This document shows positions 1 to 42,830 of a DNA stretch of 42,830 nt, piece by piece (within the stretch, counting starts at the first letter, position 1; each line of letters begins with the position of its first letter). The DNA lies in the NCBI GenBank assembly GCA_012517605.1, contig JAAYUS010000018.1, forward strand, positions 1 through 42,830, in the 5' to 3' direction. The notes below the pieces were generated by a model. It made no database searches, was not told the origin of the DNA, and saw nothing but the letters and a program-made list of their open reading frames with translations. Origin of the DNA: Bacteroidales bacterium. Lineage in GTDB: Bacteria > Bacteroidota > Bacteroidia > Bacteroidales > VadinHA17. The position numbers and the translations under genes were made by a program.

Positions 1-1233
1 CTGTCAGTGATTCCGGTTTTCTTTCCGGGATGTGCCAGGGATAATTCACCTGAGACCGGTCAGGAAAGCAAGGTCTTCAATTTTATTGTGACTGAACCAC
101 AAAAACAGCAAATAAACTCAAGCCGGGGACAACAATACGAAATAACCGATCCTCTTCCGCTGCTTGAATATAATGGCAGGGACTACACTATTGACAGGTT
201 TGAGATAAGGGGAGACAACACCCTTAATTTCGAAAGAAAAGGATTCGGGGTCAATATGGGGGATAAAATTCTTCTGTATAATCCTTACAACCAGACGGAA
301 AGGAAATATGAAGAATTCAAGCTCCTTGCAATGGTATATGATTACACATATATCGAGAACAGCATTGCGACCGGATTATTGAGGGATGCCGGTCTATGGC
401 CCGTTTTGAGTTTTTTCACGGAAGTCAGGCTCAACGGCCATACTCAGGGCCTTTACCATTTTATCGAGGATCCTGTCGAATATTTTATTGAAAAGGAAAA
501 CTCTTCCTGTGTTGTCCGCCGCGGATATGACCATGTCATCAAATCGTTCAGCATCAATCCAGTCAAGATACAGAATGCCGGATATTATAAAGAAAGGTTC
601 AGAAGAATTTACAATATCCTTCCTGATTATTCCGGATCTCAGCTGTTCGATACTCTTTCATCATATATTGATCTTGAGCAGTATTTTACGAAACTGAGCG
701 TGGATCTTCTCCTGAAAAACGGTGATTATACCGATGAGATATTCTTTTACACCAGGATGAAGAACGGCAAGGAGATTTTCGGCGTTTTTCCCTGGGACTA
801 TGATGATCTCTTTTCTGATGAGCCCCACGAAATAGGCAACTGGTGGGCAACCGGAACAGTATTCGGGTCGAGGGAATATAACAGTGTGGAAGATGTTGTT
901 GCCGATGTCGGGAACAGGTTGCTTTTTTCAATAGAAGATGACCTCGACTATAAAATAGCGAAGGATGAGTTCCTTTACCAGAAATATCTTCTTACCCTGA
1001 AATCGGTCATGGAAAAAACCGATATCGGTAAGATCGACATGATTTTTGATAAAACACTTGAGGACATTGGCCCGTTTTATGATAATGATTCAATTATAGC
1101 ACAGTCGAAGTATGACGTGCATGAGACCACACAAAGCTTGTTCCTGGCAAATCTGGCTCAGAAAAGGCAGATGCTGAAAGAACGCAGGAACTGGATAACA
1201 GGGGAAATTGAAAAACAGCTAATAAAGCCATGA
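1..1233 (+). CDS. CotH kinase family lipoprotein (5' end truncated by window edge)
   Basis: Open frame from base 1; lipobox-like VFFPGC near the N-terminus; CotH-like GVFPWDYDDLF and GLYHFIEDP motifs. Confidence 0.8.
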   Translation: MSVIPVFFPGCARDNSPETGQESKVFNFIVTEPQKQQINSSRGQQYEITDPLPLLEYNGRDYTIDRFEIRGDNTLNFERKGFGVNMGDKILLYNPYNQTERKYEEFKLLAMVYDYTYIENSIATGLLRDAGLWPVLSFFTEVRLNGHTQGLYHFIEDPVEYFIEKENSSCVVRRGYDHVIKSFSINPVKIQNAGYYKERFRRIYNILPDYSGSQLFDTLSSYIDLEQYFTKLSVDLLLKNGDYTDEIFFYTRMKNGKEIFGVFPWDYDDLFSDEPHEIGNWWATGTVFGSREYNSVEDVVADVGNRLLFSIEDDLDYKIAKDEFLYQKYLLTLKSVMEKTDIGKIDMIFDKTLEDIGPFYDNDSIIAQSKYDVHETTQSLFLANLAQKRQMLKERRNWITGEIEKQLIKP

Positions 1234-2957
1234 CAATGAAGAAACGGAAACTGTTTTTTTTGCTAATTTTTCTTATTTCAATAACAGGATGCAGCAAAAA
1301 AGAGGAACCGCTTCCGGAACAGCCGCCGGAAGGAAGTATAAACCTTTCCGAACTGACAACAAAAACCGATTATTATCTTCCTTTTGCAATCGTAAATGAT
1401 AAGGATAATATAAGTGCAGCCGTGCTGAACGGAGAGGCGATAGCATTTTCCTCAGGAGATTTCATAAAATTCGAAGAAACCGGATTTTATGAGCTGGTGC
1501 TGAAATATAAGGACCAGGGTAAACCAGATGAAACTATACTGTTCACCACAAAGGTGAAAGAGAGGGAAGCTGCCGAATGGGGAATAAGGGAATGGGTTCC
1601 CGAATCGTTCGAAAGTGTTTTTCCTGCGGGTGCTGAAATTGAAGGGATCTATCCACGGCATTATTCCGATACAACCGATATTCCGTTCATTTTCTATATA
1701 AAAGAATCGGGAATTATTAAACCTGTATATTGCGAAGGAATGAGTCCTTCAACCGGCACAGCTTTCAATATTAAGCAGGGAACAGGGTCGGTAGTTATCA
1801 ATTCCGCTTCAATAACCAGTCAGGCCCGTTTTACTATCGGAAGCAAGCAGTTTATCGCACCCCTGACCAAAATACAGGGAGTGCCCGTTGAACTAAAGGG
1901 CACTATAAACAGCCGTGTTGTGATCCCGGCGAATGCCCTTGTAAGGATAAAAGCCAATCTTGACATTCTGGCATCCGGATCGCTTGTAATAAATGAAGGT
2001 GCATTGATCCTTGTTGACGAAGCTGTCGATATCAATATCAGCGGTCCGGTAACATTTGCTGGCAGTTCCGACAATCCCATACTTGTTACATGCAGCCGTC
2101 GCGGAGGCTACTGGGGCGGATTTATTACCCGCGTTGCTACCGGGACCGTCAAGGCACAACATTCTATTTTCTGCCGCAGCGGTTACCATAATACTTCAGG
2201 TTATTTCTGGGGTCATGCAGGCCGCCAGGCATTGTTCTATACCGAAAACAGCACCCTTGATCTTGACCATTGCTATATCACTGATCATATAGGTCAGATA
2301 TTCTACCCTATTAATTCATCTATTAACCTGACCAATATCCTTGTACAGAGAGCAAAAACAGGAGGACAGGTCAATTATTCGAACCTCATCCTGAGAAATT
2401 CAATTTTCACTGATTTTCCAGACGATACATATGAGTACAAGGATGAAGATAACGACGCACTTTACCTGAGCGCTTCAGATGCTCAGATCGAAAATACAAT
2501 CTTCATGTATGCAAAAGATGACGGCCTCGATTCGGGTAATACCGAAGGAGGCACCATAACACTTTCAAACTGCAGGTTTGAAGCCTGCTTCCATGAAGGT
2601 GCTGCTCTATCGAGCGGTAATAATGCGGTAAAAAAGCACACTTTCACAAACTGTGTATTTACAAATTGCGGTCAGGGTCTTGAACTTGGCTTCAGTTCGC
2701 CGAATCACCTTGTTGTTGCTGAAAACTGCCAGTTTCTTAAAAACGGGGTAGGAATCAGGTATGGTGATAATTATGAATGGGCTGAAGTCGAAGGAAAAAT
2801 GATAATAAGGAATTCCTTCTCACTCAATAACGACAGGGATGTATGGAACATGGTACGGATGACATGGAGCCCTGTACTTGAAAATCTCACATTTGAGAAT
2901 ACTGTGGTTTCGAAACCATGTCCTCAGTATCCCGGACTACCAGTTATGGTTCAGTGA
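1230..2957 (+). CDS. Lipoprotein with right-handed parallel beta-helix repeats
   Basis: Signal peptide with lipobox (LIFLISITGC); repeated N-rich beta-helix rungs (LSNCRFEAC, FTNCVFTNCGQGLELG); 4-bp overlap with upstream CotH gene. Confidence 0.75.
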   Translation: MTMKKRKLFFLLIFLISITGCSKKEEPLPEQPPEGSINLSELTTKTDYYLPFAIVNDKDNISAAVLNGEAIAFSSGDFIKFEETGFYELVLKYKDQGKPDETILFTTKVKEREAAEWGIREWVPESFESVFPAGAEIEGIYPRHYSDTTDIPFIFYIKESGIIKPVYCEGMSPSTGTAFNIKQGTGSVVINSASITSQARFTIGSKQFIAPLTKIQGVPVELKGTINSRVVIPANALVRIKANLDILASGSLVINEGALILVDEAVDINISGPVTFAGSSDNPILVTCSRRGGYWGGFITRVATGTVKAQHSIFCRSGYHNTSGYFWGHAGRQALFYTENSTLDLDHCYITDHIGQIFYPINSSINLTNILVQRAKTGGQVNYSNLILRNSIFTDFPDDTYEYKDEDNDALYLSASDAQIENTIFMYAKDDGLDSGNTEGGTITLSNCRFEACFHEGAALSSGNNAVKKHTFTNCVFTNCGQGLELGFSSPNHLVVAENCQFLKNGVGIRYGDNYEWAEVEGKMIIRNSFSLNNDRDVWNMVRMTWSPVLENLTFENTVVSKPCPQYPGLPVMVQ

Positions 2958-2978
2958 TCTGAGTAAAAAAGCTGCTGC

Positions 2979-4706
2979 TTATTTAACCTGAGCCGGGTGA
3001 CCTGTCATTTCGAGGATTGTTTTTCCGGCACCTGGACAGTCAATCTCATCTATATCAAAGATCACAGCACCGGCAAGGCCCCATTTTTCCTTTACCCTTT
3101 CGAGCAAGGCCCGGCGGGTTGTAAGGATAATATTGCAGGCCGGACCTTTAAGAAGCCTGGTAATGTTCTCCGCCCATCCTTCATCGCGAAGTTCAAGAAA
3201 ACCCACCTCGTCAATTATTGCAATACCGTTTTCAGGCAATTCCAGGTCTGACAATATCCTTCTTCCCTCATCAAGTCCCTTCTGACAGATAGTGAACCTT
3301 CCTACTGTTTCATTTCCGCAGCCTTCATTCTGTCTTAAAAATGGCACCTGTTCATCTGTTAATATATTAACAATATCGTATCCGGTTTTGCCGTCAGCGT
3401 CATTTACCTTCCTTGAAATTATTCCTCCGGCGGTGATACCTTTTTCTCTGAAAAGACCTGCAAGCTTTTCTGCAAAAGTTGTCTTTCCTCCGCCGACAGG
3501 ACCTGTGATGATAAAGATCTTTCTCACTGAAAATGGCATGTTTTTTATTTCTTCCAATCGTTTTTCAGCTTTGGAAATCACCATATGGAAAACAGATACC
3601 GGATTCCTTACAAGGCTTTTCAGATCAGGAATGGATGCAATGAAATCAGGCAGGCTTTCAGCCGACAGTTCAAGCGCCAGAGGAAGATTTTTAAAATATG
3701 TCCCTGAAAAGAAATTCCTTATCGCAGGGTTATAGAGCTCTGTTCCGATTACAGCAAATCCCAGGACAACCACTGCAGCCCTGAAATTCATCTGGATCCC
3801 AGTAATGATCCCCGATTGCAGTGAATGATCCCCGCTTTGCGCCTCTGTAAAAACAAAAGCTGTAACAAGTGTTAACACAATGAAAAATATCCAGAATCCG
3901 GGTTTTGAAAGCCGGCGGAGAGCTCGTTTGTACCTTAAGGACCAAAGAATTATGATCGCTGAAATACAGAAGCTCCAGTAAGGCCAGGCCGTTTTGTTCA
4001 GTATTATGAAGGAAAAAATTATCAGTATAGCATCAGCAGCGAGCCATGCAATTGAATATTTAAATGAGCCTGCTGGTTGATTTTTGTTGCGGGTTGTTGA
4101 GCTCACCGGTTGATTTGAGATCTCCGGTGCCGGTTGATGAATAAGGCGGTTACCTACAATCATGCCGATGACTCCCGATAAAAGTCCGAACAATGCAAAT
4201 AAAACCAGCAGGGCTATTATCGGAAGCCAGACTAATTCCGTCTGAATATTCAGTTGCTTTTGTGCCATCTTCAAAAGGTTCGAATAAACAAGAGCGATGT
4301 CTGATCCGTACATTATCAGATAATTCGCAATTTTCTGGAACAGGTTCCACGACATTGCCAGCATAGAACCTGCAAGATAGCCCGGCAGGCTCCTGCCGAA
4401 GACAAAAACTGAAAGCTCCAGCAGAAGGGATTCTGTGAAAATGGCTATCATCGGACCGAAGATCACAGCGCTGGGCGAAAGCGTTTTCATAAGCGCACAG
4501 ATCAGTCCGGCCCTCCAGAAAAGACCTCTGTCGGTCCAGACGTAGCTTATGGATATCAGGATGATGATTCCAATTGCGGTAAGTATATTGCCACCGAATG
4601 GCACCCTCAGATTATGAAGGAAACTTCCCAGCACGATCTCCGAAGCGGCCCATAAAGTGCCGGCAATGGAGGCCTTTATCCATTTTTCACTGAGCCTGTT
4701 TTCCAT
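2979..4706 (-). CDS. Multi-TM protein (ECF S/T-component-like) fused to C-terminal THEP1-type nucleoside-triphosphatase
   Basis: About 390 residues rich in hydrophobic helices, then Walker A GPVGGGKTT and DEVGFLEL Walker B typical of THEP1/NTPase_1; ORF track start (4826) replaced by internal ATG at 4706 (MENRLSEKW), which reduces overlap with the upstream gene. Confidence 0.7.
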   Translation of the reverse strand: MENRLSEKWIKASIAGTLWAASEIVLGSFLHNLRVPFGGNILTAIGIIILISISYVWTDRGLFWRAGLICALMKTLSPSAVIFGPMIAIFTESLLLELSVFVFGRSLPGYLAGSMLAMSWNLFQKIANYLIMYGSDIALVYSNLLKMAQKQLNIQTELVWLPIIALLVLFALFGLLSGVIGMIVGNRLIHQPAPEISNQPVSSTTRNKNQPAGSFKYSIAWLAADAILIIFSFIILNKTAWPYWSFCISAIIILWSLRYKRALRRLSKPGFWIFFIVLTLVTAFVFTEAQSGDHSLQSGIITGIQMNFRAAVVVLGFAVIGTELYNPAIRNFFSGTYFKNLPLALELSAESLPDFIASIPDLKSLVRNPVSVFHMVISKAEKRLEEIKNMPFSVRKIFIITGPVGGGKTTFAEKLAGLFREKGITAGGIISRKVNDADGKTGYDIVNILTDEQVPFLRQNEGCGNETVGRFTICQKGLDEGRRILSDLELPENGIAIIDEVGFLELRDEGWAENITRLLKGPACNIILTTRRALLERVKEKWGLAGAVIFDIDEIDCPGAGKTILEMTGHPAQVK

Positions 4707-5511
4707 TGTCGTTGATGATACAAATTTTCTTCGCTGCAGAATACTCAAAAAGATGGTAACCCGTGCCCCCCTCGCCGGCAAGATCGAAAAGCAGATCAGG
4801 CCTGATAATTTCAACAGCACCAACAAGGCTTACCTTTCTGGCAAACAGGATATCAGGTATTATGCTGCAAGACGGCCCTGTAATTACAACCCGGGCTTCA
4901 GGATCAATTACTGAAAGAAGATCATCAATTGTACTGTTGACGATCGTCTGACCGGTTATTATCACTGTACCTGCCATGGGAAGAACATTTTTATATTCCT
5001 CTGCAGGCTTGTAATAAACCTTCTGATCGGCCGTAAGGCAATTCTCATTTTTTTCCAGGACAGTCAACCGGCAGCCGGTCAGGGATATTTTCCGGATGTA
5101 CGATTGAAATCCCCCGACAACGGCTACGTAATCCCCGGGCTTGAATTCAAGCATCTGAACCGGATCACAATTCCCGGCAACGTTGTAGTTTCCTTTCCTT
5201 ATTATTCCCGAGGAAATGGCACTGAGTACTGCCGTTTTCAGGGAAGATATCAAACCTGATTCTTTTTTGGTCTCAAGAATGGCGCTGACGTTGTGTCCTT
5301 TAATTTTAAGGGGGGTGAAATCGCCAAAGTCTCTCCTGCCCTTTGCACATACCGGTAAATCATCAGACATTGTTGCAGAAGTTCCTAAGGAATTATCTGA
5401 CAATCGGACTACAGTCAGGTAAGTACCGATCCTGACATCCGCTATGCACAGATCACGTATATTTCCGGGATAATCTCTCTTTATAAGCTCATATGTTTCT
5501 TCAAATATCAT
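4687..5511 (-). CDS. DUF4213/DUF364 domain protein (putative heavy-metal chelation)
   Basis: N-terminal IADVRIGTYLTVVRLSDNSLGTSATM (DUF4213-like) and C-terminal GQTIVNSTIDDLL...VVITGPSCSIIPD (DUF364 Rossmann-like). Confidence 0.75.
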   Translation of the reverse strand: MIFEETYELIKRDYPGNIRDLCIADVRIGTYLTVVRLSDNSLGTSATMSDDLPVCAKGRRDFGDFTPLKIKGHNVSAILETKKESGLISSLKTAVLSAISSGIIRKGNYNVAGNCDPVQMLEFKPGDYVAVVGGFQSYIRKISLTGCRLTVLEKNENCLTADQKVYYKPAEEYKNVLPMAGTVIITGQTIVNSTIDDLLSVIDPEARVVITGPSCSIIPDILFARKVSLVGAVEIIRPDLLFDLAGEGGTGYHLFEYSAAKKICIINDNGKQAQ

Positions 5512-5835
5512 CGCAGTTTAAGTTGAGAAATATAAAATCTGTACCCCTCAAAACAGAAGAACCTCTGATCAGTGAATTCACACTGCTGAAATTCTTGTCT
5601 GTCCTGAACTGTTGCTCATATTGATTACGTAAATATATTGGATTTAATGCTACTTCTGACAGCTCATAAACTGTTGATGGAAGATTTTAAAAAGAATCAG
5701 GGGTTCCGCTATCTGCTTGTACCGGGAATATGGGCCAATGCGGGCCACCAGGGATTTCACCACCCAAACCCTTTGATTCTGCTTTAAATCTCCTGATCGG
5801 TTTCGTCTGGTTTATCCCCTGACCTTTGTCGCCTG

Positions 5836-5923
5836 TTTTACCCCCCAACCCCCCTGAAGGGGGGCTAAACTCTTGTATGATAGTCTCTTGGCCTCCATTT
5901 AGGGGGGGTTGGGGGGTAAACCA
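5836..5923. repeat. G/C-run palindromic REP-like element, copy 1 (right arm degenerate)
   Basis: ttttaccccccaacccccctgaaggggggctaaac ... ccatttagggggggttggggggtaaacc; outer arms are reverse complements. Confidence 0.8.
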
Positions 5924-6091
5924 AAATAGAGACGGAGCTGGAAATGAAAGCAGAGCCAAAAGGGGAGCAGCCCGAAAAAGATTGCAGACCAGAAACAAGA
6001 TTGTCTGTGGTTATTGACAACCATTTCAATTATTTTCTGAAATTTATGCTTTGTTTCTGATTCAGGATTATTTATAATAAAGTCTTTAGCC

Positions 6092-7303
6092 ATGAAAAGC
6101 AACAACCGCCGTGAATTTCTTAAAAAAAGCATCATCGGGATCTCGGGCGCTGCCCTAATACCCGGAACTGCAAAAGGTTACAGCATACCATCAGTACCTT
6201 ATCAGCTGCCTGCAGAATTGCCGGTAAGGACACTGGGAAGGACAGGCATTAAAACGCCTCTTTTGAGCTTCGGAACCTCCGGTGCACTCGATACAGGTTT
6301 TATAAGAACAGCCTATGAGTCGGGAATAAAAATGTTCTTTTCGGCGACATATTACGGCGAAGGGAACAACGAAATCATTGTCGGACAGGGGCTTAAAGGA
6401 TTGCCCCGCGATTCATTCATAGTTGGTACAGCCGTCCCGGCTGATGACATTGATGGCAGGACAGGAAAAATCAGGGACACGTTCAACACAGATGCCTATA
6501 TCAGGAAGGCCGAAGGAAGCCTTAAGCGTTTCGGACTCGATTATGTCGATTTTTTCCTGTTTCCGTATGCAGGAAAGCGGGAAACAGTTATGAATGAGAA
6601 TATCCTGAAAGCCCTCGAAGAGCTTAAAAAACAGGGAAAGACCCGTTTTCTTGGTATCGCCTCGCACGGAGATACAGAAGAGGCTCTGCAAGCTGCTGTT
6701 GATGCCCGGATATATGATGTTGCAATGATTTCGTACAATTACAAGATCAAAAGCATTGATTCGCTTAATTCTGCGGTTGCCAATGCAGTTAAGGCAGGGA
6801 TGGGCATAGTTGCAATGAAATCGACAGGCGGAGCTTACCGGGAAAAGGGAGGCAGCCAGCCCGATTCAAACGCCATCCTGAAATGGGTACTTCAGAATGA
6901 GAATATCGCATCGATAGTTTCCGGAATGACATCCCTGGAACAGCTTCAGAAGAACATTGCGATGCTGAAAAATATAAAACTCTCGGAACAGGAACTTAAA
7001 GAAATCGCCCTGGCTTCAGCCGATTCGGAGACCGGCCTTTACTGCCAGCAATGCGGAAACTGCCTGCCACAATGTCCATATAATCTTGATATTCCGGCAA
7101 TTATGCGAAGCTACATGTACGCCTATGGTTATAAAAACACCAGGCAGGCTTTCCATACCCTTGAGGATACCGGAATTTCTGAAAACCCATGTCAGAATTG
7201 CAATACATGCAAAGTGAATTGCATTTCACACTTTGATGTAAAACAAAAAATAACGGATATTGCAAGGCTGCGTGAAGTTCCAGTGGAGTTTCTTAAAGCC
7301 TGA
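6092..7303 (+). CDS. Aldo/keto reductase family protein with Tat-like signal and C-terminal Fe-S cysteine motifs
   Basis: RREFLKKSIIG Tat-like start; AKR core (LGRTGIKTPLLSFGTSG); CQQCGNCLPQCP and CQNCNTCKVNC at the C-terminus. Confidence 0.88.
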   Translation: MKSNNRREFLKKSIIGISGAALIPGTAKGYSIPSVPYQLPAELPVRTLGRTGIKTPLLSFGTSGALDTGFIRTAYESGIKMFFSATYYGEGNNEIIVGQGLKGLPRDSFIVGTAVPADDIDGRTGKIRDTFNTDAYIRKAEGSLKRFGLDYVDFFLFPYAGKRETVMNENILKALEELKKQGKTRFLGIASHGDTEEALQAAVDARIYDVAMISYNYKIKSIDSLNSAVANAVKAGMGIVAMKSTGGAYREKGGSQPDSNAILKWVLQNENIASIVSGMTSLEQLQKNIAMLKNIKLSEQELKEIALASADSETGLYCQQCGNCLPQCPYNLDIPAIMRSYMYAYGYKNTRQAFHTLEDTGISENPCQNCNTCKVNCISHFDVKQKITDIARLREVPVEFLKA

Positions 7304-7309
7304 AAATCA

Positions 7310-8236
7310 TTAAATTATACCTATCTGTTTCAGCCATTTGAGGCAAAGTCCGGGCCATGATGATTCGGTTCCGCCATTGGGGGCCAGGCCGTAGCCATGA
7401 CCGCCTTTCTGGAAAATATGCATTTCGGCCGGTATCTTGTTATTCACCAGTGCTTTGTAATAGCTGATACTGTTCATGACCGGTACCGCATTGTCGTCGC
7501 CGGAATGGACAAGGAAAGCAGGAGGCGTTTCAGCATTCACCTGTTTTTCGTTGGAAAAACGAAAGACATTTTTCTCTGTCGGATCAGGTCCGATCAGGTT
7601 ATTTCTCGTTCCCCTGTGAGTAAAGGTGCTATCCATTGTTATAACAGGATAGATGAGCAATGAGAAATCGGGTCTGGCGCTCACGTTGTCCTTCACTGTG
7701 TATACCTTGTCGTTATAGTGTGTTGAGATCGTTGAAGCAAGGTGTCCGCCGGCGGAGAAACCGATAACTCCAACCTTTTCAGGATCTATCTTCCATCTGG
7801 CAGCATTTCTGCGAATGACTCTCATGGCTTCCTGGGCATCCTGGAGCGGACCAATTGTTTTGTCAACCATTATCCTTTCGGAGGGAAGCCTGTATTTCAG
7901 GATTATCCCGGCTATTCCGTTTTGGTTCAGCCATCCTGCAATGGCATTACCCTCGTGGTCGAATGCCAGGGTTCCATATCCGCCTCCGGGGCATATCAAA
8001 ACTGCAGCCCCGTTTGCCAAGGCAGGATCGGGAAGAAATACTGTAAGATCTGGTGTTACAACGTTGTTGGCACGTGTCACTCTGCCTTCAGTTGTTATTA
8101 TGTTTTCGACGTAGGCCGGGTCGTTTTTAGATCCCGGAATTCCATCCGGCCATAACTTTATTACCTGAGGCTGGGCAAATGAATCGATTGCCATCAAACA
8201 TGTAATCAAAATTGTAACAAATGATACTTTTTTCAT
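7310..8236 (-). CDS. Exported alpha/beta hydrolase (acetyl xylan esterase/BD-FAE-like)
   Basis: Signal peptide MKKVSFVTILITCLMAIDSFAQ; oxyanion-hole ICPGGGYG; nucleophile elbow GFSAGGH; start moved to internal ATG at 8236. Confidence 0.82.
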   Translation of the reverse strand: MKKVSFVTILITCLMAIDSFAQPQVIKLWPDGIPGSKNDPAYVENIITTEGRVTRANNVVTPDLTVFLPDPALANGAAVLICPGGGYGTLAFDHEGNAIAGWLNQNGIAGIILKYRLPSERIMVDKTIGPLQDAQEAMRVIRRNAARWKIDPEKVGVIGFSAGGHLASTISTHYNDKVYTVKDNVSARPDFSLLIYPVITMDSTFTHRGTRNNLIGPDPTEKNVFRFSNEKQVNAETPPAFLVHSGDDNAVPVMNSISYYKALVNNKIPAEMHIFQKGGHGYGLAPNGGTESSWPGLCLKWLKQIGII

Positions 8237-8271
8237 AATGGGCTGTATTAATTTCGGATTTCGGAATCTCC

Positions 8272-9828
8272 TTATTTTTCCCACGGCACTCTCGGCGACT
8301 TGTAAAAGTTGATCCCCATTGCATCAAACCATCCCTCATGTTTTGCCAGGCGGAATTTATATTCATCCCAGTTCCTAAGGCTGACCGGGGTCCATCCTAT
8401 TTCAGCAATGCCAGCGATCCTGGGGAACATCATAAACTCAATATCATCAAGCCTGGTAATGGTTTCAGCCCACATTGGAGCTTCGACACCTATTATGTTT
8501 TCCTTCGCCACCCCGGGAATATATGTGGCAGGATCCCAGTTATAGCAGTCATCAACTTCTATATAGGCAGCCCAGTGAAGACCAATAGGTGTTGATTCGT
8601 TATACTGCATATCTATATAGGCCTTTTTAGCCGGCGACATGAGTATCTTTGCTCCCTGTGCGGTTGCTTTTGCAGCATTTTCCTCGCTTGCCCAGCATTG
8701 TGCAACTGTATTCGGTTTAAGGGTTGAAAGGGCAATTTCGTCCCAGCCAATAACCTGTTTTCCGTACCGGCCAACAATATCCTGTACCCTGTTAATGAAA
8801 GGAATGTAATCCTCAACTTTTGTGGCATGCGACTCATCTCCTCCTATATGAAAGAATGGACCGGGTGTCAGAGCTGAAATTTCCCTCACAACATCATCAA
8901 TGAATTTATAGGTGATCTCCTTCTTTGTGCATAGGGAGCTGAATCCAACTTCCGTACCGGTATACAGATCTGGGGCTTTTCCGTTGCAGTTCAACCCGGG
9001 ATATGATGAAAGGGCAGCATTGGTGTGCCCTGGCATGTCTATTTCCGGAACTATTGTAATGTAACGGTCGGCAGCGAATTTAACTATATCGGAATATTGT
9101 TCCTGGGTATAAAAGCCGCCTTTGCCCCCTCCTACCTGTGTGCTGCCGCCGTGTGCAGTCAGATTTGGCCATGATTTGATCTCTATTCTCCAGCCCTGGT
9201 CGTCGGAAAGGTGAAGGTGGAATGTATTGATCTTGTAAAAAACAAGGTATTCAATAACCTGTTTTACATCCTCAACTCCGAAAAAATGACGTGAGACATC
9301 CAGCATCATCGACCTGTAGGAATATTCAGGATAGTCAGTTATTGTACCTCCAGGGATTATGAACTGGCCTGGTTTACCGGAAGCTGTATCTTTTAACGTT
9401 ATCTGCCTTATGGTTTGTACACCCCTGAAAAGTCCGGCAGGTTTCGCAGCTGACAGTTTCACCATTTGCTTTGTTATGGTAAGTGAATAGCCTTCCTCTC
9501 CAAGATTCTGGTCAGCGCCTGACAGGGTAATCAATATACTTCCTTTTGCCGGTTCTGCCTTTGCTTCATTTACAGCAATTGCAAGTCCGGTTGTGACATT
9601 CAGTTTTTCAGCCAGGTATTGTCCGGTCTTCAGAATTTCTTCTGATCCGGCATCAACAAAGATGGCTGTTTTGGCATTAAGCTTAAAAGTTTCCCCTGTA
9701 GCAGATACTGAAACAGGTCTTGGAATGATTGCAGCCTTTGTCAGGTCAGCAGGCTCCTTGGGCTTGCAGGAAGCAGGGATGATCATTGCTGCTGCTATAA
9801 TTAAAACTGTAATTCTGAAGTTTTTCAT
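8272..9828 (-). CDS. Beta-N-acetylhexosaminidase (GH20), lipoprotein
   Basis: Lipobox AAAMIIPASC; GH20 motifs HLHLSDDQGWRIEI and FFHIGGDESHA. Confidence 0.93.
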   Translation of the reverse strand: MKNFRITVLIIAAAMIIPASCKPKEPADLTKAAIIPRPVSVSATGETFKLNAKTAIFVDAGSEEILKTGQYLAEKLNVTTGLAIAVNEAKAEPAKGSILITLSGADQNLGEEGYSLTITKQMVKLSAAKPAGLFRGVQTIRQITLKDTASGKPGQFIIPGGTITDYPEYSYRSMMLDVSRHFFGVEDVKQVIEYLVFYKINTFHLHLSDDQGWRIEIKSWPNLTAHGGSTQVGGGKGGFYTQEQYSDIVKFAADRYITIVPEIDMPGHTNAALSSYPGLNCNGKAPDLYTGTEVGFSSLCTKKEITYKFIDDVVREISALTPGPFFHIGGDESHATKVEDYIPFINRVQDIVGRYGKQVIGWDEIALSTLKPNTVAQCWASEENAAKATAQGAKILMSPAKKAYIDMQYNESTPIGLHWAAYIEVDDCYNWDPATYIPGVAKENIIGVEAPMWAETITRLDDIEFMMFPRIAGIAEIGWTPVSLRNWDEYKFRLAKHEGWFDAMGINFYKSPRVPWEK

Positions 9829-9848
9829 GTCTTTCTGTGTTTATATAT

Positions 9849-10733
9849 TTATTTATTCAGCGGATTATCGGCTCTTTTATTAAACTCCTCCTGCAGGTCT
9901 TCAACTGTGTTGTTCTCCTTCAGGTACTTAATAAGAGTTGCAAGCTGTCCGGCTTCACTGTCGAGCAGAAGCTGCCCGAGTTTAATATCAGGCTGGGCAA
10001 CATCGCTTGCATAATGATTGGGGTAATCGGCAAACCACCAGATCCCTGTATATCCAAACGGCATTTTGTCGAGTCTGCCCTGTGTTAGACCTGATTCAGT
10101 CTTTATTGCATCCTTGTCGACAAGATCAGGTCTGATTACCGACATCATCGATGTTTCTTCCTCTCCTGCATGTCCGTCGATTTTTGCCTTTTTCAGTGCT
10201 TTGATTTCCGGCCCGTTTACCGGATCATTTCCGTCCCTGAATAAAACAACAATATAATCCTTCCTGTTTGCCAGCTGCGACTGGCAGAAATATTGAAGAA
10301 AGCTTGTATTGCCGCCATGTCCGTTCTTTATGATTATTTTTTTCAGCCCGTTCCTTGAGAGCTCTTTGCAGGTCTCTTCAAGCATCTGCCACAAAAGATC
10401 ATTGCTGTAGGCTATGGTTCCCGGCTGATGCCTTGCTTCAAAGATCTGGCTCATGTAGTAAGGAGGAAACACCACGGCATATTCCTTCTGAGCTGCCCTG
10501 AACGCCACTTCCCTTGCCTCAAACATGTCTGTACCAAGAGGCAGGTGCGGGCCATGCTTTTCAATAACCCCCATAGGAATCACGCATACGCCCCTGGCTA
10601 GTTCGACCGCCTTTTTAAACTTAGGCGATGTTAGTTCTTCCATTTTGAATGGCAGATTTTCAGGATTTGCCTGCTGCGACATTAAGCTGACAGCCGCAAG
10701 AAAAAAGGCCAGAATAAAAAATAGTTTTTTCAT
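9849..10733 (-). CDS. Creatininase family amidohydrolase with signal peptide
   Basis: MKKLFFILAFFLAAVSLMSQ signal; IPMGVIEKHGPHLPLGTD and IIKNGHGGNTSF metal-site motifs; start set at ATG 10733. Confidence 0.88.
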   Translation of the reverse strand: MKKLFFILAFFLAAVSLMSQQANPENLPFKMEELTSPKFKKAVELARGVCVIPMGVIEKHGPHLPLGTDMFEAREVAFRAAQKEYAVVFPPYYMSQIFEARHQPGTIAYSNDLLWQMLEETCKELSRNGLKKIIIKNGHGGNTSFLQYFCQSQLANRKDYIVVLFRDGNDPVNGPEIKALKKAKIDGHAGEEETSMMSVIRPDLVDKDAIKTESGLTQGRLDKMPFGYTGIWWFADYPNHYASDVAQPDIKLGQLLLDSEAGQLATLIKYLKENNTVEDLQEEFNKRADNPLNK

Positions 10734-10762
10734 AAAATGATTATTAAGGTTAATTATTACGT

Positions 10763-11053
10763 TCACTCAATGTGGGCCAGCCTGTAAGGCCGTATATCTA
10801 TTTTGCTCCAGACACCTCCCGTGATATATGGTTCAGTCTTCAGGCATTCATCAAGAGCCTGTCGGTCGGGAAAATCATAAACGATCATCGATCCGATCAT
10901 TTTTCCGTCATCATCAAGGATTGCACCACCAAGAATAAATTTATTTTTTCTTTTCAGTTCGGCAACATTTTCAAGATGGGCGGGACGTACTTTCATTCTT
11001 CTGTCCAGCGCATCCGGATCAGTGCCATCATAGGCCACAAGAAGGAATTGCAT
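10763..11053 (-). CDS. YCII-related domain protein
   Basis: Small dimeric alpha+beta barrel pattern: VAYDGTDPDALDRRMKVRPAHL ... GSMIVYDFPDRQALDECLKTEPYITGGVW. Confidence 0.85.
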   Translation of the reverse strand: MQFLLVAYDGTDPDALDRRMKVRPAHLENVAELKRKNKFILGGAILDDDGKMIGSMIVYDFPDRQALDECLKTEPYITGGVWSKIDIRPYRLAHIE

Positions 11054-11130
11054 AAATTGAAATTATTAAGTTCGGACAATATTTCAAATTTAGTCAAATA
11101 TAGTTTTTTTCAGAGTCACTAATCATTGAT

Positions 11131-11138
11131 TATATTTG
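11131..11138 (+). promoter_or_regulatory. Candidate Bacteroidota -7 box (TATATTTG) for the Nramp gene
   Basis: Matches TAnnTTTG, 22 bp before ATG at 11161; no convincing -33 element identified. Confidence 0.5.
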
Positions 11139-11160
11139 CTGTGCTGATATCCGGACTTCC

Positions 11161-12453
11161 ATGGAGAGTTTAAAGTCATTTTTGAATCCAATCCGTTTTT
11201 TCAGGGATCTGAGGAGAAAAGATCACAAGCCTTCATTCGGAGCCCTCGACATCCTGAAATATATCGGTCCCGGGTTACTTGTGACTGTCGGCTTCACTGA
11301 TCCAGGAAACTGGGCCGCAAACATAGCCACAGGTTCATCCTACGGTTATACCCTTCTCTGGATAGTGACCCTGTCGACTATAATGCTGGTGCTCCTTCAG
11401 CACAACGTGGCGCATCTGGGAATTGCCTCGGGTCTTTGTCTTGCAGAAGCTGCAACGATCCATATAAAACCGGCTGTTTCCAGGCCCATTCTTTATTTTG
11501 CTATTCTGGCATCTGTGGCGACTTCCCTTGCAGAGATACTGGGAGGGGCTATCGCCCTTGAAATGCTTTTCGACATCCCTCTGAAAATCGGAGCCTTGCT
11601 TATAACGGTATTTGTTCTGATAATGATTTTCACTCATTCATACCAGAAGATTGAAAAGTGGATAATTGGTTTTGTTTCAATAATCGGAATCTCATTTTTA
11701 TATGAGATCTTCCTTGTTGATGTCGACTGGGCAGAAGCCGGCATTTCGTGGGTAAAACCTTCAATACCCGACGGCTCGATGCTGCTTCTCATGAGCGTTC
11801 TCGGAGCTGTTGTGATGCCTCATAACCTTTTCCTTCACTCTGAGGTGATCCAGAGCCGGCAGTGGAATCTTCAGGATGATAACATTATCAGGAAGCAGCT
11901 AAAATATGAATTTGCCGATACATTGTTTTCGATGATAATAGGCTGGGCTATCAACAGTTCCATGATAATTCTTGCGGCAGCCACGTTCTTCAGCAACAGG
12001 ATCCAGGTTACTGAACTCCAGCAGGCTGAAAGTCTTTTAAGGCCATTGCTCGGGAACAACGCGTCGGTTGTTTTTGCGCTGGCTTTGCTTTTCTCCGGCA
12101 TATCGTCCTCAATTACTTCAGCGATGGCCGGAGGTTCAATTGCTTCAGGGATATCAGGAGAGCCTTATGATATACGGGATAATCATTCGAGATGGGGTGT
12201 GATTATTTCCCTTATCGGAGCCCTTATCATGATTTTCTTCATAGGCGATCCTTTCAAAGGACTGATCTACTCTCAGGTCTTCCTGAGCATTCAGCTTCCT
12301 TTCACGGTCGGCATGCAGATATATCTGACCTCATCCAGAAAAGTAATGGGTAAATATGCAAACACCCGATTTATGAACATTTTACTGCTTATTATTGCGG
12401 TATTTGTTGCATATCTGAATTTTAAACTTCTCTTTTCGCTGATAATAAATTAA
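11161..12453 (+). CDS. Nramp family divalent metal ion transporter
   Basis: DPGNWAAN motif in TM1 region (GFTDPGNWAANIATGS); MPHNLFLHS motif in TM6 region. Confidence 0.93.
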   Translation: MESLKSFLNPIRFFRDLRRKDHKPSFGALDILKYIGPGLLVTVGFTDPGNWAANIATGSSYGYTLLWIVTLSTIMLVLLQHNVAHLGIASGLCLAEAATIHIKPAVSRPILYFAILASVATSLAEILGGAIALEMLFDIPLKIGALLITVFVLIMIFTHSYQKIEKWIIGFVSIIGISFLYEIFLVDVDWAEAGISWVKPSIPDGSMLLLMSVLGAVVMPHNLFLHSEVIQSRQWNLQDDNIIRKQLKYEFADTLFSMIIGWAINSSMIILAAATFFSNRIQVTELQQAESLLRPLLGNNASVVFALALLFSGISSSITSAMAGGSIASGISGEPYDIRDNHSRWGVIISLIGALIMIFFIGDPFKGLIYSQVFLSIQLPFTVGMQIYLTSSRKVMGKYANTRFMNILLLIIAVFVAYLNFKLLFSLIIN

Positions 12454-12464
12454 ATACAAATAAA

Positions 12465-13283
12465 ATGACAGAGGTAAACCGGAAAAAGTACAGAACAGGG
12501 GCAGTGCTGAGCGGAGGCGGAGCAAGGGGTTTTGCTCATCTTGGGGTTCTTAAAGCCCTTAATGAGGCGGGGATCTATCCGGAAATAATTTCCGGCACCA
12601 GCGCCGGAGCCCTTGTGGGCGTGCTCTATGCCGACGGATATACTCCGGATGAGATTCTTCTTATGATGAACGCTTCCAGCACCCTGCATTATGTAAGACC
12701 AACAGTGCCCAGAGAGGGGCTTCTTCAGATTTCAGGTATAGAAAAGATATTACATGACAACCTAAGGGCAAGGAAATTTGAAAATCTTAAACTGCCACTT
12801 TTTGTAACAGCGACAGATCTGAATCGTGGCAGGGCAGTCTATTTTTCGGAAGGTGAACTGATAAGACCGGTTATTGCATCGGCCAGCATTCCTGTCCTTT
12901 TTAAACCTGTTATAATAGATAACACAACCTATGTCGACGGCGGAGTGATGGATAATCTTCCTGTAAAACCGGTTGAGAACATCTGCGATTTCCTTGTAGG
13001 TTCATATGTGAATCCTGTGGGCAGGGAGGAAAATGTTACAAGCCTTTTGCAGATCGCCGAACGCGCCTTTATGCTGAATATGTCAAAGGAACTTGACCAC
13101 AAGATGCATAAATTTGATCTTTTTATCGCCCCGCAGGAACTTAAAGATTATAAAATCCTTGATCCGGAAAAGGCTGTTGAGGTTTTTGAGATAGGCTATA
13201 AGGAAACCCGCAAAAAACTTAGCGAACCTGACAATCAAAAGACCATAGAGGCAATGTCGAATAAAGAGAAGACCACTCCCTGA
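12465..13283 (+). CDS. Patatin-like phospholipase family protein
   Basis: GGGARGFAHLG oxyanion motif; GTSAG nucleophile elbow; DGGVMDN catalytic Asp motif. Confidence 0.93.
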   Translation: MTEVNRKKYRTGAVLSGGGARGFAHLGVLKALNEAGIYPEIISGTSAGALVGVLYADGYTPDEILLMMNASSTLHYVRPTVPREGLLQISGIEKILHDNLRARKFENLKLPLFVTATDLNRGRAVYFSEGELIRPVIASASIPVLFKPVIIDNTTYVDGGVMDNLPVKPVENICDFLVGSYVNPVGREENVTSLLQIAERAFMLNMSKELDHKMHKFDLFIAPQELKDYKILDPEKAVEVFEIGYKETRKKLSEPDNQKTIEAMSNKEKTTP

Positions 13284-13334
13284 TCAACCGTCATTTTGCC
13301 CTCCCACCGACATAAAAATCAAATTTTACACCCC

Positions 13335-13390
13335 CCAACTCAACAAGCTGTTTGTCAACCACCCAACTCAACAAGCTGTTTGTCAACCCC
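13335..13390. repeat. 28-bp tandem repeat, 2 copies leading into the palindromic element
   Basis: ccaactcaacaagctgtttgtcaac begins at 13335 and 13363; a third unit starts in phase at 13391 (ccaacccccc). Confidence 0.85.
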
Positions 13391-13467
13391 CCAACCCCCC
13401 TAAAGGGGGGCTAAAAAACAGACATACAAAATCTTAGCCCCCCTTTAGGGGGGTTGGGGGGTAAAAC
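13385..13467. repeat. G/C-run palindromic REP-like element, copy 2 (both arms intact)
   Basis: ccccccaacccccctaaaggggggctaa ... ttagcccccctttaggggggttgggggg, near-perfect inverted arms. Confidence 0.88.
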
Positions 13468-13610
13468 AAAAAAAGAGGGGTAAAACAAAAAAAGGGGGGT
13501 AAAACAAAAAGTTTAAGGGTAAAACAAAAAGTTTAAGGGTAAAACAAAAAGTTTAGGGGTAAAACAAAAAAAGGGGGGTAAAACAAAAAAAGGCGGTAAA
13601 ACAAATATTA
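13460..13610. repeat. Tandem array of about 8 units of ggGGTAAAACAAAAA(...)
   Basis: Recurring gtaaaacaaa core about every 20 bp; three consecutive gtttaagg/gtttagg variants. Confidence 0.85.
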
Positions 13611-13643
13611 TTTGGATTTAACCAAAGATTTTTGTAAAGACTA

Positions 13644-15047
13644 TCAGAAATAGCCTGATCCGTCCCAGCAATGCGTACAGAGTTTTTCCTTTGGCAGCCC
13701 TATTGCCTCAACAAGATCATCAAGCCGCTGATACATAAGACTGTCGAGATTCAATGTCTCGGCGATCTTTTCCACCATTCTTTTGTGTTTTTCGGAATCA
13801 GGATCTGAATATTCAGCAAGATCCTCAGTATTTCCTTCCAGCTGATAAACAGCTTTTCGTCCGGCAAGTTCCATCGGGGTTCTCGATTGTGAGAAATTCA
13901 GGAACTGGCAGGGATAAAGCAGCGGCGGACAAGCTATTCTCATATGGACTTCGGCTGCTCCCGATTTGCGCAGATCTATGGTGTTGTCTTTCAATTGTGT
14001 CCCCCGAACTATGCTGTCGTCGAGGAAAATCATCCTCTTCCCTTCAATGACTGCCCTGTTCGGAATAAGTTTCATTTTAGCCACAAGATCCCTCATCTCC
14101 TGGTTCTGCGGCATAAAGCTCCTGGGCCATGTAGGAGTGTATTTAGAATATGCACGTTTATAGGGAATGCCTTTTTCGTTGCTGTAGCCAATGGCATGGC
14201 CTACCCCCGAATCAGGAATTCCGCAGACAAGATCCGCTTCGACATCATCCCTTCTTGCCAGGGCTGCACCGCAACGGTTACGGCATTCATCAACATTAAT
14301 ACCCTCATAGTATGACGGCGGATAACCATAATAGACCCAGAGGAAGGCACAAATCTGCATTTTATCACCCGGATCCCTAAGCCTTGTATATCCGTCAGAT
14401 GTTATTTTCACTATTTCACCCGGACCCAGATAATAATCTGTCTCATATCCGGTATTCGGAAAAGCACATGTTTCAACAGCCACTGCGCAAGAGCCGTCTT
14501 TTCTTCCGATGACCACAGGCGTTCTTCCAAGCTTGTCCCTTGCTGCAATAATCCCTTCCTCGGTAAGTATAAGGATTGAGCATGAACCTTTGATATTTTC
14601 AAAAACATTTTCTATGCCCGATACAAAATCTTCCTTTTCACATATAAGATTGGCTACAACCTCCGTAGGATTTATGTTTCCCTCAAAATTCTCGGTGAAG
14701 TGATATTTCTTTTCAAGGAATCTTTTTTCCAGGTCCTCCAGGTTCAGGAGCCTGCTTACAGTCACTATGGCAAACCGTCCTAGATGTGAGTTGAAAAGAA
14801 TGGGTTGCGGGTCGGTATCGCTTATTATTCCCATACCCGAGTTGCCTTTGAAAGTGTTCAGTTCATCCTCGAATTTATTTCTGAAATATGAGTTTTCGAT
14901 GCTGTGGATGCTCCGCCTGAAGCCCTTGCCCGGAACTATAAAGACCATCCCTGCCCTTTTTGTACCCAGATGAGAATGATAATCTGTTCCGTAAAAAACG
15001 TCCTCAACACAACCGGATTTTGAAACCACTCCGAAAAAACCACTCAT
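13644..15047 (-). CDS. PurF-like amidophosphoribosyltransferase family protein (N-terminal Cys nucleophile absent)
   Basis: Ntn-amidotransferase-like N-terminus (MSGFFGVVSKSG) and PRTase motif MIFLDDSIVRGTQ; second codon AGT=Ser. Confidence 0.82.
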   Translation of the reverse strand: MSGFFGVVSKSGCVEDVFYGTDYHSHLGTKRAGMVFIVPGKGFRRSIHSIENSYFRNKFEDELNTFKGNSGMGIISDTDPQPILFNSHLGRFAIVTVSRLLNLEDLEKRFLEKKYHFTENFEGNINPTEVVANLICEKEDFVSGIENVFENIKGSCSILILTEEGIIAARDKLGRTPVVIGRKDGSCAVAVETCAFPNTGYETDYYLGPGEIVKITSDGYTRLRDPGDKMQICAFLWVYYGYPPSYYEGINVDECRNRCGAALARRDDVEADLVCGIPDSGVGHAIGYSNEKGIPYKRAYSKYTPTWPRSFMPQNQEMRDLVAKMKLIPNRAVIEGKRMIFLDDSIVRGTQLKDNTIDLRKSGAAEVHMRIACPPLLYPCQFLNFSQSRTPMELAGRKAVYQLEGNTEDLAEYSDPDSEKHKRMVEKIAETLNLDSLMYQRLDDLVEAIGLPKEKLCTHCWDGSGYF

Positions 15048-15176
15048 AGTATTGAATATTAGTTATTTAGATTTATAAAGAATGTTGGTAAATTTAATCA
15101 TTGAATTGGATTTATTAATAATTTCAATGATATTATTATTTTTGCATTATTATTTATTTTAAATACAGGCAAATAA

Positions 15177-16082
15177 ATGGCAGACACAAACACATTTACT
15201 CCGGTAGAGCAACCAAAGAAAAAGAGTGCGCCGATTGCAATGATCTTTACAACCGTTATTCTGGCAGCAGCTTTGATCTTTCTGGTTGTAATGTATTTCG
15301 ACCAGAAAAACAAAATGGTTGAAATGGAAACAGTTCTTACCCAGGAAAAGGATTCTCTGGCAAATGAACTCAGACTGATGGCACACGGGTATGACACTCT
15401 GAAAACGGATAATGACACCCTTATGGCCAACCTGCAGAAGGAAAAAGCAAGGATAGTTCAGTTGTTGTCAATTAATGCTTCGAACGTCCAGCTTATTAAA
15501 AAGTATAAAGCTGAAATCGGAACAATGAGAGAAATCATGAAAGGCTATATTGTTCAGATCGATTCCCTGAATACTCTGAACAAGCAGCTCATGGCTGAGA
15601 ACGTTGATATCAAGCAGCAGATCTCGGAGGTTCAGAATACAAATGTGGAGTTGACAAAAGCCAAGGAAGAGCTTACTTCAAAAGTTACAGTGGCATCTGT
15701 CATCCAGGCTAAGGACATAAATGCAGTTACACTTAATAAAAAGAGAAAAGAGACCACAAGGCTGAATCTTATCGATAAGCTGAGGATTTGTTTCACACTC
15801 CGTGAAAATCCGATTGCCACTGCCGGTGAAAAGGAAGTCTTTATGAGAGTTATCAGGCCCGATTCACTTGTAATTACAACAAGTCCCGACAACCTGTTCG
15901 ACTATAGAGGCAACAAGCTTGTCTATTCAGCAAGCCGCCTTGTAGATTATATGAATCAGGATATTGAGATGTGCATTTTCCTTGATAACACAGGCGATTT
16001 TATCGTCGGGAACTATAGTGTTGAATTGTATCTGGAAAACAATATAATAGGAAGGACAACATTTGCCCTTTCAAAGAGATGA
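15177..16082 (+). CDS. Single-TM coiled-coil membrane protein of unknown function
   Basis: TM segment IAMIFTTVILAAALIFLVVMYF followed by long heptad-like coiled coil and C-terminal beta-rich domain. Confidence 0.75.
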   Translation: MADTNTFTPVEQPKKKSAPIAMIFTTVILAAALIFLVVMYFDQKNKMVEMETVLTQEKDSLANELRLMAHGYDTLKTDNDTLMANLQKEKARIVQLLSINASNVQLIKKYKAEIGTMREIMKGYIVQIDSLNTLNKQLMAENVDIKQQISEVQNTNVELTKAKEELTSKVTVASVIQAKDINAVTLNKKRKETTRLNLIDKLRICFTLRENPIATAGEKEVFMRVIRPDSLVITTSPDNLFDYRGNKLVYSASRLVDYMNQDIEMCIFLDNTGDFIVGNYSVELYLENNIIGRTTFALSKR

Positions 16083-17219
16083 TCAATCATCTCCGGGCAG
16101 CATAAGCTCTGAAATAATATTATCTGATATCATCTGACCCTGGTTTGTAAGAACCAGGGTTTTTTTATCCTGCCTCATAAGTCCATAATCAATAAGTTTT
16201 CCTGAAAGGTTGACAATATAATCATACCCCTCCTTGTCGAACATTTCCTCAACATAATCAAGATCAATCCCCCACATGGTTCTGAGCGAGGTCATCAAAT
16301 ATTCATTGAACCTTGTCCGCTTGCTGAGTTCTTCCATTTCGAACATCAGGTTCCCGGATTCAAGTGCTTTTATGTATTTCTTTACATCCCTGACATTCCA
16401 CTGCCGAGAATATCCATTGAATGAGTGGGCCGATGGTCCGAGTCCGAGGTAATTGACCTGTTTCCAGTAATTTGAGTTATGAATGGAGAAAAATCCTGGT
16501 TTCCCGAAATTTGAAATTTCATAATGAATGAAACCTGCCTCGGATGCTTTTTCCACCAGAAGGTTGAACTGAAGATTACTTTCCTCCTCATCTATTTCGG
16601 AAAGCAATCCTTTTTCCTTCATTTTGCCAAAAAGAGTCCCCGGTTCAATTGTCAGATGATATGCCGAAAGATGCCTGATATCGAACCTGAAGCTGAAATC
16701 AAGATTTGAAAGCCAGGCAGAGGAAGTCATCCCGGGTATTCCGTAAATGAGATCAATTGTTACATTTTCATAACCGGCCGAGAAAATATCCTCAAGGGCC
16801 TTTGCAGCCTGGGATGATGTATGGCGCCTGTTCATGAATTTCAGGTCCTGGTCCCTCCATGATTGTATCCCGATGCTGATCCTGTTGACCTGAGTTTCCT
16901 TCAGTTGTTCAAGATATTCCCTGGTTACATCGTCGGGATTGATTTCAACAGTTATCTCACAGTCGTTCGCGACATTGTAAAGTCGGAAGATCCTGTTTAG
17001 AATGATCTTCAGCATAGCAGCAGGAAGGACCGACGGAGTTCCGCCGCCAATATATATCGTTGATATATTCTGACTGCCTGTATATTCCTTTCGCAATTCA
17101 GCTTCCTTTAACAGAGCATTGACGAAAGGCTGCACATCCTGCGGTGCAATAACATGGTAAAAATCACAATATGCACAGAGCGTCCTGCAAAAAGGTATAT
17201 GAATATAAATGCCCGCCAT
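16083..17219 (-). CDS. hemW: Radical SAM family heme chaperone HemW
   Basis: YIHIPFCRTLCAYCDFY radical SAM motif; YIGGGTPSVL; GIQSW; GLGPSAHSF; start set at 17219 (MAGIYIHIPFC). Confidence 0.92.
   Translation of the reverse strand: MAGIYIHIPFCRTLCAYCDFYHVIAPQDVQPFVNALLKEAELRKEYTGSQNISTIYIGGGTPSVLPAAMLKIILNRIFRLYNVANDCEITVEINPDDVTREYLEQLKETQVNRISIGIQSWRDQDLKFMNRRHTSSQAAKALEDIFSAGYENVTIDLIYGIPGMTSSAWLSNLDFSFRFDIRHLSAYHLTIEPGTLFGKMKEKGLLSEIDEEESNLQFNLLVEKASEAGFIHYEISNFGKPGFFSIHNSNYWKQVNYLGLGPSAHSFNGYSRQWNVRDVKKYIKALESGNLMFEMEELSKRTRFNEYLMTSLRTMWGIDLDYVEEMFDKEGYDYIVNLSGKLIDYGLMRQDKKTLVLTNQGQMISDNIISELMLPGDD
16137..16166 (+). terminator. Intrinsic terminator for the upstream + strand gene, embedded in the hemW CDS
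   Basis: ACCCTGGTT-TGTAAG-AACCAGGGT-TTTTTT: 9-bp perfect stem, 6-nt loop, T-tract, 54 bp after the stop at 16082. Confidence 0.75.
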
Positions 17220-17270
17220 TATAAATGGATGAAACATTTAAAATTATAAAGAAAATATCATTCTATTATA

Positions 17271-17278
17271 TAAATTTG
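17271..17278 (+). promoter_or_regulatory. Candidate -7 box (TAAATTTG) for vanZ-like gene
   Basis: Matches TAnnTTTG, 15 bp before ATG at 17294; -33 element not evident. Confidence 0.45.
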
Positions 17279-17293
17279 CCCTAAACTGTTAAA

Positions 17294-17662
17294 ATGATAT
17301 ATAGGAACAAATTCTCAATCCTGGTTTCCCTTTTAATTCTTTATCTGAGTCTGGCAAATGCAAAAACCTTTGAGAAGGCAGGTCTTTTTGATATACCATA
17401 TCTCGATAAATTCGTTCATTTTGGTCTGTATTTCCTGTTTATGGGAGTTATAATACTTGAACACAGATATCTGTTTTCCAATACGCGTCAGATAATAATT
17501 GTAGCCTTAATACCCGTATTCTTTGGCGGACTTATGGAACTGGCCCAGGCGGGGGTTACTGAAACAAGAAAAGCCGATATCCTTGATATAATGTTCAACA
17601 CTGCAGGAACCGCTTCTGCAGTCTGTATCTGGTTGTTCATAGAACCCTATTACAAGAAGTAG
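17294..17662 (+). CDS. VanZ family protein
   Basis: DKFVHFGLYFLFMGVI and GGLMELAQ...ETRKADILDIMFNTAG motifs. Confidence 0.88.
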   Translation: MIYRNKFSILVSLLILYLSLANAKTFEKAGLFDIPYLDKFVHFGLYFLFMGVIILEHRYLFSNTRQIIIVALIPVFFGGLMELAQAGVTETRKADILDIMFNTAGTASAVCIWLFIEPYYKK

Positions 17663-17663
17663 A

Positions 17664-18104
17664 TCAGAGCAAAATGTTTTCGGAATCTGCTGCCGATTCA
17701 GCAAGCTCGGCGAGTGTTTTTGTCCTGAATAATTTCAGCAGGTCTTTCCTGATATTTTCAAAGTCGTTATGAACAGCACATTCCTTCCTGCCTTTCTTTA
17801 CAGATTTGCAGGTTCCGTCATGTATGACGCAGTTTTTGAAAAGATCTTCCCCGTCGATGATCTTCACAATATCATACAGAGTTATTGATTCAGGTTTCTT
17901 TAAAAGTGAAAATCCGCCATTCGGACCCTTCACCGAATTAAGAACTTTATTCCTTGCAAGCTGTTGCATTATTTTGGCAAGAAAAGGAGTGGGAAGATCA
18001 AGATCATGAGAAATTTCTTTTATACCTATACTCGTCTTTTCAGAATGGTGCTTTGCAAGGTAAATCATCGCCCTGATACCGTATTTGCAGGAATTTGACA
18101 GCAT
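17664..18104 (-). CDS. Rrf2 family transcriptional regulator, probable Fe-S sensor
   Basis: SCKYGIRAMIYLA; LARNKVLNSVKGPNGGFSL; three Cys in NCVIHDGTCKSVKKGRKECAVH. Confidence 0.92.
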   Translation of the reverse strand: MLSNSCKYGIRAMIYLAKHHSEKTSIGIKEISHDLDLPTPFLAKIMQQLARNKVLNSVKGPNGGFSLLKKPESITLYDIVKIIDGEDLFKNCVIHDGTCKSVKKGRKECAVHNDFENIRKDLLKLFRTKTLAELAESAADSENILL

Positions 18105-18105
18105 T

Positions 18106-18561
18106 TCAGTAAAGTTTTAACGGAATTTTATTTATTCTTCGTTCATGCCTTCCTCCCTCAAATTCCGTTTCGAGAAATGTCTTTACTATGAGGTATGCTT
18201 CCGATTCATTGATGAATCTCGCAGGAAGGGCACAGATATTTGCATCATTATGCTGACGGGCCAGTCTGCTGATTTCTTCATTCCAGCATAATGCACTTCT
18301 TATACCCTGGTATTTGTTTACAGTCATGTTAATTCCATTGCCTGTGCCACAGATGGAAATGCCAAGATCAAATTCACCATCCGAAACTGCTCTGGCAAGA
18401 GGATGCCCGAAATCGGGATAATCGTCATCAGATTCATACTTATCAGGTCCCAGGTCTTTCATATCAACATTGTTGCTGATAAGATATTTTACAATTTTTT
18501 CCTTAAGAAAATAACCCGCATGATCGGAGGCTATTGCAATTTTTTTCCCGTTATGCCTCAT
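18106..18561 (-). CDS. rpiB: Ribose 5-phosphate isomerase B
   Basis: IAIASDHAGYFLKE; SICGTGNGINMTVNK; AR QHNDANICALPARF. Confidence 0.94.
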   Translation of the reverse strand: MRHNGKKIAIASDHAGYFLKEKIVKYLISNNVDMKDLGPDKYESDDDYPDFGHPLARAVSDGEFDLGISICGTGNGINMTVNKYQGIRSALCWNEEISRLARQHNDANICALPARFINESEAYLIVKTFLETEFEGGRHERRINKIPLKLY

Positions 18562-18659
18562 GATATTTTGTCTGTCATAATTATTTACAAATTAATACAA
18601 TTGATTGCTTATAAGAAAACAATAAAAGTTACTTTTCTGTTCTCCTGCATAATGTAATT

Positions 18660-19050
18660 ATTATGTTGAAAAGTAAGGAGTAAAAGATCACAAGTCTGGT
18701 TTTATTAACAAATTGAAGCTTTTTTATGGTTCCGGAGTGTTGCAAGTGCTATTTTTAAATAGATGTTGCATACATTTTAACTCTATATGAACATAAAAAA
18801 GTATTTTTCAGCTATTAAGTGCCTATCAGTATCTCATTTTCAACAATTGTTAATTACTTTGCTAAATTCCTGATTCTCAAAAATGGTATATTTTTTGAAC
18901 TGTTGAAAAACTGTTTGCCCGATGACAATTACGTAATTTGAAAGAAAAATCTGATTATTGTTTCAACACAATTAACAGCATATATAAAACATCATAAAAA
19001 ATAAAAATTTTCTTAGTTAATAATATTGGAAATATCAGGATTGTTGAAAA
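18660..19050. promoter_or_regulatory. Cluster of TGTTGAAA-core motifs in the divergent rpiB/nadA intergenic region
   Basis: TGTTGAAAA at 18664-18672 (+), 18837-18845 (-), 18901-18909 (+), 19042-19050 (+); TGTTGAAAC at 18960-18968 (-). Confidence 0.5.
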
Positions 19051-19073
19051 GCCAATAATGTAATAAGGATTAG

Positions 19074-19081
19074 TAATTTTG
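19074..19081 (+). promoter_or_regulatory. Candidate -7 box (TAATTTTG) for nadA
   Basis: Matches TAnnTTTG, 57 bp before ATG at 19139. Confidence 0.4.
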
Positions 19082-19138
19082 AAAAATCAAACAGAATGGT
19101 CATGAATCTGGAAATTTAACTTTTATAGGACAAAAGTA

Positions 19139-20092
19139 ATGACTAAAGATCTTACCAGGAATATTGCAGAGGAAATCAGAAGGCTGAAAAAGGAAAAGAA
19201 TGCCGTAATACTGGCACATTATTACCAGACAGGTGACATACAGGATATTGCTGATTTCATTGGCGACAGCCTTGCTCTTTCCCAAAAAGCAAGGTCGACA
19301 GATTCTGATATTATACTTTTTGCCGGTGTGAGATTTATGGCTGAAACTGCAAAAATATTATCGCCCTCCAAAAAGGTGCTGCTCCCCGATATGGATGCAG
19401 GATGTTCGCTTGCGGACTCATGCAGGGCTGAAGATTTTAAAAAGTTTATCGAGGAAAATCCTGGCAGGACAGTAGTGACATATGTCAATACAAACATTGA
19501 CATAAAAGTGTTGTCTGATATAATCTGTACTTCATCAAATGCTGTTCAGATCATTGAATCGCTTCCCAGGGAAGAAAAGATAATATTCGGACCCGACAGA
19601 AACCTGGGAAATTATATACTCAACAAGACCGGCCGGGATATTAAAGTATGGAACGGCGCCTGTCATGTTCATGAGGAATTTTCGCTTGAAGCCATACTTG
19701 ATCTAAAAAAGAAACACCCTGAAGCAAAGGTTATTGTTCATCCTGAATGTGAATTACCGGTAAGGATGATCGCCGATTATATTGGATCAACTTCGGCACT
19801 TCTGCAGTTTACAAAAAAGGATCACGCGAAAGTTTATATTGTTGGAACAGAGCCGGGAATCATACACCAGATGAAAAAAGCCTTTCCTGAAAAAGAGTAT
19901 ATTCCGGCACCCCCAAAGGACTCAACATGCGGCTGCAGCGAATGCAACTTTATGAAACTTATAACTGTTGAGAAGATATACAACTGTCTCAGAAATGAAA
20001 AGCCTGAAATACTTATTGATGCTGACATACTTGCAAGGGCTGCGAAACCAATAGAACGGATGATGGATATATCTGAAAAATCAGGGCTTTAA
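19139..20092 (+). CDS. nadA: Quinolinate synthase NadA
   Basis: AVILAHYYQTGDIQDIADFIGDSLALS; MDAGCSLADSC; STCGCSECNFMKL. Confidence 0.95.
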   Translation: MTKDLTRNIAEEIRRLKKEKNAVILAHYYQTGDIQDIADFIGDSLALSQKARSTDSDIILFAGVRFMAETAKILSPSKKVLLPDMDAGCSLADSCRAEDFKKFIEENPGRTVVTYVNTNIDIKVLSDIICTSSNAVQIIESLPREEKIIFGPDRNLGNYILNKTGRDIKVWNGACHVHEEFSLEAILDLKKKHPEAKVIVHPECELPVRMIADYIGSTSALLQFTKKDHAKVYIVGTEPGIIHQMKKAFPEKEYIPAPPKDSTCGCSECNFMKLITVEKIYNCLRNEKPEILIDADILARAAKPIERMMDISEKSGL

Positions 20093-20094
20093 TT

Positions 20095-21648
20095 ATGAAA
20101 AAGGCATTAACCACTATTGTTATTTTATTAACAGCTGTCGCTGCATCAGGACAGGCAGCCGGGAATATTCAGGATGGTTACCAGATATTCAGGTACCCCA
20201 ACGGAACAATATCAAGTGAAGGAGTTTTCAAAAACGGAAAACCTGATGGTTTCTGGAAAAGTTTCTATGTGACAGGTGTAAAAAAATCAGAAGGACGTTA
20301 TACAAATTTTCAGCTTGACAGCATTTGGGTGTTTTATGACCAGGCAGGCGATACAATAGAGAAAATAAATTATCTCTTCGGCAAAAGAAACGGTTATTCA
20401 TACAAATACAGGAAAGATCCTTTTGAGGGCATCTATGTCTATTCGAAGGAATTATTTGCCGGCGACAGGCGCGAAGGAACGGCATATTTCTATTTTCCCG
20501 ACGGAAAAATACAACAGACTCTTTCCTATGTGAATGGAAAGAAAGAAGGTCTTTCAAAAGAATATGACAAAAATGGAAATGTAATAACACTTCTTGAATA
20601 CAATAACGACTTTCTGATTAGCCGTGAGAGAATAAACCGTACTGATAATAAAGGCCTTAAACAGGGAGTATGGAAAGAATTTTATCCAGGAGGAAGCGTA
20701 AAATCCGAAAAAAGCTATAAGGATGACATGCTTCACGGATACTATAAGGAATATGACAACCGCGGAATACTGGTGATGACAATGCTGTATGAAAACGGAT
20801 CAGTGGTTAAATCGGAAGTTGAGGATCAGCCTGATATTGAGATAGAAAACAGATACGACCAGAACAATAAGCTTGTTTACAGCGGACCGTTCAGGAATAA
20901 GATACCTGTTGGGGTACACAGGGAGTATAATGCTGAAGGGAAGGTCATAAATTCTTATGTCTATAATGATAATGGCCTTCTTCTCTCACAGGGAATAGTT
21001 GATGAAGCCGGAAGATACAACGGCAAATGGAAGGACCTGTATCCCGATGGAAAGACCCAGGCCGAAGGACAATATACCGACAGCAGGAGAACAGGACTCT
21101 GGAAATTCTATACACCAGCCGGAAAACTTGAACAGACAGGTGCTTATAATAATGGTCGTCCTGATGGTCTGTGGACATGGTATTATGATAACGGATCAGT
21201 ACTCAGGGAAGAAGAATATTTCCAGGGTCAGCGCGATGGAATTTTCACAGAATATTCCCCTTCAGGAGATATTATAGCAAAAGGACAATACACCGACGGA
21301 GAGAAAAACGGGGAATGGAAATACAAGTCAGGCGACAATACAGAGGAAGGAAAATATATAGTCGGATTACGCGACGGATTGTGGAAATCATATTATCCCG
21401 ACGGAAAGATCAGGTTCAAGGGAAATTACATTCAGGGAAATCCCGACGGACAGCTTACATATTATTATGAGAACGGACGTCCGAAAGAGGAACAGTTTTA
21501 CAGGATGGGGGTAAGGCAAAAAACCTGGAAGAAATATGATGAGGAAGGAATAATAGTACTTTCAATAACATATAAGGATGATGTTGAGACCAGTATCAAT
21601 GGGGTAAAGATCAACCTTCCTGAAAGAGACGTTAAACTTATTAAATAG
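20095..21648 (+). CDS. Exported MORN_2/YwqK-type repeat protein
   Basis: Signal peptide; more than a dozen repeats of the type YYPDGKIRFKGNYIQGNPDGQ / NGxxDGxWxxYYxxG. Confidence 0.88.
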   Translation: MKKALTTIVILLTAVAASGQAAGNIQDGYQIFRYPNGTISSEGVFKNGKPDGFWKSFYVTGVKKSEGRYTNFQLDSIWVFYDQAGDTIEKINYLFGKRNGYSYKYRKDPFEGIYVYSKELFAGDRREGTAYFYFPDGKIQQTLSYVNGKKEGLSKEYDKNGNVITLLEYNNDFLISRERINRTDNKGLKQGVWKEFYPGGSVKSEKSYKDDMLHGYYKEYDNRGILVMTMLYENGSVVKSEVEDQPDIEIENRYDQNNKLVYSGPFRNKIPVGVHREYNAEGKVINSYVYNDNGLLLSQGIVDEAGRYNGKWKDLYPDGKTQAEGQYTDSRRTGLWKFYTPAGKLEQTGAYNNGRPDGLWTWYYDNGSVLREEEYFQGQRDGIFTEYSPSGDIIAKGQYTDGEKNGEWKYKSGDNTEEGKYIVGLRDGLWKSYYPDGKIRFKGNYIQGNPDGQLTYYYENGRPKEEQFYRMGVRQKTWKKYDEEGIIVLSITYKDDVETSINGVKINLPERDVKLIK

Positions 21649-21710
21649 GATTCATATAACTCCTTTAAAATATTCAATGCCTGTCAGAGAACAAAGATAT
21701 CTACGATAAA

Positions 21711-22736
21711 ATGGGAGAGGATTTCAACATCAGAAAGGATAACATTGCTAACGGTGACAGGGAATTTGAAAAGCAGCTGAGACCTCTTTCCTTCAATGAC
21801 TTCAAGGGCCAGAAACAGATTATTGACAATCTGACGGTTTTTGTCACTGCGGCCAGAAAAAGAAAAGAATCACTCGATCATGTACTTCTTCATGGTCCTC
21901 CCGGACTGGGAAAAACGACTCTTGCAGCCATAATAGCAAATGAGCTGAAGGTCAATCTTAAAGTCACTTCGGGACCTGTGCTTGATAAGCCTGGTGATCT
22001 TGCCGGCCTTCTGACAAATTTAGAGGAAGGCGATGTCCTTTTCATTGATGAAATACACAGACTGAGCCCGGTTGTTGAGGAATATCTATATTCCGCCATG
22101 GAGGATTTCCAGATTGATATAATGCTCGATAAAGGACCGAGCGCAAGGTCGGTTCAGATAGGCCTTAATAATTTCACCCTTATAGGCGCCACTACCAGGT
22201 CAGGCCTTCTTACAAGTCCTTTAAGGGCAAGATTCGGGATTACATTTCATCTTGAATACTATGATCATGAGATACTGACGGGGATAGTAAAACGATCCGC
22301 CGGTATCCTTAATGTAAAAATCGACGAAGATGCAGCTGTGGAAATCGCAGGAAGAAGCAGGGGAACCCCACGTATAGCAAATGCACTTCTGAGGAGGATA
22401 AGAGACTTTGCCCAGGTAAAGGGATCGGGAAATATCGATCTGGCTATTACCAGATACGGGCTTAAAGCTCTTAATATCGACCAGCACGGGCTTGATGAAA
22501 TGGATAACAGGATACTTACAGCAATTATCGACAAATTCGCAGGAGGCCCGGTCGGATTGAATACAATATCAACTGCAGTTGGAGAAGAGAGTGGTACCAT
22601 CGAGGAAGTATATGAACCTTTCCTTATCAAGGAGGGCTATCTTAAAAGAACTCCCAGGGGAAGGGAGGCCACAGAACATGCATACAGACACCTCGGTCGC
22701 CAGTTTGGTCGCGACATGAATGGCAGACTTTTTTAG
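21711..22736 (+). CDS. ruvB: Holliday junction branch migration DNA helicase RuvB
   Basis: [31 protein letters not shown]-terminal TPRGREAT. Confidence 0.97.
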
Positions 22737-23449
22737 TTTCTTTCCATCACATTGCTTATCTTTTCCAATCCTTTCTGGTTTAAAATCCGGATCTTTCTGC
22801 CGTTAAGCTCAACCAGCCGGTCGGCCTTGAATTCTGAAAGAAGCCTTATAACTGATTCTGTAGCTGTACCTACAATGTTTGCCAGCTCTTCCCTTGTAAG
22901 CGATATTTTCAGATAATTCTCTTCGTCGAGGCCGAAATCATTAACAAGAAGAAGCAGTATTTCTGCAAGTCTTTCCCTTACGGTTTTTTGTGCAATGTCA
23001 GTAATAAACGAATTGGCTTCACCAAGTTCATGGCATGCCAGTTTAAGAAGGTCAAGGGCAAATGATGAATTGGTTTTGATCAGGGAAATCAATATCTCGG
23101 AAGGGATAAAACAAACCTGGCAATCCTCAATGACTTTGGCGGAAGTGCATGCCACCTCATTGCTGAGGACACTCCTGTATGCTATTATCTCGCCAGGTTT
23201 GGCAAATCTGATTATCTGTTCCTTGCCGTCAAACCCTGTCTTGTAAACCTTGATGATCCCGCTGTGGATGCAATAAAATCCGCTGATCCTGTTTCCTTCC
23301 TGATAAAGAATATCGCCGCGTTTGTATTGCCTGAAATCCTTTTCAAAGTTGACCATTTCAACTTCATCGGGAGTAAGACTTCTGAAAAGAGAGCCTGTTT
23401 CCAGAGCACATTTCTCACATAAAGGAACATGAAAATCATGCTGTTTCAT
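22733..23449 (-). CDS. Crp/Fnr family transcriptional regulator
   Basis: cNMP-binding-like domain ([29 protein letters not shown]) and HTH ([24 protein letters not shown]). Confidence 0.92.
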
Positions 23450-23512
23450 AAAATCGTCATGTAATTGTAATATCTATTTAATAACAATACCGTTTTTTTA
23501 TGTTCAATAACT

Positions 23513-24553
23513 TTAAAATGCCGACCGGAACTGCTCAAGAAAACGCATATCATTTTCAAAATAAAGACGAAGATCATTTACCTGGTATTTCAGCATCGCA
23601 GCACGTTCTATACCCATTCCGAAAGCAAATCCGGTATATTTTTTACTGTCGATATTGCAGGCTTCAAGTACATTGGGATGCACCATTCCACAACCAAGGA
23701 CCTCAAGCCAGCCTGTATATTTGCATACATTGCAGCCTTTTCCTCCGCAGAGGTTACAACTTACATCCATTTCTGCCGATGGTTCGGTGAACGGGAAATA
23801 GGAGGGACGAAGCCTTATCCTGATGTCCTTGCCATAAAGTTCCCTCGCAAAGTACAGGAGTGTCTGCTTCAGATCGGCAAAAGACACATTCTCATCAATA
23901 TAAAGACCCTCTATCTGATGGAAAATACAATGTGCCCTGGCCGAAATTGCTTCATTCCTGAAGACTCTTCCCGGAGAAATGGTCCTTATCGGGGGCTTTT
24001 GCTTTTCCATTACCCTTACCTGGACGGATGATGTATGGGTCCGGAGAAGGATATCATCAGGATTTGAGTCTTCAACAGAATTCCTGTAAATGTAAAACGT
24101 ATCCTGCATGTCCCTAGCAGGATGCTCAGGGGCAAAATTCAGTTTTGAAAAGACATGATTATCATCTTCTATTTCAGGCCCTTCTGAGACGACAAATCCG
24201 ATTCTGGAAAAAATGTCGATTATTTCTCTTCTGACTATTGAAATGGGATGCCGTGAACCTGAAGGAAAGGGATAAGCAGGCCTTGTAAGATCGTTTACTC
24301 CTGATCTGTCTTCTGCAGCACCTATTGTACCCTTGTAAGTATTGTATTTTTCCTGTGCATTCTGTTTCAGTTCATTGAGCTTCCGGCCAACCTCTCTTTT
24401 GAGCTCAGAAGGAACATTCCTGAATTCATCAAACAATTCACTGATAATACCTTTTTTACTCAGGTATTTCAGACGGAATGCCTCAAGTTCAGAAGAATCA
24501 CTGATTTCAGAAGCTATAATTTCGTGGGCAAGATTTGTAATTTTTTCAAGCAT
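23513..24553 (-). CDS. pheS: Phenylalanine--tRNA ligase alpha subunit
   Basis: HPISIVRREIIDIFSRIGF; FR NEAISARAHCIFHQIEGL; class II motif 3 GFAFGMGIERAAMLKY. Confidence 0.97.
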   Translation of the reverse strand: MLEKITNLAHEIIASEISDSSELEAFRLKYLSKKGIISELFDEFRNVPSELKREVGRKLNELKQNAQEKYNTYKGTIGAAEDRSGVNDLTRPAYPFPSGSRHPISIVRREIIDIFSRIGFVVSEGPEIEDDNHVFSKLNFAPEHPARDMQDTFYIYRNSVEDSNPDDILLRTHTSSVQVRVMEKQKPPIRTISPGRVFRNEAISARAHCIFHQIEGLYIDENVSFADLKQTLLYFARELYGKDIRIRLRPSYFPFTEPSAEMDVSCNLCGGKGCNVCKYTGWLEVLGCGMVHPNVLEACNIDSKKYTGFAFGMGIERAAMLKYQVNDLRLYFENDMRFLEQFRSAF

Positions 24554-24580
24554 TGGATTTTATATTATATCAGGAACTGT

Positions 24581-25393
24581 CTATCTGACAATTTTAATTT
24601 TCAATATTTTTACATCAGTAACAGGTTTATCGGATGCATCAGTTGGTACAGAGGCAATTTTATCAACAACATCAAATCCTTCCGTGACTTCACCGAATAC
24701 AGTGTAGGTTCCATCGAGACGTGGAACGCCTCCGGTTGTTTTATAAGCGTTTACCTGTTCGTCAGTGAATTTGAAATCGCCCTGTGAAGTGAGGTAATCG
24801 AACATTTTAAGCGAGGCCTTTTCCTGTACTTCACTTTCCTGAAGAGGAGTGCCGGCTCGGCGTGCACTGTCGGCAATTTGCCTTATAAGCCTGCTGAAAA
24901 TTATTTGTTTAAGATTGCTGTTTATACGTTCGGCAGCTGCAGCTATATCCTGATCAGTATATTTTTTACCCTGAACAATATAGAACTGTGTGCCTGATGA
25001 ACGCATTTCAGGATTTACATCATTCCCTTCACGTGCAGCGGCTAGGGCTCCTTTCTTATGATAGTATTCCTTACGTATCTCGGCAGGTATTGTATATGTG
25101 CTCAATGAATCAGACTGGATCTTTGTCAATCCTGAACGGGTTAGGGGATCGCCGGCCTGTATCATAAAATCCTTAATGACACGGTGAAAGGAGATGCCAT
25201 CATAGAACCCCATGTTCACAAGCCTGATAAAATTATCGCGATGGAGAGGAGTCCCATCATAAAGTCTGATGGTGATATCTCCTGCCGTAGTCTTTATCAG
25301 GACCTTTGTATTCTCATTGCCTCCCGGGGCATCGCATGAAATAAGTGAGAAAAGAAAAGCCAATGGTAAAAAGCGTTTTATGATGGTGTTCAT
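24581..25393 (-). CDS. Cyclophilin-type peptidylprolyl isomerase, lipoprotein
   Basis: Lipobox FSLISC; GDITIRLYDGTPLHRDNF; ISFHRVIKDFMIQAGDP; start set at 25393. Confidence 0.93.
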   Translation of the reverse strand: MNTIIKRFLPLAFLFSLISCDAPGGNENTKVLIKTTAGDITIRLYDGTPLHRDNFIRLVNMGFYDGISFHRVIKDFMIQAGDPLTRSGLTKIQSDSLSTYTIPAEIRKEYYHKKGALAAAREGNDVNPEMRSSGTQFYIVQGKKYTDQDIAAAAERINSNLKQIIFSRLIRQIADSARRAGTPLQESEVQEKASLKMFDYLTSQGDFKFTDEQVNAYKTTGGVPRLDGTYTVFGEVTEGFDVVDKIASVPTDASDKPVTDVKILKIKIVR

Positions 25394-25534
25394 GAAAACA
25401 GAAATTTGGTTAATAACGTTCTGCAAATCTGAGGGCAAAGATATTTAACTTTGGACGATACTTGAAAAAAATAGTTTCTAAATTCAAACTTTATAGAAAC
25501 TCATTGCAGCAGCGCAGGATTGCCCCATTAAAAC

Positions 25535-25542
25535 TATATTTG
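25535..25542 (+). promoter_or_regulatory. Candidate -7 box (TATATTTG) for the flippase-to-mnmG gene string
   Basis: Matches TAnnTTTG, 16 bp before the ATG at 25559. Confidence 0.45.
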
Positions 25543-25558
25543 CCGTCGGATTTACAAA

Positions 25559-27040
25559 ATGAAAGAAGTCAGGAAACTTGCGGGTCAGACATTAATCTAT
25601 GGTCTGGGAACGATTATCCCACGATTTTTGAATTATGCCGTTATGACCCCTTTCTATACAAGAATATTTTACAAGGAATTGGGTCAATATGGTATTATTA
25701 CCGAATTATACGCATGGATGGCCATTCTGCTTGTAATTCTGACCTATGGGATGGAAACGGGTTATTTCCGGTTTGCACAAAAAAGTGAAGATGCAGCAAA
25801 GGTTTACAGCACAACGCTTATAAGCCTGATGATTTCCTCAGTTCTCTTCCTCATCATTGTGAACATCTTCATAGAACCTGTTTCTTCAATAATGAATTAT
25901 AAGGATCACCAGGATTATATCAGGATGTTTGCAGGAATTGTTGCAATTGATGCTTTCAACGCAATTCCCTTTGTAAAACTGAGGAAAGAAAACCGTCCCC
26001 TTGTTTTCAGCACAATTAAGATCATGAATGTGGTGATCACTATAATACTGGTTGTTTTTTTCCTGAAAATTGCACCTGGCATATGGGAAAAAAGCACCGG
26101 CTGGTTCCACCAGGTATATGATCCGGATTACAAGGTTGGTTATGTTTTTCTTGCAAACCTTATCTCGAGCTTATTTACCCTGCTGATGCTGCTGCCTTTT
26201 ATTCTTGGAGTAAAATTAAGATTTGATCCGGCGTTGTGGTACAGGATGCTGGCATATTCATTCCCCCTTCTGCTTGCCGGGCTGAGCGGAACAATAAATG
26301 ACGTACTTGATAAGGTAATACTCCGACGTATGATCGGAGAAGCAGATGGTCTGGCTGTTGTGGGAAAATACGGGGCCGGATATAAAATAGGGGTGCTTAT
26401 GGCATTGTTTATCCAGATGTTCAGATTCGCCGCAGAACCATTTTTCTTTGAAAGGGCAAAGCACGCCGATGCAAAACAGACATACTCGGAAGTGATGAAA
26501 TATTTCATTCTGGCAATGCTTGTCATTTATCTTGTAGTTAATTTATATATATCGGGATTTCAATATATTATAGCTTCCTCTTACCGCGAAGCCATTATTG
26601 TCGTACCGGTTATAAGCATGGCATACCTGTTTTACGGAATTTATATAAACCACAGCATATGGTATAAGCTGAATGATATGACAATTTTTGCTGTTTACAT
26701 CACTTTTGCAGGCGCACTGGTGACAATAATCGTAAATGTCCTTTTCATTCCTTTTTACGGCTATATGGCTTCGGCCTGGGCACATATAGCATCATATGCA
26801 ACCATGATATTACTATCATTTATTTTTGCAGAAAAAAGGTATAAGGTAAACTACAATATGAAACAATATATCCCATATTTCCTGATGGCAACAGGAATGG
26901 TTATTTTCGGGCATTATTTCAAGTATCCGGGTCTGGCATCAGAATTGATGATAAATACAGTGTTTTTGCTTCTTTTCGTCGGATACGCACAATACAGGGA
27001 TAAACTAATAACAGTGTTTTTCAGTAAAACAGAAAAATGA
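25559..27040 (+). CDS. Polysaccharide biosynthesis/oligosaccharide flippase (MOP superfamily) membrane protein
   Basis: N-terminal [31 protein letters not shown] and 12-14 hydrophobic segments. Confidence 0.88.
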
Positions 27041-27471
27041 AAATAAAGATAATAAACAGGTCAAAACATAAACTGCCGGAATACTCAACAGAGCATGCTG
27101 CTGGGATGGATATCCGGGCAAATCTCGATGAGGATATTGTCCTGGAACCGATGAAAAGGGCGCTCGTTAAAACAGGTCTTTATATTGAAATACCGGTCGG
27201 GTATGAGGCTCAGATCCGGCCGCGGAGCGGCCTAGCCATTAAAAAAGGAATAACTGTTTTGAACTCACCCGGGACTATAGATGCTGATTACCGCGGAGAA
27301 GTGTGTATAATACTTATTAACCTTTCGGAGGAAAATTTTGTTATAAAGGACGGAGAAAGGATATGCCAGATGGTAATTTCAAGCCATGAGAAAGCAGAAT
27401 GGGTGCAGGTTGAGGAACTTGTTCAGACGGAAAGGGGAGAAGGTGGTTTTGGGCATACGGGAAAGGAATGA
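27037..27471 (+). CDS. dut: dUTP diphosphatase
   Basis: [46 protein letters not shown]. Confidence 0.97.
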
Positions 27472-27473
27472 TC

Positions 27474-29192
27474 ATGAGTAAGAAAATATTTATTATCCTG
27501 TCTTTTTTTACGGCAATCTTGCTTGCAGGATCTTGCACAAGGAAAATAGTGCCTGGTCTTAAACAGGGCCAGGAATATAATCTTGCCGGTTACAACAATC
27601 TTTATATTGAGGCTATCAAACAAAAGCTACTGGGAAATATAGGGAATGCGATGGAATGCTTTGAGAAATGTATTGAGATAAATCCTGCAAGTGACGCATC
27701 TTATTACCAGATGGCCCAGATCCTGATCAGCAGGGGTGATGTTCAGGCAGGAAAGAAATTCCTGAAAAAAGCATGTGAATTATCTCCGGGTAATCTTTGG
27801 TATAACATGCTGCTGGCAGGAATATACCATCAGGAAAACAATCTTGACAGTACAATTGTATGCTATGAGAGAGCGCTAAAGGGAAACCCTGGAAAAGATG
27901 ATATTTTAATTTCACTTGCAGGTCTGTATAACGAGAAGAAAGAGTTTGGGAAAGCCCGGAGCATACTGAACGATTTTGATGAAAGGTATGGAGTTAATGA
28001 AAAGACATCGGTTACCCTTGTTGAAACACTTCTTGCTGAAGGAAGAAAAAAGGAAGCTCTTCAAAAGGTACAGAAGTTGCTTGAAGGAAGTCCTGATGAT
28101 ATTACACTGAACGGATATCTTGCTGAAATATATGGAAGTGAAGGAGATAATGAAAAAGCAAGGGACGTTTACAGCAATCTGATCAAAAGAAATCCTAATA
28201 ATCCCGGAATTCAATTATCACTTGTCAGGTTCCTGATAAAAGAAAAAAGTTATGAAGAACTTTTCGATCTTCTTAGCATAGTTATCCTTAATGATAAGAT
28301 TCCCAGGGAAGAGAAGGTTTCTCTTGTTTCAGAACTGATAGAAATTCCTGAAATAATTAAAGGTTTCAACCAGAACATGGAGCATGCATTGATGCTTCTT
28401 GAAGCTCAATACAAGGATGATGGTATTATTGTTCTTCTGAGGCCTGAATTTCTTCAAAATCAAAAGAAAAGCCGGGAAGCTGCTGCCAGGCTTGAAGAGA
28501 TCATAAAGTCATACCCTGATAACTATTTTGCGTGGGAACGTTTGCTGTTTGTGTACCTTGAACTGCGCGATTTTAAAAATCTGGAGCTAAGAGGGCAGGA
28601 ATGTGCCACAAAATTCAACCGTTCGGTAATTGCAAAGATGCTTTATGCGAATGCGGCCCTTGAAAATGGAAATTACGATGTTGCGCTTGAAGAATTGAGA
28701 AAAGCCGATATACTTGCCGGCGATAATAAGGAGATTAGGCTGCAGATAATTACTATAAGGGCTGACCTTTATTACAGGATGAAAAATTATGGCGAAGCTT
28801 TCAAAGCTTATGATGAAGCGTTGAAATTGAACAACAATGATCTTACAGTAATGAATAATTATGCGTATTATCTTGCTGAACAGGATATGAATCTGAAAGA
28901 GGCAGAAAAAATGGCGAAAATCGTTACTGAAAAGGATAAAAGCAACAATACGTTTCTTGATACATACGCCTGGGTTCTTTACAAAAGAGGAAAGGCCAGG
29001 GAGGCTGCAAGGATAATGGAAAAGATACTTGCATCGGATGAAAACAATGATGCTGAATATTATGAGCATTACGGATTTATTATGAAAAAAATGGGTCGAT
29101 GCGGGGATGCTGTAAAAAGCTGGAAGAAGGCTGTTTTACTCGATTCTACAAAAAATGAACTGCAAAATGAAATATTAAAGTGCGGAAAGTAA
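27474..29192 (+). CDS. TPR-repeat lipoprotein
   Basis: Lipobox AILLAGSC; many TPR units (YRMKNYGEAFKAYDEALKLNNND). Confidence 0.9.
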   Translation: MSKKIFIILSFFTAILLAGSCTRKIVPGLKQGQEYNLAGYNNLYIEAIKQKLLGNIGNAMECFEKCIEINPASDASYYQMAQILISRGDVQAGKKFLKKACELSPGNLWYNMLLAGIYHQENNLDSTIVCYERALKGNPGKDDILISLAGLYNEKKEFGKARSILNDFDERYGVNEKTSVTLVETLLAEGRKKEALQKVQKLLEGSPDDITLNGYLAEIYGSEGDNEKARDVYSNLIKRNPNNPGIQLSLVRFLIKEKSYEELFDLLSIVILNDKIPREEKVSLVSELIEIPEIIKGFNQNMEHALMLLEAQYKDDGIIVLLRPEFLQNQKKSREAAARLEEIIKSYPDNYFAWERLLFVYLELRDFKNLELRGQECATKFNRSVIAKMLYANAALENGNYDVALEELRKADILAGDNKEIRLQIITIRADLYYRMKNYGEAFKAYDEALKLNNNDLTVMNNYAYYLAEQDMNLKEAEKMAKIVTEKDKSNNTFLDTYAWVLYKRGKAREAARIMEKILASDENNDAEYYEHYGFIMKKMGRCGDAVKSWKKAVLLDSTKNELQNEILKCGK

Positions 29193-29947
29193 CCCTTATA
29201 TCAGTATTGATAGGCATAATTGCGCTAAGCTGCTCAGTAAGTAAAAAGACCGTAAGTGAGAACCTGCCTTCCTATGAACCGGCAGGCAGCAGCTATGCTC
29301 TGAAGGAAATTTTAAGGAATAATCTTTCAAATAATGATTTTTATATCCAGAGGGCCGATGTCAGACTGACACAGGAGAATATGGCTGTAAATTTCAATGC
29401 TTCAATAAAATTCAGAAGACCTGATTCCATTCTTGTTAGTGTAAAGGCAAAAACCGGCATGGAGGCAGGAAGGGCTTTAATAACCAGGGACACTATAATC
29501 ATCAATGACAGGATTAATAAAAAAGTCATAGTTGGTGATGCAAAAAGCATAAGAAAAAAGTATGGCATTGATCCGGGATATATTTTCGCCCTGCTTGGTG
29601 ATCTTATAATCAGTGAAGCCGAATCAGTAAGGGATATTAATTGTTCAAAAGGCATGATACTCCCCACGCTGCAGGTTAACGATAAAAGGATCGAATATAC
29701 TATTGACTGCAGCAAAGGTAAGGTAGTAAAAGCTTCCTTTGAAGGAGACATAAGAAGCGGAAATATAATGATTGCGTACAGCGATTTCATTACGGTCAAC
29801 AGGATAAGGTTCCCGGAGAAGATAGAAGTGAGTGATGACATGAATAATGTAACCATCCTGATAACGATAAGGAAAATAGATATGCCATGGGAAGGACCTC
29901 TGAAATTCATTACAGGTTCAGGATACAAAACTGTTAGGATCAGATGA
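29180..29947 (+). CDS. DUF4292 domain lipoprotein
   Basis: Lipobox IIALSC; SILVSVKAKTGMEAGRALITRDTIIINDRINKKVIVGD pattern; GTG start overlapping the TPR gene. Confidence 0.82.
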   Translation: MRKVTLISVLIGIIALSCSVSKKTVSENLPSYEPAGSSYALKEILRNNLSNNDFYIQRADVRLTQENMAVNFNASIKFRRPDSILVSVKAKTGMEAGRALITRDTIIINDRINKKVIVGDAKSIRKKYGIDPGYIFALLGDLIISEAESVRDINCSKGMILPTLQVNDKRIEYTIDCSKGKVVKASFEGDIRSGNIMIAYSDFITVNRIRFPEKIEVSDDMNNVTILITIRKIDMPWEGPLKFITGSGYKTVRIR

Positions 29948-31128
29948 AAAGATTTCTGTTATCAGCTTTTCTGGTGCTTGTTTCAACCTGTTTTCTTGCG
30001 GGGCAGTCACGTAAAGATCTTGAGGAGCAAAGAAGAAAAACACTGGAGGAGATCTCCTACATGGATAATCTTCTGACTCAGACTGCGAAGGAAAAAAAAG
30101 AGAGTTTGAATGAACTTAAGATTATAGGAAGAAAGCTTAATTTACGTGAATCTGTTTTAAAAAGTATGCAGGATGAAATATTATTATTGCTCGGAAGGAT
30201 TGACCTCAATAACATTGCCATTGAAATGATGGAAGCAGACCTTAAAGTGCTTAAAAGGGATTATCAGAATGCAATACTCAGTTCATTCCGTACATCAAAA
30301 GGCACCTCGGAAATAGCATATATTCTTTCAGCAAAAGATTTTAACCAGGGTTACAAAAGAGTGAAATACCTTCAGCAGATCACAAAGATAAGAAGACAGG
30401 AAACAGAACTGATCCAGGAGTTAAAAGCTGAAATTGAAGTTTCAAAGAAAAAAATGGAGGAGGATCTGACTAATATATCCGTTTTAAGATCTAAGGAGGA
30501 ACAGCAGCGAAATCTTTTAAAGAATGAACAGGACCGGCAGCAGAAGATTGTAAGCAACCTGAGTAATAAGGAACGTCAGCTTCAGAGAGATTTGGAGGAA
30601 AAGAAGAGGATAGCAAGGAAAATAGAATCTGAAATTTCAAAGCTGATAGCTGAGGAACGGAAGAAAACAAACACTTCGGAGATGACTCCGGAGCTAAAGC
30701 TCATTAGCGATAATTTTTATGAAAACAAGGGAAGACTTCCCTGGCCTGTTGAAAAAGGAGTGATCACAAGTCATTTTGGAATACATAATCATCCTGTATT
30801 GAAGTATGTTGTGGAAAACAACAACGACATTGAGATTACAAATTCAGGTGAAACGCCTGTAAGAAGTGTTTTCAGGGGAACTGTAGCAAAGGTTTTTTCA
30901 ATTCAGGGCGCAAATATGTCGATAATTATCAAACATGGAAAATATTATACTGTTTATTCAAATCTTGTGAATGTTACGGTAAAAGCAGGTGATAAGGTTG
31001 ATACAAAACAGCTGTTGGGTTATGTTTATAACGACAGGGACAGGGGAAATGAGGCTGTTTTGAAGTTTATGATAACAGAAGAGAAAGTAAATTTGGATCC
31101 GGAATTGTGGATTTCGAAAAAAAATTAG
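29944..31128 (+). CDS. EnvC-like murein hydrolase activator (M23/LytM-domain, coiled coil)
   Basis: Signal peptide; long coiled coil; C-terminal LytM-like GVITSHFGIHNHPVLKYVVENNNDIEI...VIVKHGKYYTVYSNL-like region (here IIIKHGKYYTVYSNL). Confidence 0.9.
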   Translation: MKRFLLSAFLVLVSTCFLAGQSRKDLEEQRRKTLEEISYMDNLLTQTAKEKKESLNELKIIGRKLNLRESVLKSMQDEILLLLGRIDLNNIAIEMMEADLKVLKRDYQNAILSSFRTSKGTSEIAYILSAKDFNQGYKRVKYLQQITKIRRQETELIQELKAEIEVSKKKMEEDLTNISVLRSKEEQQRNLLKNEQDRQQKIVSNLSNKERQLQRDLEEKKRIARKIESEISKLIAEERKKTNTSEMTPELKLISDNFYENKGRLPWPVEKGVITSHFGIHNHPVLKYVVENNNDIEITNSGETPVRSVFRGTVAKVFSIQGANMSIIIKHGKYYTVYSNLVNVTVKAGDKVDTKQLLGYVYNDRDRGNEAVLKFMITEEKVNLDPELWISKKN

Positions 31129-31170
31129 AAATTGCATAACTTTTCAGGTTTATCTGAAAATGGCATAATA

Positions 31171-31584
31171 ATGTCGAAAATGTATAAAAGACTTAAAATT
31201 GAGTCCAGAATAGCAAACCTGAGAATCATTGAGAATGCTATTGATGAAATAACAGGAGCTGTTGGGGTAAAACAGGATGATTATGGCAAAATTATGGTTG
31301 CAGCACTTGAAGCTGTAAATAATGCCATAACGCATGGAAATAAGTCGGATCCGCAAAAGCTTGTGGATGTTGAAATTGATTTTAAAGACAATGATATTAC
31401 CATAACAGTTACTGATGAAGGGAATGGTTTTAGTCCCGATAAAATTCCTGACCCTACATTGCCTGAAAATATTGAGGAATTAAGCGGCCGGGGAGTCTTC
31501 CTGATGTCGAAGCTGGCTGATTCCATCAAGTTTAATGAAAAGGGAAACAGTGTAACAATGAGTTTCAAGGAGGTCGTTAATTGA
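31171..31584 (+). CDS. RsbW-like ATP-binding protein (HATPase_c_2)
   Basis: ALEAVNNAITHGNK N-box; VTDEGNGFSPDKIPDP; GRGVFLMSKL. Confidence 0.9.
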   Translation: MSKMYKRLKIESRIANLRIIENAIDEITGAVGVKQDDYGKIMVAALEAVNNAITHGNKSDPQKLVDVEIDFKDNDITITVTDEGNGFSPDKIPDPTLPENIEELSGRGVFLMSKLADSIKFNEKGNSVTMSFKEVVN

Positions 31585-32006
31585 GTATTAAAATTTTCTA
31601 TGACAGGATAAATTTCAGGTTACACAGAACGGGGGAAATAAAGAAATTTCTGGAAAAGGTCATCATGGAAGAAAAGAAAATCCCGGGTGACCTTAATTTT
31701 ATTTTTACCGACGACAAATCACTTCTGGAAATTAACAGGGAGTTCCTTGGCCATGATTATTTCACTGATGTTATTTCTTTTGATTACAGCGAAAACAATT
31801 TGCTAAACGGAGAGGTTTATATAAGCATTGAAACAATAATAGAAAATGCAAGAAGATTTAATGTTCCCAGGAAACAGGAAATCATCAGGGTGATGATTCA
31901 CGGGGTATTGCATTTGTGCGGTTATAGGGATGATAATGAGGAAAACAGAAAAGTGATGCATGGAATTCAGGAGTCAAAGATAAAACAGTTCTTAGCGAAA
32001 GAGTAA
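31581..32006 (+). CDS. ybeY: Endoribonuclease YbeY
   Basis: HDYFTDVISFDY; MIHGVLHLCGYRDD metal-binding HGxLHLxGYDH-type motif. Confidence 0.96.
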   Translation: MSIKIFYDRINFRLHRTGEIKKFLEKVIMEEKKIPGDLNFIFTDDKSLLEINREFLGHDYFTDVISFDYSENNLLNGEVYISIETIIENARRFNVPRKQEIIRVMIHGVLHLCGYRDDNEENRKVMHGIQESKIKQFLAKE

Positions 32007-33896
32007 ATGGATTTCAGTTACGATATTATTGTTGTGGGAGGGGGACATGCCGGGTGTGAAGCAGCTCATGCTGCGGCAAAAATGGGAGCAAGGACTCTTC
32101 TGATTACAATGGATATGACAAAACTGGCCCAGATGTCATGCAATCCGGCGATGGGAGGAATTGCGAAGGGACAGATAATCAGGGAGATAGATGCTCTTGG
32201 TGGAATGAGCGGAATAGTTACCGACCGCAGTATGATACAGTTCAGAATGCTGAACAGGTCAAAAGGACCTGCAATGTGGAGCCCGAGAGCACAATGCGAC
32301 AGGCAAAGATTCAGCATTGAATGGAGAAAAGTGCTCGAGAGTACTGAACGCCTTTTCATATGGCAGGAACAGGCAAAGTCTCTTATTATCGGGGAAAAGA
32401 CGGTAAAAGGTGTGGAAACTGCATTTGGTACAAGATTCTACTCAAGAGCAGTAATCCTTACAAATGGCACTTTCCTGAATGGTCTTATGCATGTCGGATT
32501 CAAAAATATTAAGGGAGGAAGGTCAGGAGAGCAGGCATCTGTAGGTTTGAGCGACCAGTTACGCGAACTGGGATTCATTGTTGAAAGACTTAAAACAGGA
32601 ACCAGCGCAAGGATCGATGGAAGAACAATTGACTTTTCTGTCATGACCGAGCAAAAGGGAGATGAAGAGGGGAGGACTTTTTCATACTTATCAGACAAGT
32701 CAGGGATAACGGATCAGATGAGTTGTTTTATAACTCATACAAATGAAGAGGTGCATGAAGAACTTAGAAAGGGACTGGAATACAGTCCTCTGTTTAAAGG
32801 TATGATCAAAGGCCGGGGTCCAAGATATTGCCCGAGTATTGAAGACAAGATTGTTACATTTAAGGAAAGGGATGCACATCAGCTTTTTATTGAACCGGAA
32901 GGAAGAGAAACAATAGAGTACTATATAAATGGTTTCTCAAGCAGTCTGCCTTTGGAGGTTCAGCTGAGAGCGCTAAGAAAAGTCAGGGGACTTGAAAATG
33001 CTGAGATTTTCAGGCCGGGCTATGCGATAGAATATGATTTTTTCCAGCCGACACAACTTAGAAGCACACTGGAAACAAAAATGATAGGGGGTCTTTATTT
33101 TGCGGGACAGATAAACGGGACGACAGGCTATGAGGAAGCGGCGGCTCAGGGACTGATGGCAGGAATAAATGCGGTGCTGAAGATCAGGGGAGAAAAGGAA
33201 TTTGTTATGGGAAGGGATGAATCGTATATTGGCGTGCTGATAGATGACCTGGTTACAAAAGGCGTGGATGAACCATACAGAATGTTTACGGCAAGGGCTG
33301 AATACAGGGTTTTATTAAGGCAGGACAATGCTGACGAAAGATTGACAAAAAAGGGTTTTGAAATAGGGCTTGCTGATAAAGAACGTCTCGCCATCTTAAA
33401 AAGGAAAGAACAGAATATTGAAAATCTCATTCATTATCTGAAAGAAACAAGTGTTACTCCTGAGAGCATTAATGGATTTCTTGATGCTGTTGAGACAAAC
33501 AGGATCGGACAGAGAGTAAAAGCCATTACGATTGCAGCACGACCGCAGGTTAACCTTAGTGAATTTCTCGAAGAACTAAACAAGATTTCTGAGTCGGGTT
33601 TCAACTTTGACGACGGGGAATTTCCTGTTAACAGGAATGAAATAATTGAATCTGCAGAAATAAGGGTAAAATACGAAGGATATATACAGAGAGAAAAGGT
33701 AGTCGCTGAAAAAATAAAGAGACTCGAGAAAGTCAGAATACCCGACGATATTGATTATTCGGAGTTATTGTCGATTTCAACCGAAGGGAGACAGAAACTT
33801 GGAAGGATCAGACCTGATAATATTGGGCAGGCAGGAAGGATAAGCGGAGTTTCTCCCTCAGACATTAATATACTTTTAATGTACCTAGGAAGATAA
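32007..33896 (+). CDS. mnmG: tRNA uridine-5-carboxymethylaminomethyl synthesis enzyme MnmG
   Basis: DIIVVGGGHAGCEAAHAAAKMGA; CNPAMGGIAKGQ; GQINGTTGYEEAAAQGLMAG. Confidence 0.98.
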   Translation: MDFSYDIIVVGGGHAGCEAAHAAAKMGARTLLITMDMTKLAQMSCNPAMGGIAKGQIIREIDALGGMSGIVTDRSMIQFRMLNRSKGPAMWSPRAQCDRQRFSIEWRKVLESTERLFIWQEQAKSLIIGEKTVKGVETAFGTRFYSRAVILTNGTFLNGLMHVGFKNIKGGRSGEQASVGLSDQLRELGFIVERLKTGTSARIDGRTIDFSVMTEQKGDEEGRTFSYLSDKSGITDQMSCFITHTNEEVHEELRKGLEYSPLFKGMIKGRGPRYCPSIEDKIVTFKERDAHQLFIEPEGRETIEYYINGFSSSLPLEVQLRALRKVRGLENAEIFRPGYAIEYDFFQPTQLRSTLETKMIGGLYFAGQINGTTGYEEAAAQGLMAGINAVLKIRGEKEFVMGRDESYIGVLIDDLVTKGVDEPYRMFTARAEYRVLLRQDNADERLTKKGFEIGLADKERLAILKRKEQNIENLIHYLKETSVTPESINGFLDAVETNRIGQRVKAITIAARPQVNLSEFLEELNKISESGFNFDDGEFPVNRNEIIESAEIRVKYEGYIQREKVVAEKIKRLEKVRIPDDIDYSELLSISTEGRQKLGRIRPDNIGQAGRISGVSPSDINILLMYLGR

Positions 33897-33916
33897 TTGT
33901 TCCACGTGGAACAATT
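33895..33916. promoter_or_regulatory. Candidate parS site 1 (ParB/Spo0J binding)
   Basis: 22-bp perfect palindrome AATTGTTCCACGTGGAACAATT; core TGTTCCACGTGGAACA one mismatch from TGTTNCACGTGAAACA. Confidence 0.82.
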
Positions 33917-34001
33917 GAAAAATTAATTGATTATTTATTGCATTTATTTTTATTACAGAGCCATTTTGTTACTGAGATCTGAATATTTAACGCTGCAAGA
34001 G

Positions 34002-34037
34002 CCTGTTTTTTATCTGTACTTCCGGATAAGATACAGG
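34002..34037 (+). other. Imperfect hairpin in the mnmG-ade intergenic region
   Basis: CCTGTTTTTTATC / GATAAGATACAGG, 11 of 13 positions paired. Confidence 0.4.
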
Positions 34038-34125
34038 AGACGGATTACTAGAGAATCAACAGGTTAATTGCGAAAGAATTTTGATCATATAATATGTTAT
34101 TATCTTAATTCCGGAGGTGAAATTG

Positions 34126-35745
34126 ATGATTATATCAGGTAAGCTTGTTGACATACACCGCAGGGAAATATATCCGGCTGAAATTTCGATATCAGGAGGT
34201 ATTATATCGAAGATTGTCCGCGTAAAGCATTGTCATGAAAGATTTATAATGCCGGGTCTTATTGATTCTCATATTCATATTGAAAGTTCAATGGTGACTC
34301 CGGGATCATTTGCTGCTGCAGCTGTTTCACGTGGAACAACAGCAGTAGTTTCAGATCCGCACGAAATAGCAAATGTTCTGGGGATCCGTGGCGTCAGGTT
34401 CATGATAGAAGATTCAAAGAGAGTTCCGCTGAAATTCTATTTCGGTGCACCATCATGTGTCCCGGCAACACCCTTTGAATCTGCCGGCTCAGAGTTAAAT
34501 GCTTTTGCGGTGGAGGAACTGCTGTCGATTCATGACATACATTATCTTGCGGAAATGATGAATTATCCGGGGGTTGTTTATGGTGACAGCGAAGTGCTGA
34601 AAAAACTTGAGGTCGCCAGGAGGCTTAAAAAGCCTGTTGATGGCCATGCTCCGGGCCTGACCGGTGAATTGTTGCGAAAATATGTCGCTGCCGGAATCTC
34701 AACTGACCATGAATGCACTTCTGCTGAAGAAGCGAGGGAAAAAATAGCTCTGGGAATGAAGATCCTTGTCAGGGAAGGGAGCGCCGCGAAAAACCTCGAT
34801 GCCCTGAAGGAGCTTTTTAAAAGCAATCCGGAAATGCTTATGCTGTGCAGCGATGACCTGCATCCGGAAATGCTTCTCAAACAGCATATCAATGCTCTGG
34901 TAGCCCGGCTTGTTTCAGACGGATATGATATTTTTGACGTAATAAGAAGCTGCACGATAAATCCCGCACGGCATTACAATCTCAGCACCGGATTGCTCCT
35001 TACCGGCGATCCGGCCGATCTGGTTATTGTAGATAACCCTGCGACAATGAACGTTGAGGAAACCTGGATCGAAGGGAAAAAGGTATTTGAACACGGCAGG
35101 ATTCTGTTTGATATCGTGAAGGCAGCTCCTGTTAACAATTTCAGCTGCACTCCTGTCAGCACCACGCAAATTTCAGTCGAAGCAAAAGGCAGGAAAATCA
35201 GGATAATTGAAGCGTATGACGGAAGTCTAAACACAGGGCAGATAATATCACAGATTCCGGAGGGAAAGGAAGTAGATCCGGATATTGAATCGGATGTTCT
35301 CAAAATAGTTGTAAAAGACAGGTATGAAGACAGGCCGCCGGCAGTTGGCTTTATTAAGGGATTCGGTCTTAAAAAAGGAGCTTTCGCCTCTTCGGTTGCC
35401 CACGACAGTCACAATATAATATGCATCGGTGCATCTGATGATGATATTATAAATGCTGTAAACAAGGTTGTGGAAATGAAAGGCGGACTGGCTGTGGCCG
35501 AGGGCACGCATATTGAATCGCTTCCTCTTCCGGTCGCGGGAATAATGTCAGGCGAACCGGTCGCAAAGGTTGCCCAGGAATATGAACGTCTTTCTGATCT
35601 GGTAAAGTCGATGGGAAGCAGAATGACAGCTCCGTTCATGACCCTTTCATTCATGGCTTTGCTTGTAATACCGGAACTTAAACTGAGCGACAAAGGCCTT
35701 TTTGACGGGAAAGAATTCAGGTTTACAAATCTGTTTGCTGAATGA
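34126..35745 (+). CDS. ade: Adenine deaminase
   Basis: MPGLIDSHIHIESSM; RGTTAVVSDPHEIANVLG; VVDGHAPG-like PVDGHAPGL; LCSDDLHP; RBS ggagg ahead of ATG 34126. Confidence 0.95.
   Translation: MIISGKLVDIHRREIYPAEISISGGIISKIVRVKHCHERFIMPGLIDSHIHIESSMVTPGSFAAAAVSRGTTAVVSDPHEIANVLGIRGVRFMIEDSKRVPLKFYFGAPSCVPATPFESAGSELNAFAVEELLSIHDIHYLAEMMNYPGVVYGDSEVLKKLEVARRLKKPVDGHAPGLTGELLRKYVAAGISTDHECTSAEEAREKIALGMKILVREGSAAKNLDALKELFKSNPEMLMLCSDDLHPEMLLKQHINALVARLVSDGYDIFDVIRSCTINPARHYNLSTGLLLTGDPADLVIVDNPATMNVEETWIEGKKVFEHGRILFDIVKAAPVNNFSCTPVSTTQISVEAKGRKIRIIEAYDGSLNTGQIISQIPEGKEVDPDIESDVLKIVVKDRYEDRPPAVGFIKGFGLKKGAFASSVAHDSHNIICIGASDDDIINAVNKVVEMKGGLAVAEGTHIESLPLPVAGIMSGEPVAKVAQEYERLSDLVKSMGSRMTAPFMTLSFMALLVIPELKLSDKGLFDGKEFRFTNLFAE
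34323..34338. promoter_or_regulatory. Candidate parS site 2, inside the ade coding sequence
   Basis: TGTTTCACGTGGAACA; minus strand reads TGTTCCACGTGAAACA, an exact match to TGTTNCACGTGAAACA. Confidence 0.78.
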
Positions 35746-35767
35746 TATTTACAAAGACAGGTTTAGT

Positions 35768-37567
35768 ATGACCCTGCTGGAGGACCATAAAAAAGTGACA
35801 GATCTGCTGCCCGAAAAACCGGGGGTATACCAGTTCATTGACTCCGGAGGAAGGATCATTTATATCGGAAAGGCAAAGAATCTCCGCAAACGCGTCTCTT
35901 CCTATTTTTCAAAAAACCAGTCGGGAAAAACAACTGTGATGCTCAGAAAGGCTGCGGGAATAAGGCATATAGTAGTAGACAGTGAATCCGACGCCCTCCT
36001 GCTCGAAAACAACCTCATAAAAAAGCACCAGCCACGATACAACATCCTGCTGAAGGATGATAAAACCTTCCCCTCGATCTGCATAAAAAAAGAACCTTTT
36101 CCCAGGGTGTTCAGCACACGTAACATTATCAGGGATGGTTCGGCCTATTTTGGCCCTTATACATCGGGATTGATGGTCAAAACCCTTATAACTCTCATAA
36201 GGCAGCTTTACAAATTGAGGACCTGCAACTATAACCTTATACAGGAAAATATCTCGGCTAATAAATTCAAGGCATGTCTCGAATATCATATAGGGAACTG
36301 CAAAGCGCCATGCATCGGTCTCCAGGATGAATCTGACTACAATGAATCGGTTGTCCAGATCCGGGATATTCTGAAAGGAAATATCCTTGCCGTAACAGGA
36401 AGACTCAGGGAAAAAATGGCGGAATATTCTGCTTTACTAAGGTTTGAAGAGGCCCAGATGCTCAAGGAAAAGATCGAACTTCTTAACAGCTTCAGGAGTC
36501 ACTCGGCAGTCGTGAGCAACAATATCAGGAATGTTGATGTATTTGCTTTTACAGCAGACAATGAAAGATGTTATGTCAACTACCTGAAAGTAGTTGAAGG
36601 AGCTGTAGTACAAGCATTTACTCTTGAAATGAGATCAAAGGTCGATGAAGAAAGAGAATCCCTTCTGGGATTTGCGATCACCGAGATAAGGCAAAGATAT
36701 TCAAGTGATTCGCCCGAGATAATTGTTCCTTTTAAACCTGATATTCAGTTTCACAATATCCGGTATACGATACCGAAAATAGGAGAGAAGCTTAAGCTGC
36801 TTCAGCTTGCTGAACGGAATGCCATTTACTATAAACACGAACAGAAAAAAAAGCTTTTGGAACATACCCCTGAGGCAAGGTCGGGCAGAAACCTTGAAAA
36901 GGTAAGGAACGACCTCCATATGCCTTCACTTCCTGTGCATATAGAGTGCTTCGACAATTCGAACATTATGGGTACCAATCCGGTCGCTGCATGCGTGGTC
37001 TTCCGCAACGGAAGGCCAAGCAAAAATGATTACAGGCATTTCAATATAAAAACAGTAACAGGTCCTGACGATTTTTCCTCAATGGAGGAGGTGATATTCA
37101 GAAGATACCGAAGGATGTTAGATGAGGGTCAGCCGCTGCCTCAGCTTATCGTCATCGATGGCGGCAAGGGACAGCTTTCCTCAGCCATGAAAAGCATTGA
37201 CAAGCTGAACCTCAGGGAAAAAATAACTGTGATAGGCATTGCCAAGAAACTGGAAGAGATCTATTTCCCAGGGGATTCAGTTCCGATATATCTCGACAAA
37301 AATTCCTACAGCCTGAAGCTTATCCGGCAACTGAGAGACGAAGCACACAGGTTTGGAATAAATTTCCACCGCCGGAAGCGTTCGTCGGAGATGATAAAAT
37401 CGGAACTCGACAGAATAAAGGGAATAGGACCAAAAACCAAGAAAGTCCTCCTTGGAAAATTTGATTCCGTGGACCAGATAAGAAACATTCCCTACGCCGA
37501 TCTCGAAAAACTTGTCGGAAGGAGCAAGGCATCAATTCTGACAGAATATTATAAAAAACGGTCCTGA
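35768..37567 (+). CDS. uvrC: Excinuclease ABC subunit UvrC
   Basis: GIY-YIG region PGVYQFIDSGGRIIYIGKAKNLRKRV; IECFDNSNIMGTNPVAACVVF; C-terminal HhH; start set at ATG 35768. Confidence 0.97.
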   Translation: MTLLEDHKKVTDLLPEKPGVYQFIDSGGRIIYIGKAKNLRKRVSSYFSKNQSGKTTVMLRKAAGIRHIVVDSESDALLLENNLIKKHQPRYNILLKDDKTFPSICIKKEPFPRVFSTRNIIRDGSAYFGPYTSGLMVKTLITLIRQLYKLRTCNYNLIQENISANKFKACLEYHIGNCKAPCIGLQDESDYNESVVQIRDILKGNILAVTGRLREKMAEYSALLRFEEAQMLKEKIELLNSFRSHSAVVSNNIRNVDVFAFTADNERCYVNYLKVVEGAVVQAFTLEMRSKVDEERESLLGFAITEIRQRYSSDSPEIIVPFKPDIQFHNIRYTIPKIGEKLKLLQLAERNAIYYKHEQKKKLLEHTPEARSGRNLEKVRNDLHMPSLPVHIECFDNSNIMGTNPVAACVVFRNGRPSKNDYRHFNIKTVTGPDDFSSMEEVIFRRYRRMLDEGQPLPQLIVIDGGKGQLSSAMKSIDKLNLREKITVIGIAKKLEEIYFPGDSVPIYLDKNSYSLKLIRQLRDEAHRFGINFHRRKRSSEMIKSELDRIKGIGPKTKKVLLGKFDSVDQIRNIPYADLEKLVGRSKASILTEYYKKRS

Positions 37568-37679
37568 ACTGTCTGTCCTCCATCTTTTGTAAAACAATCC
37601 TTAATTGATTGAAATTCAATAATTTAAATGTTATTTTATTAACAATTATCCCGGCGAGAATTGAATATTTGGAGATTTA

Positions 37680-37743
37680 CCGGGGGAGCCCCGGGAATTT
37701 GAACTTCTGCCCGCAGTTTTATTATTCCTTAATTGAGGCAGAA
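37680..37743. terminator. Hairpins between convergent uvrC and HAD genes; possible terminator region
   Basis: ccgggg-gag-ccccgg stem at about 37680-37694; TTCTGCC (37705-37711) pairs with GGCAGAA (37737-37743). Confidence 0.4.
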
Positions 37744-37766
37744 ATCAGCATTAAAAAAAAATATCT

Positions 37767-38381
37767 TTAAACGGAGATTTTAATGTCAAGTTTTTTTTCA
37801 AGGTCTGCAACGAATTTCGGAGATCCAAAAGTCAACAGACCACTCATGCCAACTTTTTCGGCTGCCATGACATTTTCCTCAATATCGTCAATATATAGTG
37901 ACTCTTCAGGCTTAAGGGAATACTTTTTCAGGATAAGCCTGTAAATTCTTTCATCTGGTTTTGAAAGTTTGACGTCAGCTGAAATTATCCCTCCGTCGAA
38001 ATACCTGAAAAAGTAATAATCGTGGCTGACGATCTCAAAAATGTCCATATGGAAGTTGGAAAGGTAATATACCCTGAAACCTTGTTTTTTTAACGCAGGA
38101 AGGAGTCTGACGTTATCGTCAAGGGGAAACATTATATCGGCCCTTAAATTGAAAACAAGGGCTATTTCCTCGCGTTTGAGGGCTGATCTTGGAACAATGG
38201 AATCAATGGCTTCCCTGACAGTGATATCGCCGTTGTCGAGTTTCTTCCATTCTTCACTTTGGAAAATATCATGGATTATTGTATTCCTTATGTTCGCCGG
38301 ATAGTTAAGCTTTTTCAGGTATTCGGAAGGAATGAAACTTATCAGGACATTGCCAAGATCGAAAATAATGTTCCTCACCAT
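37767..38381 (-). CDS. HAD family hydrolase
   Basis: IIFDLGNVLISF motif I; YYLSNFH motif II; KLSKPDERIYRLIL motif III; YIDDIEENV motif IV. Confidence 0.94.
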   Translation of the reverse strand: MVRNIIFDLGNVLISFIPSEYLKKLNYPANIRNTIIHDIFQSEEWKKLDNGDITVREAIDSIVPRSALKREEIALVFNLRADIMFPLDDNVRLLPALKKQGFRVYYLSNFHMDIFEIVSHDYYFFRYFDGGIISADVKLSKPDERIYRLILKKYSLKPEESLYIDDIEENVMAAEKVGMSGLLTFGSPKFVADLEKKLDIKISV

Positions 38382-38382
38382 A

Positions 38383-39708
38383 TCAATGGTTTTTCATACT
38401 GATCGGCTGGCCTGTAGCCTCAAGCACATTCCACCACAGTTCACCTTCAACGTCGATCTTTTTTCTTTTTGCCACTGCCATCGGGATGGGGATCAGGGTG
38501 AACTCATTGTTCCAGTATCCAACAACAAAGTCGGTCTTTCCGGCCAAAGCTGCGTGAACGGCATTCTGGGCCAGCAGGTTGCTGAACTTGCTGTCGTTGG
38601 CGTTGGCTGGCGCACTCCTGATTATATAACTTGGGTCGATATACTTTATTGAATGAGGAAATCCTTTGGCATCAAATTCTTCTCTGATCTTTTCCTTCAG
38701 GTAGATCCCTATATCTTTATGTTTTATATTTCCCGAAGCATCTCTTTCGGCCTGCTCATTCTCAAAGAATTCCTGTCCTGCTCCTTCAGCAACCACAATC
38801 ACTGCATGATGTCTTTCCTCGAGACGTTTCCTGAGTATTTTGAGGAAGCCGCGGGGTCCATACAGGTCGAAAGGCACTTCAGGTATAAGTACGAAGTTGA
38901 CTTCCTGTATTGCAAGCGCAGCGCTGGCTGCAATGAATCCCGAATCACGGCCCATAAGCTTGACAAGGGCTATCCCGTTATAGGCTCCGTGAGCTTCATT
39001 ATGTGCGTTTCTTATAATATCGTTGGCTATTGAAAAGGCAGTTTCGAATCCGAAAGATTTCTGGATTAGGTCGATATCATTGTCAATCGTCTTCGGTATT
39101 CCGGCTACTGCTATTTTAAGCCTTCTTTTTTCGATTTCCTTAAAAATTGCATGTGCGCCCCTGAGGGTTCCGTCGCCGCCGATACAGAAAAGAACATTGA
39201 TATTCAGGATCTCTAGAGTGTCAACCATCTGTTCAACATCCTGGTTACCCCTCGATGTGCCGAGGAATGTACCTCCCGACTGATAGATGTCGCTTACCAT
39301 CGGAGCAGTCAGTTCCACAACAGCATGATTATACTTGGGTATAAGTCCTTCATATCCGTACTGGATGCCAAGGATACGCGTAACACCGTACCTGTAGACA
39401 AGCTGGTTCACCAGTGCCCTGATCACGTTGTTGAAGCCGGGGCACAATCCGCCGCATGTCACTATTGCAACTTTGGTTTTCGCAGGCTCAAAAAATATTG
39501 TTTCCTTGGGACCTGCCTTTTCAAACGAAATTGGAGTCTCCCCGCTTTCCTTGTACCTTAGAAAGTCATCAAGCCCAACTTCGTAAAGGATCCGTTCATT
39601 GTCGCCCACGAATTTGTATACCGGGCTGTCTTCCCTTTGCGGGGTTTTAAGCGGAGAAACAACACTCCCCTTCCCTAAAGCAGTGACAATAAAATCCTCA
39701 TATTTCAT
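38383..39708 (-). CDS. pfkA: 6-phosphofructokinase
   Basis: VTCGGLCPGFNNVIR; CIGGDGTLRGA; AGIPKTIDNDI; VKLMGRDSGFIA. Confidence 0.93.
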   Translation of the reverse strand: MKYEDFIVTALGKGSVVSPLKTPQREDSPVYKFVGDNERILYEVGLDDFLRYKESGETPISFEKAGPKETIFFEPAKTKVAIVTCGGLCPGFNNVIRALVNQLVYRYGVTRILGIQYGYEGLIPKYNHAVVELTAPMVSDIYQSGGTFLGTSRGNQDVEQMVDTLEILNINVLFCIGGDGTLRGAHAIFKEIEKRRLKIAVAGIPKTIDNDIDLIQKSFGFETAFSIANDIIRNAHNEAHGAYNGIALVKLMGRDSGFIAASAALAIQEVNFVLIPEVPFDLYGPRGFLKILRKRLEERHHAVIVVAEGAGQEFFENEQAERDASGNIKHKDIGIYLKEKIREEFDAKGFPHSIKYIDPSYIIRSAPANANDSKFSNLLAQNAVHAALAGKTDFVVGYWNNEFTLIPIPMAVAKRKKIDVEGELWWNVLEATGQPISMKNH

Positions 39709-39773
39709 GACAAATGGATCTTAGTTTGAAATACAGTCTGACTATGAATAACCTGCAAGTTACAGGTTTTTTA

Positions 39774-39977
39774 TCAGTTCGACTGGATAATTCTTTTGAT
39801 ACGCCCAACCAATCCGTTTTCAAGTATGACCTTGATACCATGTGGATGCACCGGGGCAGTTGTAATTATCTCTTTTACCTTTCCTCCTGTAAGCCGGCCG
39901 GTATGCCTGTCCTCAACAAGTTCAACCATTACTTCAATTCCGGGCTTTACATCAGCTCTTCTTGTTCCTTCCATCAC
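39774..39977 (-). CDS. YwbE family protein
   Basis: VELVEDRHTGRLTGGKVKEIITTAPVHPHGIKVILENGLVGRIKRI. Confidence 0.9.
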   Translation of the reverse strand: MMEGTRRADVKPGIEVMVELVEDRHTGRLTGGKVKEIITTAPVHPHGIKVILENGLVGRIKRIIQSN

Positions 39978-40106
39978 AACCTTTTTGAATGAATTAAATG
40001 GTAATCTCTTAAACCAAATTCTAAATCAGGTTACAATTATAAATATTTTTATTGCAGTAATAAAAAAAAGTCGCAAAAAAGATAATTCCTTAAACAGGTG
40101 AAGATT

Positions 40107-41012
40107 TCAATAAGCGCCCCTTAATCTGGCTTTTATCCTGTATAAACCTTTGCTTGCAGTGATAAAAAGTTCCTTCCTGTCCTTTCCTCCGAAACACACA
40201 TTGGCTGTCCAGTTTTCAGGAACCGGTATGTTGCCAAGCTTCTTTCCCTCTTTATCGAAAACAGTAACTCCTTTTCCGGTCAGGTATATATTCCCTTTTT
40301 TGTCAATAGTCATTCCGTCGGAGCCCATCTCACAAAAAAGCTTTTTACCGGAAAGTGTTCCGTCGGGATTAATACTGTAAACCCATGTCTTGTTATCTCC
40401 TATATCGGAAATATACAATGTTCTGCCGTCAGGAGTCCCGATTATGCCGTTGGGTTGTTTCAGATCGTCGGCGATCCGTTTCAGGGTTTTATGGTCAGGT
40501 GCAAGATAATATACGCATTGCTTTTCCTGGGGCATTTCAGAATGGTCCCACCATGACCTCTTATAGAAAGGATCAGTAAAGAAGACAGAACCGTCTGTCC
40601 TTATCCAAAGGTCATTCGGGCCGTTGAAAAGCTTTCCTTCATAGCTGTTGAGCAACGGCGTGACCTTATTTCCTGGTCCTATGCACCATAGTTCATTTTT
40701 TTCGTCAGCGCAGGACCATAAATAACCGTTTTTATCAAAAAACAGTCCGTTTGACCGGCCTGAAGGCTGCATGAAAGTTGACAGCCTGCCGTCAGTCGAC
40801 CAGATCATTATCCTGTCATTAGGCTGATCGGTGAAGTAGACATTTCCGGCCTTATCAGCTGCCGGACCTTCAGTAAAACTGAATTCTCCGGAAAGTTTTT
40901 CAAGTTTGGATCCGGGGTCAACAATTGACGATAGCCCGCCTTCCTGTGAAAAACCCGTTACAGGGATCAAAGCAAATAACAAAGCCGACAGCAATATTGA
41001 TTTTCTGATCAT
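40107..41012 (-). CDS. SMP-30/gluconolactonase/LRE family protein, exported
   Basis: Signal peptide; FTEGPAADKAGNVYFTDQPNDRI; GPNDLWIRTDGSVFFTDP; PNGIIGTPDGRTLYISD. Confidence 0.92.
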   Translation of the reverse strand: MIRKSILLSALLFALIPVTGFSQEGGLSSIVDPGSKLEKLSGEFSFTEGPAADKAGNVYFTDQPNDRIMIWSTDGRLSTFMQPSGRSNGLFFDKNGYLWSCADEKNELWCIGPGNKVTPLLNSYEGKLFNGPNDLWIRTDGSVFFTDPFYKRSWWDHSEMPQEKQCVYYLAPDHKTLKRIADDLKQPNGIIGTPDGRTLYISDIGDNKTWVYSINPDGTLSGKKLFCEMGSDGMTIDKKGNIYLTGKGVTVFDKEGKKLGNIPVPENWTANVCFGGKDRKELFITASKGLYRIKARLRGAY

Positions 41013-41069
41013 GATTTTTGTTTTGGCTGAACGTTCACCAGTTATGTGTCATACCGCAAAGCAGCGTTA

Positions 41070-41981
41070 TCAGGATTTCTGAACTCCTCTGATACGGCGT
41101 ATATAATCATCAATATGCTCCGGTTTTTCGAAGCCTACAATAAGCAGATCGACGGTCCCAAGTCCGAGTACGAACCTCAGCGATTCGTCAATTTTTGCCG
41201 TATCGTCCTTCAGCCGTCCTCCGCCTATCAGTTTCATCCCAATCACACCTTTGCCTGCCTTATGGAACTTTTCAATGACAGGAACAACAAGTGATGCATC
41301 CTTTTTATCCATGTTTTCCCCGAACGGATTGATCCTGACATGTATCACGTCGACCCACGGAGAGGCGGCGGCAGCCTCGAGAGCTTCGAAGGAATGCACT
41401 GAGACTCCATGAGCCCTGATCACCTTTTTTGCTTTCAGGTTTTCAAGTTCATCCATGTGCCGTTTGTATTTCTCTGTCCAGTCCCCTTCAGTCATGCAAT
41501 GAAGCTGGACAAGATCAAGATAATCTGTATTCAGTTCTCGACGGAATCTGTCGACCACAACCTCCGGAAATCCTTTTTCATTTTCAGGAATGCCTCCCTG
41601 GGTGATCCACATTTTTGTTCCGAGTACGTAATTTTCCCTGGGAATACCGCTCAATGCAGCTTTTGTAAATGGATGCGTTCCATAGCTGTCGGCACAGTCA
41701 AAATAGCGGATTCCCTTTTCATAAGCCGTTCTTATAAGAGATTCGGCCACGCCTGCCCTCGTTATATTTGATGAACGGTTATACCCGCTGTAGCCTGTTC
41801 CCATTCCCAGGAGTGTCGTTTTGATCCCTGTTTTACCAAGTGTCACGGTTGAGAATGGATCGTATGATGCAGGCAATGATGCTGCTGTTTCGGCAAAAGC
41901 CGTCTTTCCCAGCATCACCGTTCCTGCTCCTGCGGCCACAGTGGCCATAAATTGTCTTCGCGATATGGTTCTTTGTGCCAT
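41070..41981 (-). CDS. Aldo/keto reductase with Tat-type signal peptide
   Basis: SRRQFMATVAAGAGTVMLG; LGKTGIKTTLLGMGTGYSG; YFDCADSYGTH; DLVQLHCM. Confidence 0.92.
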   Translation of the reverse strand: MAQRTISRRQFMATVAAGAGTVMLGKTAFAETAASLPASYDPFSTVTLGKTGIKTTLLGMGTGYSGYNRSSNITRAGVAESLIRTAYEKGIRYFDCADSYGTHPFTKAALSGIPRENYVLGTKMWITQGGIPENEKGFPEVVVDRFRRELNTDYLDLVQLHCMTEGDWTEKYKRHMDELENLKAKKVIRAHGVSVHSFEALEAAAASPWVDVIHVRINPFGENMDKKDASLVVPVIEKFHKAGKGVIGMKLIGGGRLKDDTAKIDESLRFVLGLGTVDLLIVGFEKPEHIDDYIRRIRGVQKS

Positions 41982-42123
41982 GATATTTTATATTGATGTC
42001 AGTTCTGAGAGATTAAACAAAATAAAGAAAATTAATGTTAGGTTTTACAGGGAGTGATATTTATTCCAAAATGAAAATAATGGGTCATAAGAAAACTGGG
42101 GAATAAGGCTTGTAAACAATTGA

Positions 42124-42200
42124 TGAAACCGCTCCGCGGTTCGGGATAATCTGATTCAAAATTAATCCTAGCATTGATGGAACCGCGGAGCGGTTCCGGT
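42124..42200. repeat. Inverted repeat pair of ACCGCTCCGCGGTTC-type elements
   Basis: tgaaaccgctccgcggttcgg (42124-42144) and tgatggaaccgcggagcggttccgg (42175-42199), each followed by a taat(a)ctgatt tail. Confidence 0.75.
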
Positions 42201-42440
42201 AATACTGATTAGATTTTGTAAAAAATTATGGGTTTAATCTTGTAGCGGTTGGATCAATTCTTACCCCCTTCCCGACCTTCCCCCAGGGGGGACGGAGACC
42301 TCCGATTAAAGTTTTTCTCGGTATTGATTATTCTTCAAGTTTGGAATATTCCCTCCCAGGTTGCGGATCAATAAAGGCGTTAAAGTTTTCATAGACCTTC
42401 AGAGTTGCAAAAAAAAAAACGTGAGTCTGCAATTTGAGCC

Positions 42441-42608
42441 GTCCTTTCCCCCGTGGGGGAAATAAGAAAGGGGGTCAAAACAAAGATCGGGAATGATTGT
42501 AAAGACCAGCTGATCTTAACATTAACCCCTTACAGGCCCTACTATTGCATGACGGATTTTACCACTATCCTTTTCCCCGTGGGTGAAAAAGAAAGGGGTT
42601 AAAAACAA
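42441..42608. repeat. Two related short dispersed repeats (cctttcccc(c)gtgggg...gaaaggggt..aaaaac)
   Basis: cctttcccccgtgggggaaataagaaagggggtcaaaac (about 42443) and ccttttccccgtgggtgaaaaagaaaggggttaaaaac (about 42569). Confidence 0.65.
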
Positions 42609-42635
42609 CGAGTCCACATCCTGTAAAAGACCATA

Positions 42636-42830
42636 TTATTTATTCCCGACATCCAAAATGCTCAATGTGACATGCGACGGATTCATAGCATCATGATAAA
42701 TCCTGTGAGTGGCCTTCTGGAAATCATCTTCGGAGCATTTATAGATATTCATGAATTTCTGGGGATTCCTGTCAACAAGAGGGAACCATGAATTCTGAAC
42801 CTGGACCATTATCCTGTGTCCTTTTTTGAA
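42636..42830 (-). CDS. C-terminal fragment of a CocE/NonD-family (X-Pro dipeptidyl-peptidase C-terminal domain) hydrolase, truncated by window edge
   Basis: Read by eye (absent from ORF track): FKKGHRIMVQVQNSWFPLVDRNPQKFMNIYKCSEDDFQKATHRIYHDAMNPSHVTLSILDVGNK*. Confidence 0.75.
   Translation of the reverse strand, partial: FKKGHRIMVQVQNSWFPLVDRNPQKFMNIYKCSEDDFQKATHRIYHDAMNPSHVTLSILDVGNK

Follow-up and report, generated by a model that had tools for sequence, protein, structure and literature searches.

What does a membrane protein that carries a THEP1-type NTPase on the same chain do, and is it, as the original prediction proposed, a one-chain ECF transporter with an S-like and a T-like part? 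The gene lies in the window, the whole 42,830-nucleotide stretch of Bacteroidales DNA that was analysed. We detected that the fusion belongs to a large, undescribed bacterial family linked to molybdenum cofactor (Moco) genes, and relatives are frequent in genomes that have molybdoenzymes but lack MoaC, suggesting that it is the best candidate seen here for a missing cofactor-uptake system. The substrate and the transport itself are inferred.

A conserved membrane-NTPase fusion

The observation behind the original prediction is real, and all of its named peptides are present. The frame is open from the ATG at 4706 to the stop at 2979; a TTG extension to 4826 exists, but relatives begin at the same MxxxLSEKWIKAS. 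The features are as follows.

2979..4706 (-), 575-aa fusion protein: S-like membrane domain, second membrane block and THEP1 NTPase
4122..4706 (-), residues 1-195: predicted S-component-like membrane domain, the part shared with a distant clade
3540..4064 (-), residues 215-389: second membrane block with long helices before the NTPase, not shown to be EcfT
2982..3518 (-), residues 397-575: THEP1-type NTPase (PF03266)
3477..3503 (-), Walker A GPVGGGKTT, residues 402-410
3207..3212 (-), Walker B D499-E500 in IIDEVGFLEL
4687..5511 (-), DUF4213-DUF364 protein (putative heavy-metal chelation), upstream gene overlapping the fusion start by 20 bp

Residues 1-390 are membrane helices without any Pfam family. 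Residues 398-541 match Pfam NTPase_1 (PF03266, E 9.9e-22, 78 bits against a curated cut-off of 23.9) and the solved THEP1 chains 2i3b and 1ye8, and the window NTPase does not match MobB (PF03205). The Walker motifs are intact, and G407, K408, D499 and E500 are invariant in 63 aligned sequences. The genes farther out encode CotH and beta-helix proteins, aldo/keto reductase, esterase, Nramp, NadA, GidA and phosphofructokinase. Relatives of both members of the CotH-kinase and beta-helix pair (window 7-2957) also flank the fusion in another locus, L022. A 21-nt inverted repeat of C/G runs with a 48-nt spacer (window 5834-5923) lies in the gap upstream of DUF364.

Restriction of the fusion to one assembly had been named in advance as a result that would point to misassembly, and this was ruled out. 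The full-length search matched 34 of 60 related genomes, with identities from 64% down to about 30% over long matches. A scan of genome contigs with a membrane-domain alignment gave 521 encoding stretches; the 80 kept are nearly all labelled Bacteroidota and all carry the membrane part with the NTPase, apart from truncations at contig edges. Maribellus and Lutibacter are among the named relatives. Searches of plasmids and viral contigs returned no relatives. Split copies in genomes G006 (locus L053) and G016 (locus L036) may be frameshifts and were not used as evidence of modularity. The membrane-only relatives in genomes G042 and G049 (loci L050 and L051) are cleaner, each next to a MobA-like gene, with the NTPase elsewhere. 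G049 also has, at L054:4662-7607, a stand-alone 229-aa membrane protein whose start reads like the S-like domain (W..SE..MG..LH), beside a THEP1 NTPase and an XdhC-MocA-like fusion.

Predicted fold and comparison with ECF transporters

The interpretation in the original prediction is partly supported: the THEP1 identity holds, the S-like assignment has suggestive support from predicted fold, and the T-like assignment is not supported by sequence. AlphaFold gives 7 helices in residues 7-190, further helices in 219-389 and an alpha/beta domain from 397 (mean pLDDT 81). With the whole chain, Foldseek returned only THEP1 as significant, and the MFS hits have TM near 0.15 and are noise. Modelling the parts separately had been suggested as a test, and residues 1-195 alone (pLDDT 87, pTM 0.81) match 5edl, the ECF S component YkoE (PMC5037267), first of all PDB chains (TM 0.58/0.57, probability 1.00), with RibU (5kc4 and 3p5n) lower in the list. 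The E-value is only 0.27, so that the match is suggestive and leaves the S-component assignment undecided. YkoE is likewise a small membrane domain for a scarce nutrient, but no sequence similarity to it was detected, the domain here is fused to a THEP1 NTPase, and no EcfT or EcfA partner was seen. A sequence search of the PDB with the membrane part gave no meaningful relative.

For the second block, the CbiQ model gave no hit in the family, and a profile comparison with 16 real CbiQ proteins from related genomes gave a probability of 0.5%; the fold of this part alone was not examined. The window's own genome, 94.6% complete, has no EcfT/CbiQ. The absence of EcfA genes nearby had also been proposed as a check, and no ABC ATPase was found among the 16 window proteins scanned; EcfA was not searched genome-wide. 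Membership in the ECF transporters fails on two of three defining components, the ABC ATPases being judged from the window proteins only, and the ECF label is not earned. The proposal that THEP1 replaces the ABC ATPase or modifies the ligand is still possible. The molybdenum cofactor context, which carries most of the meaning, was not seen in the original prediction.

Molybdenum cofactor genes and the distribution of the family

We analyzed the neighbours of the 80 named loci. Molybdenum genes (ModE, MocA-like, XdhC, PsrA/PhsA-like, MobA, XDH) are 28 of 410 within three genes, against 6 of 310 at seven or more genes (p 0.002), although 58 of the 80 loci have no molybdenum gene within three genes. 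DUF364 is adjacent in 38 of 80 and found in 0 far away; it was independently proposed to act on pterin- or flavin-like ligands in rare-metal uptake, with molybdate and tungstate genes in its context (PMC2954201). In genome G055, which has no MoaA or MoaC hit, one run reads TonB receptor, DUF364, fusion, MoeA, MogA. The more divergent part of the near clade (loci L036-L053) has a recurring cluster of NifX-like, OsmC and DUF134-like genes, named by eye and of unknown role, next to the fusion.

A class-wide profile search detected a distant clade of 330-360 aa proteins matching mainly the S-like part. Profile comparison (hhalign) links them to the window family (probability 97.6%, E 4e-12, residues 17-191), and the similarity is detected only over the S-like domain. 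W19, E23, G27, H31, P36, S77, P78 and G134 are invariant in both clades, and K74 is present in 44 of 45. In 14 loci of this clade the membrane protein is followed by the THEP1 NTPase in 12, the NTPase being fused to MobA in 9; FdhD lies nearby in 8 and an FdhF/YdeP molybdoenzyme in 4. The NTPase is thus fused to the membrane protein in one clade and to MobA in the other, a Rosetta-stone link.

Of 397 class genomes, 196 have MoaC and 231 the molybdopterin-dinucleotide domain (PF01568). The 14 carriers found with the first profile, besides the window's genome, all have PF01568 and none has MoaC (p 1e-4); in this set only MoaC was tested, not MoaA, MoeA or MoaE. A sharper profile (A3), run on 80 chosen genomes, found the protein in 15 of 20 MoaC-less genomes with PF01568 at E<=1e-7, against 1 of 25 MoaC-positive controls from the same families (p 6e-7), the controls being chosen by family and not at random. 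Counting every MoaC-less genome with any PF01568 match, however weak, it is 16 of 55, and many of the rest have only weak matches that may be NuoG-like. Within one family the contrast is 9 of 9 against 0 of 8, and contrasts occur inside single genera (genomes G176 and G228 against G362, G412 and G428; G272 and G378 against G395; G426 against G326). The tallies were transcribed by hand and the genomes are not phylogenetically independent. The only MoaC-positive control carrying the distant-clade membrane protein, G432, shares a genus with the MoaC-less carrier G120. The pattern expected of a salvage system, presence where molybdoenzymes exist and MoaC is absent, was observed, but it is not exclusive, the near clade being found also in MoaC-positive genomes.

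Among the 60 relatives the trend is weaker: 12 of 16 MoaC-less and 17 of 27 MoaC-positive molybdoenzyme genomes carry the fusion, and 18 of 33 carriers have MoaC. All seven genomes with MoeA but no MoaC carry it, and three of them have an aldehyde ferredoxin oxidoreductase next to MoeA. Fourteen of 15 MoaC-less carriers lack ModB. Four carriers (G007, G013, G021 and G047) lack PF01568; G013 and G021 have an AOR-type enzyme instead, and the other two were not resolved. In genome G054, without MoaC and without a detected membrane protein of this family, NarGHJI nitrate reductase genes are followed by a TonB receptor and a stand-alone THEP1 NTPase (L059:1-7522), possibly another form of the same module. 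The window's own genome (G000) has MoaA, MoaC, MoeA and MogA but no clear ModB. Its MoaA (L140:2419-3219, contig C238) is short, 266 aa, as in relatives, and the C-terminal part is reduced against the MoaA model.

Candidate functions

A genome that keeps molybdoenzymes, MobA and FdhD without MoaC needs cofactor or molybdopterin from outside or an unknown route, and the one membrane protein that recurs beside MobA in such genomes is this one. We tentatively suggest that the protein is the inner-membrane part of a module that brings the molybdenum (or tungsten) cofactor, molybdopterin or a metal-pterin form of it into the cell. In this view the N-terminal domain, predicted to fold like an ECF S component, binds the ligand, and the THEP1 domain on the cytoplasmic side uses ATP or GTP to drive release or to trap the ligand chemically, for instance by rephosphorylating a dephospho form, before MogA-MoeA or MobA/MocA finish it. 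Handing over to MobA is a further possibility for THEP1. DUF364 would bind or process the pterin, and a TonB receptor, present in some operons, would carry the ligand across the outer membrane. Our analysis demonstrated the fusion, its conservation, the genomic linkage to Moco genes and the excess in genomes without MoaC; the S-like fold is suggested by prediction only, while transport, the ligand and the role of the NTPase are inferences, since no transport, binding or NTPase data exist and uptake was not assayed here. The Moco link itself is strong. In the window's genome and in other MoaC-positive carriers there is no strict need for salvage, and in the window's genome uptake would be supplementary to synthesis. 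The seven MoaC-less carriers that keep MoeA nearly all lack ModB, so that their metal source is unexplained. The THEP1 of Aquifex hydrolyses ATP and GTP slowly, showed no kinase activity and was argued not to be a kinase (PMC1079890), which weighs against the kinase version.

A molybdate/tungstate or metal-chelate importer standing in for ModABC/TupABC, with the S-like domain binding the metal or its chelate and DUF364 handling the chelator, is less likely overall, although for the window genome import of molybdenum or tungsten in some chelated form is a real rival. ModE genes lie near the fusion in several loci, DUF364 has been described in Mo/W transport contexts, G007, like the window genome, has MoaC but no ModB, MoaC-less carriers with MoeA-MogA or AOR lack ModB, and group I ECF S-like proteins also import Ni/Co. 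This reading does not explain why carriers so often lack MoaC while keeping molybdoenzymes and MobA. Replacement of ModB as the sole reason for carriage was rejected, because among MoaC-positive genomes ModB is as common with the fusion (16 of 18) as without (11 of 12); Wtp and Tup were not searched with their own models.

A membrane-anchored maturation platform without transport, in which THEP1 is a MobB-like adaptor handing cofactor to MobA/MocA and to membrane-bound or exported molybdoenzymes, is also unlikely. The NTPase is fused to MobA in 9 loci, as MobB-MobA fusions are found in NCBIfam, and there is linkage to XdhC, FdhD and PsrA/PhsA-like enzymes. However, a maturation role gives no reason for the excess in MoaC-less genomes or for TonB receptors in the same operon, the FdhF/YdeP and XDH partners are usually cytoplasmic, and the conserved core is a membrane domain resembling a substrate-capture component.

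Incidental molybdenum linkage, with the family transporting another scarce vitamin or metal, appears still less likely: the many near-clade loci without a molybdenum gene and the NifX-like, OsmC and DUF134 sub-group are in its favour, but the linkage recurs in two clades with different gene sets and matches the gene-absence pattern. An ordinary ECF transporter, in which the chain supplies S and T and recruits EcfA encoded elsewhere with THEP1 as an accessory domain, is very unlikely, having only the S-like fold in its favour and, against it, the absence of EcfT/CbiQ from the window genome, a second block unrelated to CbiQ by profile and the lack of an ABC ATPase among the 16 window proteins scanned.

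Known THEP1 is a small soluble protein of unknown role (PMC1079890), while here it is tied to a membrane protein or to MobA. The distant-clade proteins resemble bifunctional MobA-MobB proteins in fusing a P-loop NTPase to the MobA guanylyltransferase, but the NTPase is PF03266 rather than MobB PF03205 and a membrane protein stands with it. CobU/CobP, the cobinamide salvage kinase-guanylyltransferase, offers an analogy of logic only (a scarce cofactor imported, then a P-loop enzyme plus GMP transfer); homology was not tested. The combination of an S-like membrane domain without a Pfam family, THEP1 instead of ABC ATPases and a Moco context matches no described system found here, and no paper describing it was found in the literature searched, which left out preprints and most subscription journals; the distance from ECF transporters would be smaller if the second block proves to be EcfT-like.

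A published survey found several hundred prokaryotes with molybdoenzymes but no complete Moco pathway, most without Mo transporters, and left them unexplained, proposing unknown synthesis genes or Mo-independent enzymes (PMC6147048); we found no uptake system named there. Work on C. elegans notes that how Moco crosses membranes is unknown (PMC9793310), and THEP1, also found in humans, has no known function (PMC1079890). Taken together, the family provides a concrete candidate gene and operon that makes the first question directly testable and bears on the other two. If the tentative reading is true, an S-like membrane protein with a THEP1 NTPase, feeding MoeA-MogA or MobA, would be a bacterial importer for Moco or molybdopterin, which would let bacteria run molybdoenzymes without making the cofactor and would give THEP1 a physiological role.
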